Under the pieces are notes generated by a model. That model was not told the DNA's origin. It made no database searches and saw nothing but the letters and a program-made list of their open reading frames with translations. From a bacterium (lineage in GTDB: Bacteria; UBP15; UBA6099; JAJRTR01), in contig JAJRTR010000135.1 of assembly GCA_024278215.1 (NCBI GenBank), positions 1 to 64,000 of the forward strand: 64,000 nt of DNA. Reading direction: 5' to 3'. Shown here piece after piece: positions 1 through 64,000 of the stretch (position 1 is the first letter of the stretch; the number at the start of each line of letters is the position of its first letter). Made by a program: the position numbers and the translations under genes.

Positions 1-1065
1 AACACTCGCGAGCTTTTCGATGTCCACCCCTGTCAACTCCGCATTCAGCATGAACCGGGCCGGGCTGTCGATAAATAGCGAAAAATCGAAGTCGGCGCGA
101 CCACCGCAGAACTCCGCTTCCGCATTTTTTACCAGTAGCGTTCTGGTCGTGAAATCCGCATCCGCTTCGACATCGGTCAACGACAGTCCGTAACCGGGAA
201 ATGAAATATCCGCGCCGTCCATGCGTCCGCTGCCGCTCCACGAATATACCGGGGGATGCCCTACCTGCGTATATGCGGCCTCTACACTGAAAAGCAGTGA
301 CGGTATGGTGCCGCTGATTGTGTAATCCGAAGGATTCAGTATGCTCTCGACATCTTTGAGATCGACGTTTTCGAGCTGCGCTTCGAGCTTCCAGCCGGCA
401 CGCATATCAAAGCGAAGCTGCAACTCGAGCCGGTCGCCCAGCGTTGTCTTTCGCGCGCTCGCGTCCAGCAGAAGCACCCTTTCGCGTTCGAGGTCGAGAC
501 GTGCGTGAAGCTGCTCGACAACGGCGTGTGAAATAGGCAGGGGCGACTCGACGCGCCTGTCGTCGAATTCGACGGTTCCGTCCCGGATAGTGACGCCGAA
601 TGCCGGGAGGCGGCCACCACCCGAGCCCGTGCCCGACTTGATTATCGAGTCGAAATTCCAGACTCCCCCGCTGCTGCGGATTATATGCACAACCGGCCTG
701 ACAACTGTGATCGAGCGTATTATCGCGCCCGGGTTGTCCCTGTCTGTGAGCAGGTGCCTGACGCTCAGGATCACTATTGCTTTTTCAGCACGCAGTATCG
801 GCTCCGGTTCAGCCCCGAGCCGTATGTCTTCGATAACTATGCGACCGAAAATGTCGATGTGCAGCCGTGACATGCTAAGGGGCTTGTCAAATGCCTTCTC
901 GATCCTGTTTTGGACCTCGACCTGTATTCTCTCCGAGACTTCCCTTGTGACGAGAATGCGGCGCAGCAGAAAAGGCGACAGCACGATAAGCACAAGCAGG
1001 GCAGGCAAAAACGCCCGCCCGGCGAATGATTTCTTTTTTGCGCCGTTATCTCTCTGCAGGGTCAT
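1..1065 (-). CDS. AsmA/YhdP-like envelope protein, N-terminal part (cut by window start)
   Basis: An open frame runs from ATG at 1065 to the window edge (355 codons) with no stop. Upstream in frame is a TGA, so the start is well bounded. The translated N-terminus is basic (MTLQRDNGAKKKS) followed by one hydrophobic segment at about residues 20-40 (FLPALLVLIVLSPFLL). Then come beta-rich segments with AsmA-like phrases such as VRHLL, a GGVWNFDSI-like motif, and GRMDGADISFPG. That pattern fits the AsmA/TamB/YhdP group of inner-membrane-anchored periplasmic lipid-transfer or envelope-biogenesis proteins. The C-terminal part lies outside the window, so the subfamily cannot be settled. It is divergent from the RND exporter gene at 1293. 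Confidence 0.6.
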   Translation of the reverse strand, partial: MTLQRDNGAKKKSFAGRAFLPALLVLIVLSPFLLRRILVTREVSERIQVEVQNRIEKAFDKPLSMSRLHIDIFGRIVIEDIRLGAEPEPILRAEKAIVILSVRHLLTDRDNPGAIIRSITVVRPVVHIIRSSGGVWNFDSIIKSGTGSGGGRLPAFGVTIRDGTVEFDDRRVESPLPISHAVVEQLHARLDLERERVLLLDASARKTTLGDRLELQLRFDMRAGWKLEAQLENVDLKDVESILNPSDYTISGTIPSLLFSVEAAYTQVGHPPVYSWSGSGRMDGADISFPGYGLSLTDVEADADFTTRTLLVKNAEAEFCGGRADFDFSLFIDSPARFMLNAELTGVDIEKLASV

Positions 1066-1242
1066 AAGTCTTCTTGTCTTTTGTATTCATTGCCGTCGCT
1101 TCCCGCCGGGAAACAAGCCGGTACGGTACTTGCCACACATGGACGATCCGATGCGTGGAACGAAAATCCGTCTATTATAGTATAAGATAAAAGGTGATAA
1201 TGTTTCCTTTCACACTCAACGCAATTATGCTTATACGGAAGA

Positions 1243-1279
1243 GTCGGCCGCGGTGGAATCAGAATTTTGCAATCGGCCC
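1243..1279 (+). repeat. Family A element, right-end fragment
   Basis: The stretch AATCAGAATTTTGCAATCGG matches the right end of the full family A copies (AATCAGAATTTTGCAATTGG) with one change. It sits just upstream of the exporter start. The left half is absent, so this is a decayed remnant. Confidence 0.6.
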
Positions 1280-1292
1280 GGAATATATATAA

Positions 1293-3566
1293 ATGTGGTT
1301 TATAAACTCATACATCGGTTTTCTTGAGAAGCGGCACATGTTTGTGCTGATCGCGCTCGTGGCCGGTACGATATTTTTCGGCTGCAAACTCACGCATATC
1401 GGGTTCGAGGGTTCGTTCGAGGGCTGGATAGAAAAAGATGATCGGGTCATCGAAGATTACAAGCAGTTGCTGCGCCACTTTCGCGCGTTCGAGCCGATAA
1501 TTCTCGCCGTGGAGACGGATGACACAATATTCGAGCCCGATACGCTGAAACGCATCCAGACTCTCGACAGGAAAATCAGATACATGGATAAGTATGTGGT
1601 GCTGACACTTGGGCTGCCACGTATGAGTGTAATGAAGGAAACGGAAGGCGGCATGTCCTTCGAATATCTATATAACAAACTGCCGGAAACACAGGAGGAT
1701 GCCGACGAATTCAGAAAACGCGTGATGAACAACCACACGCTGGCCGACCTGTTCGTGTCGAAAGACGAGAAAGGTACTTTTATCGCGATATTCATCGGCG
1801 GTCGCCCCGATTCGGAGACCATCGCACAAAACATCGAAAAGCTTAAAACCATAATGCGCGAGGAAAGCGCGCCGAACTTGAGGTATCGTCTTGTCGGCGG
1901 CCCCATTCTCAACGAAGAACTCAAACGGCAGACAAAACGGCAGGCCTATCTCTTCTCGCCTGTCGTTTTCATCATCGTCATTCTGCTGCTGATAGTGTTC
2001 CTGCGGAAAAGAGTCGACATCTTCGTCGTGACGGTAGCGACATTCTGTTCCCTCGTGTGGTCGCTCGGTGTGTATGTCGCTATGGGGAAGGAGTTGAACT
2101 CGCTGTCTATCGCGCTGCCGCCGCTGCTGCTCGTGATCAGTGTCGCCGACTCTGTGCACCTGATAGTGCGGTTCCGCGAAGAGATCGCACGCGGCACGCA
2201 CGGCGCCGCCGCTGTCCGAAATTCACTGCGCGTGATGATCATGCCGTGTCTGTTCACTTCACTGACGACAGCAGCCGGGTTCGGTGTGCTTTGCCTTAGC
2301 GGAATTCCGATAATCAGGGAGTTCGGCCTCTACGCCGCCATCGGGATTCTTCTGTCTTTCTTCGTCGCCCTCACAATGGTTCCCTCGCTCCTTTTCGCGT
2401 CGCTCAGGCTCGGCAGGCCAGGCAGCAGCGCAAACGGCACGGAATCTTTTCCCGGTGATTTCATGCAGGGTTTCCTTGGTGGCATTTTCAATGTCGTCGA
2501 ACGGCGCGGAAATGTTGTAATCGCTGCCACCGCCGTTATTGTCGTTCTCTCAATCATCGGTGCCACCCGGATAAAAGTGGAAACCAACCGTGCCGATTTT
2601 TTTAAGAAAAACAATCCGCTCCGACGTCAGATGACGTTTGTCGAGGAAAACCTGATCGGACTGTCTTCAATCGAATTCCTTTATACAGCACGGGACGGAT
2701 ACAACCTGACCGACGCCGCCGCGCTTCGCGACATGCTCGATTTCCAGGACTTCCTGAAACAGCATCCTCAGATAACATCGGCTGTCTCCATCGCCGACTT
2801 CGTGGTCGAACTCAACAGGTTTATCAACGGCAGTGACAAGGTTCCCGAGAACTCGGCCGCTATTCTCAGCCTGATAAAATGGAACAGGATAGAATACTCG
2901 AATTTCGTGAGCGGTCGCGGTGAATACGCCCGAATCAGCGGCAGGCTGAAGTATATGCCGACTGAAAAACTGAGGTTGCTGCTTGGCGACATAAAGAACT
3001 ATATGAGCGAACATAAATCACCGAATTACGATGTACTCATGACAGGCGCGGCACCGATATACACGGAACTGGCGGACCGTGTACTGACAGGCCAGATCAG
3101 AAGTTTCATACTCGTGATGATGATAGTGGCGGCAATGCTGATTCTGATTTTCAGGTCTGTCCGGTGGGGATTATTCGCGCTTGTGCCGAACGTCATCCCG
3201 GTGCTGTTCGTGATGGGCGTTATGGGGTGGTTCGGCGTACCGCTGAATCTTGCGACAATGATGATCGCAAGCATTGCAATCGGGATCGCTGTCGATGACA
3301 CAATACATTATATCGTGCGTTTTCGCCGGGAACTGAGCGATTGCGGCGACCACCGGGAAGCGGCGCGCCGGGCACTCACATCCACGGGCCGCGCCGTTGT
3401 CACAACTACAGTCGTTCTCGTGGCGGGCTATGGCGTGCTGGTGACATCCGGCTTTGTGCCGATTATGCACTTCGGCCTTCTGAGCGCGATAACGATGCTC
3501 GCAGCGCTCGCCGCGGATGTGCTGCTTCTGCCGGCGCTGCTGATAAAATTCAAGCCCCGCGCCTGA
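1293..3566 (+). CDS. RND superfamily exporter, MMPL/SSD type
   Basis: The 757-residue protein has the RND duplication. There is an N-terminal membrane segment (about residues 19-35), a periplasmic loop, a six-helix block at about 210-380, a second loop, and a second block at about 585-755. Conserved membrane motifs occur in both halves: VADSVHLIVRFRE and VDDTIHYIVRFRRE. The family (COG1033-type predicted exporters, which include hopanoid- and lipid-transport members) moves hydrophobic substrates out of the inner membrane. No periplasmic adaptor or outer-membrane channel gene is adjacent, so this is probably a stand-alone lipid-type RND protein rather than a tripartite drug pump. Start chosen at ATG 1293. 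The substrate is not deducible. Confidence 0.85.
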   Translation: MWFINSYIGFLEKRHMFVLIALVAGTIFFGCKLTHIGFEGSFEGWIEKDDRVIEDYKQLLRHFRAFEPIILAVETDDTIFEPDTLKRIQTLDRKIRYMDKYVVLTLGLPRMSVMKETEGGMSFEYLYNKLPETQEDADEFRKRVMNNHTLADLFVSKDEKGTFIAIFIGGRPDSETIAQNIEKLKTIMREESAPNLRYRLVGGPILNEELKRQTKRQAYLFSPVVFIIVILLLIVFLRKRVDIFVVTVATFCSLVWSLGVYVAMGKELNSLSIALPPLLLVISVADSVHLIVRFREEIARGTHGAAAVRNSLRVMIMPCLFTSLTTAAGFGVLCLSGIPIIREFGLYAAIGILLSFFVALTMVPSLLFASLRLGRPGSSANGTESFPGDFMQGFLGGIFNVVERRGNVVIAATAVIVVLSIIGATRIKVETNRADFFKKNNPLRRQMTFVEENLIGLSSIEFLYTARDGYNLTDAAALRDMLDFQDFLKQHPQITSAVSIADFVVELNRFINGSDKVPENSAAILSLIKWNRIEYSNFVSGRGEYARISGRLKYMPTEKLRLLLGDIKNYMSEHKSPNYDVLMTGAAPIYTELADRVLTGQIRSFILVMMIVAAMLILIFRSVRWGLFALVPNVIPVLFVMGVMGWFGVPLNLATMMIASIAIGIAVDDTIHYIVRFRRELSDCGDHREAARRALTSTGRAVVTTTVVLVAGYGVLVTSGFVPIMHFGLLSAITMLAALAADVLLLPALLIKFKPRA

Positions 3567-3753
3567 CCCGCCTGCTCGGCATGTCCCGGCACAGCAATTG
3601 CCGAGTCCGGGATGGAGGTTTGATTTCCGCAAACCCCGATAATATAATTCCCCTGTTACATTAAGCTGCCGTAACAGCGCGTATAACATAAATAAACCGG
3701 GGAGGCGACTGTTCACAGGGAAATAGACCCGCCGACAGTTGTACAGAGAGATT

Positions 3754-4137
3754 ATGGCAATCTGCAGAGCGGATAAATGTAATGCTTTCTGTTGCAGGTA
3801 TATTTCGGTTCACATCGACACGCCGAGATCGAAGGTCGACTTCGATGAAATCCGCTGGTTCGTCTCGCACGAGAATGTCGTTGTATACAAAGATGAAGAA
3901 AACGACTGGCTTGTGGAGTTTGTCACGCCATGCAAATTTCTCAAAAACAACAAGTGCGAAATATATGAGGCCCGGCCCGACGTGTGCCGCGAATACGACC
4001 CCGACGGCTGCGCCGATTCCGAGAAGAACATTGAAATGAAGATAGCGTTTAAAAAACCCACCGATGTCGAGAAATTCGTTGCGAAAAGATGGCCGAAAAA
4101 AAAGAAGAAAAAGAGATCGTTATCTGAAAAAAAGTGA
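3754..4137 (+). CDS. YkgJ-family (UPF0153) cysteine-cluster protein
   Basis: A small protein (127 residues from ATG 3754; a TTG at 3739 would add five). Cysteines follow the CxxC-type family layout: CRADKCNAFCC near the N-terminus, then TPCKFLKNNKCEIYEARPDVCREY. This is the zinc- or iron-sulphur-binding pattern of PF03692 (YkgJ). The C-terminus is very basic, with a run of six consecutive lysines (about residues 113-122), unusual for the family and possibly a nucleic-acid or acidic-partner contact. GAGAG at 3745-3750 supports the ATG at 3754. The molecular role of the family is not firmly established. Confidence 0.75.
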   Translation: MAICRADKCNAFCCRYISVHIDTPRSKVDFDEIRWFVSHENVVVYKDEENDWLVEFVTPCKFLKNNKCEIYEARPDVCREYDPDGCADSEKNIEMKIAFKKPTDVEKFVAKRWPKKKKKKRSLSEKK

Positions 4138-4242
4138 ATTATCAACAGAACTTGTGCGTTTTTCAATATATTGTGATAATTTTGGGGACATAACTGAAAT
4201 TTGACCTTTAGTTCCGGATCGTGTTTCCATAAATTCGACTAC

Positions 4243-4366
4243 TGTCACGTCAGGCTTGTAATGTCGCGGGAAGGGCAGGGGCACCGCAGCCCGCCTGAAC
4301 ATATTTTTCGCGAAAACAGTTTGTACAGGCACAAGTTGAAACAAGGTACGGTGATCCCGCCCTTGT
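4243..4366. repeat. Family C diverged palindromic repeat
   Basis: This intergenic block (GTCAGGCTTGTAATG... then GCCTGAACATATTTTTCGCG) resembles 27945-28020 (GTCATGCTTGTAACTG... then GCCTGACCATATTTCTCGCG). It also carries GGTACGGTGATCCCGCCC, the reverse complement of GGGCGGGATCACCGTACC in the other copy, so the unit appears partly palindromic. Alignment is by eye and boundaries are approximate. The rest of the 4138-4687 gap holds only the family A copy at 4450. Confidence 0.45.
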
Positions 4367-4449
4367 TAAATCGCTTTTACGCTACCCCATCTTACATCTT
4401 TTCTTTGTTGACATGGCACTACCTTTTATACAAAACGCACAAGATTATT

Positions 4450-4628
4450 GAGCCAATTGCAAAATTATGTTCGTAGCGAGGTCGAACGAAATTTTTTAGA
4501 AGCAAGGCGGAGGTGCAAAATCCCCGCAGGCGTACTCGCCGGGTACGTTGAGGATGTTTTTGTGCCGACAACGCAGCTATGGACAATTGCAGCCGACCGC
4601 AGCCGAAGCAGAATTTTGCAATTGGCTC
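4450..4628 (+). mobile_element. Family A MITE-like element, copy A1
   Basis: A 179 bp element bounded by GAGCCAATTGCAAAATT and its reverse complement. TATT flanks it on both sides (4446-4449 and 4629-4632), a 4 bp target-site duplication. It is nearly identical in length and sequence to copies at 11756, 12773 and 25985. There is no transposase, so it would have to be mobilised in trans. Confidence 0.85.
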
Positions 4629-4687
4629 TATTAATTATATTGCCTTATATTTTGGACACTCACGAATCATTCAACTAAAATATAATT

Positions 4688-5827
4688 ATGGATAAAACAG
4701 CAGTCGCCATAGCGAGATGCAGGACCTACGATCCTGATGAGGTTGGCGCGGCCATTGATGTTCTTATCGAGGCGCTCGGCGGATTCGAGAAATATCTGAA
4801 ACCCGGTGCGCATGTGTTTTTGAAGCCGAACCTTCTGCTTTCGGCGGCTCCGGAGAAGGCGGTCTGCACACATCCCGAAGTGATGGCGCAGCTCATTAAG
4901 AAGCTTCAGTCTTTCGGCGCGCGGGTTTCTTTCGGTGATCTTCCCGGCGGTTTTCATGTTGTAAACACAAAGAAAGTCCACCGTGCAACCGGTATGGAAG
5001 CTGTAGCGGAGCGAACGGGCGCGGAACTTGTTGTCATAGAGCAGCACGGGTTCAGAGAAGTAGACATTCACGACCACGTAGTTCTCGGCCATGTGCATAT
5101 CCCGAAATACCTCGACGATGTCGACGCGATAATAAATGTGTGCAAGATTAAGACACACATGCAAGCGAGATACACCGGTGCCGTAAAGAATATGTTCGGG
5201 CTGGTGACCACACAGGACAGGTTGCGCGCACACAAGCACGCTAAATATGAGGAATTCGCCGAAGCGCTCGTGGATATTTTCTCGGTGCTGAAGCCGACCC
5301 TCAACTTTGCAGACGCCGTAGTGGGGATGGAAGGCACCGGGCCGAGCCAGGGCAGCCCTGTAGCGCTGGAGTACCTTGCCGCGTCGGCGGATGCGGTTGC
5401 GCTGGATACTGTTTGTGTACGATTGATGGGGTTTAAGCCGGGCGAGATAGGCACGATCACGGCGGGTCGCCGACGCGGGCTTGGAGAAGGACATCCTGGC
5501 AACATCGCGCTCAAGGGCGGAACTATCGAGGATTTCGCAAAAGAAGTGAAGCGCCCCGCAGGCGCGGTTTCGCTGCTTATCCCGCTGCTGAGCAGCCCTA
5601 TGAGCGAATGGATGGCTGTCAGGCCTGTTATAAAAAAGAGCAAATGCAAGAAGTGCAGAACATGTGTCGAGGTCTGCCCCAATGATGCCGTCCGCACATC
5701 GGGAAAGCATTTCGAGATCGACGACGGTCGATGCCTCAAGTGTTTCTGCTGCCACGAGATGTGTCCCCATGACGCCGTCGGACTCCACAAGCCGCTCCTT
5801 GTCAGAATAGCCGAACTGGTGAAGTAG
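4688..5827 (+). CDS. DUF362 protein with C-terminal two-cluster ferredoxin domain
   Basis: 379 residues. The DUF362 domain (about 1-300) shows GAHVFLKPNLL near the N-terminus and INVCKIKTHMQARYTGAVKNMFG in the middle, the family's most conserved stretch. The C-terminus carries two [4Fe-4S] motifs, CKKCRTCVEVCP and CLKCFCCHEMCP. DUF362-ferredoxin proteins are common in anaerobes and are thought to act in electron transfer or redox maturation; the exact reaction is unknown. No Shine-Dalgarno is visible before ATG 4688, and the start lies only about 60 bases after a family A element, so the promoter probably lies within or right beside that element. Confidence 0.85.
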   Translation: MDKTAVAIARCRTYDPDEVGAAIDVLIEALGGFEKYLKPGAHVFLKPNLLLSAAPEKAVCTHPEVMAQLIKKLQSFGARVSFGDLPGGFHVVNTKKVHRATGMEAVAERTGAELVVIEQHGFREVDIHDHVVLGHVHIPKYLDDVDAIINVCKIKTHMQARYTGAVKNMFGLVTTQDRLRAHKHAKYEEFAEALVDIFSVLKPTLNFADAVVGMEGTGPSQGSPVALEYLAASADAVALDTVCVRLMGFKPGEIGTITAGRRRGLGEGHPGNIALKGGTIEDFAKEVKRPAGAVSLLIPLLSSPMSEWMAVRPVIKKSKCKKCRTCVEVCPNDAVRTSGKHFEIDDGRCLKCFCCHEMCPHDAVGLHKPLLVRIAELVK

Positions 5828-5915
5828 TCACGAAATCCGCTGTTACACATATTGATTCGCTGATAAACTTCCCACAGCAAGCGGCGGTGGCATTGCGTTT
5901 CGAGGGGAAAGAGTT

Positions 5916-6719
5916 ATGACGAAAAAAGTAGTTTTCATAACAGGAGCAAGCAGGGGGATCGGACGTGCACTTGCGGAGGAAATGGACCGCAGAGGTTGTA
6001 AAGTATATGGAACCTACAGGACACTGCCGGATGACGTGCCGTGTTTCGAGCCGGTGGAGATGGATGTCACCGACCACGAATCCGTCGACAGGGCAATCGC
6101 TTCCGTGCTGAAAAAAGAAGGCGTGCTACACATACTTGTCAATAATGCTGGCATCAACGTATGCGGCCCGCTCGAGGAGACGCCGATAGAAGAGGGGCGG
6201 CGCGTTTTCGAGATAAATTATTTCGGTTTGTTGAAAGTTGTGCAGGCTGTGCTTCCTTCGATGCGTGAAAACGCGGGTGGAGTGATAGCGAACGTGGGTT
6301 CCGCGGCGGGAAAGATAACGATACCGTTCCAGGGTCATTACTGCGCGTCCAAGCACGCGGTCGAGGCGTTGACGGAAGCGCTGTGGCACGAGGTGAAAAA
6401 CTTCGGGATACGGGTGCTGCTGTTCGAGCCGGGAGACGTCGGCACGGAGATATGGCGAAACACGGAGAAGGCTGCCGCGCAGGAATCGGCTTATGGCGGG
6501 ATGCTTAAAAGATTCGTGGAAGTGAAGGATAGGGAAATGGCAGGCGGGCATGCGACGCAGGTCGAAAAAGTTGCTGCGGATATGGCGGACAAACTGCTGT
6601 CGGGCACGAAAAAGTTGCGGCATCCGGTGGCCCATAACGCGGGATTATTCCTCTTCCTGCGAAAAATCATGCCCGACAGCATTTTCCTCCATGCGGTCGG
6701 CAAAAACTATAGCGTATGA
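5916..6719 (+). CDS. SDR-family oxidoreductase
   Basis: 267-residue classical short-chain dehydrogenase. The cofactor motif TGASRGIG is at about residues 9-16, NNAGI at about 77-81, the catalytic serine in NVGSAAG, and YCASK supplies the catalytic Tyr/Lys at about 143-147. A C-terminal region after residue 200 (DREMAGGHATQVEKVA) is typical of the subgroup annotated as fatty-acyl or retinol-like SDRs. The start is supported by GAGGGGAAAGAG just upstream. It follows the DUF362 gene by 88 bases and could share its transcript. The substrate cannot be inferred. Confidence 0.85.
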   Translation: MTKKVVFITGASRGIGRALAEEMDRRGCKVYGTYRTLPDDVPCFEPVEMDVTDHESVDRAIASVLKKEGVLHILVNNAGINVCGPLEETPIEEGRRVFEINYFGLLKVVQAVLPSMRENAGGVIANVGSAAGKITIPFQGHYCASKHAVEALTEALWHEVKNFGIRVLLFEPGDVGTEIWRNTEKAAAQESAYGGMLKRFVEVKDREMAGGHATQVEKVAADMADKLLSGTKKLRHPVAHNAGLFLFLRKIMPDSIFLHAVGKNYSV

Positions 6720-6829
6720 AAAGATGGACGCCGTTTACGTTATAAAATGAAGTGAATAAAGCATCATCTTACTTGACGTTTCCTCCGTGAGATGGTATTT
6801 AATATATAAGCTGAATATTGAAAACTGAA

Positions 6830-6992
6830 GTTTATGCGTTGCGCCCGTGGGGGCGCAGAGTGGAAGACGGTGTGAATCCGTCGCGGTCCAGCCGCTGTAA
6901 TTGGGTACGAAAACCGCAACGAGCCACTGCCGAAAGGCGGGAAGGCGCGGCGAGTAGGATAATCCATAAGCCAGAAGACAAGCGCATGAACG
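6830..6992 (+). ncRNA. Cobalamin (B12) riboswitch
   Basis: The conserved core is clear. GGAAGACGGTGTGAATCCGT leads into CGCGGTCCAGCCGCTGTAA, then GAGCCACTGCCGAAAGGCGG, and the B12 box AGCCAGAAGAC at 6969-6979. The order fits the plus strand. It is followed 60 bases later by an intrinsic terminator (7053-7085). No recognisable B12-related gene follows: the next real gene starts at 7542, beyond two further hairpins. Known riboswitches of this class repress vitamin B12 synthesis or uptake genes. Confidence 0.9.
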
Positions 6993-7052
6993 CTTCACAA
7001 TATCTCTTCTGTCGAAAGAGGGTGATGTTATGCCGTTTATAGCTGACAACAA

Positions 7053-7085
7053 AAAACCCGGGTTTCAACAGGAGCCCGGGTTTTT
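7053..7085 (+). terminator. Intrinsic terminator downstream of the riboswitch
   Basis: AACCCGGG (7055-7062) pairs with CCCGGGTT (7075-7082), 12-base loop, then five T. It is placed as the expression-platform terminator of the cobalamin riboswitch. Confidence 0.8.
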
Positions 7086-7153
7086 CATTTTCCGCGGTCG
7101 GCATGCAGGCGACCGTCCTGAACGCGACCGGGCCGAAAAAAACGGTCCGGCCA

Positions 7154-7190
7154 CGATTTTCCGGATTTCTTCTTCGAGAAATTCGGGTTG
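7154..7190 (+). repeat. Family B right-end fragment
   Basis: CGATTTTCCGGATTTCTTC... ending AAATTCGGG matches the right-end hairpin of the full family B copies (CGATTTTCCGGATTTCTTTG...AAATCCGGG at 40011-40044), lightly decayed. It follows the riboswitch terminator. Confidence 0.55.
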
Positions 7191-7222
7191 AATTTGAGTA
7201 TCTTTTCTTACTACAGGTTTCA

Positions 7223-7258
7223 GGGCGGGGCGCCTGCGAGCGTGCCGCCCACTTTTTT
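7223..7258 (+). terminator. Terminator-like GC hairpin
   Basis: GGGCGG (7223-7228) pairs with CCGCCC (7245-7250), followed by ACTTTTTT. It is a second possible stop between the riboswitch and the citrate synthase gene. Confidence 0.45.
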
Positions 7259-7263
7259 CTATT

Positions 7264-7315
7264 GAGCCAATTGCAAAATTATGATTCGGCTGCGGTCGAC
7301 TGCATTTGTCCATAG
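7264..7315 (-). repeat. Family A end fragment
   Basis: It begins with the intact terminal repeat GAGCCAATTGCAAAATTATG and runs into GGCTGCGGTCGACTGCATTTG..CCATAG, matching the first 50 bases of the minus-oriented copy at 11756. It then stops abruptly against a family B hairpin at 7316. Confidence 0.6.
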
Positions 7316-7342
7316 TCCGGATTTCTCACAAAGGAATCCGGA
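7316..7342. repeat. Family B end hairpin
   Basis: TCCGGATTTCTCAC-type hairpin (TCCGGATT...AATCCGGA, 7317-7342), the same palindrome found at family B ends and at 44838. Confidence 0.5.
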
Positions 7343-7416
7343 AAATCACGGCACTATGCGAAAAAAACAAAAACCGTTATAATATTATTGCGTCGGTCAG
7401 GCAGGATGTAAACAGA

Positions 7417-7442
7417 TTTCACCCGCTCGGGTGAATTTTTTT
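7417..7442 (+). terminator. Strong hairpin plus T-run upstream of the citrate synthase gene
   Basis: TTCACCCG (7418-7425) pairs perfectly with CGGGTGAA (7428-7435), followed by seven T. A TATAAT box lies at 7378-7383, about 35 bases upstream, although no good -35 is visible. The arrangement could be a short leader/attenuator or a small RNA gene, or simply the end of an upstream transcript. Confidence 0.65.
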
Positions 7443-7457
7443 GATGTTTTTTTTACT

Positions 7458-7498
7458 GAGCCTTTTGCAAAAGTCTGTTTTACCGCGACCGGCTGCAA
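7458..7498 (-). repeat. Highly decayed family A end fragment
   Basis: GAGCCTTTTGCAAAAGTCTG... then CGACCGGCTGCAA resembles the minus-oriented left end of family A (GAGCCAATTGCAAAATTCTG... then CGGTCGGCTGC). Low identity, boundaries uncertain. Confidence 0.35.
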
Positions 7499-7541
7499 GT
7501 ATGCTTTTGCATGAGACTTTACAGAATTGGAGAGTGTTTGT

Positions 7542-9449
7542 ATGGCGCATTTCACAAACGGTACGATATTTTCAAAGAGCATGAGCAAGTTTACGCTTCA
7601 GGATGTCGAAGAGCCAAACCTGCTCCGCGACCAGTTTCCTTACACAAGAGTGCCGAAGATAACATTCGACGGACAGTCGATAGAGATCAATCCGCCGCGC
7701 AGGATATGGATTACCGACACGACTTTCAGGGACGGCCAGCAGGCCCGCGAACCGTTTACCTCCCGCCAGATTGTCGATATCTACAAGCTTATGCACAAAC
7801 TCAACGGCGACTCACATCTCGTCAGGCAATGCGAGTTCTTCCTGTACAGCGACAAAGATAAAAAAGCTGTTGAAAAATGCCTTGAACTCGGATACCGCAC
7901 ACCCGAGGTTACAGGCTGGATCAGGGCGGTTAAAAAAGATTTCAAACTTGTCAGGCAAATGCAACTCAAAGAGACGGGCATCCTTACTTCCTGCTCGGAC
8001 TACCACATTTTCCTGAAGCTGAAAAAGAATCGAAGGACGTGCATGGAGGGTTACCTGGAAGTCGTGCGCACGGCTATAGAGGCGGGAATCCGCCCCAGGT
8101 GCCACTTCGAGGATGTCACCCGGGCGGATATCTATGGTTTTGTTGTGCCTTTCGCTATCGAACTGATGAAATTGCGCGAAGACTCGGGTATCCCGGTGAA
8201 AATCCGGCTGTGCGACACCATGGGCTACGGAGTGCCGTTCGCCGAAGCAACTCTGCCGCGCTCGGTACCGAAACTTATTTATGCTATGGTGAATGACGCC
8301 GGTGTGCCGAGCGAACTGCTCGAATGGCACGGCCACAATGACTTCCACCGTGTCGCCATCAACTCGACAACTTGTTGGCTCTACGGTTGCAGTTCGGTCA
8401 ATACCGCCCTTTTCGGACTCGGCGAACGCACCGGCAACTGCCCGATGGAGGCTGCCGTGATGGACTATATCTCACTTGTCGGCGGCAACGACGGGATAGA
8501 CACAAAAGTTATCACCGAACTGGCCGACTACTTCAGAACACAGCTCAATCATAAATTCCCCGACAATATGCCTTTCGTCGGCAACAGTTTCAACATGACC
8601 AGCGCCGGCATACATGTCGACGGCCTCCTGAAAAACGAAGAAATCTACAATATCTTCGATACCAAATCAATTCTCGGCCGGCCCATCGGTGTTGTTATCA
8701 CGGACAAGAGCGGTGTTGCCGGTGTCGCGCACTGGATCAACGAATACCTCAATCTCGAAACACACGCAAGGATCCCCAAGAGCCATCCGGCCGTCAATAT
8801 GATTTATCAGTGGATTTCCGAGCAGTATAAAAAAGGCCGCGTCCACAGCATATCGAATTCGGAAATGCTAAAGCTTGCAAGAAACCATCTGCCCGAATAT
8901 TTCGATACCGATCTCAACGAACTCAAGCAGGCCGCCATCAGTCTTGTCGGGCACCTAATCATGCACCTCGTGGAAACACCTGCCATGATGAGCATGGATG
9001 TCGGGGCGCAGGAAGCGCTCATGGAGAAAATGATCGGAGAAAACCAATATGTCAACCTCATGATCGTTGCAAACACCGAGGGCGAGAAGCACACAAGGTT
9101 CTTCGGACGAAAGGGGCCGATCAAACCCAGAGACGAAGCCAAACTGGACAAGGATTACACGAACAGACGCTGGTTCAGGAAACCGCTCGAAATGGGCAAC
9201 ATGTTCATCAGCGATCTTTTTATATCCAAGATTACTAATCTACTCGGTATAATCGTGTCCGCGCCCATCAGGTCCGAGGATGGACGTGACGTGGGCGTTC
9301 TCCGGATCGACACAAGGTTCGACGACCTTATCAAGTCGGCACATGGCGCTGAAGACGACGATCACGAAATGTTTAATAATGCGAAGACGAAGGCCAGGGC
9401 TACAATGAAAAGTAAAGCGGCAAAGAAAAAGAAGCGGCAGAAGTCATAA
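7542..9449 (+). CDS. Re-type citrate synthase-like protein (HMGL/DRE-TIM family) with C-terminal Cache-like domain
   Basis: 635 residues from ATG 7542 (GGAG upstream; a TTG at 7527 is less likely). The catalytic TIM barrel of the isopropylmalate/homocitrate/Re-citrate synthase family is at about residues 50-340. It has DTTFRDGQQ (about 58) and the metal-binding WHGHNDFH (about 261). Sequence alone does not fix the acyl acceptor. The very next genes encode isocitrate and malate dehydrogenase, and no Si-type citrate synthase is in the window, so Re-citrate synthase (oxaloacetate plus acetyl-CoA), as known from Clostridium kluyveri and Syntrophus, is the best fit. The protein is longer than isopropylmalate synthases, and residues about 490-600 look like a Cache/PDC sensor fold: [15 protein letters not shown], then [16 protein letters not shown] and [10 protein letters not shown] lysine-rich tail ends it. 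Confidence 0.75.
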
Positions 9450-9498
9450 TTGCGGACATGCTTTTGCAAGAAGCTCGCTTGAGAAAAGGAATCGTACA

Positions 9499-10731
9499 AT
9501 GAACTATGAAGCTCCGAAAGACGGAACAAAAATTGAATTGAAAAACGGCCGGTGTGTCACGCCGGACAACCCGATAATTCTTTTTATCGAAGGCGACGGC
9601 ATCGGACCGGATATATGGGCGGCTTCCAGGTGCGTTTTCGACGCGGCGGTCGAGAAAGTGTTCGGCGGCGGCAGGCGCATAAGCTGGCTGGAGATTCTCG
9701 CGGGCGAAAAAGCGCACAGGCAGACCGGCGAATGGCTGCCCGAGGCCACTATCGACGCCGTCCGCGAGTACGGCGTCGCCATCAAGGGCCCCCTCACTAC
9801 ACCCGTCGGCGGCGGCATCCGCAGTCTCAATGTTACTCTGCGCCAGCGGCTCGACCTCTATGCCTGCGTCCGTCCCGTCCGCCACTTCCGCGGTGTGCCC
9901 AGTCCCGTCTCGGAACCTGACAAACTCAACGTCGTCATATTCCGCGAAAACACCGAAGACGTTTACGCCGGCATCGAGTGGCAGCCGGACTCTGACGAGG
10001 CGAGGAAAGTTGCCGGATTCTTAAACTCCGAAATGGGCGCGAACATACGTGGCGGTTCCGGCATCGGCGTGAAACCCATAAGCGAATTCTGCACGAAGCG
10101 GCTTGTGAGGCGCGCCGTAAAATTTGCAATCGACAAAGGAAAACCGTCTGTAACTCTTATGCACAAGGGCAACATAATGAAGTTCACGGAAGGCGCGTTC
10201 AAACAGTGGGGCTACGAGCTTGCCGCGGACGAATTCGCCGCGGAGACGATCACCGAAGCGGCGGCATGGGACAGGGGCCCCGAAGCGGCGGCAGGTAAAG
10301 TTATCATAAAGGACCGAATCGCGGACGCCATGTTCCAGCAGGTGCTGTTGCGGCCCGACGAGTATGCGGTCATCGCCACGACCAACCTCAATGGCGACTA
10401 TATATCCGACGCGTGCGCCGCTCAGGTCGGCGGGCTCGGACTCGCCCCCGGCGCCAACATCGGTGACGAGGCCGCTCTATTCGAGGCCACACACGGCACT
10501 GCCCCGAAATATGCCGGGCAGGACAAAGTCAATCCCGGCTCGCTCATCCTCAGCGGCGCCATGATGTTCGAGCACCTCGGATGGGACGCCGCGGCAGCGA
10601 TGATCATCGACGCACTCGAGAAAACCATATCCGACAAGACCGTCACCTACGACCTCGAACGCCAGATGACCGGGGCGACACTTCTAAAATGCTCCGAATT
10701 CGCGGAGGCGATTGTCCGCAATATGGGATAG
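9499..10731 (+). CDS. icd: NADP-dependent isocitrate dehydrogenase
   Basis: 410 residues, the usual size for bacterial homodimeric IDH. The substrate-binding region [20 protein letters not shown] contains the regulatory serine of the E. coli enzyme and the conserved arginines (about residues 108-127). [28 protein letters not shown] and [17 protein letters not shown] are all present; the Lys-Tyr pair in APKYAG is the NADP-specifying signature. It decarboxylates isocitrate to 2-oxoglutarate. The gene lies 49 bases after the citrate-synthase-like gene and 71 before mdh, consistent with a TCA operon. An AAAAGGA ribosome site precedes ATG 9499. Confidence 0.95.
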
Positions 10732-10802
10732 TGCAGTTCGTTTCATTCTGGTATAATGAAAAACAAGTAATTCCAGGCAAAAACACTTCAGGGGGCCAAC
10801 AA

Positions 10803-11738
10803 ATGAGCAGAAGAAAGATAACGGTAGTGGGAGCGGGAAATGTGGGCGCGACGACGGCGCAGAGACTGGCGCAGATGGAGATGGGCGACGTGGTGCTTGT
10901 GGACATCGTCGAGGACATGCCGCAGGGCAAGGCGCTCGACCTCGAGGAAGCCGCGCCCGTGCTCGGCTACGACTCGAAGGTCACCGGTTCGAACACGTAT
11001 GACGAATCCGCGGGTTCGGACGTTGTGGTCATCACATCGGGAATGCCGAGGAAACCCGGCATGAGCCGCGACGATCTGCTCAAAACAAATGTCGCTATCG
11101 TGAAAAGCGTGACGGAACAGGTTGCGGCAAAATCGCCCGATTGCATACTTATTATCGTGTCTAATCCGCTGGACGCCATGACCTATGTGGCATCGAAAGT
11201 AAGCGGTTTTCCGCGCGAGCGGGTCATGGGAATGGCGGGTATACTCGACAGCGCGCGCCTGAGCGCGTTCATCGGCATGGAACTCGACGTCAGTGTCGAA
11301 AACATACACGCTTTCGTGCTCGGCGGCCACGGGGACAGCATGGTGCCCAGCACGCGCTACACGACTGTGGCGGGCGTGCCGGTCGAGGAACTCATCGAGA
11401 AGAACCGCCTCGAGGAGATCGTGCAGCGCACGCGGGACGGCGGCGCGGAGATCGTAAAACTCCTCAAAACCGGCAGCGCATTCTATGCGCCGTCGGCGGC
11501 GGTTGCCGAAATGGTGGAATCGATTATGAAAGACAAAAAGAAAATTCTGCCCTGCGCTGCTCTCTGCGAAGGCGAATACGGAATAGACGGCTTGTTCGTC
11601 GGCGTGCCGGCCAAACTCGGTGCGGGTGGAGTGGAAAAGATATTCGAGATAAAACTGAGCGACGCGGAATCCGCCGCGCTCGCCGTATCCGCCGCAGCCG
11701 TGAAAAAGCTTTGCGCGGAAGTCGACGAGATGCTGTAA
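10803..11738 (+). CDS. mdh: Malate dehydrogenase (LDH-like type)
   Basis: 311 residues from ATG 10803, with a strong AGGGGG ribosome site; the open frame extends further upstream to 10581 but that part overlaps icd and is not coding. The Rossmann motif is [11 protein letters not shown] (residues 8-18). Substrate-loop arginines lie in [36 protein letters not shown] and the catalytic [10 protein letters not shown] follow. The arginine-containing loop fits malate rather than lactate. It interconverts malate and oxaloacetate, supplying the substrate for the citrate synthase two genes upstream. Confidence 0.95.
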
Positions 11739-11755
11739 GAAAAATACAGTCACTC

Positions 11756-11933
11756 GAGCCAATTGCAAAATTCTGATTCTGCTACGGTCGGCTGCTATTG
11801 ACCATAGCTGCGTTGTCGGCACAAAATCGTCCTCGACGTACTCTACAAGTACACCTGCGAGGATTTTACACCTCCGCCTTGCTCTGAACAATTTCGCTCG
11901 ACCTCGCTACGAACATAATTTTGCAATTGGCTC
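11756..11933 (-). mobile_element. Family A MITE-like element, copy A2
   Basis: 178 bp, inverted relative to the other full copies. ACTC lies on both sides (11752-11755 and 11934-11937), a 4 bp target-site duplication. One end abuts the stop codon of the minus-strand gene at 11932, whose TGA overlaps the terminal repeat. The element sits between the convergent ends of mdh and that gene and may act as a bidirectional terminator hairpin. Confidence 0.85.
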
Positions 11934-12711
11934 ACTCTTTTTCAAGGCTTACGAGGTAGTTGGCGCCGGTGGTGTCGCCATCTTTTTTCGGAGGCAGTGC
12001 GACGTTAAGCGAAATCAGTGTTTCGGGACCTACCTGCTTGCCGGCCCGTTTTGGAATCGGTCCCTTGAGATATATACAGGAGCCGTCGAGGTCTTTCATG
12101 ATCCATCTTGTTTTTTTGATCTCGTCCGGCACGTCGGCTTCGCATTTGAAATGGGGCGAGTAGATGCCCCTGATACGAAATTCACGGCCCTCGAACATAT
12201 CCCAGGCCTTCAATACTTCTGATACCGCATAAGGTTTTTTGTTCATTGCAGCCTGTCGTTTATGTTCTTCCAGCACTTTTTTCATCTTTTCGGCATATTC
12301 TTTTTTGATTCTTTCATACATAAGAGATTGCAGGTAATAGCCCTGCGGATATTTCCTTAGGATACCTTCCACAGCGACGTCTTTGCCGACCCCCATGCGT
12401 GTTCTCCACGTACAGCCAGGCGGCATCGTGCCGCGTGCGTAAAGACACGCGCCGCTGTCTTGCAGCATCCAGTTTAAGCCGCGTGCCGCGGGTGGGTTTT
12501 TACATGCCCCGTCCACACCCATGAACATGCCGACGACGACTATTCTTTTATTCAAGTAGGTAGCCGGGTTTTCATACACGTCCGACACGGTAACAATTAT
12601 CCGCTTGCTCTCTTTCACATTATCCCGCGCCGCTTTCGTATCGGCGGCTGTCGCAACACATGCGCATATAAATATAAATACCAGAAGGAAGATAGAAGTT
12701 CGTTGTTTCAT
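11932..12711 (-). CDS. Secreted protein of unknown function, two-module
   Basis: 259 residues. The N-terminus is a signal peptide (MKQRTSIFLLVFIFICACVATAAD); cleavage after ATA is plausible, and the ICAC stretch could be a weak lipobox. The mature part seems to contain two related modules, each with a small beta-barrel-like pattern (NPATYLNKRIVVVGMF... and EGREFRIRGIYSPH...), separated by a charged helix (about residues 130-160). Both carry a W-M-x-x-D pattern (NWMLQDSGACLYARG, RWIMKDLDGSCIYLKG). This resembles OB-fold-type periplasmic proteins, but I do not recognise a named family. Confidence 0.65.
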   Translation of the reverse strand: MKQRTSIFLLVFIFICACVATAADTKAARDNVKESKRIIVTVSDVYENPATYLNKRIVVVGMFMGVDGACKNPPAARGLNWMLQDSGACLYARGTMPPGCTWRTRMGVGKDVAVEGILRKYPQGYYLQSLMYERIKKEYAEKMKKVLEEHKRQAAMNKKPYAVSEVLKAWDMFEGREFRIRGIYSPHFKCEADVPDEIKKTRWIMKDLDGSCIYLKGPIPKRAGKQVGPETLISLNVALPPKKDGDTTGANYLVSLEKE

Positions 12712-12772
12712 TATAAAATCACCATCGACTCTTTATACATTATAATAGCATAAACCACCTGTTTATTTGAAT

Positions 12773-12951
12773 GAGCCAATTGCAAAATTATGTTCGTAGC
12801 GAGGTCGAGCGAAATTTTTCAGAAGCAAGACGGAGGTGCAAAATCCCCGCAGGCGTACTCACCGAGTACGTCGAGGACGATTTCGCGCAGACGACGCAGC
12901 TATGGACAATTGCAGCCGACCGCAGCAGAATCAGAATTTTGCAATTGGCTC
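12773..12951 (+). mobile_element. Family A MITE-like element, copy A3
   Basis: 179 bp with perfect GAGCCAATTGCAAAATT ends. GAAT flanks it on both sides (12769-12772 and 12952-12955). It has the best-preserved internal reading frame of the family. It lies in the 12712-13125 gap, which otherwise shows no gene. Confidence 0.85.
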
Positions 12952-13125
12952 GAATGTGATTGACATCACACAACTTACATAGCGGCATAAGATAACGAAG
13001 ATAGCCGGCGATTTTCGCCTATTCCGGCGGCAGCGGATTTTCGTTCAGTCGCTACATGGCTTGCCTCGAGACCGCCGTTGTTGAATAATGTATGAAATTA
13101 TTTCAGTAAACGGAAGTCGAGCTGC

Positions 13126-14298
13126 ATGTCTGAATCGAGGTTTACAAAAGTACTTGCCCTGACAGGCCAGGGAATGATAACGCCGCAGATTTCGACGGAC
13201 TGCACAACCGGGATGCAGAAGTCCGGCGTCGAAGCGACGACCGTAGGTTTGATGTATGACGACGATGCCGGTTTCCCGCAGGTGCGGGACAAACTGATGA
13301 ATTTCATAAGGGAGAAGAAACCGGATTTCATCTTTGCCGTGGATGCGGGAATCGTTCGTGACGAGCCCGAATTTTTCGAATCGACAGGGGTCCCGGTAGT
13401 CGCCTGGTTTGTGGACAATCCGCTGGTGGATATGGGACCGCACAACATCTTCGACAGGTTGTTTGTATTTTCGTGGGACAGGTTGTACATTGAGCCGATG
13501 CTCGATTTGGGCTGCCGCTTCGCGCGTTATCTCCCGCTTGCGACCAACCCGTCGTCTTTCAGACGATTGCCTCCCGACAGGCCGGAATGCGAACCTTTTC
13601 GTTGTGATATTTCTTTTGTGGGCAGTTCACTCGCCGACATCTCTATCCAGCCGGAACTTGAGAAAGTTGCCGATCCGCTGGTGAAAAAGGTGCTGATTGA
13701 GGTCATCGAAGCGCACAGCCGTATGCCGCACCCGCCGGTGGGCGGGCTTCGCACAGAGGCTGAAAAGAGACACGGCGTCAGGATTACGTATCATGATATG
13801 CGTGTGCTGGACTACAATCTTCAGGTGGAAGGCACATTTAAATATCGCGTCCGTGCCGTGAACCGGCTCGCGCGGCGCGGCATACATGTCTATGGCGATG
13901 ACGGCTGGAAACAGATTATCGGCGACGGGGTGAAATTCCGAGGACGCATCGATTATGAGAAAGACCTGAACAAGATGTACAGCGCGTCGCGGATAAATCT
14001 CAACCTTAGCAAAACGCAGCTTCAGACGGCGGTGAACCAGCGAGTGTTCGACGCGCCCGCGTGTGGCGGTTTCGTGCTTACAGATTATCGCGAAGACGCC
14101 GAACGACTGTTCGACGTCGAAAAAGAAATCGCCGTTTTCAGGTCGATGGATGAAATGGATGAGCTTGTGGAGAGGTTTCTGAAGGATGACAGCGACCGTG
14201 AAGCGAGGGCGCGCAACGCCCGGCGCAATGTGCTGGCGCATCACACTTATGCCATACGTATGCGTGAGATGCTCGCCGCCCTGGAAGAAGTTATATGA
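13126..14298 (+). CDS. CgeB-like glycosyltransferase
   Basis: 390 residues. The N-terminal half has a Rossmann-like pattern with PDFIFAVDAG and VVAWFVDNP (about 65-95), then YLPLATNPSSFRR and the inter-domain stretch CDISFVGS at about 165. The C-terminal domain has GIHVYGDDGWK, YSASRINLNLSK, NQRVFDAPACGGFVLTD and a final helix with ERFLKDDSDREARARNAR. This is the DUF3880/glycosyl-transferase 1-2 layout of the spore-maturation CgeB family, in non-spore-formers usually a cytoplasmic glycosyltransferase for surface glycans. Neighbours do not identify the acceptor. The start has GGAAG about 10 bases upstream. Confidence 0.75.
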   Translation: MSESRFTKVLALTGQGMITPQISTDCTTGMQKSGVEATTVGLMYDDDAGFPQVRDKLMNFIREKKPDFIFAVDAGIVRDEPEFFESTGVPVVAWFVDNPLVDMGPHNIFDRLFVFSWDRLYIEPMLDLGCRFARYLPLATNPSSFRRLPPDRPECEPFRCDISFVGSSLADISIQPELEKVADPLVKKVLIEVIEAHSRMPHPPVGGLRTEAEKRHGVRITYHDMRVLDYNLQVEGTFKYRVRAVNRLARRGIHVYGDDGWKQIIGDGVKFRGRIDYEKDLNKMYSASRINLNLSKTQLQTAVNQRVFDAPACGGFVLTDYREDAERLFDVEKEIAVFRSMDEMDELVERFLKDDSDREARARNARRNVLAHHTYAIRMREMLAALEEVI

Positions 14299-14454
14299 GC
14301 TTCGCGACGTTTTTCTTTTTTTCCCATCAAACAAGTTCGAGGGTTTTTTCAGGGACTATAATAAGTGAATGTACTGTAAGGTTCTTATCGCGCTTCGAGT
14401 GCGAACATCCTGTCGCTTACGAAGCGATACAACAATATTTCCGGGGAGATGCTC

Positions 14455-16185
14455 ATGCCTGACGTAATTATAAAAAACGGAACAGTGATCGACGGAACGG
14501 GCGCACCGCGCGTGAAGGCGGATGTGGGAATCAAGGGCGACCGCATCGAGTTTGTTGGCCGGGTGCCGGCGGGCGCCGATGGATGCAAGGTGATCGACGC
14601 GACAGGCAAGTATGTGTGTCCCGGCATAATCGACCCACACTCGCACGCCGACCTGACGATCTTCCGCGAGGAGCATCCGCGGTTGCTCGAACCGCTGGTG
14701 AGGCAGGGTATCACGACTTTCGTAGGCGGCAACTGCGGCATGTCTATGGCGCCCATCGGAGACAAATATAAAAAGCCGACCAGCGACTACCTTGAAATTT
14801 TCACCGCTATGGATGTCGAGAAGGAGATCGACTGGCGCACGACTTCCGGATTTTTCGATGTCATCGAGAAAAACGGGCTCATCATGAACGCCGCCATGCT
14901 TGCTCCCCACGGTCTTATCCGTATCCACGAGATGGGGCTCGAACAGAGATACGCGACAGACGGCGAGATCGATTCGATGAAGAATGTGCTCGACGAGTGT
15001 ATGGAGGCCGGCTGCATCGGCATGTCCACGGGGCTCCAGTATTTTCCGGGCTCGCAGAGCGACACGCGCGAGCTGATCGAGCTGGGAAAGATCATAAAAA
15101 AACATGATGGAATATACACGAGTCACCTGCGCAGCTACTCGAACACGCTCGGACTCGCTATCGACGAGATAATAGATATTTGCAGAACCAACGAGATAAA
15201 CGGGCAGGTGTCGCATATATTTTCCATACCCGATTTCGGCAGGTTCGGGCGTCCGGTCAGGGCGGTTATCAGGGCGATGGCGAAGCTCGCGGATTACTGG
15301 GTGCCGTCGCTGCCGCTGGATATCGACACCAGAAAGCAACTCGACAAACTCGACGCGCTCCGCGAAAACGGCACAAATGTCGGCATGGACATAATGCCCA
15401 CGACAACGGGTTTCACACACTTGCTCGCGTTCTTCCCGCCCTGGGTACTCACCGGAGACAAGAAGGCAATACTCAAGCGGATCGCCGACCCGGAAATGCG
15501 CAAGAAGATATATCACGATATTGTAAACGGACACTTGATATGGCCGCATGTCGAGGGCAACACATGGTCGCTGAACCTCTTTAAACTCATGGGCTGGGAG
15601 TGTGTGCGAATAATGTCAGTAGTCTCCGAAAAAAATAAAAAATACGAGGGTGCCCACCTGCCTGCGATAGCAAAAGAGCGAGGCCGCCACCCGTTCGATG
15701 CCGCCTGTGACCTGCTGGTAGAAGAGGATGGAAAGGTGCTCATCTTCGAGTCCATCGCGAGGCCTGAAGACAACTTCACCGAGACTTCGACTTTCGCGGG
15801 CATCAAGCACCCGGAAGTTTCCATCAGCACAGACACGATTCTCATGGGGTTCGGCAAGCCGTCATATCTCTTCTACGGCACATATCCGAAATTTATCAGG
15901 CGCTATGTGCTGGACAAGAAGCTTCTGACGCTGGAAACTGCTATCAGGAAATTATCGGGGTTGCAGGCGGAGTTGTTCAGGATCAGGGACAGGGGCAATA
16001 TCAAAAAAGGCTGGTTCGCCGATGTGCTTGTGTTCGATCCGGAGACTATCGCGCCCAACTGCACATTCACGGAACCTGTCGGCACGCCGTCGGGGATCGA
16101 CCACGTATTTATAAACGGCCGGCATATATTGGACGAGGGAAAGCTTAATGCAGATCCGCTCCCGGGGCGGCTGCTGAGAGCGTAG
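14455..16185 (+). CDS. N-acyl-D-amino-acid deacylase-family amidohydrolase
   Basis: 576 residues from ATG 14455; the ATG at 14449 overlaps the GGGGAG ribosome site, so the second is preferred. The start VIIKNGTVIDGTG and CPGIIDPHSHADL (HxH metal site, about residue 60) are typical. The family cysteine is in GNCGMSMAP, the metal-ligand His in GQVSHIFSIPDFG, and the catalytic Asp in ISTDTILMGFG. The family hydrolyses N-acyl-D-amino acids or related amides. It has a long central segment with an FFPPWVLTGDK motif and may have a different substrate. It is a paralogue of the 30233 gene. Confidence 0.85.
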   Translation: MPDVIIKNGTVIDGTGAPRVKADVGIKGDRIEFVGRVPAGADGCKVIDATGKYVCPGIIDPHSHADLTIFREEHPRLLEPLVRQGITTFVGGNCGMSMAPIGDKYKKPTSDYLEIFTAMDVEKEIDWRTTSGFFDVIEKNGLIMNAAMLAPHGLIRIHEMGLEQRYATDGEIDSMKNVLDECMEAGCIGMSTGLQYFPGSQSDTRELIELGKIIKKHDGIYTSHLRSYSNTLGLAIDEIIDICRTNEINGQVSHIFSIPDFGRFGRPVRAVIRAMAKLADYWVPSLPLDIDTRKQLDKLDALRENGTNVGMDIMPTTTGFTHLLAFFPPWVLTGDKKAILKRIADPEMRKKIYHDIVNGHLIWPHVEGNTWSLNLFKLMGWECVRIMSVVSEKNKKYEGAHLPAIAKERGRHPFDAACDLLVEEDGKVLIFESIARPEDNFTETSTFAGIKHPEVSISTDTILMGFGKPSYLFYGTYPKFIRRYVLDKKLLTLETAIRKLSGLQAELFRIRDRGNIKKGWFADVLVFDPETIAPNCTFTEPVGTPSGIDHVFINGRHILDEGKLNADPLPGRLLRA

Positions 16186-16269
16186 TAAAGCGAAGCGGAG
16201 CGAAAACGGCATCTGTGCAGTAATTTCGGGCGGGAACAGAGCAGGCGGCATACAGGGAAAGAAGGAGCT

Positions 16270-16539
16270 ATGGCGGGAAAAGAACAATATGATGAATTGA
16301 AACATTACAGGTGTCCGCCGCTTGGCGGGCCGGTAGACTTCAGACATTGCCGTACAGTCAATGAAGGATTGCCATGTACGAAAATGCCGGTCTGCTGGAG
16401 CAGGAAGATGGATGTGCCGGAATTTCTGCGGGAGAACTACACGGAATATGAGATATGGCAAACGCTTGCTGTAGGACGAAAGACCAGGCTGGAGACAGTC
16501 TTCGAAGCGATAGAAAAGGCAAAAAACAATGCTGGTTGA
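16270..16539 (+). CDS. Small conserved cysteine protein, function unknown
   Basis: 89 residues with an AAGGAG ribosome site. Four cysteines sit in the first half: YRCPPLGG, DFRHCRT, GLPCTKMPVCW. The spacing and the C-P-x-L-G and final C-W pattern resemble small uncharacterised proteins of sulphate-reducing and related bacteria that may bind a metal. The second half is a predicted amphipathic helix region (TRLETVFEAIEKAKNNAG). It lies downstream of the amidohydrolase and ends before a terminator at 16667. No function can be assigned. Confidence 0.65.
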   Translation: MAGKEQYDELKHYRCPPLGGPVDFRHCRTVNEGLPCTKMPVCWSRKMDVPEFLRENYTEYEIWQTLAVGRKTRLETVFEAIEKAKNNAG

Positions 16540-16666
16540 CAGTTCGTTATGTTTTCAGAACGGAAACTCAATCTTTGCGGATCAGGGAAAATCCCGGAAA
16601 CAACATGTAGCAACGCAAGTTGATTTTACTTGTTATTTTTCGGATTTTGTACTATCATTTGTCAGT

Positions 16667-16717
16667 AAATATACCCCGTCGGGCCGAGGAAAATATCCTC
16701 TGTAGGCGGGGTATTTT
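16667..16717 (+). terminator. Intrinsic terminator-like hairpin
   Basis: TACCCCGTC (16671-16680 region) pairs with GGCGGGGTA (16705-16713) around a shorter GAGGAAAATATCCTC stem-loop, followed by TTTTA. It probably ends the amidohydrolase/small-Cys transcript. Confidence 0.6.
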
Positions 16718-16743
16718 ATAGAAGAGTAAAGGGTATCTGCCGG

Positions 16744-17940
16744 GTGAGCGACGAAAGAACAATTTTATTGATAGAAGCAGACGAGTCGATTTGCGACGAG
16801 ATAAAAAATGCACTTGCGGACAAGCCTATCCGCTATGTCGAAGTCGATCAGGCGACAGACGCCGTGATGCAACTGGCTATCGAGGGCCCCGATGCCGCCA
16901 TAGTAGCCATGGAACTGCCCGACGGCGGCGGTGTCGAGTTGCTTCAGAATATCCGTGATTTCGACAAAAAAATCCCGATCGTTGTTATTATGGGCGAACC
17001 GACGAAGGAAAAGATCATCGCCGCAAAACGCGCTCGTGCCGTCGACATACTCCTCAAACCACCCAATTACGAGCGTCTCGCCCAGAAACTTTCAAACGCA
17101 CTGTGGCTCGATCCGTCATTGATAAAAACTGCGGGCGAAGAAGAGCTTGATTTTGAAACGGAAATGAAGAAACGCAAGGCCGAAATGGCAAAGGAAGAAG
17201 CCGAGCGTCCGACCGAAGAAGCTATCCCCAAAGGGGCCGAGGTGCTGAATGTCAACGACCTGATGCCCGGCATGAAAATCGCCAAAACTCTTATGTACAA
17301 TGATGTTGTATACGGTGATAAAGGACAGGTTCTTTCTGAGAAGGAAATCAAGCGATTCTCGCGCATGGGCGTACCCGAGGCATGTGTCTATGTGGATGAG
17401 CAACTCAAGAAAAAACTCGAGTTGAAGAAGAAACAGCAGGCACAGGCAAGCTCCATAAGAACTGATTCGTCCGGGGTTGCTGTCGGCGCGGGAAGCGCGC
17501 CCGGCCGCCCTCAGGAATTCGCGAAAGTCAAGCGGTCGTCCGTCAGGGTCGATGTAGAATTACCGGTGGTGATCAAAAGAAAAAGAGAAGACGGCATCGA
17601 AGAAACCATAGATGGCCTGACCGCCGATTGCAGCGCCGGCGGATGCGCCCTGCTCACGGCGATTCCACTTAGAAAAGGCGAAGAAATCGAGCTCAACTTC
17701 GAACTCGACGAAGGGCGCTTCAAAATGCACAACATCAAGGGCCTTGTGCGCCATTCTATGCGACGCTTCGGCACAGACGACTTCCCGCATAGAAACGGCA
17801 TTTTCTTCACGAGCATCACCGAGCGTTTCCGCGAAAATCTCATCACTGTTCTTTTCAAACTCGAGCGCGAGAACAAAAAGATGGAAGACGAACGCCGGGC
17901 TCGCTACGGCTACGGCCCGAAACGACGCTACCGGAGATAA
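16744..17940 (+). CDS. Pseudo-receiver / PilZ two-domain regulator
   Basis: 398 residues, GTG start. Residues 1-125 form a response-regulator receiver fold (LLIEADESI, conserved Lys in LLKPPNY). At the phospho-acceptor position the usual Asp is replaced, as in AAIVAMELPDGGG. A middle segment (about 160-225, NVNDLMPGMKIAKTL...VYGDKGQVLSEKEI) resembles the N-terminal extension found in HD-GYP proteins. Residues about 262-375 are a PilZ domain with RSSVR and DCSAGG, the RxxxR and D-x-S-x-x-G c-di-GMP-binding motifs. It therefore looks like a c-di-GMP effector whose receiver is not phosphorylated. It is a single gene with a long gap after it. Confidence 0.8.
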   Translation: MSDERTILLIEADESICDEIKNALADKPIRYVEVDQATDAVMQLAIEGPDAAIVAMELPDGGGVELLQNIRDFDKKIPIVVIMGEPTKEKIIAAKRARAVDILLKPPNYERLAQKLSNALWLDPSLIKTAGEEELDFETEMKKRKAEMAKEEAERPTEEAIPKGAEVLNVNDLMPGMKIAKTLMYNDVVYGDKGQVLSEKEIKRFSRMGVPEACVYVDEQLKKKLELKKKQQAQASSIRTDSSGVAVGAGSAPGRPQEFAKVKRSSVRVDVELPVVIKRKREDGIEETIDGLTADCSAGGCALLTAIPLRKGEEIELNFELDEGRFKMHNIKGLVRHSMRRFGTDDFPHRNGIFFTSITERFRENLITVLFKLERENKKMEDERRARYGYGPKRRYRR

Positions 17941-17948
17941 GTAAACGA

Positions 17949-18015
17949 CCACCGACCTTGTCGGTGGCTTTGATAAGGTTCGTTTAATTCTTGAAAGCCA
18001 CCAACTTTGTTGGTG
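17949..18015. repeat. Short tandem hairpins after the PilZ gene
   Basis: CCACCGAC-CTT-GTCGGTGG (17949-17967) and CACCAAC-TTT-GTTGGTG (17999-18015) are perfect stems with TTT-type loops. A degenerate third unit follows at 18050-18069. The first stem may also act as a terminator for the PilZ gene. The 17941-18437 gap holds these, the element at 18086 and no gene. Confidence 0.6.
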
Positions 18016-18085
18016 TTATATGGTCTTACGCGCTTTCGGCTCGTTTCATCCACCAGCTTTGCCAATGGGTTTCAAAGTACTAATC

Positions 18086-18178
18086 CCAATACCGTTTACT
18101 TTAGCAACAATGATGCGCAAAAAAGCCTGTATTTTCGCGAATATTGATACCCATACCCTCTTAAGTAAACGGTATTGG
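18086..18178. mobile_element. Small inverted-repeat element with direct-repeat flanks
   Basis: CCAATACCGTTTACTT (18086-18101) and its exact reverse complement (18163-18178) bound a 93 bp unit. TACTAATC is repeated directly on both sides (18078-18085 and 18179-18186), an apparent 8 bp target-site duplication. It lies beside a family B-type hairpin, as if inserted at its edge. Confidence 0.65.
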
Positions 18179-18185
18179 TACTAAT

Positions 18186-18207
18186 CCGCATATTTCACAA
18201 ATGCGGG
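18186..18207. repeat. Family B left-end hairpin (REP-like)
   Basis: CCGCATATTTCACAAATGCG, the same palindrome as at 24748, 39870, 53538 and (variant) 58822, here standing alone. Confidence 0.6.
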
Positions 18208-18437
18208 TGAAACGGATATTACCCTGTGGCCGGTTTCAACATTTCGTTACCGAAAAGTTGAGTCGGCAATTTCAAGTTGTTAAACTAAGACTGTTAACCA
18301 GTTTAGTGGGGAAAGAATAATTTGTCGCCTGTTTGCTGGGGCTACAGATTCGTCGTTTCCCGGGTTTGCCATGTGAAAGCCATAACTGAAAGCGGAGGCT
18401 TTCATAAAAATCTATCGAAATAATAAAGGACAGGATA

Positions 18438-19388
18438 ATGATCGAAGTTCATTCAGTGAAAAAGTATTACGGCTCATTCCTTGCTGTGGATGATGTGAGC
18501 TTCGATGTGCGGCCCGGCGAGATCGTGGCGTTTGTCGGCCCGAACGGGGCGGGGAAAAGTACGGTGTTGAAAATGATCGCCACTTACCTTATGCCGGATG
18601 CGGGCAGTATAACGGTAAATGGTCGCGATGTGGTGAAGAACTCGCTCGATGTGCGCGGCTCGATAGGATATATGCCGGAGAAAAGTATCAGCTACGAAGG
18701 GATGCGCGTCGACAGGTTCCTGAAGTTTGTCGGGGAGGCGCGCGGACTGGCCGGCTCAACTTTGAAAAAGAATTTCGACTGGGTGGTGAACAGTTGCGGG
18801 ATAGAGGAGGTACTGCACAAGCGGGTGGGCCAGTGTTCCAAGGGATACCAGAGGCGCGTGTCGCTTGCTATGTCGCTGATACATGATCCGGGTGTGATCC
18901 TTATGGACGAACCGACGCATGGGCTGGACCCGCTCCAGGTTCTCGCTCTGAGGGACTTCCTTAAGAGTCTCAAACGGGACAGGGCGATTCTCTTCAGCAG
19001 CCATATCTTCCAGGAGGTGGTGGCGATATGCGACCGGGTGCTGATAATAAATAATGCGCGGCTGCTGGCGGACGGCACAGTCGTCGAGATTGCGGGCAAG
19101 GCCGGGATACCGCAGGTGGTGAACTGCGTGATCGAGGCGCCGCCCGACGAATTGCGCGGTGCGCTCGATAGGCTGACGTCGGGCTGTGTCGGGAACTTCG
19201 TCGAGGCCGGCGCGGGGGTCGCACATGTCGAAATTGAAAAAAAGAACGGCGGACTGCGGGGCGATGTCGAGAAGATGTGTTCGGTTGCCGGCTGGTCGAT
19301 AAGGTCTTTTATCGAGCAGCCGCTCGATCTTGAAATAGTGTTTGCCGAGATTGTCAGGAAATCAAATGAGGAAGCTACTGTGCAATGA
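18438..19388 (+). CDS. ABC transporter ATP-binding protein, GldA-like
   Basis: 316 residues. Walker A is GPNGAGKST (about 35-43), the ABC signature is the unusual CSKGYQRRVSLA (about 135), Walker B is VILMDEPTHGLDP, and the switch His is in FSSHIFQEV. A C-terminal extension of about 90 residues follows. It is the first gene of a four-gene set that matches the GldA-GldF-GldG exporter layout plus a DUF4340 protein. Its stop overlaps the start of the permease gene by ATGA, so the two are translationally coupled. AGGACAGG supports ATG 18438. Confidence 0.9.
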   Translation: MIEVHSVKKYYGSFLAVDDVSFDVRPGEIVAFVGPNGAGKSTVLKMIATYLMPDAGSITVNGRDVVKNSLDVRGSIGYMPEKSISYEGMRVDRFLKFVGEARGLAGSTLKKNFDWVVNSCGIEEVLHKRVGQCSKGYQRRVSLAMSLIHDPGVILMDEPTHGLDPLQVLALRDFLKSLKRDRAILFSSHIFQEVVAICDRVLIINNARLLADGTVVEIAGKAGIPQVVNCVIEAPPDELRGALDRLTSGCVGNFVEAGAGVAHVEIEKKNGGLRGDVEKMCSVAGWSIRSFIEQPLDLEIVFAEIVRKSNEEATVQ

Positions 19389-20173
19389 ATATCGAAGCTA
19401 AAGCGGCGGTCGGTGCGTGCGTCGGTGGCGCGCCGGGCACGATAAGGGCGATAAAGATTATTTTCTCACGTGAACTCGGGGCCATTTTCGACTCTTCTGT
19501 CGCGTATATTTATTTTATCGCTTTCACCCTTCTGACCGTCGGTATTTTCATGAACGAATTCTTTGTCGTTTCCGTAATCGACATGACGCCATATTTCAAA
19601 CTCCTGCCGATGCTCCTTATCGTTTTCATGCCCGCCCTCACTATGCGGATATGGGCCGAGGAAAAACGTGTCGAGACTTTCGAACTTCTCATGACTATGC
19701 CGCTGACACCGGCGCAGATTGTTATCGGAAAGTTCAAAGCGGTTTTTGTTTTCTATCTTCTGACCCTGTGCGGTTCGCTGCCCATCGTGATCATGCTGAA
19801 ATCGCTCGGCTCGCCCGATCTCGGGCTGATCCTTTCGGGATATATCGGCGCGGCGCTGCTGGGCGCGCTCTTTATTTCTTTCGGGCTTTTCACATCCGGC
19901 GTCACGGCGAACCAGATAGTAGCGTTCGTGCTCGCTGTTTTTATCGGTTTCCTTTTCGTCTTCAGCGGCGACGACAGGGTGGTGTCCATTCTCGACGGCC
20001 TGACGCCACATCTTCAGGCAGGCACTTTTCTCTATGAATCCTTCTCCGCTATCCCGCACTACCAGGCCATGACCGGCGGCCTGTTATGCGCGTCGGACGT
20101 ATTCTTTTTCGTTTCCATGACTGCCGTGTTCCTGTGGTTGAACGCTATCTCGGTGAACAGGAGCCGCATTTGA
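19385..20173 (+). CDS. ABC transporter permease, GldF-like (ABC-2 family)
   Basis: 262 residues with six hydrophobic segments (about residues 35-60, 65-95, 115-140, 150-180, 185-205 and 230-255). The motif MRIWAEEKRVETFELLMTMP is diagnostic of the GldF/NosY-like ABC-2 permease group. It overlaps the ATPase gene by four bases and is followed without a gap by the GldG-like gene. With the ATPase it would form the membrane part of an inner-membrane ABC system. GldAFG is linked to gliding motility in Bacteroidota, but homologues are widespread in non-gliders. Confidence 0.9.
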   Translation: MNIEAKAAVGACVGGAPGTIRAIKIIFSRELGAIFDSSVAYIYFIAFTLLTVGIFMNEFFVVSVIDMTPYFKLLPMLLIVFMPALTMRIWAEEKRVETFELLMTMPLTPAQIVIGKFKAVFVFYLLTLCGSLPIVIMLKSLGSPDLGLILSGYIGAALLGALFISFGLFTSGVTANQIVAFVLAVFIGFLFVFSGDDRVVSILDGLTPHLQAGTFLYESFSAIPHYQAMTGGLLCASDVFFFVSMTAVFLWLNAISVNRSRI

Positions 20174-20174
20174 A

Positions 20175-23100
20175 TTGAGACGCCCGGCACCTGTCCAACT
20201 CGCAATAATCTTTCTGCTTATGCTGTGCATCGCAGTTGTCGGCGCGCGTTGCGTAAGTTTATTGTGGCCGGGCGCATACGACATTAGCCGCAGCCGGTCG
20301 CACATGGTCGATCCGGGCACTATAGAATATTTGAAGTCACTCGATGAGCCCGTTTTTGTCACTTATGCTGTTTCCGCGCGTTGCGAGATGCCTTCACAGC
20401 TCAAGCGTGTCGAAAGAGGTGTCGTCGCAATATTGAAATCACTGCGGGACGCCGCGCCCGACAAATTCGACTATATCGTTGTCGATCCTTCCGGCAATAA
20501 AAACATGGTCGGTATCGTGGCGTCGAAAAAAATATCTCCTTTCCATTCCGAGAGCATTCTGGACGACAAGAAAACAGAAAAAGTTGTCTGGTCCTCGATA
20601 GTCGTTTCGATGGGAGCCCGTCGCGACGTCGTTCTGCATCGCATAACGGAAGCATACCTGCCGCATCTCGAGTCGCTGATTGTCGGGCATCTCAAAAACA
20701 TGAAAACGCCGATAAAGCCCGTGATAGGTGTGGTCACGCCCGAGTCGGGTTTTGCCTCGCTGCGCGCTGTTCTGGAAAACTCGGGCCGTGTCGAAAACAT
20801 ATCAATCAACAGTGAATCCGGTATACCGGCGGACATCGACATGCTCTACTGGATGGACCCCGCCGATGTGCGCGACAGGACGATTATGGAACTGAGGCGT
20901 TTCGTCGAATCGGGCCGGAATGTCGTTCTCGCGGGTTCCCTCTATAAAATCTCCATGATGCGCGGCAGGGACGGCGGCCTGCTGTACAATGTTTCTCTCG
21001 AAGACCCTTCAATAAATAAGATTATCAAAAAGTTCGGTCTGGAAATGAAAAAGAGTATCGTGCTGGACGAAAGAAGTGAAACGATAAATGTTCCCGGTGA
21101 AAAAGGCGGTTCGAGGCAGGTGAGCATTCCGTTTGCCATCCGCACGACGCCTGTCACACACAACCTGAAAAGTTTTGCGGGACCTAACACCGGTGCTCTC
21201 GGATTCTATGCTTCGGTTCCGATAAATATGAACGAGAGCAGGCTTCGCGCATTCGGATATGAAGCGCAGACAGTCGTGACATCCTCGGAAAACGTATGGA
21301 CCGTGCCGCTCGACGAAGCGCGTTTTTCGGAGGAACAGTTCGCGCCCACCATTATGAAAACCAAGCAGCCGCTCGCCGTCATGCTGAGCAAGCCCGGAGA
21401 CCCGTTCCACGGCAAACTGCTGGTTCTTTCGTCGTCGTCGATGTTCACGGATCAGGGACTTGCCAAACAGGGGTTCGGCCACAGGGCGTTTCTGAGGCTG
21501 CTGGGCAGGACATTCCTGTCGGCGCAGGAACTTGTGAAGATGAGAGTCGAGCGGCGGCTGCCCGATCTGCTGCCCGATATGACGCCTGCCGGAATTATAT
21601 ACTGGCGTGTTTTCGCAATGGTGTTTATCCCGGCGTTTGTGCTGTTGGTCATGCTGATAAGGACCGGTCTGCCGCGTGTAAGTTTCGGGCCGTGGCTGAG
21701 GATCGCGACCGAAGCGGGCGCTGTCGCGATAATCGCGCTCGTCGTTGCCCGGCTCATTTCGGGAGCGCTCGGCGCGGCGCGTGTGGATATGACTGCGAAC
21801 AGGGTCAACAGCATGGCGGAATTCACACGCGAAACGGTCGGGGACCTTGCCGTGGAAACTACTGCCACGCTCTACACAACACGGCGCGCACTCATGCCGG
21901 TCGGGTTGAAAAAGGCGCAGGAGGAGACGATAGTCCTCGCACGCACGCTGTGCCGGATGAGCGGCGGCAAACTTAAATTCACAATCGTCTATCCCGACGA
22001 TCTGGAGAAACTCGACCGGGATATCCTTATCAAAAAAGGCATCAAGCCGACCGGCATGGAAGTGACGGAATATGACCGCGCCGTAACAAGGAATATATGG
22101 AACGATCTCGTGTTCGAAAGCGGCGGGCGCATGTACAGGTTGCCGTTTATAAGGGAAAACAGCGCGTCGCAGATCGAATTTATGATCGACACAACTTTAA
22201 AAGCCATCGAGCGCGGGAAAGAATTTCACGTGGCCGTGGCGTCGGATCTTCCGCGCCTGTCGCCCGCCGAGGCGTTCGAGGATTATTATAAAAAACAGCT
22301 CACCGCGCCTGTCGGCTCGGACGTTTACAGTGAAGCAAAAGATATGTTGCGCGCGAACAATTACAGGGTGACGGACGTGAATCCGCGCAAACCGGAAGTA
22401 CCGCCGGATACGGATGTGCTGATATGGTTGCAACCGCGCCGGCCGGTCGAGAAGATGGCCGTCGAACTGCTGAACTATCTCGACGGCGGCGGCATGGCGA
22501 TGATCGCCGCGCAGCATTATAACATCCAGCAGCGACAGTACCGCGGGCGCGGGTTCCGGACTGTTTACTGGCCGCAGCCGCAGTACATCGACATGAACGA
22601 CTGGCTCGACCTGATCGGAATAACGATTGAAAAAGAAGTGTTTATGGACGAAGTGCAGACGCAACTCGAACTCGAGATGCAGATAAACAGGCTCGCTGTG
22701 CGCGAATACGAAGACCAGGCTGTCGCGAAACCGTTTCTGATCCGCGCGATCAATCCCAACTTCTCGCACGAGTCGCCCATTACCGCGAATCTCGGCGACC
22801 TGCTTTTTATCTGGGGCAACAGGTTTACTGTCGACAGGCAGAAACTCGAGGCGGCGGGGCTTCGCTACAACCCGCTGGTTTCCTCCAGTCCGCATTCGTG
22901 GAAATATGACTGGAAAGGTGGTTTTCTCGGCGAAGATGTGTTTAATAAGCGCGACTACCTCGAGGGCGGGCAATTGCTGAGCCTGCTCGTGAGCGGCGAC
23001 TTCCCGCATGTGCGTCTCTACAAACCTGAACCGATAACAAACGAAGACGGCGAGCAGGTAATGCCCTATGCAGGCGCATCGGGCGCGGGGCTGATACAGG

Positions 23101-23429
23101 TCGACAAAAGAGGTGGCGGCAGCACTTCGCGCGGCGAACTGATTCTCACGGGCAGTTCCCAGATGTTCACAAACGCGCACCTGCGCCAGGAGGGGTTCGA
23201 CCACGCGCAGTTCCTCCTCAACTCCATCGCATACCTCGCGCTCGGCCCCGGCGCGGCCCGGTTGCAGGCGAAGAACCTCACCCCCGAAGGATTCGAACAG
23301 CCGGACGAACGCATTATGCTTCTCATGAGAATCCTGACAATGGGATTTCTCCCGTTTGTGTTTTTGATTTACGGCGCGGCGCGCTTTACGCTGGAAAGGC
23401 GGAAGAAAAACCTGGCTTTCAGGGATTAG
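20175..23429 (+). CDS. Tandem-fused GldG-like ABC auxiliary protein
   Basis: 1084 residues, about twice a normal GldG. It begins with TTG immediately after the permease stop; no good ribosome site is visible, so the exact start is uncertain. The first unit has a membrane anchor (about 7-29), the ABC_transp_aux pattern (ISRSRSHMVDPGTIEYLKSLDEPV) and a membrane segment at about 473-495. A second anchor (about 512-530) leads to MTANRVNSMAEFTRETVGDL, which repeats the start of the first unit, then a second auxiliary domain. A final membrane helix lies at about 1050-1070. The periplasmic domains are thought to work with the permease. The duplication suggests a single-chain stand-in for two GldG copies. 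Confidence 0.85.
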   Translation: MRRPAPVQLAIIFLLMLCIAVVGARCVSLLWPGAYDISRSRSHMVDPGTIEYLKSLDEPVFVTYAVSARCEMPSQLKRVERGVVAILKSLRDAAPDKFDYIVVDPSGNKNMVGIVASKKISPFHSESILDDKKTEKVVWSSIVVSMGARRDVVLHRITEAYLPHLESLIVGHLKNMKTPIKPVIGVVTPESGFASLRAVLENSGRVENISINSESGIPADIDMLYWMDPADVRDRTIMELRRFVESGRNVVLAGSLYKISMMRGRDGGLLYNVSLEDPSINKIIKKFGLEMKKSIVLDERSETINVPGEKGGSRQVSIPFAIRTTPVTHNLKSFAGPNTGALGFYASVPINMNESRLRAFGYEAQTVVTSSENVWTVPLDEARFSEEQFAPTIMKTKQPLAVMLSKPGDPFHGKLLVLSSSSMFTDQGLAKQGFGHRAFLRLLGRTFLSAQELVKMRVERRLPDLLPDMTPAGIIYWRVFAMVFIPAFVLLVMLIRTGLPRVSFGPWLRIATEAGAVAIIALVVARLISGALGAARVDMTANRVNSMAEFTRETVGDLAVETTATLYTTRRALMPVGLKKAQEETIVLARTLCRMSGGKLKFTIVYPDDLEKLDRDILIKKGIKPTGMEVTEYDRAVTRNIWNDLVFESGGRMYRLPFIRENSASQIEFMIDTTLKAIERGKEFHVAVASDLPRLSPAEAFEDYYKKQLTAPVGSDVYSEAKDMLRANNYRVTDVNPRKPEVPPDTDVLIWLQPRRPVEKMAVELLNYLDGGGMAMIAAQHYNIQQRQYRGRGFRTVYWPQPQYIDMNDWLDLIGITIEKEVFMDEVQTQLELEMQINRLAVREYEDQAVAKPFLIRAINPNFSHESPITANLGDLLFIWGNRFTVDRQKLEAAGLRYNPLVSSSPHSWKYDWKGGFLGEDVFNKRDYLEGGQLLSLLVSGDFPHVRLYKPEPITNEDGEQVMPYAGASGAGLIQVDKRGGGSTSRGELILTGSSQMFTNAHLRQEGFDHAQFLLNSIAYLALGPGAARLQAKNLTPEGFEQPDERIMLLMRILTMGFLPFVFLIYGAARFTLERRKKNLAFRD

Positions 23430-23433
23430 ACGA

Positions 23434-24624
23434 ATGACAAGGTCAATCGTAATATTCGCGCTGATACTCGCGCTGCTGCTGGCGGCGAATAATCTGCTTG
23501 TGAAAAAAGACGCCGAAATCAACAGGCGCTACACGAACCTCTACTCACTTGTGGACAGGGATAAAGTGTCGAAGGATGAAGTGAGGGCGTTGGGTATCGT
23601 ATTTCCGGGCAGTAAGCTGGAACTACGCTACATGAAAGTGGACGACGCATGGCGGATGCCGCAGTACAGGGGGGCTTACGCGCGCGGCGACCTCGTGGAT
23701 TCCATTGTCAGGGACATCACCGATACCTGGGGCATAAAGATAGACACGCGAGACAGACCGGCTTCCGACTTCGGTTTTTCATCGGAAAGCATAATGATAA
23801 AAATATATGCCACCGCCACAGAGCCGATAGGCGGTATTGTGTGCGGCAGAGTGGTGCCGGGCTTCCAGAGCACGGACTCCTATGTGAAGATTATCGGCGA
23901 GAACGCCATATACCAGATAAACGGCAATCCGCTGGGCAAGCTTGGTTCTCCGGGCGGGCTACCCCCGCTTGTGGACTCGCAGATCATCCCCGATTCCCTG
24001 GGTGCGAAAGGTGAACTGGGAAAAATATTTTTCGAGCCGCACTCTGATAGTAGTGAAATGCTGTGGATCGAACGGCGCGAAAAACCCGAGTCCGAGATGA
24101 AAGAAAGCCCCATGCGCCGCATGATGCCCGATTACAAGGAATACGATTGGTTCGCGATTCTACCGGACGGCACGGATGTGAAGCTGAACGAACGCAGTGC
24201 CGTCGAATATACCGGTTTTGTCAGGCGGCTGTCGTTCGACAGGCTGCCGCGGATCAGCGAACTCGACGAACACGCCCTGCGGCCTTCGGAAAAAAAGCTT
24301 GTCCTGGAATTCGAGCCGCGCGAAAAACCCAAACCCCCACCCGTGAAAGGTGTGGACCCGACCGGCACCGCCTCACAGGTTGAAAAAGACGTGTCCTCGA
24401 TGCCGTTTAAGGAATCCATTGAAATAAGAGAATCCGACAGGAACGCGAACAGTTATATCTATTACACGGGTACAAACCTTATAGCATCAGTCGATCAGAA
24501 AAAGATCAAATTGTTTTTTCCATCTCTGCATACGCTCGAGAGCGCACCGAAGAAACCTTCGATATACAGTAGTGTGCCGCCCGCGCCGCCCGGCGGCGCA
24601 CCCGCGCTTTTCTCGCCCCGGTGA
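23434..24624 (+). CDS. DUF4340 membrane-anchored protein
   Basis: 396 residues. One N-terminal membrane anchor (residues 5-22) precedes a long extracytoplasmic region rich in charged and beta-type stretches (YMKVDDAWRMP, YQINGNPLGKL, YDWFAILPDGTDVKLN), typical of DUF4340. This family is repeatedly found last in GldAFG-like operons. The C-terminus is proline-rich and low-complexity. It starts four bases after the GldG-like gene and is almost certainly in the same operon. The function is unknown. Confidence 0.8.
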   Translation: MTRSIVIFALILALLLAANNLLVKKDAEINRRYTNLYSLVDRDKVSKDEVRALGIVFPGSKLELRYMKVDDAWRMPQYRGAYARGDLVDSIVRDITDTWGIKIDTRDRPASDFGFSSESIMIKIYATATEPIGGIVCGRVVPGFQSTDSYVKIIGENAIYQINGNPLGKLGSPGGLPPLVDSQIIPDSLGAKGELGKIFFEPHSDSSEMLWIERREKPESEMKESPMRRMMPDYKEYDWFAILPDGTDVKLNERSAVEYTGFVRRLSFDRLPRISELDEHALRPSEKKLVLEFEPREKPKPPPVKGVDPTGTASQVEKDVSSMPFKESIEIRESDRNANSYIYYTGTNLIASVDQKKIKLFFPSLHTLESAPKKPSIYSSVPPAPPGGAPALFSPR

Positions 24625-24747
24625 TGTTTCCATCGCCTGCGGCGACACAGCGTTTTATTCAGAACCCGTTTCCATGTTGCACATATACGAAAGCATCCCG
24701 AATTGCACCGATATGTAACTTCACATAGAATATCAAAAACATATTAT

Positions 24748-24921
24748 CCCGCATATTTCACAAATGCGGGTGAAAAACCGGAAGAATGCCCATAATACAA
24801 GGCGCGGCAAGTGAGGGTGAGGAAGCATCCTGCAGGTATGTGACCGATCCCGAATCGCCGCCGCAACGTAGTAGAATGGGGGGTCTCACGGTTTTCCGGA
24901 TCTCTTTGTGAGAAATCCGGG
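24748..24921 (+). mobile_element. Family B element, copy B1
   Basis: 174 bp from CCCGCATATTTCAC to GTGAGAAATCCGGG; the ends are imperfect inverted repeats and each also forms its own hairpin. TTAT flanks both sides (24744-24747 and 24922-24925), a target-site duplication. The interior (AAGGCGCGGCAAGTGAG, CTGCAGGTATGTGACC, ATCCCGAATCGCCGCCGCAA) is shared with the copy at 39870. It fills most of the 24625-24947 gap. Confidence 0.8.
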
Positions 24922-24947
24922 TTATCCTGGTTGAAGGAGAAACCCGC

Positions 24948-25880
24948 ATGTTGAGCGCAATAAAAAAGGCTGTCCTCTTTTTCTTTATTGTCGTCGTTTC
25001 CTTAATCCTGTTTATTTTAATCTTTCCCCTGGTATACAAACCCGACATGATTGATCCCGCCCAACTGGATATCACGGGGAAATTCCTGCAACTGGACGAC
25101 GGGATAAAAGTTCACTATATGGAACAGGGCAAGGGCGATGTGCTGCTGCTGATTCACGGCTATACGTCCAATCTCTATTCGTGGAACGAGGTGATGCCGG
25201 AGCTTTCGAAAAAATATCGCGTAATAGCGGTCGACCTGCTGGGATACGGTTTCACGGACAAGCCGAAGGATGCGACATACAACTACCGTTCTTTTTCGGA
25301 TGTCATCAAGAAATTTCTCGACAAAAAAGGGATAAGAAAACTTTCGATTGCCGGCAATTCGATGGGTGGCGGCACGGCCATACGTTTCGCGCTCGATCAC
25401 CCGGCGATGGTGAATAAACTAATACTTGTGGACAGCTCGGGAGTGAAGTTCGCGCATGACCCGATGCTGCTCATCATGTTCGGAACCCCCGGACTGAACA
25501 ATTTTATTTTCAGTATCATCAACAAGAGCATCATGAAAAAATCACTGGAGTTCTGCTGCTACTACAACAACGATGCCGTGACCGACGAACGGGCATACCT
25601 GTATACATTTTCTTTCCGAACGAAGGGGTCGTTCAATTCCGTGACAAAAACCGTGATGCAGAACGACTTCGACGGGCTGGAGGATAAACTGGGAACCCTG
25701 AAAGCGCCGACGCTTATAATATGGGGCGAAAAAGATATGCTGATACCCGCCACGACAGCGGGCAAGTTCCATCGGCTGATACCGAATTCGAAGCTTACGA
25801 TTATCGAAAAATGCGGACACATGCCCCAGGAGGAAAAACCGGCGGTGACGATAGCGGCGATTGAAGGTTTTCTTAAATAA
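24948..25880 (+). CDS. Membrane-anchored alpha/beta hydrolase
   Basis: 310 residues. An N-terminal hydrophobic segment (about 8-30) is followed by an alpha/beta hydrolase fold: oxyanion HGYTSN (about 71), DLLGYG, the nucleophile in GNSMGG (about 132), the acid in WGEKDMLIP, and the catalytic His in CGHMPQEEKP. The fold group includes esterases, epoxide hydrolases and dehalogenases, and the substrate cannot be told. A GAAGGAGAA ribosome site precedes ATG 24948. The gene begins 26 bases after a family B element. Confidence 0.85.
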   Translation: MLSAIKKAVLFFFIVVVSLILFILIFPLVYKPDMIDPAQLDITGKFLQLDDGIKVHYMEQGKGDVLLLIHGYTSNLYSWNEVMPELSKKYRVIAVDLLGYGFTDKPKDATYNYRSFSDVIKKFLDKKGIRKLSIAGNSMGGGTAIRFALDHPAMVNKLILVDSSGVKFAHDPMLLIMFGTPGLNNFIFSIINKSIMKKSLEFCCYYNNDAVTDERAYLYTFSFRTKGSFNSVTKTVMQNDFDGLEDKLGTLKAPTLIIWGEKDMLIPATTAGKFHRLIPNSKLTIIEKCGHMPQEEKPAVTIAAIEGFLK

Positions 25881-25984
25881 AAATATTCGGGAGCGATCAG
25901 GGGCGCTCCGGGTTGTGCCGAAATTGCATTATTATTGATACACGAGCGAGGGAACGGATATAATTGACAAATGTAAATCAACAT

Positions 25985-26164
25985 GAGTCGATTGAAAAAT
26001 TATGTTCGAAAGCGAGGTCGAACGAAATTGGTCAGAAGCAAGGCGGAGGTGCAAAATCCCCGCAGGCGTACTTGTAGAGTACGTCGAGGACGATTTCGCG
26101 CCGACAACGCAGCTGTTGACAATTGCAGCTGACCGTAGCCGAATCAGAATTTTGCAATTGGCTC
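25985..26164 (+). mobile_element. Family A MITE-like element, copy A4
   Basis: 180 bp. The left end is slightly decayed (GAGTCGATTGAAAAATT) while the right end AATTTTGCAATTGGCTC is perfect. AACAT flanks both sides (25980-25984 and 26165-26169), a 5 bp duplication. One inserted base near the start shifts its internal reading frame. The element ends 40 bases before the K+ channel start. Confidence 0.85.
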
Positions 26165-26203
26165 AACATGTATATCCATTTTGTTCGGAGCGAAAAAACG
26201 GGA

Positions 26204-27412
26204 ATGAAAGAGAAATTCCGGAAGATAATAAATAAGTTCTCGGACTTCATACTCGAAAAGTATGCCGCGATGCGCAGGTCGGACGTGCCGGTTATTGTCG
26301 GCATACTGACGGCGATTATTGTAATGGGCGCGTTGGGGATACTGCTGCTCGAAAGAGGATCGAATCCCGATATTTCCCGTTTTTACCAGTCGCTGTGGTT
26401 CATAATCGTTACACTGACGACAGTCGGCTACGGCGACCGCTCGCCGATAACGCCGGGCGGCCAGGCGCTCGACATGATACTCATGATGGTAGGCGTGGCC
26501 ATTATGGGTGTGGTTACGGGCCGCATCGCTTCGTTTCTTGTGGAACAACAAATGAAAGCCGGACGAGGATTGGTAGGGATGTCAAAGATGGAAAAACATT
26601 TTATTATCTGCGGCTGGAAAAAAGACTTGCCCAAGATTCTCGAAGATGTTATGAAGGTCAATGTCGGTCTCAAGGCGGAGAATATCGTGCTGATTAACCG
26701 GCAGGACCATTCTGTGATCGACGACCTGAAGACCAACCCGGATTTCGCGAACATCAAATTTATCGCAGGCGACCACAGCGATGAAAATGTCCTCCAGCGC
26801 GCTAATATAAGAAGAGCGAAAACTATACTGATACTCGCCGACACTTCGGGCAACGCCACTCCTCTCGAGATAGACTCGCGCACGGTCATGGCCGCGCTCA
26901 CGGCTGAATCTCTAAACAAAAAACTTTACATCTGCGCGGAACTCCTCAACTCGAAATTTGAAAGGCATCTCGAACTGGGCAACGTCGACGAAGTCATTCT
27001 CAGCCAGGACTACAGCCGCACGCTCATCGCTAACGCATCCAGCGCGTCCGGTGTGGGTCACGTGATCAACCAACTTATCAGCGTCGATTCGAACACGCCT
27101 CTTATCGTCAAGCAATTCCCTGACAAGTATATCGGTAAAACTTATAAGGAAATGTCGAGATATTTCTGGGATAAAGAGTTGTCGATCGTGATAGGCGTAC
27201 TCGAGAACACCGGGAATCTGTTCCAGCGCAAGCAGGACGCGCTCAAAGAAGCGCAGAAAACACCGGACATTTCAAAACTTGTGGACAACCTCAAGAGCGT
27301 CAAAGAGATGAAGGCGAACGATCCGGTATTGAATCCACCTGCCGACTATGAATTGAAGAAGAATTCCATGGCGGTAATGATCGGGAGGCACGCCCGCTAT
27401 GAAACAAACTAG
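26204..27412 (+). CDS. Ligand-gated-type K+ channel with RCK/TrkA-N domain
   Basis: 402 residues from ATG 26204 (an ATG at 26168 would add 12). Two membrane helices (about residues 28-48 and 85-110) bracket a pore loop with TLTTVGYGD, the K+ selectivity filter, at about 68-75. A cytoplasmic RCK domain follows, starting FIICGWKKDLPKILEDVM; its nucleotide loop is degenerate relative to GxGxxG. A second RCK-like part includes VDEVILSQDYSR and FPDKYIGKTYKEM. The last 14 bases overlap the following cyclic-nucleotide-binding gene. Confidence 0.9.
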   Translation: MKEKFRKIINKFSDFILEKYAAMRRSDVPVIVGILTAIIVMGALGILLLERGSNPDISRFYQSLWFIIVTLTTVGYGDRSPITPGGQALDMILMMVGVAIMGVVTGRIASFLVEQQMKAGRGLVGMSKMEKHFIICGWKKDLPKILEDVMKVNVGLKAENIVLINRQDHSVIDDLKTNPDFANIKFIAGDHSDENVLQRANIRRAKTILILADTSGNATPLEIDSRTVMAALTAESLNKKLYICAELLNSKFERHLELGNVDEVILSQDYSRTLIANASSASGVGHVINQLISVDSNTPLIVKQFPDKYIGKTYKEMSRYFWDKELSIVIGVLENTGNLFQRKQDALKEAQKTPDISKLVDNLKSVKEMKANDPVLNPPADYELKKNSMAVMIGRHARYETN

Positions 27413-27923
27413 AGAACAACTCGATGAGATAATCAAAACGCTGAAAGGTGTTTCGATCTTTAAGACTTTCGCCGAAAAGCCCGAAGAACTCGAGAAGATC
27501 GCGAGCATCCTGAAAATGGTCTCCATGAAATCGGGTGAAACCGTCATCAGGGAAGGTGACGACGGCGATACGCTTTTCATCATGAAGTCGGGCTCTGTAG
27601 ACATCCTGAAAAACACGCTCCAGGACGAGCAATACACTGTCGTAAATCTTTCGAGCAGCGAAAATATGATAATCTTTTTCGGAGAGCTTGCGTTGCTCGA
27701 CAGCGACAAAAGGTCGGCGACTGTCCGGACGACGAAGGACTGCGATTTTCTGGTGCTGAAAAGGGACGACTTCATTCAACTCGGCGACCAGCACCCGAAC
27801 CTGTGCCTGCCCATCACACGCGAAATATCAAAAATGCTCGCTTCCCGCCTCCGCAAAGCAAACCAGGATATCATCACACTTTTCGAGGCGCTCGTTTCCG
27901 AACTTTCCGACGAAGACGCGTGA
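27399..27923 (+). CDS. Stand-alone cyclic-nucleotide-binding domain protein
   Basis: 174 residues. A CNBD fills about residues 20-150: GVSIFKTFAEKPEELEKIA, REGDDGDTLFIMKSGSVDIL, and the phosphate-binding cassette FFGELALLDSDKRSATVRT, which keeps the Glu and Arg needed to bind the cyclic nucleotide. There is no HTH or kinase domain, so it is not a CRP-type regulator. Its ATG lies inside the channel gene (14 base overlap), so the two are translated together. It may act as a trans-acting gating subunit of the channel. Confidence 0.85.
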   Translation: MKQTREQLDEIIKTLKGVSIFKTFAEKPEELEKIASILKMVSMKSGETVIREGDDGDTLFIMKSGSVDILKNTLQDEQYTVVNLSSSENMIIFFGELALLDSDKRSATVRTTKDCDFLVLKRDDFIQLGDQHPNLCLPITREISKMLASRLRKANQDIITLFEALVSELSDEDA

Positions 27924-27944
27924 ATCTCCGACTTTATAGTGTCG

Positions 27945-28035
27945 TGTCATGCTTGTAACTGCGCAAGAGGTGTAGGGCGGGATCACCGTACCCAGCCTGA
28001 CCATATTTCTCGCGATTTTACGGCTTTCTTTGTAA
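27945..28035. repeat. Family C repeat, second copy
   Basis: Diverged match to 4243-4330 (shared GCTTGTAA, GCCTGA-CATATTT, TCGCGA). It fills the gap before the acyl-CoA synthetase. Identity is low, aligned by eye. Confidence 0.4.
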
Positions 28036-28070
28036 GAAAAACGGGCTAATATCAATTTCGGAGCGGATCA

Positions 28071-30176
28071 ATGGACAAACTTTTCTATCCTGAATCTATC
28101 GCTGTAGCGGGTGTTTCGGACAAACCGTCGAACATGGCACGCATGATCATGTTCAATCTCGAACAGTGGAAATACAGCGGTAAGATATACGGAATCAACC
28201 CGGCCGGCGGAGAAGTGTTCGGCCACAAGATATATCCGAAACTGACGGATATAAAAGGAAAGGTAGACGTGGTCGCGGTGCTCGCGCCCGCGAGAACCGT
28301 GCCCGACTTGCTCGATCAGGCCCACGAAAAGGGCGTCGAATATATGGTTATCGAGACCGCCGGGTTCTCCGAGTTCAGCGAGGAAGGCGCGAAGCTGGGT
28401 GAACTCGTCAAACAGAAAGCGGCCGACTACGGCATAAAGTTTGTCGGCCCCAACGGACTCGGCACCATGTGCTCGCACAGCGGCGCGGTGCTGCCTTTCT
28501 CCTATATCCTGCCGCACGAGCCCGGCTGCGTGTCGATCATGTCGCAGAGCGGCGGCATCGGCATTTCCATCATCACCGGCCTGCACGAGCACAACCTGGC
28601 GACCAGCAAGTTCGTCTCTCTCGGCAATAAATATTCGCTCGACGAGGTCGACTTCCTCGAATACTTTATAAATGATAAGGAAACAAAGATCATACTGTGC
28701 TATCTCGAAAGCATCAACCGCGGGCGCGAGTTCACGGAAGTCGCCGCTTCGTCGCAAAAACCTATACTGCTCTGCAAGGCCAGCACGACGGAGGTCGGCG
28801 CGCGACAGGCTATCTCGCACACCGCCGCGCTCGTCAATGACGACCACGTGCTCGACGCCGCAATGAAACAGGCGGGCATCACAAGGGTCGAACGCCTCGA
28901 TCAGCTCTATCACTTCGCGCGCACCTTCTTGCAGCCGCCGATAAAGAGCAACAGGATTTCGCTGGCCACGCCCGCCGGCGGCTTTGCCGTGCTCTCGGCG
29001 GACACCTGCGCCAGATACGGTTTCGAGTTTCCCGATCTCGCGCCGGCCACCGTCAGAGCGCTCCAGGCGAAGCTCCGCGCGGGTGTCATCAATATCGGCA
29101 ATCCCATCGATCTGGGCGACGCGCTCGGCACGGACACGCTGCTGCTCGCAATGGATAAAACACTCGCGCAGGACGACATAGACGCCTGCATACATGTATC
29201 GTCACGGCGGCCCGCTAATCAGTATAAAGGCCCCTTCAAGATCATGATGCGCAACCCGATCCCCGAGATACCGGCCATAATAAAAAAACATAATAAGCCG
29301 GCTGTCGTCGCCTTCATCGGCGCACCGGAACTGGTCCGGGAATACCGTGCGGATTCCGAGATACCCGTCTACCATTCCGTGGACCTCGCCATAGAGGCGC
29401 TCGCAGCCTACCGCGATTTCTGCACACGCCCGAAACCCCAGGCTCCCAGCCGCCGCCGACCACGCATACCTGCCGCGGCACGCAAAAGGCTCGATGCTCT
29501 CGAACCTGGCATCGTCACGGGTGCCGCGGCTTTCCGCGTGCTGCGCGACGCGAAGATTCCCGTCTGCGAATTCCGGGAAGTCGCAACACCCGAACAGGCC
29601 GTCGACGCCGCCGTCCGCCTCGGCTATCCTGTCGCGATGAAAATAGATTCGCCTCACATCATCCACAAAACCGAGTTCAGGGCGCTCCACCTGAAACTGC
29701 GCTCCGACCGCGAAGTACTCTACGCCTACGGCGAACTCGAAAAAGTGCTGCAAGAGCACAATGTCGAAGGCAAGATACTTGTCCAGGAAATGGCGGGTCC
29801 CGGCATGGAAGTTATTATCGGCTCGAAACACGACCCGCAGTTCGGCCCCGTGCTCATGTTCGGGCTTGGCGGGGTCTTTGTCGAAGTGCTGCACGATGTC
29901 GTGTTCCATCTCGCGCCGATCAAGAGATACGAAGCGCTCAACATGATAGATTCCATCCACTCCGCGCCGTTGCTCAAAGGCACACGCGGACTACCGCCCG
30001 CAGACATAAAAGCACTCGCCGATTCGCTCATCGCCGTAAGCCACCTCATCGCCGCGCGGCCAGTAATCGCCGAGCTGGACATCAACCCGATGATCGTCAA
30101 AGAGAAAGGGCAGGGTTGCGTCGCTGTCGACGCCCGCTTCGTCCTATCCGAAAAGCGGCCCCGAAAAAAGAAATGA
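28071..30176 (+). CDS. ADP-forming acyl-CoA synthetase (CoA-binding + ATP-grasp)
   Basis: 701 residues. The CoA-binding domain starts at residue 1 (FYPESIAVAGVSDKPSNMAR). The succinyl-CoA-ligase-like domains carry the phospho-histidine region SHTAAL (about 266) where most relatives have SHTGAL. The C-terminal ATP-grasp half begins near residue 485 (AAFRVLRDAKIPVCEF) and contains YPVAMKIDSPHIIHKTE and FGLGGVFVEVLHD. The enzyme class converts acyl-CoA, ADP and Pi to acid, CoA and ATP, or the reverse; in fermenting anaerobes it conserves energy from acyl-CoA. The substrate acyl group is unknown. GGAG lies 7 bases before ATG 28071. Confidence 0.85.
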   Translation: MDKLFYPESIAVAGVSDKPSNMARMIMFNLEQWKYSGKIYGINPAGGEVFGHKIYPKLTDIKGKVDVVAVLAPARTVPDLLDQAHEKGVEYMVIETAGFSEFSEEGAKLGELVKQKAADYGIKFVGPNGLGTMCSHSGAVLPFSYILPHEPGCVSIMSQSGGIGISIITGLHEHNLATSKFVSLGNKYSLDEVDFLEYFINDKETKIILCYLESINRGREFTEVAASSQKPILLCKASTTEVGARQAISHTAALVNDDHVLDAAMKQAGITRVERLDQLYHFARTFLQPPIKSNRISLATPAGGFAVLSADTCARYGFEFPDLAPATVRALQAKLRAGVINIGNPIDLGDALGTDTLLLAMDKTLAQDDIDACIHVSSRRPANQYKGPFKIMMRNPIPEIPAIIKKHNKPAVVAFIGAPELVREYRADSEIPVYHSVDLAIEALAAYRDFCTRPKPQAPSRRRPRIPAAARKRLDALEPGIVTGAAAFRVLRDAKIPVCEFREVATPEQAVDAAVRLGYPVAMKIDSPHIIHKTEFRALHLKLRSDREVLYAYGELEKVLQEHNVEGKILVQEMAGPGMEVIIGSKHDPQFGPVLMFGLGGVFVEVLHDVVFHLAPIKRYEALNMIDSIHSAPLLKGTRGLPPADIKALADSLIAVSHLIAARPVIAELDINPMIVKEKGQGCVAVDARFVLSEKRPRKKK

Positions 30177-30232
30177 TCTTGCGCCACACGCAGAACTGAT
30201 GTCATGGACGCGCTCGAGCCGGAGGAACACAG

Positions 30233-31717
30233 ATGGCGGGAATACTGATAAAAAACGGAACGGTGATAGACGGCACGGGCAGTCCCGGCAGGCAGGCCGA
30301 CGTACTCGTTGAAGGTGAAAGAATAAAAGAGATCGGCGAAATATCCGAAGAAAATGATAAAAAAGCCGACCCGGAAATCCGTGTCGTCGACGCCGCCGGC
30401 AAAGTCGTCTGCCCCGGTTTCATCGACATACACGGCCACAGCGACTTCTCCGCGCCGGTGCGCGGAGAGATGGAAGAGAAGATCAGACAGGGCGTAACGA
30501 CCGTCGTCACAGGCAGTTGCGGCTTCTCGGGCGCGCCCTCCAACCCGCGCTTCGTCAACTATTTCAATCGCTACACCGGCGGCATGTTCGGCAGGGAATG
30601 TCCGTTCGAGTGGCAGAGTATGCGCGAGTATCTCGAATATCTTGTGGACAAAGGCATCGCCGCCAACATCGTGCCGCAAGTGGGGTTCGGCAACCTGAGG
30701 GTGATGGCCAGGGGGCTCGCGCCCGGCGCGGCCAACAAATCGCAGATAGACGAAATGAAAAATATGCTCGCGCAGGCGCTCGACGAAGGCGCGCGCGGGT
30801 TCACTACAGGTCTGGTGTACCCGCCGCAGAGCATGGCCGGCGCGGACGAAATAATGGAATTGGTCAAAGTGCTGTCGGGGCGCGACGCGGTCTACGCCAC
30901 GCACGTTCGCAACGAGATGGACGAACTGGAAAATGCCGTGCGGGAAGCCGTCGACACTGCCCGCGCGGCGGATGTTTCACTCCAGATATCGCACCATAAG
31001 GCGATCCTCCAGCGCAACTGGGGCAAAGTCCGCAACACAATCGCCATGATCGAAAAGGCACGCGCGGAAGGGCTCGATGTCGAAACAGACGTCTATCCCT
31101 ACACTGCTTTCTCGAACGTCATCATGCCGTTCTTCTTCAAATACGAACCCGGCATGGAAGACAACATCCTTTTTCTTCACATGAAGCACTACAAGGAATG
31201 CGAGGGCAAAACACTCGCCGAAGTCATGCGCATGAAACACATGGGCATCAAGCGCCTGATACTTACGATGGCGCTCAAAGAAGGCCTTACCGGGATGCCC
31301 ATCGCAGGCTTCATGATCGGCGAAGAAGACCTGAATTTCCTGCTCGCGCACCCCATCGTATCCATCGGCTCCGACGGCGTCGAATCATTCGGTGAAAAGG
31401 CTCATCCCCGGCTCTGGGGCACTTTCCCTCGAATGCTCGAAAAATATTGCCGACAGGACAAACTTGTCTCCATCGAGGAAGCAATCCGGAAAATGACGAC
31501 TATGGCCGCACGGAAATATCACCTGAAAATGCGCGGCGAACTTAAAGAACAATACTTCGCGGACATCGCAGTGTTCGACCCGGCGAATATAGCAGAAAAC
31601 ACCACATATCGCGACCCCCTGCAACTGCCCACAGGCTTCGAGGCGGTAATTGTCAATGGAAAAATCGCAGTCTACAAAGACGTCCGCACCGGCGAGCGCG
31701 CGGGCCTCCCGCTCTGA
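30233..31717 (+). CDS. N-acyl-D-amino-acid deacylase-family amidohydrolase (second copy)
   Basis: 494 residues with GGAGG before ATG 30233. Motifs: ILIKNGTVIDGTGSPG at the start, CPGFIDIHGHSDF (HxH metal site, about 67), GSCGFSGAP (family cysteine), THVRNEMDEL, ISHHKAI (metal-ligand His) and SIGSDGVESFG (catalytic Asp). Shorter and closer to classical D-aminoacylase than the paralogue at 14455. Likely hydrolyses an N-acyl-D-amino acid or a cyclic amide. It lies 56 bases after the acyl-CoA synthetase and could be co-transcribed with it. Confidence 0.88.
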   Translation: MAGILIKNGTVIDGTGSPGRQADVLVEGERIKEIGEISEENDKKADPEIRVVDAAGKVVCPGFIDIHGHSDFSAPVRGEMEEKIRQGVTTVVTGSCGFSGAPSNPRFVNYFNRYTGGMFGRECPFEWQSMREYLEYLVDKGIAANIVPQVGFGNLRVMARGLAPGAANKSQIDEMKNMLAQALDEGARGFTTGLVYPPQSMAGADEIMELVKVLSGRDAVYATHVRNEMDELENAVREAVDTARAADVSLQISHHKAILQRNWGKVRNTIAMIEKARAEGLDVETDVYPYTAFSNVIMPFFFKYEPGMEDNILFLHMKHYKECEGKTLAEVMRMKHMGIKRLILTMALKEGLTGMPIAGFMIGEEDLNFLLAHPIVSIGSDGVESFGEKAHPRLWGTFPRMLEKYCRQDKLVSIEEAIRKMTTMAARKYHLKMRGELKEQYFADIAVFDPANIAENTTYRDPLQLPTGFEAVIVNGKIAVYKDVRTGERAGLPL

Positions 31718-31758
31718 CAGCCGATGCGCCGAAAGGAAATAAGCAATAGTGCATAATC

Positions 31759-33057
31759 TTATTCCAGCAGCTTTCGCCATGCGCCTGTTGCGTCGTATAT
31801 CTTTTCCCTGTTGGCGGCGATTATCCGCGGGTCGGCTTCCCTGAAACAGGCGTGTGCAACCAGCAGGGCGGTCACGTCGGATTTCGCGACAGCTTCCTCG
31901 AAACTCTTTTCAACTTTAATATTTTTTCTGCCCACGAGCGCAGGCGGCAATCTTTCGGCATAGGGCTCGACCACTATAACGCGCATCCCCTCTATGTCTG
32001 AAAGCAGTGCGGCGACTTCAACGGCCGGCGACTCGCGGAAGTCGTTTGTGTCCGGCTTGTACGCGAGCCCGAGCACGGCGACAACGGGATTCTTTTTGCC
32101 GCCGCACATTTTTTCTATCTCCCGCACTGTGTATGTCGGCATGCCATCGTTCACTTTCCGGGCGGTCTTTATCAGTCGCGCCTCACTCTTCGCCCCGTGA
32201 TAGAGAAACCACGGATCGATCGGAATGCAGTGTCCGCCCACCCCGCAGCCGGGCGAAAGAATATTCACTCTCGGGTGCTGATTGGCAAGTGAAATCAGTT
32301 CGTCGATATTCACGCCCAGCTTCTTTGCGATCAGCGACAGTTCGTTCGCCAACGCAATGTTCACGTCGCGGAAAGTATTCTCGGAAAGCTTCGCCATCTC
32401 GGCGGTCCGGCAGTCGCTGATGAAAATGTCGCCTTTAACGATTGTGCGATAGAAAGACCGCGCCCCCGCCGCCGAACGTTTGTCTATTCCACCCACGATG
32501 CGGCTGTTGTTCTCGAGTTCGAACATAATGTTGCCGGGCAGCACACGCTCCGGGCAATAGCACATATAGAGAAGTCCTTCTTCACAATCCCGCCACTCTT
32601 CGGCATCGGAATATTCGGGAACTTTCAGTTCGGGCCGCCTGCTCTTTATTCTCCGGGCCATCAGTTCAGTCGTTCCGACCGGGCAGGTGGATTCAATGAT
32701 GATCATGTTGCCGGGCTCGATGACCGGAACTATCGTATCGACCGCTTTTTCCACGAAAGAAATATCCGCAGTCGTATCTTCATTGATAGGGGTCGGCACG
32801 GCGATAATAAAGACATCCGCCGGTGCCGGGGTCGTCGATGCCGTCAGGCGTCCGGACCCGACACCTTTTCTAACCATCTCATCGAGCTGTTTCTCGTGAA
32901 TATGTATCCGCCCCCTGCTGAGCTTTTCCACGATATCTTCCAAAATATCCACGCCGTGTACCCGGAAGCCTTTGTCGGCGAGAAGCGCGGCCGCGGGCAG
33001 GCCTATATACCCCAGCCCGACCACGCATATCCGGTTGTCAAGCATTTTTTCCTTCAT
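31759..33057 (-). CDS. wecC: UDP-N-acetyl-D-mannosaminuronate dehydrogenase, WecC-like
   Basis: 432 residues. NAD-binding VGLGYIGLPAAALLA is at about 12-26, with VPTPINEDTTAD and ESTCPVGTTELM next. The catalytic-cysteine stretch SPGCGVGGHCIPIDPWFL marks the ManNAc-type subgroup of UDP-sugar 6-dehydrogenases. The C-terminal part has VLGLAYKPDTNDFRESPA. It oxidises a UDP-HexNAc C6 alcohol to the uronate for surface glycans. No WecB epimerase or glycan cluster is adjacent. GAGAGG supports ATG 33057. Confidence 0.85.
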   Translation of the reverse strand: MKEKMLDNRICVVGLGYIGLPAAALLADKGFRVHGVDILEDIVEKLSRGRIHIHEKQLDEMVRKGVGSGRLTASTTPAPADVFIIAVPTPINEDTTADISFVEKAVDTIVPVIEPGNMIIIESTCPVGTTELMARRIKSRRPELKVPEYSDAEEWRDCEEGLLYMCYCPERVLPGNIMFELENNSRIVGGIDKRSAAGARSFYRTIVKGDIFISDCRTAEMAKLSENTFRDVNIALANELSLIAKKLGVNIDELISLANQHPRVNILSPGCGVGGHCIPIDPWFLYHGAKSEARLIKTARKVNDGMPTYTVREIEKMCGGKKNPVVAVLGLAYKPDTNDFRESPAVEVAALLSDIEGMRVIVVEPYAERLPPALVGRKNIKVEKSFEEAVAKSDVTALLVAHACFREADPRIIAANREKIYDATGAWRKLLE

Positions 33058-33168
33058 ATAATGCCTCTCATCTTTTTATGAGAACAGATTCGCAATATTT
33101 AAGCAAATTATTCAATTTCACTCTGCCGGAGCATCATTTAGAAACAGGCATAAATTATAATACAGCAA

Positions 33169-33212
33169 GAGCTAATTGCAAAATATTGTTTGTAAGGAGG
33201 CCCAATCTGATG
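33169..33212 (+). repeat. Family A left-end fragment
   Basis: GAGCTAATTGCAAAATATTG then TTTGTAAGGAGGCCCAA follows the family A left end (GAGCCAATTGCAAAATTATG, TTCGTAGCGAGGTCGAA) with several changes. It lies in the 33058-33531 gap. Confidence 0.5.
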
Positions 33213-33320
33213 TAGCAGCCCCAATTCTGCTCATGACCTTCAAGTGAAAGGTATTGGGGCAACCGTATTGGTGAAATATGTGGGATAAGCGTAAACCGTA
33301 CGGCACAATGATATCACTTA

Positions 33321-33370
33321 GTGGTTGAACGAAAACCTGCACCTGCCGGAGCAGTTTTTCGCTCGACCAC
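33321..33370. repeat. Long stem-loop in the wecC-pilQ gap
   Basis: GTGGTTGAACGAAAAC (33321-33336) pairs with GTTTTTCGCTCGACCAC (33354-33370), allowing G-U pairs. No clear T-run, so it is not a classical terminator. The rest of 33058-33531 shows no gene. Confidence 0.5.
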
Positions 33371-33531
33371 TTTTCAACATTTTATCACGAAGATCACGGT
33401 CTTTTTATTGCCATAGTTATTATTCATGCGATTTATTACAGCTTTCTTTGCATTTGAATTGCCGATCTTCGTTTGCGCTTTTCGTGAATTTTTCCTTTAA
33501 TACAGGCCTTTTCAGGGTTTTTGTTCAGCCC

Positions 33532-36432
33532 CTACTTAACTTTGATAACGGTCGGTGTGATAACGATAACAACTTCGTATTCTTTCACAGTACGGCGTTT
33601 TTTTCTGAACAGGGAGCCGACGAGCGGCAGGTCGGAGATGATCGGGAAGGAGACGCGTGTGAGGCTGTCCTGGGTCTTGATCATGCCGCCGATGATGAAG
33701 GGAATCTCATTTTCCATCTTGATCTCGCTGACAATGTTGCGGACATTTTCGATGGGGTAGCCCTGGCTGGTAGTACCGGTAACTTCAGATATTTTCAGGT
33801 CCATATCGAGAAGGATGTACTCGTTTCTGAAGTGGGGAGTGGCTTTCAGGACGAGGCCGTCGTTGGCATATCGGATTTCGATCTGGTCGAAAGCCACGAC
33901 GGTATACGGTTGTCTTTCAGAGAAGTCGAATGTGACTGCTGTTGATTCTGAAACCATGACGGAAGGATTTGCGATGATTCTGGAGTTGATCTTCTCGACG
34001 AGTACGTCGAGCGAGGAGGCGAACCCTGCGACGCGTTGAGCGAGAGTATCGTACACGAAGAAGCCGTTGGATGCTTTGACGTCGTCTGCTTTTACATCGT
34101 GGGGCATACCGTCGAAATAGGATTCGGTGCCGTTGAAGATCGTGTCTCCTTCGATGAGGCCGCCAAGACTTACCCTGCCGTCCTGGTAGGCGTAGCCGAG
34201 TTTGTAATTTGACTGGTCGTTGCGCAGGAGTTCGACAAGCTGCACGTCGAGTTTGACCTGATCGTAGGGCTGATCGAAGCTCTTGACTATCTCGCGCATC
34301 ATGTCCATTTCAGGTTTTCTTGCGATGGCATATACGGAGGAATCTACAGTGCTGGGGAAGAGTGCCCACTTGTCGCTCTGGAGGTATCCGTCGCTCTTGT
34401 CTCCATTGATTTCGCTGACGTCAGAGAGTTTAACACTCACGAAGAAGTCGCCTTCCGGACCTACGTCCAGTTTAGTGGACCCCTGGGACCGCATAAGTGT
34501 TGTCAGCAAAAGAACCGCGCGTGTCGGCGGATAGTATGTAAGTTTGAAAACTTCGAATTCGAGGTTATCAAATATGTTTCTGTCCATAGCCTCGATCAAT
34601 TTTTTAATTTTGGGCATGTACTGGCGCTGTGTGGAAATGACTATCGAGTTGGTTTGCTTATCGACGTTAATGTCTGTGACACCGTAGTCGTCATCCACAT
34701 CGCCTTTCAACCCGAATCCGGGCAGGTTGGAGATTCTGTCGAGGATTTTACTTTTTTCCATGTCGCTTACAGATATATTCTTGAGATTGTAAACTTCCGT
34801 GATATATTCGCGTTCTTTTACATCTAGACTGCGAACGATCTTAAGAACTCGTTCGTAGTCATCCTGTGTGCCGATATAAGTGATGGAATTTGTTGTGTCG
34901 TTGAAAGCCAGTTTGGGTTTGCCGGCGCCTCCCCGTGCTGTGCCGAGCAGGTCCGTCTTAAGTTCTTCCAGTTTTCGCAGGTCGGAAACCATTGCATACT
35001 TTAGCGGAATGACCTTGGCCACTGTGACACGGGAGGGGATGTCGAGTTCCTTGACGACGTTATAGAAGCGCTCGTAAATGTAGTCGTCGCCGACGAAGAC
35101 CATGGAATTTGAATCGTAATCGATGGTAAGGGTGTTGATGCTCGAAGCTGTCTGAGTTCCAGAGGCTACGACCGTATCGGCAGTGATCTTTAGTCCGCCG
35201 AAGTATGAGTTTGTTACGAGTTCCCGCAATTCATCCAGAAATGCACTGTTCAGTTCGACGTATTTCAGCCTGACGATTCTAGTGACCTGGGTGGCGCGTT
35301 TGGTGACCTTCTGCTGGGGTACATCGAGAGTGGCGAGCAACTCGCGAGCGCGGTTCAGGTCCCTGTCGATGCCGCGCATGAAAATGAGGTTCTTGCTGTT
35401 GTCACATCCGAGGTCCGGAATAACTGTGCTGAGTTGAACGATGATATTGCAGGCATACGAGTATTCAGGCTGGATGACGACAAGTTTCATTTGTGAGCCT
35501 GAATCTTCATAGACTGTTCCTGCTTCGACGGTTTTGACACCTGTAAGAGCGGTGTCTTTGCTCATTATGGCGTAGTAATCGCCGTACTTGCGCCATGTCC
35601 AGTTGTTGGAAGCGGCGATTATGTCGAGAGCGTCTTCGAGCGTGATGTGGGAAAGAGTGACAGTGATGCCGCCGCCGACAGCGCCGGAGGCGTTCATGGT
35701 GGCGCCACTGCTGACCAGTGATGATTCGACGACGATGTTGGCGCCGCCTGCTGCTTCAGACAGCAGGCGCACTGTCTGGGAAATATCCGCATCCTGGAGT
35801 ATAACCGGTCCGACAATGTATGGAGATGTGTCGTATTCTTTTACGCGGTATGGTATTTCCGCCGAGTTGGGCGCGAGGCCCGTCTGGGTATAAGGAATCT
35901 GGGTTGTGCCCTGACGTTCGCCCGGCACGTGAATCACCGGCGGGATTTCAAAGGAAGTTGTGGTCTGGGCCTGGTCTGCGCCCTGGGGTTGTCCCTGGGC
36001 TGTGGATTGCGTGGTCGCGGGCACGGCCGCGGGCCGTGTAGTAAGTTGGAAAGTCCGGCCATTATCGATCAGGTCGAAGTCGTAGTCGAGTTTCTGTTGT
36101 GAATGTACGGAAACGAAAGTAGCGGTTTCGCCGTTGACCTGGAGTTCACGCACAGAGATGTTGCTGACGCCGGCCTTGCCGATTTTCAGGTCATTGTACG
36201 GCAGGCCGAGAGTGGTGTTGTAGAGTTGTATGAGCAGATGAGGTGGCGAATCGAATTCTTTGACTCTGTAGCGGAATCTCTGGCTGCCTTTAAGCTCGAT
36301 GACCAGTTGTCCGTCCTGCATCTCCCTGTAGTTAAGTCTCGCCAGCCTGCCGGTTTCAGCGGATAACCCGATGCTGCAAAGCAACGCCAGGACAGCGGCT
36401 ATTATAACGCTTTTTTTCTTGTTAGTTGCCAT
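33532..36432 (-). CDS. pilQ: Type IV pilus secretin PilQ
   Basis: 966 residues. A signal peptide (about 1-25) precedes an AMIN-like domain (about 28-135). A Gln/Thr-rich linker carries low-complexity AQGQPQGADQAQTTT. Then come secretin N-type domains (several ring-building repeats, about 200-700) and the C-terminal secretin barrel (about 720-966), with the conserved ending FPIISDLPLVGSLFRKKRR. It forms the outer-membrane pore for the pilus. Last gene of pilMNOPQ, 22 bases after pilP. At 966 residues it is longer than many PilQ, because of the repeated N-domains. Confidence 0.9.
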   Translation of the reverse strand: MATNKKKSVIIAAVLALLCSIGLSAETGRLARLNYREMQDGQLVIELKGSQRFRYRVKEFDSPPHLLIQLYNTTLGLPYNDLKIGKAGVSNISVRELQVNGETATFVSVHSQQKLDYDFDLIDNGRTFQLTTRPAAVPATTQSTAQGQPQGADQAQTTTSFEIPPVIHVPGERQGTTQIPYTQTGLAPNSAEIPYRVKEYDTSPYIVGPVILQDADISQTVRLLSEAAGGANIVVESSLVSSGATMNASGAVGGGITVTLSHITLEDALDIIAASNNWTWRKYGDYYAIMSKDTALTGVKTVEAGTVYEDSGSQMKLVVIQPEYSYACNIIVQLSTVIPDLGCDNSKNLIFMRGIDRDLNRARELLATLDVPQQKVTKRATQVTRIVRLKYVELNSAFLDELRELVTNSYFGGLKITADTVVASGTQTASSINTLTIDYDSNSMVFVGDDYIYERFYNVVKELDIPSRVTVAKVIPLKYAMVSDLRKLEELKTDLLGTARGGAGKPKLAFNDTTNSITYIGTQDDYERVLKIVRSLDVKEREYITEVYNLKNISVSDMEKSKILDRISNLPGFGLKGDVDDDYGVTDINVDKQTNSIVISTQRQYMPKIKKLIEAMDRNIFDNLEFEVFKLTYYPPTRAVLLLTTLMRSQGSTKLDVGPEGDFFVSVKLSDVSEINGDKSDGYLQSDKWALFPSTVDSSVYAIARKPEMDMMREIVKSFDQPYDQVKLDVQLVELLRNDQSNYKLGYAYQDGRVSLGGLIEGDTIFNGTESYFDGMPHDVKADDVKASNGFFVYDTLAQRVAGFASSLDVLVEKINSRIIANPSVMVSESTAVTFDFSERQPYTVVAFDQIEIRYANDGLVLKATPHFRNEYILLDMDLKISEVTGTTSQGYPIENVRNIVSEIKMENEIPFIIGGMIKTQDSLTRVSFPIISDLPLVGSLFRKKRRTVKEYEVVIVITPTVIKVK

Positions 36433-36454
36433 AGACCAACCTGTTCTCCGGATT

Positions 36455-37207
36455 TTAAAACATCCTTTTCGACGGACCTTCTTTCTTGCGGTTGCTGTTT
36501 CCCTCTACATAGTCGTTAAACGTCGGTGGCCTGGTGGTTTCACCCTCCTGGCCTGCATATTCTTCTCCGTACTTATCTTCCAGGTACTTTTTATAAAGGT
36601 CGTTTATGTTGTCCATTTCTTTTATCTTCAGTTGTGTTTCCTCTGGTTCAATCCTGGCTATTCTCTTTCGGGTAAACATTGTGAGGCGAAGTTCCCGCTT
36701 ATTTCTTTCGAGTGTCACGTCATATTCGGAAATAGCCTTTACGATGGAGCCGTTTTCAAGGACGTCGCCTTCGCGAACTATTTTGGTTTGCTCGCCGACC
36801 TCGATCATGGCGATCTGGCCGGAGGGCGTCATCGCGGTGCCGATTACTCTGAATTTTTCACCTGCCAGTCTTTTCAGAGTATCCCAGTCGCTTTCCATGA
36901 TACTAACGGGAACAAAGGGATCTCTGCGACCGGTTTTTCTGTTGAAATTCGGGTAAATCATATCAAAACCGGCTTCTTTGATCAAGTCTGGTTTTTCTTC
37001 TTCGACATTTGTGGTTTTCGCGGCAGTCGCGGCGGCTTTTTTAGCCGCGGCAGCCGGTGGTTTGCGCCTGGTGGCAGCCGGCCCCTGCATCTGCGGACGA
37101 GCGGGCGGCGCGCCGGCTTTTTTCCCGCAGCCTCCAATAGTAATCGCCGCAACGCAGATTACTAATGAAAACAAAAAGGTGCAGATGTGTTTGGCTGTTT
37201 GATTCAC
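36455..37207 (-). CDS. pilP: Pilus assembly lipoprotein PilP
   Basis: 250 residues. An N-terminal signal ends in the lipobox-like TIGGC (about residue 27). An Ala/Pro/Lys-rich low-complexity linker (about 30-70) follows, then the PilP core with RRDPFVPVS and MIEVGEQTKIVREGDVL..GSIVKAISEYDVTL. The C-terminal tail is charged. PilP links the PilNO inner-membrane complex to the PilQ secretin. The start overlaps the pilO stop by ATGA. Confidence 0.85.
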   Translation of the reverse strand: MNQTAKHICTFLFSLVICVAAITIGGCGKKAGAPPARPQMQGPAATRRKPPAAAAKKAAATAAKTTNVEEEKPDLIKEAGFDMIYPNFNRKTGRRDPFVPVSIMESDWDTLKRLAGEKFRVIGTAMTPSGQIAMIEVGEQTKIVREGDVLENGSIVKAISEYDVTLERNKRELRLTMFTRKRIARIEPEETQLKIKEMDNINDLYKKYLEDKYGEEYAGQEGETTRPPTFNDYVEGNSNRKKEGPSKRMF

Positions 37208-37983
37208 GGTCGTCGGATCGGTTCCTTCTGTTGATTATTCAGGCTCAGTTTTTTCGATGTGTCCTGCTTCTGGATGTAAAAAGTCAGGGGCATATTGGCG
37301 CTTATTTTCACATAACCCCCAACCTCGATTTCCCGGCCTGTTTCAGCGCTTCCTCCGGTTTCTGATTCACTCTCGGATTTTTCTTTGCTTTGTTGCGGTG
37401 TCAACGACAGGTGATCCACCACCACGAGTTTCGGGAATGTGGACAGTTCATTCATGAAATTGTATATGTTCTGGAAAGAGCCGTCGATTTTAAAATCGAC
37501 ATTTGATTGTGCGTATTCCTTGTTGCTGTCGAATTTTGTAGCCTGGTTCTTCTGGTTCCCGGCGGCGGGCACGGGTGCTGCTCTTCGCGCGCCCGCTGTT
37601 GCTTTGCTGTTGGCATTGGGTTTCGGCGCCCGTCGCGAGGAGGGTTTTATGTAGTTTATATCGACATGTGTGGCAAGCGCAAGGTTTTCGATCAGCACGA
37701 GCACACGGGGTATGAAAACTTCCTGTGGGAAGAACTTCTCGAGCCGGGCAATATCTGCTTTCAGCCGAACGATCTCTTCGCGGGTTTCGGTGAGGAGTCT
37801 TTTTGTCAGTTCTATTTCCCTTACGTCACGTTTTTTTTCTTCCACGATCTTTTCTTTTTCCTTGATGGCATCTTCCATAGGTACATATTTATAGAAATAG
37901 AAAAGAGGAATACATGCGAGTTCGAGCACAAGCAGAACTATGATGATCAGGTTTCTGTTTGCTGATAGCGAACCGACTTCCAT
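37204..37983 (-). CDS. pilO: Type IV pilus assembly protein PilO
   Basis: 259 residues. A membrane helix (about 12-32) is followed by a long coiled coil (about 38-95), a low-complexity Ala/Lys/Pro insert (about 125-155), and a ferredoxin-like core domain (VDFKIDGSFQNIYNFMNELSTFPKL). PilO pairs with PilN to build the inner-membrane alignment platform. It lies 11 bases after pilN and overlaps pilP by four. Confidence 0.85.
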   Translation of the reverse strand: MEVGSLSANRNLIIIVLLVLELACIPLFYFYKYVPMEDAIKEKEKIVEEKKRDVREIELTKRLLTETREEIVRLKADIARLEKFFPQEVFIPRVLVLIENLALATHVDINYIKPSSRRAPKPNANSKATAGARRAAPVPAAGNQKNQATKFDSNKEYAQSNVDFKIDGSFQNIYNFMNELSTFPKLVVVDHLSLTPQQSKEKSESESETGGSAETGREIEVGGYVKISANMPLTFYIQKQDTSKKLSLNNQQKEPIRRP

Positions 37984-37994
37984 CTAAAAGAGCC

Positions 37995-38612
37995 TCACTG
38001 TCCCGGTTTTCTGCGCTGAGCGTTACCGGTGTTGTCGGATTTCTCCGCTTTGGGCGCCAGGCTCATCGAGCCTGAAATTTTAAACTTTTTTACAACCGCG
38101 TCGAAATCGGATTTGCCGCTCGAGTTGGATGCCGCGGCCTGGTCCAGAGTTACGGACCCGATATGGGATATTGAATTGAATTGCAGCATGAAAAAGCCTA
38201 TGGACGCGAATGTGAAAGTTCTGCCCTCAATACTGTATGACCCGGAACGCCTGCCGTCGAATCTTGTAAGCCAGACGTCTTTTGGTATCCTGTCGCGCAT
38301 CTGGTCGAAGAAATCGATCCATTGTTCCTGGTTCTTGGATATGCCGTTGACAAAATCGCGTTTCCCCTGTAGATACTCCTTGTCGCCTGTCGCGGTCTTG
38401 TATTCGGTGATAATCTGCTCGAAATCTTTTAAAGCGAAGTTAAGTTTCTTGATGTCTGCGTCGAGCTCAAGGTTTTTCGTATCGTTTATGGCAATAACAG
38501 TCCCGATTCCGGCAGCGATAAGGATGCCGATAACAAACAGCGGCCACAGGGGCATCCTGAACCCTTCGCGGATTTCGAGTGATATTTTCGGTTGAAGATT
38601 TATTCTTATCAT
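37995..38612 (-). CDS. pilN: Type IV pilus assembly protein PilN
   Basis: 205 residues. The N-terminus MIRINLQP is the PilN signature that binds PilM. One membrane helix (about 23-45) precedes a coiled coil and a ferredoxin-like domain with WLTRFDGRRSGSYSIEG. The low-complexity tail is rich in Lys. PilN joins cytoplasmic PilM to PilO. It starts seven bases after the pilM stop. Confidence 0.85.
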   Translation of the reverse strand: MIRINLQPKISLEIREGFRMPLWPLFVIGILIAAGIGTVIAINDTKNLELDADIKKLNFALKDFEQIITEYKTATGDKEYLQGKRDFVNGISKNQEQWIDFFDQMRDRIPKDVWLTRFDGRRSGSYSIEGRTFTFASIGFFMLQFNSISHIGSVTLDQAAASNSSGKSDFDAVVKKFKISGSMSLAPKAEKSDNTGNAQRRKPGQ

Positions 38613-38618
38613 AAGCTT

Positions 38619-39824
38619 TTACGCGCTGAGGTTTCCTGCCTGTGTTGTACTGCCGAATTCATAGTTCGGCTCGATGGAGACTCGCAGGCAATGCCGGCCG
38701 ATAATCTTGGGCGGTGCCTGCCTCAGCGAAAGTCCGGCCGCCACGCTCATATACGGCACGAGAGCAGCGACTCTTTCAGGCGATTCGTTTCCTATGTACA
38801 CCATGTTTTTCAGCGGATTGGCATGAACCGCCGGGATGCCCAGATCGTCTTCGAAATATCTGGCTATTCCCTTCAAATATGATCCGCCGCCGGTGATGAT
38901 TATTTTCGTTACATTTTCTCCACGGTATTTCGATGTATAGTATGCGAGCGACCTTCTTATCTCGAGAGCCAGATTCTCAATGTGAGGCCGTATAAGCTCA
39001 TACACATCGCGCGTCTCGTCGTCTATCTCGATGAACTCCGATTCCTCGTCTATAAAAGCGAGTCCTTTTTCCTTTTTCAATCTTTCCGAATCGAGGTATT
39101 CGGCTCCGAAGCCCGATTCAATAGCGTGTGTCAGCGTGTCGCCGCCTGTGCCGAATATCCTTGTGAAGCGCAGGATGCCGTTTTTGAGAATGCTGACACT
39201 TGACGCGCTTGCGCCAAGGTCCAGAAGCAGAAATGTTTGTGTAAAAGTATCCTGATCGTCGAAAAGTGAAGCCTCGACTACCGAACGCAGCATGACAAAA
39301 GGGTCCACGTCGATTTCGACAGACTCGACACCGCCTATATGTGCCGCTTCGACTCGCCTCTGTACCGCTTCTCGATGGGCCGCGACGAAAAGCACACTCG
39401 TCTGTTTCACATCTCCCTGCTTTATTTCTCCCAGCACCTCGTAGTCGTATTCCATTTCATCCAGCGGGAACGGAAGAAAACGCTCGACTTCGCCTATCGC
39501 CGCGACTTTCAGTTCTTTATCGCTGAGGCCGACCGGCAGTGAAACCTGCCTGATGACAACCGCGCGGCCCGGAAGAGAACACACAACTCGTTTCTCTTTA
39601 AAGTTGTAAACTTTCAGTATCTGGTATATCGCTTCGCCTATGGCGTCCGCATTGTTGATCACGCCGTCGGTGATCGAGCCGATGGGCGTGGCTGCGAAAC
39701 CGACATTCGCCAGTTGCAAACGAGCAGAAGTCGGCACGATATGCACCATCTTGATGTATCTCGTCCCTATATCAAGGCCGACTTTTGCCGAGTGGCCGCC
39801 TGATCCCAATCCGAAAATCGCCAA
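38619..39824 (-). CDS. pilM: Type IV pilus actin-like ATPase PilM
   Basis: 401 residues, TTG start at 39824 with AAGGTG about 9 bases upstream and no better start nearby. The actin-fold nucleotide sites are present: VGLDIGTRYIKMV, LLLDLGASASSVSI and KIIITGGGSYLKGI. PilM forms the cytoplasmic ring that binds the PilN tail. First gene of the pilMNOPQ block. Its upstream region is the 39825-40350 gap, which holds repeat B2 and a decayed family A end. Confidence 0.9.
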   Translation of the reverse strand: MAIFGLGSGGHSAKVGLDIGTRYIKMVHIVPTSARLQLANVGFAATPIGSITDGVINNADAIGEAIYQILKVYNFKEKRVVCSLPGRAVVIRQVSLPVGLSDKELKVAAIGEVERFLPFPLDEMEYDYEVLGEIKQGDVKQTSVLFVAAHREAVQRRVEAAHIGGVESVEIDVDPFVMLRSVVEASLFDDQDTFTQTFLLLDLGASASSVSILKNGILRFTRIFGTGGDTLTHAIESGFGAEYLDSERLKKEKGLAFIDEESEFIEIDDETRDVYELIRPHIENLALEIRRSLAYYTSKYRGENVTKIIITGGGSYLKGIARYFEDDLGIPAVHANPLKNMVYIGNESPERVAALVPYMSVAAGLSLRQAPPKIIGRHCLRVSIEPNYEFGSTTQAGNLSA

Positions 39825-39869
39825 TTTAATTGCACCTTAATCTTAGTAATTTGCCTTTCGCACTGCTAA

Positions 39870-40044
39870 CCCGCATATTTCACCAATGCGGGCCAAAAAT
39901 CGGGAGAATGCCTGTAATACAAGGCGCGGCAAGTGAGTGGTGCGGGAGCATACTGCAGGTATGTGACCAATCCCGAATCGCCGCCGCAACGCAGTAGAAC
40001 AGGCGTTATAGCGATTTTCCGGATTTCTTTGCGAGAAATCCGGG
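39870..40044 (+). mobile_element. Family B element, copy B2
   Basis: 175 bp, closely similar to the copy at 24748 over its whole length. Flanks are CTAA (39866-39869) and CCAA (40045-40048), which would be a target-site duplication with one later change. It lies immediately upstream of pilM on the opposite strand. Confidence 0.75.
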
Positions 40045-40253
40045 CCAATAATTAAGTGAAGTATATTATATATACTACTATACAGCAAGACAAAAAAATT
40101 TTTCCTGATTCTGAATAATCTGAATTTTCTCGGGGTTAAAATATCGGCAACGCCGGCATATAAGCCGAATAATGTCGAGATTTACTCGGTCTCCGTATCG
40201 ACCGAATATTGAATATCGCCGCCGAAAACCCGTTCGGCTTCTTTTCTTCTGTC

Positions 40254-40293
40254 GAGCCGATTGCTAAACTCTGATTCTGCTGCGGTCGGCTCT
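40254..40293 (-). repeat. Family A end fragment
   Basis: GAGCCGATTGCTAAACTCTG then ATTCTGCTGCGGTCGGCT matches the minus-oriented end of copy A2 (GAGCCAATTGCAAAATTCTG, ATTCTGCTACGGTCGGCT). It is truncated after about 40 bases, just before the tRNA. Confidence 0.6.
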
Positions 40294-40351
40294 ATTATTC
40301 TTCCGGCTCTCTCATGCTTTCCGAGGAGCCGGATACATTAAATATATTAAG

Positions 40352-40425
40352 TAGCCAGGGGCGGACTCGAACCGCCGACGCCACGGGTATGAGCCGTGTG
40401 CTCTAACCAGCTGAGCTACCTGGCC
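40352..40425 (-). tRNA. tRNA-Met (anticodon CAT)
   Basis: Reading the minus strand from 40425, the acceptor GGCCAGG pairs with CCTGGCT. The D-arm is AGCTCAGCTGGTTAGAGCA. The anticodon stem CACGG/CCGTG holds loop CTCATAC with anticodon CAT. The T-arm is GGCGGTTCGAGTCCGCC. CCA is not encoded. CAT could also mean initiator or a lysidine-modified Ile tRNA. The regular first-base pairing (G1-U72) argues against the initiator type. Confidence 0.95.
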
Positions 40426-40538
40426 GTTATCTTTTCCGGGCTCTGTCAAAACTCTGTGGATGAACCCGTTTTGCAGCCTAAAAAAAGATGGGACCCACTC
40501 CCATCCGGGGAACATTATAGGGGGCGCTTTTTGGATAG

Positions 40539-41225
40539 TCAACTGAAAGTTTCAAAATCAAGGCGTCCGTCGCGGATTACGATGCTTCTCGCGGCGGAAG
40601 CGCCCACATCGGGATCGTGTGTGACGAGGATGAGCGTCTGGCCCCGGTCTCTGTTCAGTGTTTTGAAGCAGTCCATGATGAGGGCGGCTGTTTTCGAGTC
40701 AAGATTGCCGGTGGGTTCGTCGGCGAGTATCACACCCGGGTTGTTGGCGAGTGAGCGGGCGATGCCGATGCGTTGTTGTTCGCCCGCGCTGAGTTGTCCG
40801 GGCCTGTGATGCGCACGCCGGCTCATGCCGAGTGTATCGAGCAGTTCTCCGGCGCGCCGGTGCCTCTGCGCCGCGCCGACTCCGGCCAGTTCCATAGGCA
40901 GCTCGACATTCTCCTGCGCGCTCAGTATCGGTATCAGGTTTATTCGCTGAAACACGAAGCCGATGTTGTGCAGTCTGATGCGGTCGATGTCCGAGGCGTT
41001 CATTTCCGTTGTGTCGCGACCGGCCACAAGCACCCGGCCCGCGGTGGGTCTGTCGATGCAGCCGAGCAGGTTCAGCAGTGTAGTCTTGCCCGAGCCGGAA
41101 GGCCCCATGATCGAAATAAAATCGCCCTCTTCCACTGTCATGTCGATCCCGGCAACGGCATAGACGGTCTGCCCGCCGAGCGTGTATTTCTTTTCGATTT
41201 TTCGCGCTTCAAGTATAGTTGCCAT
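40539..41225 (-). CDS. ABC transporter ATP-binding protein, MacB/LolD type
   Basis: 228 residues from ATG 41225 (AGG seven bases upstream; an upstream ATG at 41240 has no room for a ribosome site). Walker A is GPSGSGKTT, signature LSAGEQQRIGIA, Walker B VILADEPTGNLD, with LILVTHDP. This is the MacB/LolD/FtsE class that powers FtsX-fold permeases by mechanotransmission. It is coupled to the permease gene just upstream (41233), forming an exporter pair for a lipid, peptide or lipoprotein. No adaptor protein is present. Confidence 0.9.
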   Translation of the reverse strand: MATILEARKIEKKYTLGGQTVYAVAGIDMTVEEGDFISIMGPSGSGKTTLLNLLGCIDRPTAGRVLVAGRDTTEMNASDIDRIRLHNIGFVFQRINLIPILSAQENVELPMELAGVGAAQRHRRAGELLDTLGMSRRAHHRPGQLSAGEQQRIGIARSLANNPGVILADEPTGNLDSKTAALIMDCFKTLNRDRGQTLILVTHDPDVGASAARSIVIRDGRLDFETFS

Positions 41226-41232
41226 GTTCGAC

Positions 41233-42399
41233 CTACTCATACCTCAGGCTGTCCGCCAGGTTCCGCTTCATGATCATGTATGCGGGGAAAAGACCGGCGA
41301 ACGCGCCGATTATTACCGCGATTACTATGCCTGTAATAAATATCCGGGGGGACACGTATGTGCTGAAAAATGTCTCCCCGAAAAAATGGTGTATTAGCTG
41401 GTTGATTGCTTTCGACAGGATGTATCCGAACAGGCATCCGAACAGGCCGCCGATTGCACTCAGGGTGATGGATTCGGAGATAATCAGTTTCACCACATAG
41501 GCACGCGAAGCGCCGATCACCATCAGTGTGGCAAACTCGCGCACCCGCTCCGCCACGCTCATGATCATCGTGCAGGCGACGAAAAGCACCCCGATTATCA
41601 GGGCGAAACACGACACGCCGAAGTGGATTCCACGCGCTATGCCGAGCATTTTCTTCGCCTGCTGCATGATGTCGTTCATCGTCTGCACATCCTGCTTCGG
41701 GAAAGCCGCCTTGAGCCTGGCGGCTACCTCCTTCGTTTCCACACCGTCCGCGGATTTTATCAGGAAATAGCTGGCACGGCCCGAACCTCCAAACATCTTC
41801 TGGACCGCTTTTATCGGCGCATAAGCGAACATATCGTATGCTTCATTGTTTTTCTTCAACCTGCCGATGATCTCGAGTTTCTGGCCGGTGATCAGTTCGA
41901 GTTTGTCGCCCAGTCCTTTATCCATATTCTCGGCGACCATGCCGCCGAGCACCACAACCGGGCCGTCGTCGTCCTTGAGCCAGCGCCCTTTTTCCAGCGT
42001 CGCCGTCGGGCGCATCTTGAAAAAGTCCTTCTCCGGAATGCCCGACACCATTGTCATAGCGTAGCCGAAACCCGCGCCGCCGCCCTCGGGTGAAAACGCC
42101 AGGTACACCGGCTCCACTATCGCCACGCCCGGTACCGCGCGGATCGCCTCCGCCTGTTTCTCTTTCAATGTCGCCGTACCCTGGAAGCCGAACGGCATCT
42201 TTGAAACATTCTTGGGAACCACAAAGAGGTCGGGGCCGCTGCTGCGGAACATCTCGTCGATCGAGCGCATCACTCCCTCGCTGATCGAGAGCAGCCCTAC
42301 GGTGAAACCTATCGCGAGCACGATACCGAGCACGGTCAGCAGCGACCGGCTCCGGCGCCTCGACAGATTCCTGTAGCCAAGGGTAACGTAGCTTTTCAT
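41233..42399 (-). CDS. FtsX-fold ABC permease (MacB-like)
   Basis: 388 residues. One N-terminal membrane helix (about 20-42) precedes a large periplasmic domain with MFRSSGPDLFVVPKN. Three C-terminal helices follow (about 265-290, 305-335, 350-375), containing VREFATLMVIGASRAYVVKLI, the classical FtsX-fold stretch. It works with the ATPase encoded downstream. Divergent to the epimerase at 42572, with a 170 base shared promoter region. Confidence 0.9.
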   Translation of the reverse strand: MKSYVTLGYRNLSRRRSRSLLTVLGIVLAIGFTVGLLSISEGVMRSIDEMFRSSGPDLFVVPKNVSKMPFGFQGTATLKEKQAEAIRAVPGVAIVEPVYLAFSPEGGGAGFGYAMTMVSGIPEKDFFKMRPTATLEKGRWLKDDDGPVVVLGGMVAENMDKGLGDKLELITGQKLEIIGRLKKNNEAYDMFAYAPIKAVQKMFGGSGRASYFLIKSADGVETKEVAARLKAAFPKQDVQTMNDIMQQAKKMLGIARGIHFGVSCFALIIGVLFVACTMIMSVAERVREFATLMVIGASRAYVVKLIISESITLSAIGGLFGCLFGYILSKAINQLIHHFFGETFFSTYVSPRIFITGIVIAVIIGAFAGLFPAYMIMKRNLADSLRYE

Positions 42400-42571
42400 A
42401 TACTTAATTATTTATACCGTCACATTTTTTGCAAGGGCACGCGAATTCTTGATTTATGAATTTAGCCGCCACCGCTTTAAAAAACTGTGCATTCGGGGCA
42501 TAATAGATATGGAATATAATCACTTTTCAGCATTGCATTCAGATGATTCAACACACGCGGGAGGACGGCCT

Positions 42572-43459
42572 ATGAGAGTCTTGATCACAGGAGCATCGGG
42601 ATATTTCGGCAAGTTGCTGGTACATGCGCTCAGATCGGACACGGGGGATAAGATAGATGTCATCGGCGTCGATGTGCGTGAGACACACACGCGCGGCGAC
42701 GACACGATGAAATTCGTCTCGGGCGACACGCGCAAGAAAAGAATCGAGGACCTTTTCAAGACCGAGGGGAAGATCGATGTCGTGATCCATCTGGCCCGCG
42801 ACTCGTCTCCCGACCTCAGCAGCGACCAGTCGATGATGACGAATGTCTACGGCACCTTCCACATGCTCGAACTCGCCGAAAAGTATGGTGTGAAGAAATT
42901 CATCTTCCCCAGTTCTTCCATTGTATACGGTGCGCACATGGATAATCCCGCGTTGATAAAAGAAGACCATCCGCTGCTGGGCAACCGTGATGTGAAAACT
43001 ATTCGCGACCGGATCGAGGCGGACCTGATATGCCAGACATATTCGCCCGGCGCGGATAAAATGAATATCGTTATCCTGCGCACTGTACCGATATGGCGCA
43101 CGGCGGGCGGCGGCACTCTGGCGCGCTACATGAAGGGCGAACTGGTACCGGTCTTCCTCGGCTTCGATCCCATGTTCCAGATTATCTATGACGACGAGGT
43201 CATCGAGGCGTTCAGACTGGCGACCCGGATCGAAGACGCGCGGGGCGCGTACAATATTCCGGGGCGCATCTTCATGCCGCTTTCAAAAGTGATAAAGCAC
43301 CTGGGCAAGAAACCGCTGCCGCTGCCCGAGTTCCTCGTCCACAAAAAGGGACAGTACCGCTGGTCGTCGCAACTGAGATTCGATTTCAATTACCTTAAAT
43401 ACCCTTTCTGCGTCGACGGCACAAAGGCGAAGGAAGAGCTCGGCTACAATCCGAGTTGA
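42572..43459 (+). CDS. NAD-dependent epimerase/dehydratase-family protein
   Basis: 295 residues from ATG 42572, which has a GGAGG ribosome site; an open extension reaches back to 42449 but looks non-coding. The cofactor motif is TGASGYFG (residues 6-13), with a VIHLA stretch. The catalytic Tyr/Lys pair is degenerate: SSSIVYGA is followed by DRIEAD rather than a clear YxxxK. It heads a run with two acyltransferases, suggesting a lipid or glycolipid modification role. The reaction is not deducible. Confidence 0.75.
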   Translation: MRVLITGASGYFGKLLVHALRSDTGDKIDVIGVDVRETHTRGDDTMKFVSGDTRKKRIEDLFKTEGKIDVVIHLARDSSPDLSSDQSMMTNVYGTFHMLELAEKYGVKKFIFPSSSIVYGAHMDNPALIKEDHPLLGNRDVKTIRDRIEADLICQTYSPGADKMNIVILRTVPIWRTAGGGTLARYMKGELVPVFLGFDPMFQIIYDDEVIEAFRLATRIEDARGAYNIPGRIFMPLSKVIKHLGKKPLPLPEFLVHKKGQYRWSSQLRFDFNYLKYPFCVDGTKAKEELGYNPS

Positions 43460-43508
43460 CAATCGGCAACAATCTTCAGCGTCAAAATATTTTTATTGGA
43501 GTTATGCA

Positions 43509-44366
43509 ATGGGAGACATGCCGGATTTCAAAATTAAAGATTTCATGAATGGAACCGTCAAGGAGTTCATAGCCGACAGAATCCGGAATTCCGATGTGGT
43601 GTTCACGGACAACGGGGAATACGACGAGTTCGGCACGGAGGTTGAAGGCGCGGCGGATTTTTTCACTTTTCTCACGTTCATGTACAAGAAATATTTCAGG
43701 GTGGACCTGCACGGACTCGGTAATCTGCCGGTGGAGGGGCCCGGACTACTGGTGTCGAACCATGCGCCCATTCTACCTATCGACGGGATGATGATAGGCA
43801 CGGGGATACTCATAGAGATGGAAAAACCGCGCCTCATCAGGGCCATCGTCAATCGCAGCATCTCCGACATACCGTTCTTTTCGACGCTGATGTACAGGAC
43901 CGGCCAGGTCATCGGCTGCGACGAAAACGTCAGGCGCGTATTCGAGAACGGCAACCTGGTGCTCGTGTTCCCCACAGGCGCGGAAGGACGCCCACATTCG
44001 ATTTTCAACAAATATCACCTCGACAAGTTTACGCTCGGTTTCATGGAATATGCGCTGCGGCACAGGACTCCGATCATACCGACATGCGTCACCGGCTCCG
44101 AGGAAGCCGCGATGACGCTCGTGGGGATAGACCTGCCGCTTGCAGGCTTCAAACACCTGCCGCTCACACCCATATTCCCGTGGCTCGGACCGCTGGGCCT
44201 CGTGCCGTTCCCCTCCAAGTTCGACATCTATTTCGGCGAGCCGATCCACTACTACAAGGACCACGCGGGCGATGCGGACAACCCGGAGAAAGTGCGCGAG
44301 ATCGTCGACGATCTCCACGACAGGATAAAGTCCATGCTCGACAAGGCGCTGGGCAGAGAATCTTAA
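43509..44366 (+). CDS. Lysophospholipid acyltransferase-family protein (paralogue 1)
   Basis: 285 residues. The acyltransferase block contains VSNHAPILPIDG, the H-x6-D variant of the active site seen in the MGAT-like LPLAT subgroup rather than plain PlsC NHxxxxD. LVFPTGAEGRP and TPIIPTCVTGSEEAAM follow, ending IYFGEPIHY. Probably transfers an acyl chain to a lipid or alcohol at the inner membrane. It is a paralogue of the gene at 44903, from which it is separated by hicBA. Confidence 0.8.
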   Translation: MGDMPDFKIKDFMNGTVKEFIADRIRNSDVVFTDNGEYDEFGTEVEGAADFFTFLTFMYKKYFRVDLHGLGNLPVEGPGLLVSNHAPILPIDGMMIGTGILIEMEKPRLIRAIVNRSISDIPFFSTLMYRTGQVIGCDENVRRVFENGNLVLVFPTGAEGRPHSIFNKYHLDKFTLGFMEYALRHRTPIIPTCVTGSEEAAMTLVGIDLPLAGFKHLPLTPIFPWLGPLGLVPFPSKFDIYFGEPIHYYKDHAGDADNPEKVREIVDDLHDRIKSMLDKALGRES

Positions 44367-44409
44367 AGCGCGGATTTCGAGTTATAATATTGTTGAGAGG
44401 TGTGTCTAC

Positions 44410-44625
44410 ATGAAATTCAATATAATCCTGCAACAGTCGGAAGAGTGTGGCTTCGATGTAATTGTTCCGGCCCTGGACGGCTGTTATACGCAGGGAGAAA
44501 CAGAGCAGGAAGCGATCATCAATGCGAGGGAAGCGATTATCTGCTATCTTGAGGGCCTTCAAAAATTGAATCAGATAAAATCAACACCAAAAGTTATTTT
44601 AAAGGAAATTGAGGTTGCTCTTTGA
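44410..44625 (+). CDS. hicB: HicB-family antitoxin
   Basis: 71 residues. The partial HicB fold [41 protein letters not shown] is the RNase-H-like antitoxin core (DUF1902/HicB). No C-terminal DNA-binding domain is present, so it is the short form. GAGAGG supports ATG 44410. It neutralises HicA, encoded immediately downstream with a 4 base overlap. Confidence 0.85.
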
Positions 44626-44837
44626 GCAGAACATTTTCTGGCGAGGAACTCGTGAAAGCACTCCGAAGATCAGGATTTGTTGTCGATCATCAGAGAGGCA
44701 GCCATATTTTCATGCATAATCTGGAGAAAAATATATCCGTTATTATCCCATTGCATAAAGAGGTTAAAAAAGGCACCTTGAATAACATCATCAAGAAAGC
44801 AGGCTTAACATTGAACGAGTTGCAGGAGCTTGTTTAA
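44622..44837 (+). CDS. hicA: HicA-family mRNA interferase toxin
   Basis: 71 residues, TTG start overlapping the hicB stop (TTGA). The dsRBD-like toxin fold shows [29 protein letters not shown]; the His in RGSHIFM is the catalytic residue. HicA cleaves mRNA unless bound by HicB. The order hicB-hicA is one of the two common layouts. A palindrome (44838-44864) follows directly after the stop. Confidence 0.85.
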
Positions 44838-44864
44838 CCCGGATTTCTCACAAAGAAATCCGGG
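44838..44864. repeat. Family B-type palindrome after hicA
   Basis: CCCGGATTTCT-CACAA-AGAAATCCGGG, an 11 bp perfect stem that starts right after the hicA stop. It matches the right-end hairpin of family B and may serve as a terminator, although no T-run follows. Confidence 0.65.
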
Positions 44865-44902
44865 TTAAACAGGAAATTTGTGGGATATGATGTGGCAGAT
44901 AA

Positions 44903-45769
44903 ATGATAGAACACTTCAGAAAATATCTTAAAGAATTCGGTTCAAAAGAACTTGCCGGAAAACTCGATCGCGTCATGGCCGGGAAAAAAGACTCCGGCGA
45001 ATCGGGCGATGTCGACAAATTCGGTTTCGACCCCGCTTATCTCAAAGACTACTTCCCCGCGATGCACGCAGTCTACAGGAACTGGTTCCGCACCGGCACG
45101 CACGGGCTGGAGAATCTGCCCGCCGACGGCCCGGCGCTGATAATCGCCAACCACAGCGGACAGGTGCCCATCGACGGCCTGCTGCTCACCACCGCCGCCA
45201 TCCTCGAAACCGACACTCCGCGCCTGCTTCGCTCGATGATCGACTACTGGGTGCCGGGGCTCCCGTTTTTCAGCGTGCTGTTCGCGCGCATGGGGCAGGT
45301 TGTGGGCGTTTGGGAGAACGCTGTCGAACTGCTCGCCGACGGAGAAATGCTGCTAATATTCCCCGAAGGCACACGCGGGCTGGGCAAAACATGGGACAAG
45401 CGCTACCGGCTGCAGGACTTCACAGTCGGTTTCATGGAACTCGCCGTCATGTACGACGCGCCCATTATCCCCACAGCCGTCATAGGCGGCGAAGAGCAGA
45501 TGCCCAGCCTCTTCGACGCACAGCCTATCGCGAAACTACTAAACGCGCCTTACTTCCCCATCACACCGACCTTTCCGCTGTTCGGACTCAAGGGCGCGGT
45601 GCCCTATCCCGTGAAATACGACATATACTTCGGCGAGCCGCTGGACTACTCACAGTACAAAGACGACTTGCCCCACCCCGAGCGCATCAGGCACCATGTT
45701 GAAGAAGTCAGGACGATACTCCAGGAAATGATCGACGAAAAGCTCAAAGACCGCACATTCCCATTCTGA
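44903..45769 (+). CDS. Lysophospholipid acyltransferase-family protein (paralogue 2)
   Basis: 288 residues. ANHSGQVPIDGLL carries the same H-x6-D active-site variant as the 43509 protein. LIFPEGTRGLGKTW (a more canonical EGTRG), APIIPTAVIGGEEQMP and IYFGEPLDY follow in the same order, so the two are clear paralogues of similar length. Weak ribosome site before ATG 44903. Located just after hicBA; before that insertion the two acyltransferase genes were probably adjacent. Confidence 0.82.
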   Translation: MIEHFRKYLKEFGSKELAGKLDRVMAGKKDSGESGDVDKFGFDPAYLKDYFPAMHAVYRNWFRTGTHGLENLPADGPALIIANHSGQVPIDGLLLTTAAILETDTPRLLRSMIDYWVPGLPFFSVLFARMGQVVGVWENAVELLADGEMLLIFPEGTRGLGKTWDKRYRLQDFTVGFMELAVMYDAPIIPTAVIGGEEQMPSLFDAQPIAKLLNAPYFPITPTFPLFGLKGAVPYPVKYDIYFGEPLDYSQYKDDLPHPERIRHHVEEVRTILQEMIDEKLKDRTFPF

Positions 45770-45798
45770 CTCATATTATTGTTCAACCACCAGTTCAT

Positions 45799-48700
45799 TC
45801 AGAGCCGCGATTTGAGACCCGCGGTGAAGCTGGTCTCTTCAAGGGGTTTGGTGGTTGCGCTTTTGGATTTTGCGAGTATTTTTTTGAAATCAAGATTGAA
45901 ATTTGTTCTGGAACTGACGGAATAAGTGAAGCCGAATCCATAGTTTATGGAATTGACGCCGGTTGTGCCGCCCTGGTCTTTACTGGAGTAATTTGTTTTG
46001 ATTCTGAATCCCGGTTTGTATTTGTAGGCATACTTGATGTCGAACTCCGTTGTTGGATAATTGACCATTTTTTTCACACCGTAGCCTCCTGACAGGACAG
46101 CTTTGGCGGAAGCGTTATAATTATAGGTCAACTTGTAATATTTGTACGGCTGCGTGGAGCCGTTCTGGTCTTCGTAGAAAGACGTTGTCCTGATCTTTTT
46201 TGTCGGCGTGAGATTGACGGTGAATTTGTTGCGGTCATCAGGATTGGTGTCGACACTTGCGGAATCGGGGATAACGAGGTTTTGTGTCGTCTTATCCTTG
46301 AAAGTTCTGTCCCAGGAGATGTTCAATTTCATTTTGCTTTTCCTGGGGGTATATTTAAGAGTCCACTTTCTTTCCTTTTCTTTTGTCCAGGCAGCAGTAG
46401 TCTGGTTGACCTTTCTGGTGAAAGTGGGTGTCCACTTTAAGTTTTTTCTGATATTCCAGGTAAAGTTGAAGGTGTTGGTGTCGGTCTTGGTGGGAGCAAC
46501 CTGCTGGCTGGTTTTGTTGCGAATGAACGAAAGTTTGATGCCTGTGAAGTTATACATGTTCGCAAGGTTGACGGTGTAGGTGTTTTTTTCATCTATCTTT
46601 GTTTCCGCGAGATCATTGTCACGAGAAGTGTTCTTATCGAATTTCAACTTGAGGCTTATATATCTGATTGGTTTGTATGACAGGTTGTAGACGTTCTTGC
46701 GCGTCCTTGAGCCGGTCTGCTTGACGTTGGACCTGCTGAAGGCCGAGGTGAGACTGAATCCGCGCCTTGATTTCGGAGAGAAAGCGAGATTGAGGTTTTT
46801 CAGAACGGTAGTAGTGTCGGCAGACACTTGCTGGGCTTTTTCGATGTCGGTGACCTTGTAGCCGCCGTCGACGGCGAGAGCGAGTTTTCTAAGGTCCATT
46901 TTTATGCCGTAGTCCCTGTTGGTTGTAAGGTTATTTATAAGCTTGGTGTTTGCGGACGTGATGCCGGATATGCCGCTGTCGCCTTTCACATCGTGCACGA
47001 GCGAAAGAGATTTTATGCCCCAGACAGGTCTGCCTGTCGAATATGAAATGTTATGCTTTTTGTGATATGTCTCGATGAGAGAATCTGTTTTTCCGGCCGA
47101 GAAGCTCTTTTTTGTTGAATTATCCGTCAGGTATCCGATCGTCCAGTTTTTAAGGAATTTGAGAGAGAAGTCACCTTTGATATAGCCGGTTTCCTTGCTG
47201 TTGCCTTTGACTTTGCCCGACATGCTTGTATCGAAGTATGGATCGATGACGCGTTTTTCCAGGTTCATCTTGAAGCCCTTATACTTGTAGCTGTTTTTCA
47301 AAACGACGGCGTCGCCGTCTACTACTTCGCTCAGCACTTCGTCGTAGATATAGCTGACTGATATTCTGTCGCCTTCGGACGGGAAAGCTTCCCCGAATTT
47401 CACAAGAAACATATCTTTGCCGCCGATTTCTCCTTCGTCGAACTCCCTGTAGATAACCAGGTTCCCCTGCTCGCGGTCGACACCGATAAACTCCGGATCC
47501 GTTTTAGTATTCAAATTATGCGTTATCGATTTGTAAATATAGTTACCGGTTGACGGATCGGTAATACAGGGAAACGTATACCAGTCACTCTCTCTATTGT
47601 CTGCGTTGTAGATTTCATAGCTCACAGCTTTATCCTTGTCGTCGCATTTGTAATCATTACCATCTTCGTCTTTGCAGATATACTGGCCGCGCTCACAGAA
47701 CTGCATGGAGACAAGGACTTTTCCCTGGCCGCTGATGTTGTCGTTATTGAGTTTGCAGACGAGTTTTCGGCCTGTTGCGTTTTCGATGTCGCCCGTGGGA
47801 ACAACATATTCGCATATTTCGCCTTTGCTTTCATAATTTCGGTATCTTGTATCAGTGTCGACAATCATAGTTTCTTCGGCCGAGGTGAACTCGGAGGCGA
47901 GGTCGGAATTCGTGCGTGTGTACTGGACGTCGAAGGAAAGGTTGTCGGATACATTGACGTGTGTGTCGATGCCGAGGGCTGTTTTTGTGAATTTCGAGCC
48001 CGAGTCGAGTTCGGGCGGAGCGATATAGTAGGACATCAGGACATATTTTGTTTCTGTCGTTGGATTGCCGTAATAATTGCTTTCAACATCTTTGCTGAAT
48101 TTGATATAATCGGTGTCTCCGGAAGTTTCTATATAATATGTGATCCCCTCCTGCTGGTCGAGGTCCGGCCGTATTCCCGGACAAAGCCCCGCATCATCCT
48201 TATCACCTGTTTTGCCTTCGAAGCAGACAAGCGGCAGGTTGTCGAGTTCCGCCGTTTCGTCCTGGGTGTCCGAAAGATAAACGAGTTCGCTGCCCGGCAG
48301 CATGTCGGACGGCAAGCCGCCTTCGGTGGTATCGGCATCGACAAATTTTAAAACCTGCACAACATCTTCGACGATTATATTCGGGTTGTAATAAGAGAAC
48401 TCGATAGTGACACTTCCTTTGAGTCCTATGTTTTTCACATCTTCATCGCCGTTGTCGTAAAGAATGTATATCTGGCCGCTGAACAGGCTCCTGTGGCCGA
48501 GAATCACTGTCTCGGGATTCGACGTGGGTGTGTATCTTGTCGCACCGCTGATAACCTTGACGGAGCCTTCTAATATATACGGATTGCCGAGATTTACACG
48601 GACGCAGGTGTTCGTAGCGGTATAGCCGGGGCAGTCCGCAGGTTCGACATTTACCTGGGTATCCAGATTGAAAACTTTCGAGTCGCTGAATATGGACCTT

Positions 48701-50781
48701 GTGGAGCCGGACGGCGCCATGCTCAACATGTAGGCCGTGTTGATTTTATACTTGTCCTTCCCCTTTTTAGTTCGACCGCTTTTGTAGGAAAGGCCGAATG
48801 CGTTTTTGCTGCCGGTCGAGATAGAGTATGTGCTCTGTTCGTAGCGGACATTGAATTTCCTGTCCTGGCGGATGGGTGTCTTGAAGTAGATATCCCCGGT
48901 CTCGTAAAGAACAGAGTATTCGCCGGGCGGGATGATCTCACCGGTGTCGGGGTAATATATCTGGACCGAGCCGGGCGCCATGAAAGCATTAGCGCGGTAA
49001 GGGCCGATGTCGCCGTCGCCGTCGAGCTGCACTTCACCGGTCTGTGAGCGGGACTCCGCCATGAGAGCCTGGAAAGTGAAATGTCCGAAGTCATAACCGA
49101 ACTCGAGTCCGTTGATTTCCTTCTTGAGGTTGATCCTGCTCGTGCCGGTGAAAGTCGTTGTGAAATCGCCGAAGTGGACCCGCCCGTCGCTGCCCAGCAT
49201 CTCGATGTCCAGGTGTTGCGAGGCGCCCGGTGATTTCCTCATTGTCCCGTCGACTCTGATGCCGTTCTTGAAGCTACCGTCGAGAAACACGTTCCAGTTC
49301 TGTTGCAGCTTGTATTTCGCGATGGAAACGTCTTCCTGCTTGTTGAGGCTGCTGAGAAAAGCTTTTCGCACCTCGCGCTCGCGGATGATCTGGAAAGCGA
49401 TGCTGCCGGTCATCCTGAAGTCGCCGGCGCAAAGCTGCGGCGGTAGCGACTGGTCGCAGCCGTTGTGTTTGGGCTCGATTGTCACAAGCGCGTTCTTTAT
49501 CAACTGCTTCGAACTCGAGTCGACGGGCAGATATGCTTCTTCAAGTGTTACCGGGATGTTCGCACCGGTTTTTATTCCCTTGAAAATCAGCGGAACCACT
49601 GTGAGGGGATACTTAAGGCCGGAGAGGTCTTTGGTAAAGTCGCCCAGCAGGCTCAGCCGTATCTCGCCCTTGCGGTTGTCGACTATATTTGAACCTTCAC
49701 CGAACGAGTCGTTGTATAAAACAGAGGTCGTCTGTATGCCCCGCGCCGCACGGACGGCTTCGCGGTATTCCGCGAGCAGCTTTTCCGCCTCTTTCTTTTT
49801 CCCATCCATTTCCACTTCGGTAATTTCAACATTCAGGTTCTTCGCAAGCTTTTTCAGTTCTCCAAGAGACATGTCGTCGACGCTTTTGACTATATTGACA
49901 CTGTTGGACGGTATTCCCAGGTTGTTGGTATACACGAGATGCGCCGGATCATATTTGATCCGCACGTCGATGCCGTCGAGCGAACGGTATTCCGGGAACT
50001 TGTAGATAACAAGATCGAGCCGCACCCACTGGTTGAGGCCGATGACGGCATTCTGTTTCGAGAATCCTACGATGACGTCGGCGTCTTCTTCTTTTTCGGC
50101 TGTTTCCATCTTTGTGAAACCCAGCGACATCGCCATGGCGTCGGTGTCCTGTTTGCGGGCCTTCTGTATTTTGTATTTGTTTTCGAGCGAGCCGGTGGTA
50201 AGCAAAGTGTTTTCGCCGGCGACCGCTGCCATCAGCAGGGGGTCCATCTCGAGGCCGTCGTAGCCCACTACCTTGAAATAGCCGGGGTTCGACGGAGAAG
50301 TCTTCCCGTCGGCGTTCCGGGCGAACGAGGTGAAACTGATATATGTGGAACCGGTTTTCTTCATCCTGAACGGAACTTTGATGAAAATCTGCTTCTCCGT
50401 AATCGGCTGTCTTGCAAACGCTTTGAATGTGACGATCCCTTTATCGGTATCGACTCTGAAGCGCTCGACCAACTCGAAAACCGGGTCGGCGGCGTAGTAG
50501 CTCCTGTCTTTGAAAAGCTCGATGTACGCGGGATCGACTGTCAGTGTACACTGTCCGCCGGTGAGTTTGTCGCCCTCCTGCGGCATGATATATATATCGA
50601 AGTACGACGTTTCATCGACAGGAACGGCAGCACCGTTTTCGGAAGTGATCCGGAACTGTGCGGCCTGCACGCAGACAATGCAGCCTGCCGCCATGATAAA
50701 AGCGAAAAATAATATGCGGAAGCACAGACCGACAGCCGGTGACGGGACGCCCGTTATGGTTCTGTACGTTCTTTCAGACAT
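45799..50781 (-). CDS. Giant surface protein: cohesin-like modules plus outer-membrane beta-barrel
   Basis: 1660 residues. A signal peptide (about 12-40, ending CVQAAQ) precedes a cohesin-type domain (about 42-190). A second related domain (about 240-450) is interrupted by a charged helical insert. From about 480 onward the sequence is a long series of alternating short beta strands. It includes units of the type PPGEYSVLYETGDIYFKTP and ISVSYIYDEV that resemble pre-barrel modules, then a repetitive C-terminal half (about 1200-1660) typical of an outer-membrane barrel. Many paired cysteines (CERGQYIC, CEYV, CPGY) suggest disulphides outside the membrane. The start overlaps rsmI by 28 bases, with no visible ribosome site. 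I do not recognise the full architecture. Confidence 0.7.
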   Translation of the reverse strand: MSERTYRTITGVPSPAVGLCFRILFFAFIMAAGCIVCVQAAQFRITSENGAAVPVDETSYFDIYIMPQEGDKLTGGQCTLTVDPAYIELFKDRSYYAADPVFELVERFRVDTDKGIVTFKAFARQPITEKQIFIKVPFRMKKTGSTYISFTSFARNADGKTSPSNPGYFKVVGYDGLEMDPLLMAAVAGENTLLTTGSLENKYKIQKARKQDTDAMAMSLGFTKMETAEKEEDADVIVGFSKQNAVIGLNQWVRLDLVIYKFPEYRSLDGIDVRIKYDPAHLVYTNNLGIPSNSVNIVKSVDDMSLGELKKLAKNLNVEITEVEMDGKKKEAEKLLAEYREAVRAARGIQTTSVLYNDSFGEGSNIVDNRKGEIRLSLLGDFTKDLSGLKYPLTVVPLIFKGIKTGANIPVTLEEAYLPVDSSSKQLIKNALVTIEPKHNGCDQSLPPQLCAGDFRMTGSIAFQIIREREVRKAFLSSLNKQEDVSIAKYKLQQNWNVFLDGSFKNGIRVDGTMRKSPGASQHLDIEMLGSDGRVHFGDFTTTFTGTSRINLKKEINGLEFGYDFGHFTFQALMAESRSQTGEVQLDGDGDIGPYRANAFMAPGSVQIYYPDTGEIIPPGEYSVLYETGDIYFKTPIRQDRKFNVRYEQSTYSISTGSKNAFGLSYKSGRTKKGKDKYKINTAYMLSMAPSGSTRSIFSDSKVFNLDTQVNVEPADCPGYTATNTCVRVNLGNPYILEGSVKVISGATRYTPTSNPETVILGHRSLFSGQIYILYDNGDEDVKNIGLKGSVTIEFSYYNPNIIVEDVVQVLKFVDADTTEGGLPSDMLPGSELVYLSDTQDETAELDNLPLVCFEGKTGDKDDAGLCPGIRPDLDQQEGITYYIETSGDTDYIKFSKDVESNYYGNPTTETKYVLMSYYIAPPELDSGSKFTKTALGIDTHVNVSDNLSFDVQYTRTNSDLASEFTSAEETMIVDTDTRYRNYESKGEICEYVVPTGDIENATGRKLVCKLNNDNISGQGKVLVSMQFCERGQYICKDEDGNDYKCDDKDKAVSYEIYNADNRESDWYTFPCITDPSTGNYIYKSITHNLNTKTDPEFIGVDREQGNLVIYREFDEGEIGGKDMFLVKFGEAFPSEGDRISVSYIYDEVLSEVVDGDAVVLKNSYKYKGFKMNLEKRVIDPYFDTSMSGKVKGNSKETGYIKGDFSLKFLKNWTIGYLTDNSTKKSFSAGKTDSLIETYHKKHNISYSTGRPVWGIKSLSLVHDVKGDSGISGITSANTKLINNLTTNRDYGIKMDLRKLALAVDGGYKVTDIEKAQQVSADTTTVLKNLNLAFSPKSRRGFSLTSAFSRSNVKQTGSRTRKNVYNLSYKPIRYISLKLKFDKNTSRDNDLAETKIDEKNTYTVNLANMYNFTGIKLSFIRNKTSQQVAPTKTDTNTFNFTWNIRKNLKWTPTFTRKVNQTTAAWTKEKERKWTLKYTPRKSKMKLNISWDRTFKDKTTQNLVIPDSASVDTNPDDRNKFTVNLTPTKKIRTTSFYEDQNGSTQPYKYYKLTYNYNASAKAVLSGGYGVKKMVNYPTTEFDIKYAYKYKPGFRIKTNYSSKDQGGTTGVNSINYGFGFTYSVSSRTNFNLDFKKILAKSKSATTKPLEETSFTAGLKSRL

Positions 50782-51644
50782 TGTAAAATTCTGTAGGCTT
50801 TGTTCTTGGAAATATCCGCGATTTCCGCCAGTGCCGCGGCAGTATTACCCGGCGTCGCTTCGAGCCGGGCCAGCACACGGGCGGTTTTCTCAATATCTAT
50901 CAGGGTCTCACCGGCGGCGACCGGCGGCTCCCCTCTTCCCTCTAATAATATAGTATATTCCCCTTTTTCTTTCAGATTAAGTCCTTTTTCTTCAATTTCT
51001 TTAAATGTAGTTCTCGTGATCTCTTCGTTTATTTTTGTGAGTTCCCTGAAAAACACAACGCGGCGGTCGCCCAGCACGGCGTACAGGTCGCTTATTGTTC
51101 GGCGCACTCTTTTCGCGGACTCGAACAGTATGACCGCCCTCTCTTCACGAGCCAGCGCGGCGACAGCTTCCGTCCTTCTCCCCCCGGTACGGGGCAGAAA
51201 CCCCTCGAACACAAACCGCGACGAAGCAACACCGGACACGGAAAACGCCGCGGCGATGGCCGACGCGCCCGGCACCGGCACAACCTTCAGCCCACGCGCC
51301 GCCGCCGCCGCCACAAGTCCGCCGCCGGGATCGCTCGCTCCGGGCGTGCCCGCGTCCGACACCAGCGCGCCACTCGCGCCCGCCTCGAGTTCGTCCAGCA
51401 GCGCCGGCGTTTTCTTCGCCTCCATATCGCCGGAAAAACTGCGCAGGCGGGTGCCGATCTCGTAACGGCTAAGCAGCTTCCGCGTTCGCCGTGTGTCCTC
51501 CGCCGCTATCCAGTCGACACCGCCCAGTATCTTCAACGCCCTGAGCGTGATGTCCTCGAGATTGCCTATCGGCGTCGCGACGACATAAAGGACTCCGCCC
51601 CCGGGTTCGGTTTTCTTTCCAGAATCTGTCGCAGACATATCCAT
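50754..51644 (-). CDS. rsmI: 16S rRNA 2'-O-ribose C1402 methyltransferase RsmI
   Basis: 296 residues. YVVATPIGNLEDITLRAL and WIAAEDTRRTRKLLSRY are RsmI signatures, as are VSDAGTPGASDPG and PVPGASAIAAAFSVSG. The C-terminal helical part ends GNTAAALAEIADISKNKAYRIL. It uses SAM to methylate the ribose of C1402 in the decoding centre. Its 3' end overlaps the start of the surface protein, so these two may be co-transcribed. Confidence 0.93.
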   Translation of the reverse strand: MDMSATDSGKKTEPGGGVLYVVATPIGNLEDITLRALKILGGVDWIAAEDTRRTRKLLSRYEIGTRLRSFSGDMEAKKTPALLDELEAGASGALVSDAGTPGASDPGGGLVAAAAARGLKVVPVPGASAIAAAFSVSGVASSRFVFEGFLPRTGGRRTEAVAALAREERAVILFESAKRVRRTISDLYAVLGDRRVVFFRELTKINEEITRTTFKEIEEKGLNLKEKGEYTILLEGRGEPPVAAGETLIDIEKTARVLARLEATPGNTAAALAEIADISKNKAYRILQCLKERTEP

Positions 51645-51698
51645 TATTATTTTATTATTTGCTCGATGTGTCCATAGGAAACGGGGATCGGGGTGCCG

Positions 51699-53405
51699 CT
51701 ACTTGTTTCCGAAGCGTCCCGAGCGGAAAATGGCGGCGATCCAGACGACCGCCATAATAAGCAGCGTAATGATAAGGATGTCCGGCAACGACTTGCCGAA
51801 TACGGTTACATCGTCGTATCGCGGAAGGATCGTGGAAGCGGAAATGAGAAGCGCCGCGAGAATGATGGCAAGCGACAGCCTGTTGACGCTCTGTCCGGCG
51901 CGGTCTACGGTGCCCTTTATCGTGTCGACATAATTCTCGAGTTCGATCTTCACCTTGAGTTGCCCCTCTTCGAGGCCGCGGGAAATGCGGTCGAGGCGTT
52001 TGGGCATGGCGATGACGAGGTCGCGGATGTCGATGGCGGTTTTTATGAAGTCTTTGCCCATATTCCGGGGGTCCATTTCGCGCCTTAGCAACATGTGCGC
52101 GGCCGGCTCCGCGGCGGCGATCAGATCGAATGTCGGGTCGAGATGTCGGCCCAGCCCTTCGAGTGTCACCAGCGTTTTGTCCATCAGGGTGAACTCGCCG
52201 GGCAGCTTGATCCTGTACTTGAGTCCAATGTTGAAAAGCTCGACGACGATTTCCTCGATTTTTATCTGGCCGATAGTGATGTCGGCATATTCCTGAAGCA
52301 GGCGGCCCGCCTCGCGCACCAGCGCCTTTTTGTCTGTCGACGGGTCGATCTCCGCGATTTCTTCGAGCACTTCCACCAGCCCCTCGGGGTCGCGCTGCAC
52401 TATCGAGATGAAATACTTCGCCATGTTGCGCTTCATTATCGGGTCCACTATGCCCACCATGCCGAAATCTATCAGCGCCACCACCTGGTTTTCCATTACA
52501 AAGATGTTGCCGAAATGCGGGTCCCCGTGAAAAATGCCGTCGATAAGTATCATCTTTATAAAGGCATTTGCGATAACTTCGGTCAGATACGTCATATCGT
52601 ATCCGGCTGCCAGCAGACGTTCTTTCTCTTTTATCTTTATGCCGTGGATATACTCCATCGTCAGCACACGTTTGGTGGTGTACTCCCAATAAATCATCGG
52701 GATGCAGATAGTTTCGTCGTCTTCAAAGTTCGCCGCCAGCCTGTCCGCATTCTGTCCCTCGTGCGTATAGTCCAGCTCCTGGTGCATTGTCCTGGTGAAT
52801 TCTTCGACCCGCTCCATAATGTTATAGAGCCGAGCCCACTCGAATCGCTTTTCCGCCTGCCGCGCAAGGTCCATCATGATGCTCGTGTCGATGTTCACCA
52901 TCTGTTCCATGTCGGGCCGCTGCACCTTCACAACCACCTCGCGACCGTCGAGCAACACCGCCTCGTGCACCTGGCCGATGGAGGCCGACGCGATGGGCAC
53001 ACGGGCGAACGATCTGAACACCTGGTCCATAGGATGCAGCAGGTCGTTTTCTATGATGTCCTGAACCTTCTCGAATGGGAAGGGAGGCACTTCGTCCTGC
53101 AACTTCGAGAGTTCTTGGATAATGTCCTGCGGTATCATGTCCGGGCGGCTGCTGAGAATCTGGCCGGCCTTCACATAAGTCGGGCCCAGTTCCTCGATCA
53201 CCCGGCGCATGCGCACGGCGAGCGGCAACTGGTAGTCGTCCGTGGCGGTTACTTTTTCGCGTAGTGAACGCGGGAAGAATCGCGTGACCTCGAGCGCCTC
53301 GGCCACCCAGAAAAAGCCGTGCTTGAAGAACACCGACGCAACTTCCTTCACGCGGACGCCTTTTTTATAAAATCTCGGTACGAATTGTTCCGGTATAGCA
53401 ACCAT
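51699..53405 (-). CDS. UbiB/ABC1 (AarF) atypical kinase
   Basis: 568 residues. The family motif KAGQILSSRPD (KxGQ) is at about 79-89, with a conserved EVVVKVQRP lysine, HQELDYTHEG (ExD), HGDPHFGN and LIDFGM (the DFG metal site). Two C-terminal membrane helices (about 518-536 and 545-562) anchor it. Members support ubiquinone or other isoprenoid-lipid synthesis through an ATPase activity. No other quinone genes are nearby. Confidence 0.9.
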   Translation of the reverse strand: MVAIPEQFVPRFYKKGVRVKEVASVFFKHGFFWVAEALEVTRFFPRSLREKVTATDDYQLPLAVRMRRVIEELGPTYVKAGQILSSRPDMIPQDIIQELSKLQDEVPPFPFEKVQDIIENDLLHPMDQVFRSFARVPIASASIGQVHEAVLLDGREVVVKVQRPDMEQMVNIDTSIMMDLARQAEKRFEWARLYNIMERVEEFTRTMHQELDYTHEGQNADRLAANFEDDETICIPMIYWEYTTKRVLTMEYIHGIKIKEKERLLAAGYDMTYLTEVIANAFIKMILIDGIFHGDPHFGNIFVMENQVVALIDFGMVGIVDPIMKRNMAKYFISIVQRDPEGLVEVLEEIAEIDPSTDKKALVREAGRLLQEYADITIGQIKIEEIVVELFNIGLKYRIKLPGEFTLMDKTLVTLEGLGRHLDPTFDLIAAAEPAAHMLLRREMDPRNMGKDFIKTAIDIRDLVIAMPKRLDRISRGLEEGQLKVKIELENYVDTIKGTVDRAGQSVNRLSLAIILAALLISASTILPRYDDVTVFGKSLPDILIITLLIMAVVWIAAIFRSGRFGNK

Positions 53406-53537
53406 AATTCAAACCAGACATGTTATGAGTTCAAAACCTGAATATTTCATTGATGCGTGCTATGTGCGGCTAAAGTGCAGTTCCCGCAACGCGTTGCAGC
53501 CGATCCGGGCAAAAACGCTACAGATCGGATTGTATTA

Positions 53538-53560
53538 CCCGCATTGGTGAAATATGCGGG
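53538..53560. repeat. Family B left-end hairpin (REP-like)
   Basis: CCCGCAT-TGGTGAAAT-ATGCGGG palindrome, the reverse-oriented equivalent of the family B left-end hairpin. A partial GGTGAAATATGCG recurs at 53741. The 53406-53756 gap contains these and no gene. Confidence 0.6.
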
Positions 53561-53756
53561 TTAATATTTCGCGCAGGCACGCCTCCTCACCGCCCTGTTT
53601 CAAACTCTGTAAATACTCTCCTGAAATAATACCACAACATGAACATGATGACAAAAACTTCGGCATATCCCCATATCTGTATTCGAGACCTGCGCAAAAA
53701 CAAGTTGGCACGACGATAGCCTGATATTTTGGCCCTCGGTGGTGAAATATGCGATG

Positions 53757-54122
53757 TTAGTGGAGGGTGGAGCCCTCGGAGTGGAAACTGCCTATGGCAG
53801 CCTCTTCCGAGCCGAGTATGGGCAGAACTCTGTCGAGTTCGAGTACGGAAAACACGTTGAAGTTGCGCGGAGAAAGCCCCGTGACTTTCAAGCCGCCGTT
53901 GACCGGATTGATGAGTTTGAGGCCGTACATGAGCGAGCCGACACCGGTGCTGTCGATAAAATCTGTGTCCGCGAGGTTTACGACGATCTTCTGGTGGCCG
54001 AACCGGATCAGTGATTCGAGCTTCACTTTCAGAGAAGGAGCGGACTTAACGTCCAGGTCTCCGGACACGTCGAGCACCACGACATTGCCGATATTTCGTT
54101 CATTTATTTTAAATTCCGACAT
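53757..54122 (-). CDS. STAS-domain anti-sigma factor antagonist
   Basis: 121 residues, one STAS domain. The phosphorylatable serine sits in DFIDSTGVGSL (about 57), and VVVLDVSGDLDVKSAPSLKVKL begins the fold. Proteins of this type release sigma or effector partners from an anti-sigma kinase when dephosphorylated. No anti-sigma kinase is present in the window. Divergent from the other STAS gene at 54237, with about 115 bases between their starts. Confidence 0.88.
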   Translation of the reverse strand: MSEFKINERNIGNVVVLDVSGDLDVKSAPSLKVKLESLIRFGHQKIVVNLADTDFIDSTGVGSLMYGLKLINPVNGGLKVTGLSPRNFNVFSVLELDRVLPILGSEEAAIGSFHSEGSTLH

Positions 54123-54236
54123 AAGAATATCTCACAAGATGATTTTATACTGTGATTAGTATAAAGCTCTTCAGATTTTCTTGCAACAGTGGTAGACTAA
54201 AAATGATGTGAACGAAGAGATTCCAGGCGGTGATAT

Positions 54237-54653
54237 ATGGAATGCGGCGGCTGCGGAGCAAGAGTAAAAAATAATGGTGAAGAATGCAGCTCGTGCGGTT
54301 GCTATGTCACTACAAGTTTTTTCGGCAGGCGTCTGGATAAGTATTATTGGGTAAAGGCCGTCATGGATACTGTTGACTACCTGAACAGGCAGGAGCCCGC
54401 GATTCTTTTGAATCTCCATAAGAAGAGCAAGCGGGTTTTGATTGATTTGAGCGGAGTGAAGTTTATCGACAGCATGGGTATCGGAGAACTTGTGGCGTTG
54501 AGCGACAGGCAGGGTTATATGAACCAGGATATTCGCTTCGTGGTAGACAACGAAAGCGTGTACCGTTCGCTTGAATCTCTAGGGCTGCTGCATGTGCTCG
54601 ATGTTCATAAATCGGTGGAAGAAGTGCTCGGGGTATGGGATATTGGCAAATAG
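54237..54653 (+). CDS. STAS protein with N-terminal zinc ribbon
   Basis: 138 residues. Residues 1-24 form a zinc-ribbon pattern, CGGCG followed by CSSCGC. The rest is a STAS domain (RVLIDLSGVKFIDSMGIGELVAL, phospho-serine in FIDSMG at about 83). The zinc ribbon on a STAS protein is unusual. It overlaps the start of lnt by about 11 bases. It could be a partner or competitor of the STAS protein at 53757. Confidence 0.82.
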   Translation: MECGGCGARVKNNGEECSSCGCYVTTSFFGRRLDKYYWVKAVMDTVDYLNRQEPAILLNLHKKSKRVLIDLSGVKFIDSMGIGELVALSDRQGYMNQDIRFVVDNESVYRSLESLGLLHVLDVHKSVEEVLGVWDIGK

Positions 54654-56214
54654 CGCGCCCGCCTGGAAAAAGTTGTTGTATCTTGCGGCGGCGCCGTTTT
54701 CGGGCATGTTGTTGACTTTTTGTTTTTCCCCTTACGACCACTATTGTATAGCATGGGCGGCGCTTGTGCCGCTGCTGCTGTCGCTTCGGGGGGCGAGCCC
54801 GGCGGGTGCTGCGCTCAGGGGCTATCTGTTCGGTGCGGCGTATCTGGGCTCCCTTTTCTGGTGGTTTTCTGTTTGCAGGTATCCCGCCGTGCTGGGTTTT
54901 TTCGCGTTCACGGCACTGATTCCGATAATATTCATACCGTGGGCGTGGCTTACGAACAGGTTGCTGCGCGGCAGGCGCGGGTGGCTGTGGATATGGTTGC
55001 CCGTGTGTTTCTGGGTGGCAATCGAGTGGTTCATGTCGCAGGGTACATTCGCGTTTCCATGGTGGTCGCTGGGCAACACGCAGGCGCGGAATCTCGTTGT
55101 GGCGCAGGCGGCATCGCTCGGCGGTTCATATCTCATTTCTTTTATGATTCTGTTGTTCAACTTTTTCCTCTATGCGTGTCTCGCCGGGCGTGTGAAAGAG
55201 AACCGTGCGACATGGGTGGCGGCGGGTATCATTATCGCTGTTCTCGTGGTCAGAGGCGCTGTTATACTCGGCGGAAGCGGCAGTGGAGCGGGAAAAAGCA
55301 CGTCGGAGAAACCTGTTTCCGTGGCGCTCATACAACCAAGCTACGAGCAGGATGAAAAGGAAGACGGCAGCACGATGCCCGATATATACCGGACGCATAT
55401 CGAGATGACGGACGAGGCGGTCGAAAAGTACGAACCGGACATTGTCGTGTGGTCCGAATCCGTAACATATCTTAACTGGCTTACCGACGGCTACAACTAC
55501 AAAAATACAATGGATTATCTGCGCAACAGAGACATCATGCTGCTGACGGGCGCTTATGAATTCGCCGGCGACGCGATGTACAACGCGGTAGTCGCTATCG
55601 ATCCCGAGAAAGGCGTTATCAATAAATACCGGAAGATGCAGCTTGTGCCCTTCGGCGAGATGGTGCCGTACAGAAAACAGATCGAGAGGCTGAGCCCGGC
55701 GCTGGGCAGGTGGGTGAATAAGACGATATACGAGCATGATGTGGGCGCGGGCAAAGAGTACACGATATTTAAAAGCAGATATGGAGATTTCGCAGTGATT
55801 GTGTGCTTCGAGTCGGTGATCCCCGCGATACCGCGCAGGATGGTGCAGCTTGGCGCGCAGTATATATTCATTGTTACAAATGATGCATGGTTTCTGAAGA
55901 CGCCCGGCGCATATCAGCACGCGCAACTGGCGGCGATGCGTGCTGTCGAGACCCGGCGCTATGTCGTGCAGGCGGCGAACAGCGGCGTGTCGGTTTTCAT
56001 CGACCCCTACGGTCGCGTGATCTCGGAAACGCCGGTGTTCGAGAAGATGATACTCTATGGTAAAGTGCGTCCGATGAGCGTTATCACGTTCTATACACGC
56101 TATGGCGATGTATTTGCGGTCGGATGCCTGATTTTCTGCGCGTTTTGCTTCTGTTTTTTCGGCTGTCGCAGGGTTTTGAGCAGGAGAAGACCACTACCCG
56201 GAATATCTCGATAA
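54643..56214 (+). CDS. lnt: Apolipoprotein N-acyltransferase
   Basis: 523 residues from TTG 54643 (an earlier ATG at 54592 overlaps the STAS gene more deeply). Six or so N-terminal membrane helices (about 8-210) precede the nitrilase-fold periplasmic domain. The triad matches Lnt: Glu in VVWSESVTY (about 270), Lys in RKMQLVPFGEMVP (about 331), Cys in VIVCFESVIP (about 388). A last membrane helix closes the protein (about 490-510). It adds the third acyl chain to outer-membrane lipoproteins. Confidence 0.92.
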   Translation: MANSAPAWKKLLYLAAAPFSGMLLTFCFSPYDHYCIAWAALVPLLLSLRGASPAGAALRGYLFGAAYLGSLFWWFSVCRYPAVLGFFAFTALIPIIFIPWAWLTNRLLRGRRGWLWIWLPVCFWVAIEWFMSQGTFAFPWWSLGNTQARNLVVAQAASLGGSYLISFMILLFNFFLYACLAGRVKENRATWVAAGIIIAVLVVRGAVILGGSGSGAGKSTSEKPVSVALIQPSYEQDEKEDGSTMPDIYRTHIEMTDEAVEKYEPDIVVWSESVTYLNWLTDGYNYKNTMDYLRNRDIMLLTGAYEFAGDAMYNAVVAIDPEKGVINKYRKMQLVPFGEMVPYRKQIERLSPALGRWVNKTIYEHDVGAGKEYTIFKSRYGDFAVIVCFESVIPAIPRRMVQLGAQYIFIVTNDAWFLKTPGAYQHAQLAAMRAVETRRYVVQAANSGVSVFIDPYGRVISETPVFEKMILYGKVRPMSVITFYTRYGDVFAVGCLIFCAFCFCFFGCRRVLSRRRPLPGISR

Positions 56215-56221
56215 TACGTTC

Positions 56222-56509
56222 TCACAAAGTGCCGTCTGTTGCGCGTTGTTCGAGCCGGTATATGAAAGCGAGCACTTCGGCGACTGCCTGGTAAAGTTCA
56301 TAGGGAACGGCGTCGCCGAGGTCGAGCCTGACGAGCATCTCGACCAGATTGCGGTCTTCGTAGAGCGGGACGTCGTGTTCCTGCGCCAGCTCGATGATGC
56401 GTTCGGCGATCATCCCTTTGCCGCTTGCCACTACGTGCGGGGCGACGTCCTGCTCCATGTCGTATTCGAGGGCCGCGGCTTTTTTATGTTTGTATTGTTC
56501 GTCTGCCAT
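56222..56509 (-). CDS. fhlB: FlhB C-terminal-domain-like protein (FhlB type)
   Basis: 95 residues corresponding to the cytoplasmic tail of FlhB/EscU. It has AAALEYDMEQDVAPHVVASGKGMIAERIIELAQEHDVPLYED and ends in YELYQAVAEVLAFIYRL, without the membrane part. It starts just after where the NPTH self-cleavage motif would be, so it mimics the cleaved fragment. It lies one base after the FliK-like gene. No other flagellar export gene is in the window. Confidence 0.88.
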   Translation of the reverse strand: MADEQYKHKKAAALEYDMEQDVAPHVVASGKGMIAERIIELAQEHDVPLYEDRNLVEMLVRLDLGDAVPYELYQAVAEVLAFIYRLEQRATDGTL

Positions 56510-56510
56510 A

Positions 56511-58601
56511 TCAGATTCTCAAGTCGACCGATGCGAGGGTTTTCGCCGCCCGCACGACCGGCTTCGCTCCGGATGCGGATTTCCTGCGCCTCACTTTCAC
56601 CCCGACTTTGTTCTGTTCATAAGCTGTTCTTGAAAGAGCTGCGCGCAACTCGTCGAGATGTTTCTGAATGAACTCTTTCCGGCGCACGTCCTGCACCTCG
56701 ATATTGAGTTCGATACCCTTGTTTTTATATGTCTGGAAAGTGAACATGGAAAGGCCGAGAAAATCCGTGTCCAGAACAAGCACGAGGCGGGCGTCGAAGG
56801 GATCGAGCGGTTTCGCGTTTTTATTCTTCCTCTGGTTGTCGTCTTCCCTGCGGTAGATGTTGAGTTTGCCGATGTGGAGCTTGTCGCCGATTTTGTAAGG
56901 GAAGAAGGTGACCATCGACTCGATGGGGGTGGCGGCTGTGTGCTGGACGACATTGGCGAAGTTGGCGAACTGAAGACCGCGGGCGAGAGTGTGTGCCGAC
57001 TGTGTGGCCTGATCGCTGCCCGCGTGCGAAGTCAGCATACGGCCAAGCGCGGCGCGAAGGTCCTGCGTTTCCGTGAAGTTTTTCAGCATGGCGCTCAGGT
57101 CCTGCTGGAACTGTGAGTTCCGGAATATTGTTCTGATGCGATCGAGGAGCGCGCTGCTGTCGGGGTCGGCGGCGAGTTTTTGGAGTCCGTCATCGCCCTG
57201 CGCGAGTGCCTCGAGCGCCATTTTCGCCCACTGGTTCGACGCTTCGGAGAAGTCCTTCATCGGCCGGCTGCCGGCCTTGTTGAACTCGAAGGCGTCGAGC
57301 GCAGCGAGACTGGAAAGCAGCGCGAATATTTCCGCTTTCAATGCCGCCGGGTTCTGTGTCGCCGCGCTGTCGCCGGCAAGTTGGATAATATTGTTGAAAC
57401 TATCGACGGCGGCGGCGATGTTTTTCGGCAAGGCCGAAAGCGGCGGGTCGTTTAACGTGGGAACGGCAGATTGTCCGGTCGGCAGAATTGCGGACTCGAC
57501 CGGCGGGGGCAGCACAGTGACAGGGGGCGGAGGCGCCTGCCTGCCTGTGTCGGGGGCTGTATCCACCCTTGCAGAATCCGCCGGCGCTTCGCCGCCCATC
57601 ATATTACGGAGAGTAAGAAGGACCGCCGAGCGCAGGTTCCGGAACCTGGCGGACGCGCCGGTGCTATCGAGTGCCTGCCGCGCGGCCTGAAGGAAATCCG
57701 CGCGCTGCCTGTCGAGAGTGCCGGACTGAAGCTGCATGTCTTCAATCTGCTGGAGCATGGTGTTGATTTCAGACCCAATGCCTGCGGCCTGCGCCTGGGG
57801 CGGCGTGGTGTCGGGGATTATTTTCAAGAGCGACAGGAGTTGATCCATTAAGCCGCTTTTTGTCTGGCCACCTTCCGATTCTGCGATTCCGAGCGTTATT
57901 ATCGCCTCGAAACGTGCTTCGGTCGAATGTGTGAATGCGTTGACAAAAGCGGGCAGTTTTTCGATGATGTCCGTCACGCTGGAAATATCAGGCGGCGGCA
58001 CACCTGCCTTTGCAGCTACATCCGCACCCTGTTTGATATTCTGCGGCAGTGCGTCGAGTTCCTGCTTCATCTGCGGGATCAGGCTGATAATCTCTCGCGA
58101 GAGAGGCAGTTCCTCTTTGACCATGGCGGCGGCGAAATCTATTGTCTGTTGCGATGCGTTTGCAGGAAGCGCGTCGATCATCACCGCAATGTTGCCGCGA
58201 GTGACCGGCACACCGATATTCAGCAGCGAGCGCGCCATAGCGATCTGCTGCGGATGCTCGGGCAGATCGAATCCTATGAGGCGCGAGGAAATCATCCCGT
58301 CTGTCAGAGGCCTGACGGTCTGTGTGCTGATCTCGCGCGAGCTTATGATCTGGAGTTGCAGTTTGCCGTTCTGCTCGTGGCCTTTTACGGTCAGCGAGAG
58401 TTCGGAATTTCGCTTGAGGGGTACTTCTGATTCGGCAGTGACGATGCGACCGTCGATCTCGAGAAGCGCTTTGCCGCCGGAGAAGTCGATCACCTTTGCA
58501 TTATACGTATGGTGCATCTGGTCTCCGCCGCCCTTGACCGTCGGAAACTCGGCGGCGTTTGCGGAGAGACTCACTGCTGAATAATCACTGAAAGCTATCA
58601 T
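56511..58601 (-). CDS. FliK-like flagellar hook-length control protein
   Basis: 696 residues. The long middle region is Ala/Pro/Gln-rich and low-complexity, as in FliK. The C-terminus (about 560-650) has the flagellar-hook C-terminal pattern with VVQHTAATPIESMVTFFPYKIGDKLHIGKLNIYRR and FTFQTYKNKGIELNIEVQD. It ends in a basic tail. AGGATAAG lies upstream of ATG 58601. The neighbouring fhlB fits, since FliK acts on FlhB's C-terminal domain. Confidence 0.75.
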   Translation of the reverse strand: MIAFSDYSAVSLSANAAEFPTVKGGGDQMHHTYNAKVIDFSGGKALLEIDGRIVTAESEVPLKRNSELSLTVKGHEQNGKLQLQIISSREISTQTVRPLTDGMISSRLIGFDLPEHPQQIAMARSLLNIGVPVTRGNIAVMIDALPANASQQTIDFAAAMVKEELPLSREIISLIPQMKQELDALPQNIKQGADVAAKAGVPPPDISSVTDIIEKLPAFVNAFTHSTEARFEAIITLGIAESEGGQTKSGLMDQLLSLLKIIPDTTPPQAQAAGIGSEINTMLQQIEDMQLQSGTLDRQRADFLQAARQALDSTGASARFRNLRSAVLLTLRNMMGGEAPADSARVDTAPDTGRQAPPPPVTVLPPPVESAILPTGQSAVPTLNDPPLSALPKNIAAAVDSFNNIIQLAGDSAATQNPAALKAEIFALLSSLAALDAFEFNKAGSRPMKDFSEASNQWAKMALEALAQGDDGLQKLAADPDSSALLDRIRTIFRNSQFQQDLSAMLKNFTETQDLRAALGRMLTSHAGSDQATQSAHTLARGLQFANFANVVQHTAATPIESMVTFFPYKIGDKLHIGKLNIYRREDDNQRKNKNAKPLDPFDARLVLVLDTDFLGLSMFTFQTYKNKGIELNIEVQDVRRKEFIQKHLDELRAALSRTAYEQNKVGVKVRRRKSASGAKPVVRAAKTLASVDLRI

Positions 58602-58821
58602 TTTACTTATCCTGAATCGAAGTTGATTGTTAAGTATTGGTCAAGACCTTATCACGCTGTAAGCGTCGACATGTTGGCACCGAAAATATCATTCAACAGA
58701 AGGGTGTCTCCGGCATTCTCTTCTAAATTCCCAGTATGGAAAACAACTTCATTGCTGCAAAAAAACTTGTGAACTCATTGATCGTAATACCACAACTTTG
58801 AATTTCATATCAACATCCCTG

Positions 58822-58842
58822 ACGCATATTTCACCATTGCGT
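58822..58842. repeat. Family B-type REP-like hairpin, variant
   Basis: ACGCATATTTCACCATTGCGT, the same palindrome with C-to-A and G-to-T paired changes that keep the stem. It lies in the 58602-59119 gap, which shows no gene. Confidence 0.5.
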
Positions 58843-59060
58843 GTGAGAAACCAATCCTGTATAAATTATAACTTAACTTGTGCGTTTTTGAATTTTCAAT
58901 CAGATTTTCCGGTGCATTACCGGAATTTTCCATTGAATTCCGAATCGTGTTTTTACGGTAAGAAAACCGGTCGGACGTGTTGCACATCCCCTATACATAT
59001 ATAACGGCAAATATCGAAGGATACTTAATTTAAATGGAATAAAGGCCCCGGGGGGGTGTG

Positions 59061-59086
59061 GCAGGGTCTCTATAGTGTGACCCTGC
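59061..59086. terminator. Hairpin downstream of the response regulator
   Basis: GCAGGGTC (59061-59068) pairs perfectly with GACCCTGC (59079-59086), next to a C4G7 run. It lies beyond the stop of the minus-strand response-regulator gene and may end the Hmc-like operon, although no T-run follows. Confidence 0.45.
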
Positions 59087-59119
59087 ATGTGAATTGTCCG
59101 GGTGTTGCTGGAGGCGTCA

Positions 59120-59500
59120 TCAGTCCAGTGTGCTGCCGATGATTTCCCTGACCTTTGCGATGAGTTCGTCGGGTTCGATGGGTTTGTCGAATACGGCGAC
59201 CGCGCCGCTGACGGCGAGGTCGCGACCCGCGAGACCACTGATGATGATGACCGGCGTATTCTTGAAATCTTTATTCTTCATAAGCGCTCGAAAAAAACGT
59301 GTGCCGGTCTCGTTGGGCATCTCGAGGTCGAGCGTTATCAGGTCGGGCTTGCAGTCGTCGAGCAATCGTTGCGCTATTTCGCCGTCCGCGGCGACACACG
59401 TGTCATAATCGTGGTTCTCGAAAAGCGTCTGGAGGAAAATCCTTACATCCTCTTCGTCGTCAACAATCAATATCGTTTTTTTTCTGTCTTCATCCGTCAT
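59120..59500 (-). CDS. Single-domain response regulator (Rrf1-like position)
   Basis: 126 residues from ATG 59500, with AAGGAGAAG upstream (the longer frame to 59554 has no support). A complete receiver domain: ILIVDDEEDV (acidic pocket), LITLDLEMP (phospho-Asp, about 57), VIIISG and the lysine in VFDKPIEPDEL. No output domain. It lies at the 3' end of the Hmc-like cluster, as Rrf1 does after hmc in Desulfovibrio, so it may regulate the complex. Confidence 0.88.
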   Translation of the reverse strand: MTDEDRKKTILIVDDEEDVRIFLQTLFENHDYDTCVAADGEIAQRLLDDCKPDLITLDLEMPNETGTRFFRALMKNKDFKNTPVIIISGLAGRDLAVSGAVAVFDKPIEPDELIAKVREIIGSTLD

Positions 59501-59566
59501 GACATCTTCTCCTTGTCGAATGTATCCTGTAGCGCAAACCGGGCGCAGGGACATGGCGCGCGTCTT

Positions 59567-59698
59567 CTAATGTTCGAGTGTCGTATCGTCATTATCGAAC
59601 AGAAACCTGAAAAAATACACGAAAGAGATCAGAAATATCACTCCGAGCAGGTATTCTATTCCCTTTGTGTGATAGAAAAACTCCTGTAGCGTATACAT
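59567..59698 (-). CDS. 43-residue membrane peptide, HmcD-like
   Basis: A short gene with ATG at 59698 and TAG at 59567. It reads MYTLQEFFYHTKGIEYLLGV, then a hydrophobic helix (about 18-34, IFLISFVYFFRFLF) and a polar tail. It lies 25 bases after the NrfD-type gene, where Desulfovibrio encodes HmcD. The size and single helix fit HmcD; sequence identity cannot be judged here. Confidence 0.65.
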   Translation of the reverse strand: MYTLQEFFYHTKGIEYLLGVIFLISFVYFFRFLFDNDDTTLEH

Positions 59699-59723
59699 TT
59701 ATCGAATGTCCTTCCGGTTGATG

Positions 59724-60920
59724 TTAGTTCGCCTGCGCCGGAGCTGTATGCGTGTCGGCGCGGGCGCGATGCGCGGCTTCCAGGTCGTCTGTGAGGATGG
59801 GCATCCGGTTGACGATCCACCTGAAGGCGAGTATGCCGATTGTGACGAGCATCATAGAGATCATGATCTCGCCGAAACTCGGGAAATAGCGTTCCGCCGC
59901 GGGCAGTTTCCAGTTGAATGCTATTATACTGATATTGAAGCGGTTCAGGACGATGCCGAGAATAGCGATAACACTCGTGACTTTGACCAGCGTCGCGTTT
60001 TCGGTCCGCGCGCCCACGGCGTAAAGGATGCAGGGCAGCAGGATGAAGCCGAGCATCTCGACGAGGAACCAGTAGCCGTAGGGCGTGTCGAGCAGGTCCC
60101 AGTGGTTGCCGTGCGCCACGCCGAGTACTTTTATGCCGAAGTATCCGAACATCATGAGTGAGGCGGCCTTTGCCAGCCCGACGACGATCCTGTCGTGGTT
60201 GAAGTGTTCGCCCCTGCTGATAATATTCTTAAAAACATTGTGAGACAGCGTCGACTCGAAAATCACCATCGAAAGCCCCGCGATTATGCTCGATATGAAG
60301 AAGTAAACAGGGATATAGGGCGAGTACCAGAGCGGGTGAATCTTGTCCGGGGCGATAAGAAACATGGAGCCGAGCGACGACTGGTGCAGTGTGGAAAGCA
60401 CGACACCGAGAATGGTCAGCGCGAGTGTCATCTTTATGAACAGCCTGTGCAGCGCGGTCCATTTCAGCCAGGCGAACACGCTGGGCACGAATTCGAGGAA
60501 CAGCACTGTCAGGTACAGCCCCACGCAGGCCGCCACTTCGAACATAACGGATGTGTAGCCGTGCGAAACGAGGAACGGATAAGGCATTCGCCAGGGTCGC
60601 CCGACATCGAAGACGAGCCCGACGGCCACAAGGAAATAGCCGAGGAAACCGGTGAGTATCGCTGGCCTGACTACGGGATGATATTCCTTCATGCCGAAGA
60701 TGTATACAATGGTGGAGATCGTGTAGCCGCCCGCCGCGAGCGCGACACCGCACAATACGTCGAACCCGATCCATATACCGAACGGATTGTTATCTGTAAG
60801 GTTGGTCACAGCGCCGAGGCCGCCGGTGAAGCGCATGATGGTGAAATAGCCGCCTATCGCGAGTATTACGCCCGCGATTATATTGAACGGTGTGAATATC
60901 GGTGCTTTTGTTTCGTTCAT
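59724..60920 (-). CDS. hmcC: NrfD/HmcC-type membrane quinone-interacting subunit
   Basis: 398 residues from ATG 60920, with AAGGAG six bases upstream (the GTG at 60926 is too close). About ten membrane helices occur along the length. HPVVRPAILTGFLGYFLVAVGLVFDVGRPWRMP and HQSSLGSMFLIAPDKIHPLWYSP are highly conserved in the HmcC/HybB branch of the NrfD family. It probably exchanges electrons with membrane quinones. It lies 80 bases after the ferredoxin subunit. Confidence 0.88.
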   Translation of the reverse strand: MNETKAPIFTPFNIIAGVILAIGGYFTIMRFTGGLGAVTNLTDNNPFGIWIGFDVLCGVALAAGGYTISTIVYIFGMKEYHPVVRPAILTGFLGYFLVAVGLVFDVGRPWRMPYPFLVSHGYTSVMFEVAACVGLYLTVLFLEFVPSVFAWLKWTALHRLFIKMTLALTILGVVLSTLHQSSLGSMFLIAPDKIHPLWYSPYIPVYFFISSIIAGLSMVIFESTLSHNVFKNIISRGEHFNHDRIVVGLAKAASLMMFGYFGIKVLGVAHGNHWDLLDTPYGYWFLVEMLGFILLPCILYAVGARTENATLVKVTSVIAILGIVLNRFNISIIAFNWKLPAAERYFPSFGEIMISMMLVTIGILAFRWIVNRMPILTDDLEAAHRARADTHTAPAQAN

Positions 60921-60999
60921 TTCCACTCCTTCTCAGGTGAGCCGGCGACCGGGTTATGTTCTGCCGCGTCCGTCCGCGACCGGCCCGGTCGATCTCATG

Positions 61000-62073
61000 T
61001 TATTCGCCGCCCTTTTCATCGCCGGTATCCGCCGCCTTTTCAAGGGCTTCCTTCACTGCCGCCTGTATAGCTCTCTTCTGGTCTCTTTCGGCCTTTTTCT
61101 GTGCTTTCTTAAGCGCGACGGCCTGCGCCTTATCGGCCCTGGCCTGCACATCGGTCGTCGTCTCGGCAATCGCGGTCGATACAGCGTTCCGGCGCTCTTC
61201 CTCGGCTATCTGCCTGCGGCGGTTCGACATGTAATATATGCCGCCAAGCAACACCGGCCACAGCATCACGATTACCGGAACGGACGCGAGCGCGCCTTTC
61301 GTATACTTCGGATACGGCGTTCGCGCGTAATCCGTCGACATATCCACCTGGTCGAACGGCACGGGCGACAGGTACATCCAGCTTGTGCCGCCCACTTCGA
61401 ATTCTCCGTATACGTGGTCGATATATTTATCCGGGTTATCCATGATTCGTTTCTTCGCGATCTTCAGCAGGTCCGACCGTTTGCCGAAGGTGATAGCTTC
61501 CATCGGGCAGGCCTCGGCGCAGGCGGGCGCGCCGCCCTCTCCCATTATCTTGTCGTAGCACATCGTGCATTTCATGACACGCGGTGTCAGCGGTTCGTCA
61601 TATTCGTAGGCCGGTATGTAAAACGGGCAGGACACGATGCAGTAGCGGCAGCCGACACACAGGCTTGCGTCGTACACGACCGGTCCCTCTTTCGTCTTCT
61701 TGAGCGCCATTACAAAACAGGCCGACACGCAGGCAGGCTCGTTGCAATGGTTGCACTGTATCTTCCTGAACACCGGCTTCCCGTTTTCAGTAGCGTATTT
61801 GTTGACGACAGTGTACGCCTTCGCGGTCGTCCTGCGTTTCGTTTCGAGGACGGACAGATCGTTGAACGGAACATCCGGCGCGGGCAGCTTGTTCTGCTTG
61901 TTGCACGCCGCTTCGCAGGTGCGGCAGCCGACGCAGCGGCTGAGGTCTGTCAGCATACCATAGCGGTCCGGGTATCCGTCGAAGTTTTCTGCGGCAAGCA
62001 GCTTGTCGGCGCCGGCAACTGTGCCCGCGCCCGCCGTCAGCGCCCCGAGGAAATTTCTGCGTGAGATACTCAT
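61000..62073 (-). CDS. hmcB: HmcB-like Tat-exported four-cluster ferredoxin subunit
   Basis: 357 residues. The Tat signal begins SISRRNFLGAL. Four [4Fe-4S] motifs follow: CVGCRTCEAAC, CNHCNEPACVSAC, CVGCRYCIVSCP and CTMCYDK..CAEACP. A membrane helix (about 262-280, VPVIVMLWPVLLGGIYYM) anchors it, then a long Ala/Lys/Glu-rich coiled tail (about 285-357) that is unusual for the family. GGAGGAG precedes ATG 62073. It would pass electrons between the cytochrome and the membrane subunit. Confidence 0.9.
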   Translation of the reverse strand: MSISRRNFLGALTAGAGTVAGADKLLAAENFDGYPDRYGMLTDLSRCVGCRTCEAACNKQNKLPAPDVPFNDLSVLETKRRTTAKAYTVVNKYATENGKPVFRKIQCNHCNEPACVSACFVMALKKTKEGPVVYDASLCVGCRYCIVSCPFYIPAYEYDEPLTPRVMKCTMCYDKIMGEGGAPACAEACPMEAITFGKRSDLLKIAKKRIMDNPDKYIDHVYGEFEVGGTSWMYLSPVPFDQVDMSTDYARTPYPKYTKGALASVPVIVMLWPVLLGGIYYMSNRRRQIAEEERRNAVSTAIAETTTDVQARADKAQAVALKKAQKKAERDQKRAIQAAVKEALEKAADTGDEKGGE

Positions 62074-62118
62074 TTATTCTCCTCCACCGGTTTCCCTTGT
62101 ACTCCCGGTTACTCTCTT

Positions 62119-62173
62119 GAGCCGATTGCATTATTCCGTCCATCATCGGTCGGCTGCAATCAGCCATCCTGCG
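62119..62173 (-). repeat. Family A end fragment
   Basis: GAGCCGATTGCATTATTC then CATCATCGGTCGGCTGCAATCAGCCATCCTGCG follows the minus-oriented end of copy A2 (GGTCGGCTGCTATTGACCATAGCTGCG) with several changes. It sits between the hmcB- and hmcA-like genes. Confidence 0.5.
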
Positions 62174-62231
62174 TATTCCTGCTGTATATTCGACTCCACA
62201 TTCGAGTCGGCCTGCTTATTCATTCGACCGT

Positions 62232-63743
62232 TCATTTCGGCAAAGGCGAATCTTTATCTTTGTGACATTCGCCGCAATCGCTCTTGTCGCTGATACCCAT
62301 CTCCTCATGGCAACCTATGCACTTGAGATGGAACGCGCCCCGCAGGCCCGGCCTGTCGGCGGGCAGGGCGTCAAACGGTCCCGAGTGGCATTTCGCGCAT
62401 GTCGGCGTCGTATCACCCGGCGGGCTGTTGTGGTGGCACGATTGGCATATCACCGGCCTGTCGCCGTGGAACACGTTCGACATTTTATCGTCGCGCGCTA
62501 TTTCGCTGAGTTTCCGCACTACCTGCAAGTGCGGGAACGACACCGGCTGCAACTGGTCGGCGGCCGAATCTATCATTATTGTTTCAGGCAGATCGTCAGG
62601 AATCCGCGCCACCGGATTGTGCAGGGGCCGCGCGACAAGCTGGTTGTCGACCGGCCCTGTATGGCAGACGTCGCACGACAATTCCGCGGGACCCGCGGGC
62701 AACGTGTCGTGGCAGCCTGCGCACTTTTCCTGTTTCTTCACCTTTTCGTGGCAACCCACGCAACTGCGCGGCGAGGCGGAGTCGTGGTATGCGTCCGTAA
62801 GGATGACACCGCCGCCCTCTTCGCTCGGTTTGGACGTATGGCACTCGTCGCAGGCTTCCAGCTTTTCATGGTGACACGCCCGGCAGTTGACCGCCACCTG
62901 TTCGTGTGCCTTATGATTGAACGGCACCGCCGGAAATGTCTTGTCCGCGACTTCGATCAGCGGCATATCCTTCTGGCCCCTGTCGAGACGCGGTACATCG
63001 CTCATGTCGGCCAGCAGAGAAGTGAAAGACGGCATGTCGTGGCAGCCCGCGCAATCGGTCGGCCCGGCGGGTTTGCCCTTTTCGCTCTCGTTCACGTGGC
63101 ACGTCACACATTTCTCATGCGCCGCGGTCCTAAGCGAGACGATCTCCTTCGAGCCGTCGCGATCGTGACAGTCGCGACACGAAGACTCGGCGCCCTTTAT
63201 ATACACCAGCTCTTTAGTGGCGGGGTCCTGCTTGTGGTGACATACGCTGCAATCTTTGTCGAAAGCCTCGACATGCTTGTTGTGCTGCCTCATGTCGAGT
63301 TCTATGGGATTAAACTTTTTTTGCGTGTAGCGGCCCGGCCTCAAGTGACATTCGCCGCACTGGTCGACCGGCCCACTGCCTTTCTCTTCGGGGCAGCCGA
63401 TGCACTTATCGTGATACTCTTTTTCATATTCCGCCTTATCGCCGCCTTCCGCCGGAGTGTATACCTTTAATATCAGGTATCCGTTTTCCCCGGTCGCGTG
63501 GCAGGTGGCGCAGCCGTCTTCCTTCGCCGCCCGTTCGCGGTGCGCGGGGTGGTCGAATGCCACAGGAGCGCGTTCGGCCACGCCCATGCCGGCGGGCATC
63601 TCGATTGTCAGCAAACGCTTCGCTTCCTCGCCGGCGGTCCCGCGCTCCCCGCCCCGGACGTTCACGATCAGGCCGGTCAGAACAAGCGCCGTAAACGCAA
63701 TTAAGAGAATCACACCCGCTGCATCTGATATTTTGTTTCCCAT
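62232..63743 (-). CDS. hmcA: HmcA-like multihaem cytochrome c
   Basis: 503 residues. A membrane anchor or signal (about 9-30) precedes sixteen CxxC haem-type sites. Fifteen are CxxCH (from CATCH near residue 78 to CGECH near the C-terminus). The second in order is CIGCP, where CCC replaces a His codon at 63390-63392. Sixteen haem sites is the number in Desulfovibrio HmcA. AAGGGAAC supports ATG 63743. The protein should face the periplasm and feed or drain electrons through HmcB. Confidence 0.9.
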   Translation of the reverse strand: MGNKISDAAGVILLIAFTALVLTGLIVNVRGGERGTAGEEAKRLLTIEMPAGMGVAERAPVAFDHPAHRERAAKEDGCATCHATGENGYLILKVYTPAEGGDKAEYEKEYHDKCIGCPEEKGSGPVDQCGECHLRPGRYTQKKFNPIELDMRQHNKHVEAFDKDCSVCHHKQDPATKELVYIKGAESSCRDCHDRDGSKEIVSLRTAAHEKCVTCHVNESEKGKPAGPTDCAGCHDMPSFTSLLADMSDVPRLDRGQKDMPLIEVADKTFPAVPFNHKAHEQVAVNCRACHHEKLEACDECHTSKPSEEGGGVILTDAYHDSASPRSCVGCHEKVKKQEKCAGCHDTLPAGPAELSCDVCHTGPVDNQLVARPLHNPVARIPDDLPETIMIDSAADQLQPVSFPHLQVVRKLSEIARDDKMSNVFHGDRPVICQSCHHNSPPGDTTPTCAKCHSGPFDALPADRPGLRGAFHLKCIGCHEEMGISDKSDCGECHKDKDSPLPK

Positions 63744-63798
63744 ATTCAGTTCCCTTGGTTTCCGTTAAATGTTCTCAATCCTTCTCCGGCACCTGTTT

Positions 63799-64000
63799 TC
63801 AATCGCCGCCCGGTCTCAGGTGTTCCGGTATCTCCATGCACCCCTCGTCTACAAGCAGTTCGCTGATGAACTTCACATGTGTGCCGGGCGCGTATTCCTT
63901 AATAATGTCTTCGATGCCGCTGTGGCAGTTGTGGCAGGGGGTCACGACCACCTCGGCCCCGGTCGCGTTTATCTGGTCGCCTTTGGTCCTGTTGGCGACT
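63799..64000 (-). CDS. CCG-domain Fe-S protein C-terminus, HdrD/HmcF-like (cut by window end)
   Basis: The final 67 codons of a gene entering from the right. VVVTPCHNCHSGIEDII is the CCG-type cysteine motif of HdrD/DsrK/HmcF proteins, and EGCMEIPEHLRPGGD ends it. Such proteins are cytoplasmic Fe-S subunits that reduce or oxidise a disulphide or thiol partner. It lies 56 bases upstream of the multihaem cytochrome gene and is probably the first visible gene of the same operon. Confidence 0.75.
   Translation of the reverse strand, partial: VANRTKGDQINATGAEVVVTPCHNCHSGIEDIIKEYAPGTHVKFISELLVDEGCMEIPEHLRPGGD

Follow-up and report, generated by a model that had tools for sequence, protein, structure and literature searches.

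On the minus strand of the window, which is the whole 64,000-nucleotide stretch of DNA analyzed here, a gene at 45799..50781 encodes a 1660-residue protein in which two predicted cohesin modules precede a long SprA-like, barrel-type region. Tentatively, we read this protein as a channel of the outer membrane, akin to SprA, that would serve in export or anchoring; its cohesin dyad probably lies in the periplasm and may receive partners that bear a dockerin.

The open reading frame runs uninterrupted for 1660 codons from an ATG start. Orthologues with 32-36% identity and frames open over ~1600 codons occur in the same order of bacteria, in 7/7 genomes of the order and 0/379 other genomes. The genomes of the order are UBP15-type MAGs of unclassified bacteria, including UBP15_UBA6099 and ADurb.Bin236. 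An upstream RsmI-type methyltransferase gene (50754..51644, minus strand) overlaps the start of the window gene by 28 bases, and a UbiB/ABC1 kinase-like gene (51699..53405, minus strand), also kept in relatives, lies farther upstream. By inspection, the order of kinase, RsmI and window gene is kept in the relatives with long enough contigs. Because the orthologues are long and open and the upstream gene order is kept, comparison indicates that the frame is a conserved gene, not a chance frame. As a clue to function these neighbors were dropped, because RsmI and UbiB are housekeeping genes. The window gene itself has neither PorV nor cargo as a neighbor. Directly downstream, on the opposite strand, lie two acyltransferase (PF01553) genes in tandem (43509-44366 and 44903-45769). 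At 33532-39824, on the minus strand, the type IV pilus assembly genes pilM, pilN and pilO and a PilQ-type secretin gene are consecutive.

The protein begins with an apparent Sec signal peptide, recognized by eye from the sequence (residues 1-40; 50662..50781, minus strand). When the single window protein was used as query, searches of the PDB by sequence, NCBIfam and the genome contigs gave no useful match. Further comparisons were made with alignments, profiles and predicted structures.

The first cohesin module spans residues 38-176 (50254..50670, minus strand) and the second spans residues 234-438 (49468..50082, minus strand) with a helical insertion near 306-347, the latter delimited by VIA and AlphaFold secondary structure. 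In an AlphaFold2 model of residues 38-700, made with six orthologues in the alignment, pLDDT is mostly 75-85 in module 1 and ~70-84 in the core strands of module 2, being lower in the helical insert. Both modules are predicted to form the nine-stranded jelly-roll sandwich by which a cohesin fold is defined. The best Foldseek match in the PDB, with an E of 5e-14, is 3l8q, a type II cohesin dyad from ScaA of Acetivibrio; it covers both modules. In VIA alignments, module 1 matches cohesin 2vo8 with a Z of 16.6 (rmsd 2.0 over 130 residues), and module 2 matches type II cohesin 4wi0_A with a Z of 13.4 (rmsd 2.7 over 140 residues). The structure of 4wi0_A was solved together with an X-dockerin.

Sequence profiles were compared as well. 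Against the Pfam Cohesin cut-off of 24.1 bits (PF00963), the window protein scores 18.8 bits, under it, and the orthologue in genome G005 scores 33.4 bits, over it; at E <= 1, 6/7 orthologous sequences match. PDB profile searches gave no match with alignment A2 and weak matches only with A3, including a cellulosome cohesin at E 0.22. Another Pfam cohesin match in the window's genome (contig C98) was set aside, as its frame reads by eye like a bacterial Ig domain. The initial annotation had proposed two cohesin-like modules on the N-terminal side. The folds found by AlphaFold2, Foldseek and VIA bear this out together with the Pfam match of the orthologue, and both modules have, in the predicted structures, the cohesin fold. 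The same domain order, with the dyad N-terminal, recurs in 7/7 genomes of the order and in 0/379 genomes outside it.

The remainder of the protein, residues 461-1660 (45802..49401, minus strand), is barrel-like by its AlphaFold strands and its matches to outer-membrane barrels. The model of this region was built on a shallow alignment that left out paralogue sequences, and its mean pLDDT is 47, with only about 1342-1657 being fair. In this best-modelled part (45811..46758, minus strand), ~16 strands, each 9-18 residues long, follow one another in antiparallel order. Foldseek returned mainly outer-membrane porins, TonB receptors and SprA, with a non-barrel protein, ApoB100, as the best match at low probability. 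The best 50 VIA matches listed are nearly all outer-membrane barrels or ushers with Z up to 17.6, one being a LamB complex. Most VIA matches have an rmsd near 13 Å, because the modelled sheet is unclosed. A weak Pfam match to Porin_4 (E 0.004) was not taken as a guide to function; it says barrel-like and nothing more.

These data support, at the level of models, an outer-membrane-barrel-type transmembrane β-strand region over residues ~460-1660. Compared with the 36-strand barrel of SprA, the window protein shows many long strands that stay unclosed in the weak model. Eight cysteines (442, 451, 717, 726, 853, 867, 1009 and 1029) are invariant across all aligned orthologues, which suggests that they form disulfides in an oxidizing compartment. 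Thus, of the cysteine-containing strand region and barrel described in the initial annotation, the cysteines and the long antiparallel strands like those of outer-membrane barrels stand, but a closed barrel was not obtained in the weak model of residues 461-1660.

Four other proteins of the same genome have counterparts of the ~1000-1200 residues at the C-terminus. In a maximum-likelihood tree, these sequences fall into five orthologous groups with one member each from the window's genome, and the window clade has a support of 100/100. The barrel region thus belongs to a set of five paralogues of ancient origin in each genome. N-termini differ in the other groups, long Lys-rich linkers being one example. 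One such paralogue, of 1854 residues (G000:C51, L047:5898-11462), carries a ~800-residue Lys/Pro/Glu-rich N-terminal linker and sits behind genes reading like flagellin and hook-associated genes. Common to the four paralogues is a conserved family module at residues 490-712 of the window protein (48646..49314, minus strand). A widespread set of ~1000-1200-residue proteins has the module too; the one compared with both NCBIfam and Pfam (L128:4493-7777) matched no family at E <= 0.001.

Within the module, a stretch of ~90-130 residues is shared with SprA/Sov (residues 593-685 by hhalign; 48727..49005, minus strand) and contains a GPY...Y.V.Y.TG.I.F motif. Aligned to SprA by hhalign, the window orthologues have a probability of 78% (E 1.8e-5) and the paralogue family has a probability of 97% (E 3.9e-11). 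An hhalign of alignment A1 against A2 was not counted as evidence, being circular with sequences in common. The family profile matches 153/386 genomes across bacteria. Four proteins of ~1700-2200 residues, picked from these matches, score 193-758 bits on the SprA/Sov model TIGR04189, 3/4 being over its cut-off of 200 bits. TIGR04189 in turn matches the paralogues near model positions 590-690, with an E of 3.7e-9 in the window's genome, where the best paralogue scores 34.9 bits. From this profile evidence, the paralogue family and SprA/Sov share a module. Phage tail tube and DUF2460 matches were dismissed as functional clues; where they can be placed, they fall on the same DYxIDYxxGxIxF-type motif.

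The window protein itself has no TIGR04189 match at E <= 10 in the NCBIfam search. SprA_N (PF14349) is absent from Pfam scans of the window protein and the aligned family members, and is present in a true SprA control. Because it is under the TIGR04189 cut-off and lacks SprA_N, the window protein was not filed as SprA; by these comparisons, it is a variant of an SprA-like family, not an SprA member. It resembles SprA/Sov (PDB 6h3i, 6h3j, 8gl6 and 8gl8) as a giant outer-membrane barrel-like protein with the common module and with paralogues adjoining PorV-family genes, but is shorter and bears an N-terminal cohesin dyad, found in none of the SprA profiles or literature compared.

The PorV genes belong to a context resembling type 9 secretion. 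In the order, 7/7 genomes encode PorV-family proteins that exceed the family cut-off by far. In one of them (G004:C52, L056:1527-10934), a 1525-residue cargo, PorV and an SprA-like paralogue are encoded in a row, and at its C-terminus the cargo can be aligned with the C-termini of PorZ and PorU. In another (G002:C40, L055:1252-5866), PorV is followed by an SprA-like paralogue. In the window's genome (C34, L145:3601-8857), a PorV-family gene follows the gene of a protein whose C-terminus is type 9-like. None of these three units lies in a genome known as Bacteroidota. Type A CTD cargo of F. johnsoniae depends on PorV for its release from the SprA translocon (PMC12618676). Judged by gene order and sequence matches, the sister clade resembles an outer-membrane unit for type 9-like export; at least one duplication separates this PorV and cargo context from the window gene. 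A search for GldM/PorM gave no match in these genomes, nor in any control or SprA-bearing genome.

Most of what is known of cohesin-dockerin pairs comes from enzyme scaffolds outside the cell, and some cohesin-fold modules do not serve dockerins. Dockerins, which the initial annotation had named as the partners to look for, are encoded in all seven genomes of the order. The window's genome has six dockerin sites over the cut-off, of which 4/6 are C-terminal, on proteins of 365, 1474, 1504 and 2026 residues. The dockerins in all genomes and the order-restricted dyad permit, but do not prove, docking at the barrel.

SprA is a 36-strand barrel with its N-terminus in the periplasm (PMC10994853). 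In a distant relative (L113, G314:C1), an OmpA domain stands N-terminal of the barrel-like region; another (L114, G267:C29) has by eye a SPOR-like N-terminal domain, without a Pfam match. Because the SprA N-terminus is periplasmic and the OmpA domain of the relative is N-terminal of the barrel, the dyad is, by analogy, probably periplasmic as well. On the same grounds, of the two readings that the initial annotation had offered, a pore with periplasmic cohesins fits better than a surface display platform. The initial annotation did not mention the paralogues, the kinship to SprA, or the PorV and cargo genes next to sister paralogues.

In the channel that we tentatively favor, the barrel would be inserted in the outer membrane after Sec export, with the dyad on the periplasmic side, and would work like SprA as a channel for export or anchoring. 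Close to the entrance of the pore, the dyad would capture a partner or cargo. This partner would most plausibly be one of the secreted proteins encoded in these genomes with a dockerin at the end, and the dockerin may play a role like that of the C-terminal signal of type 9 cargo. Docking is the weakest step of this explanation. A stronger form, improbable at present, is a dockerin-sorted route, in which periplasmic cohesins on an SprA-like channel would select C-terminal dockerins and pass these proteins through the barrel, parallel to the CTD-PorV-SprA-like route of the paralogues in the same cell.

The modules could instead be periplasmic spacers or binders of something other than dockerins, on an SprA-like or other large outer-membrane channel that is no dockerin receptor. 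A fold by itself does not show binding, module 2 has a long helical insertion that ordinary cohesins lack, and orthologue identity is moderate. What makes this alternative rather doubtful is that two adjacent cohesin folds are kept across an order whose genomes all have dockerins. If the cohesins faced outside, they could hold dockerin-bearing enzymes or adhesins in the manner of a cellulosome scaffold, as may be suited to the C-terminal position of 4/6 dockerins, three of them on large proteins; cohesin scaffolds with type 9 signals have also been proposed in Cloacimonadota (PMC8542988). Such display is unlikely, since domains N-terminal of such barrels are expected to be periplasmic (SprA, PMC10994853; OmpA in the distant relative) and no carbohydrate-binding domain was found in Pfam scans of the window protein and its orthologues.

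The protein could also be a large porin, receptor or adhesin of an ordinary kind in the outer membrane, and its SprA likeness would then be a common β-hairpin motif without functional meaning. The SprA-aligned stretch is short, the same motif weakly matches phage tail proteins and DUF2460, and the best VIA matches are ordinary porins. However, with the paralogue profile true SprA proteins are found in other lineages, and the sister clade adjoins PorV-family genes, so that we regard this reading as quite unlikely.

Among known cohesin proteins, ScaA (3l8q) and cellulosome cohesins resemble the window protein in having two cohesin folds in tandem, but theirs are on a secreted scaffold with carbohydrate-binding modules, whereas the window dyad is on an outer-membrane barrel. 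Of the features of a cellulosomal scaffoldin, dockerin proteins in the same genome are present, and Pfam scans gave no carbohydrate-binding module or S-layer anchor, the rest of the window protein being barrel-like. The solved folds closest to module 1, 2vo8 and 2jh2 of Clostridium perfringens (Z 15.6-16.6, identity 12-18%), differ in being modules of secreted glycoside hydrolases of a Gram-positive bacterium. The cellulosome-like system proposed for Ca. Stygibacter of Cloacimonadota, a Gram-negative candidate phylum, likewise combines cohesins, C-terminal dockerins and a type 9-like CTD, but its cohesins are on a large scaffoldin with carbohydrate-binding domains (PMC8542988) and not on an outer-membrane barrel protein. 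The literature searched on cohesin domains, dockerins and type IX secretion, which did not cover the classic survey of non-cellulosomal cohesins, describes a different architecture.

A cohesin dyad on an SprA-like protein suggests a so far undescribed device for docking-guided export or anchoring. It would link cohesin-dockerin pairs and the type 9 system, and if this is true, cohesins might act in export across the outer membrane or in docking within the periplasm. The type 9 system is placed in Bacteroidota by the literature used here. That an uncultured lineage combines SprA-like paralogues, PorV and type 9-like cargo also bears on the origin of the type 9 translocon.
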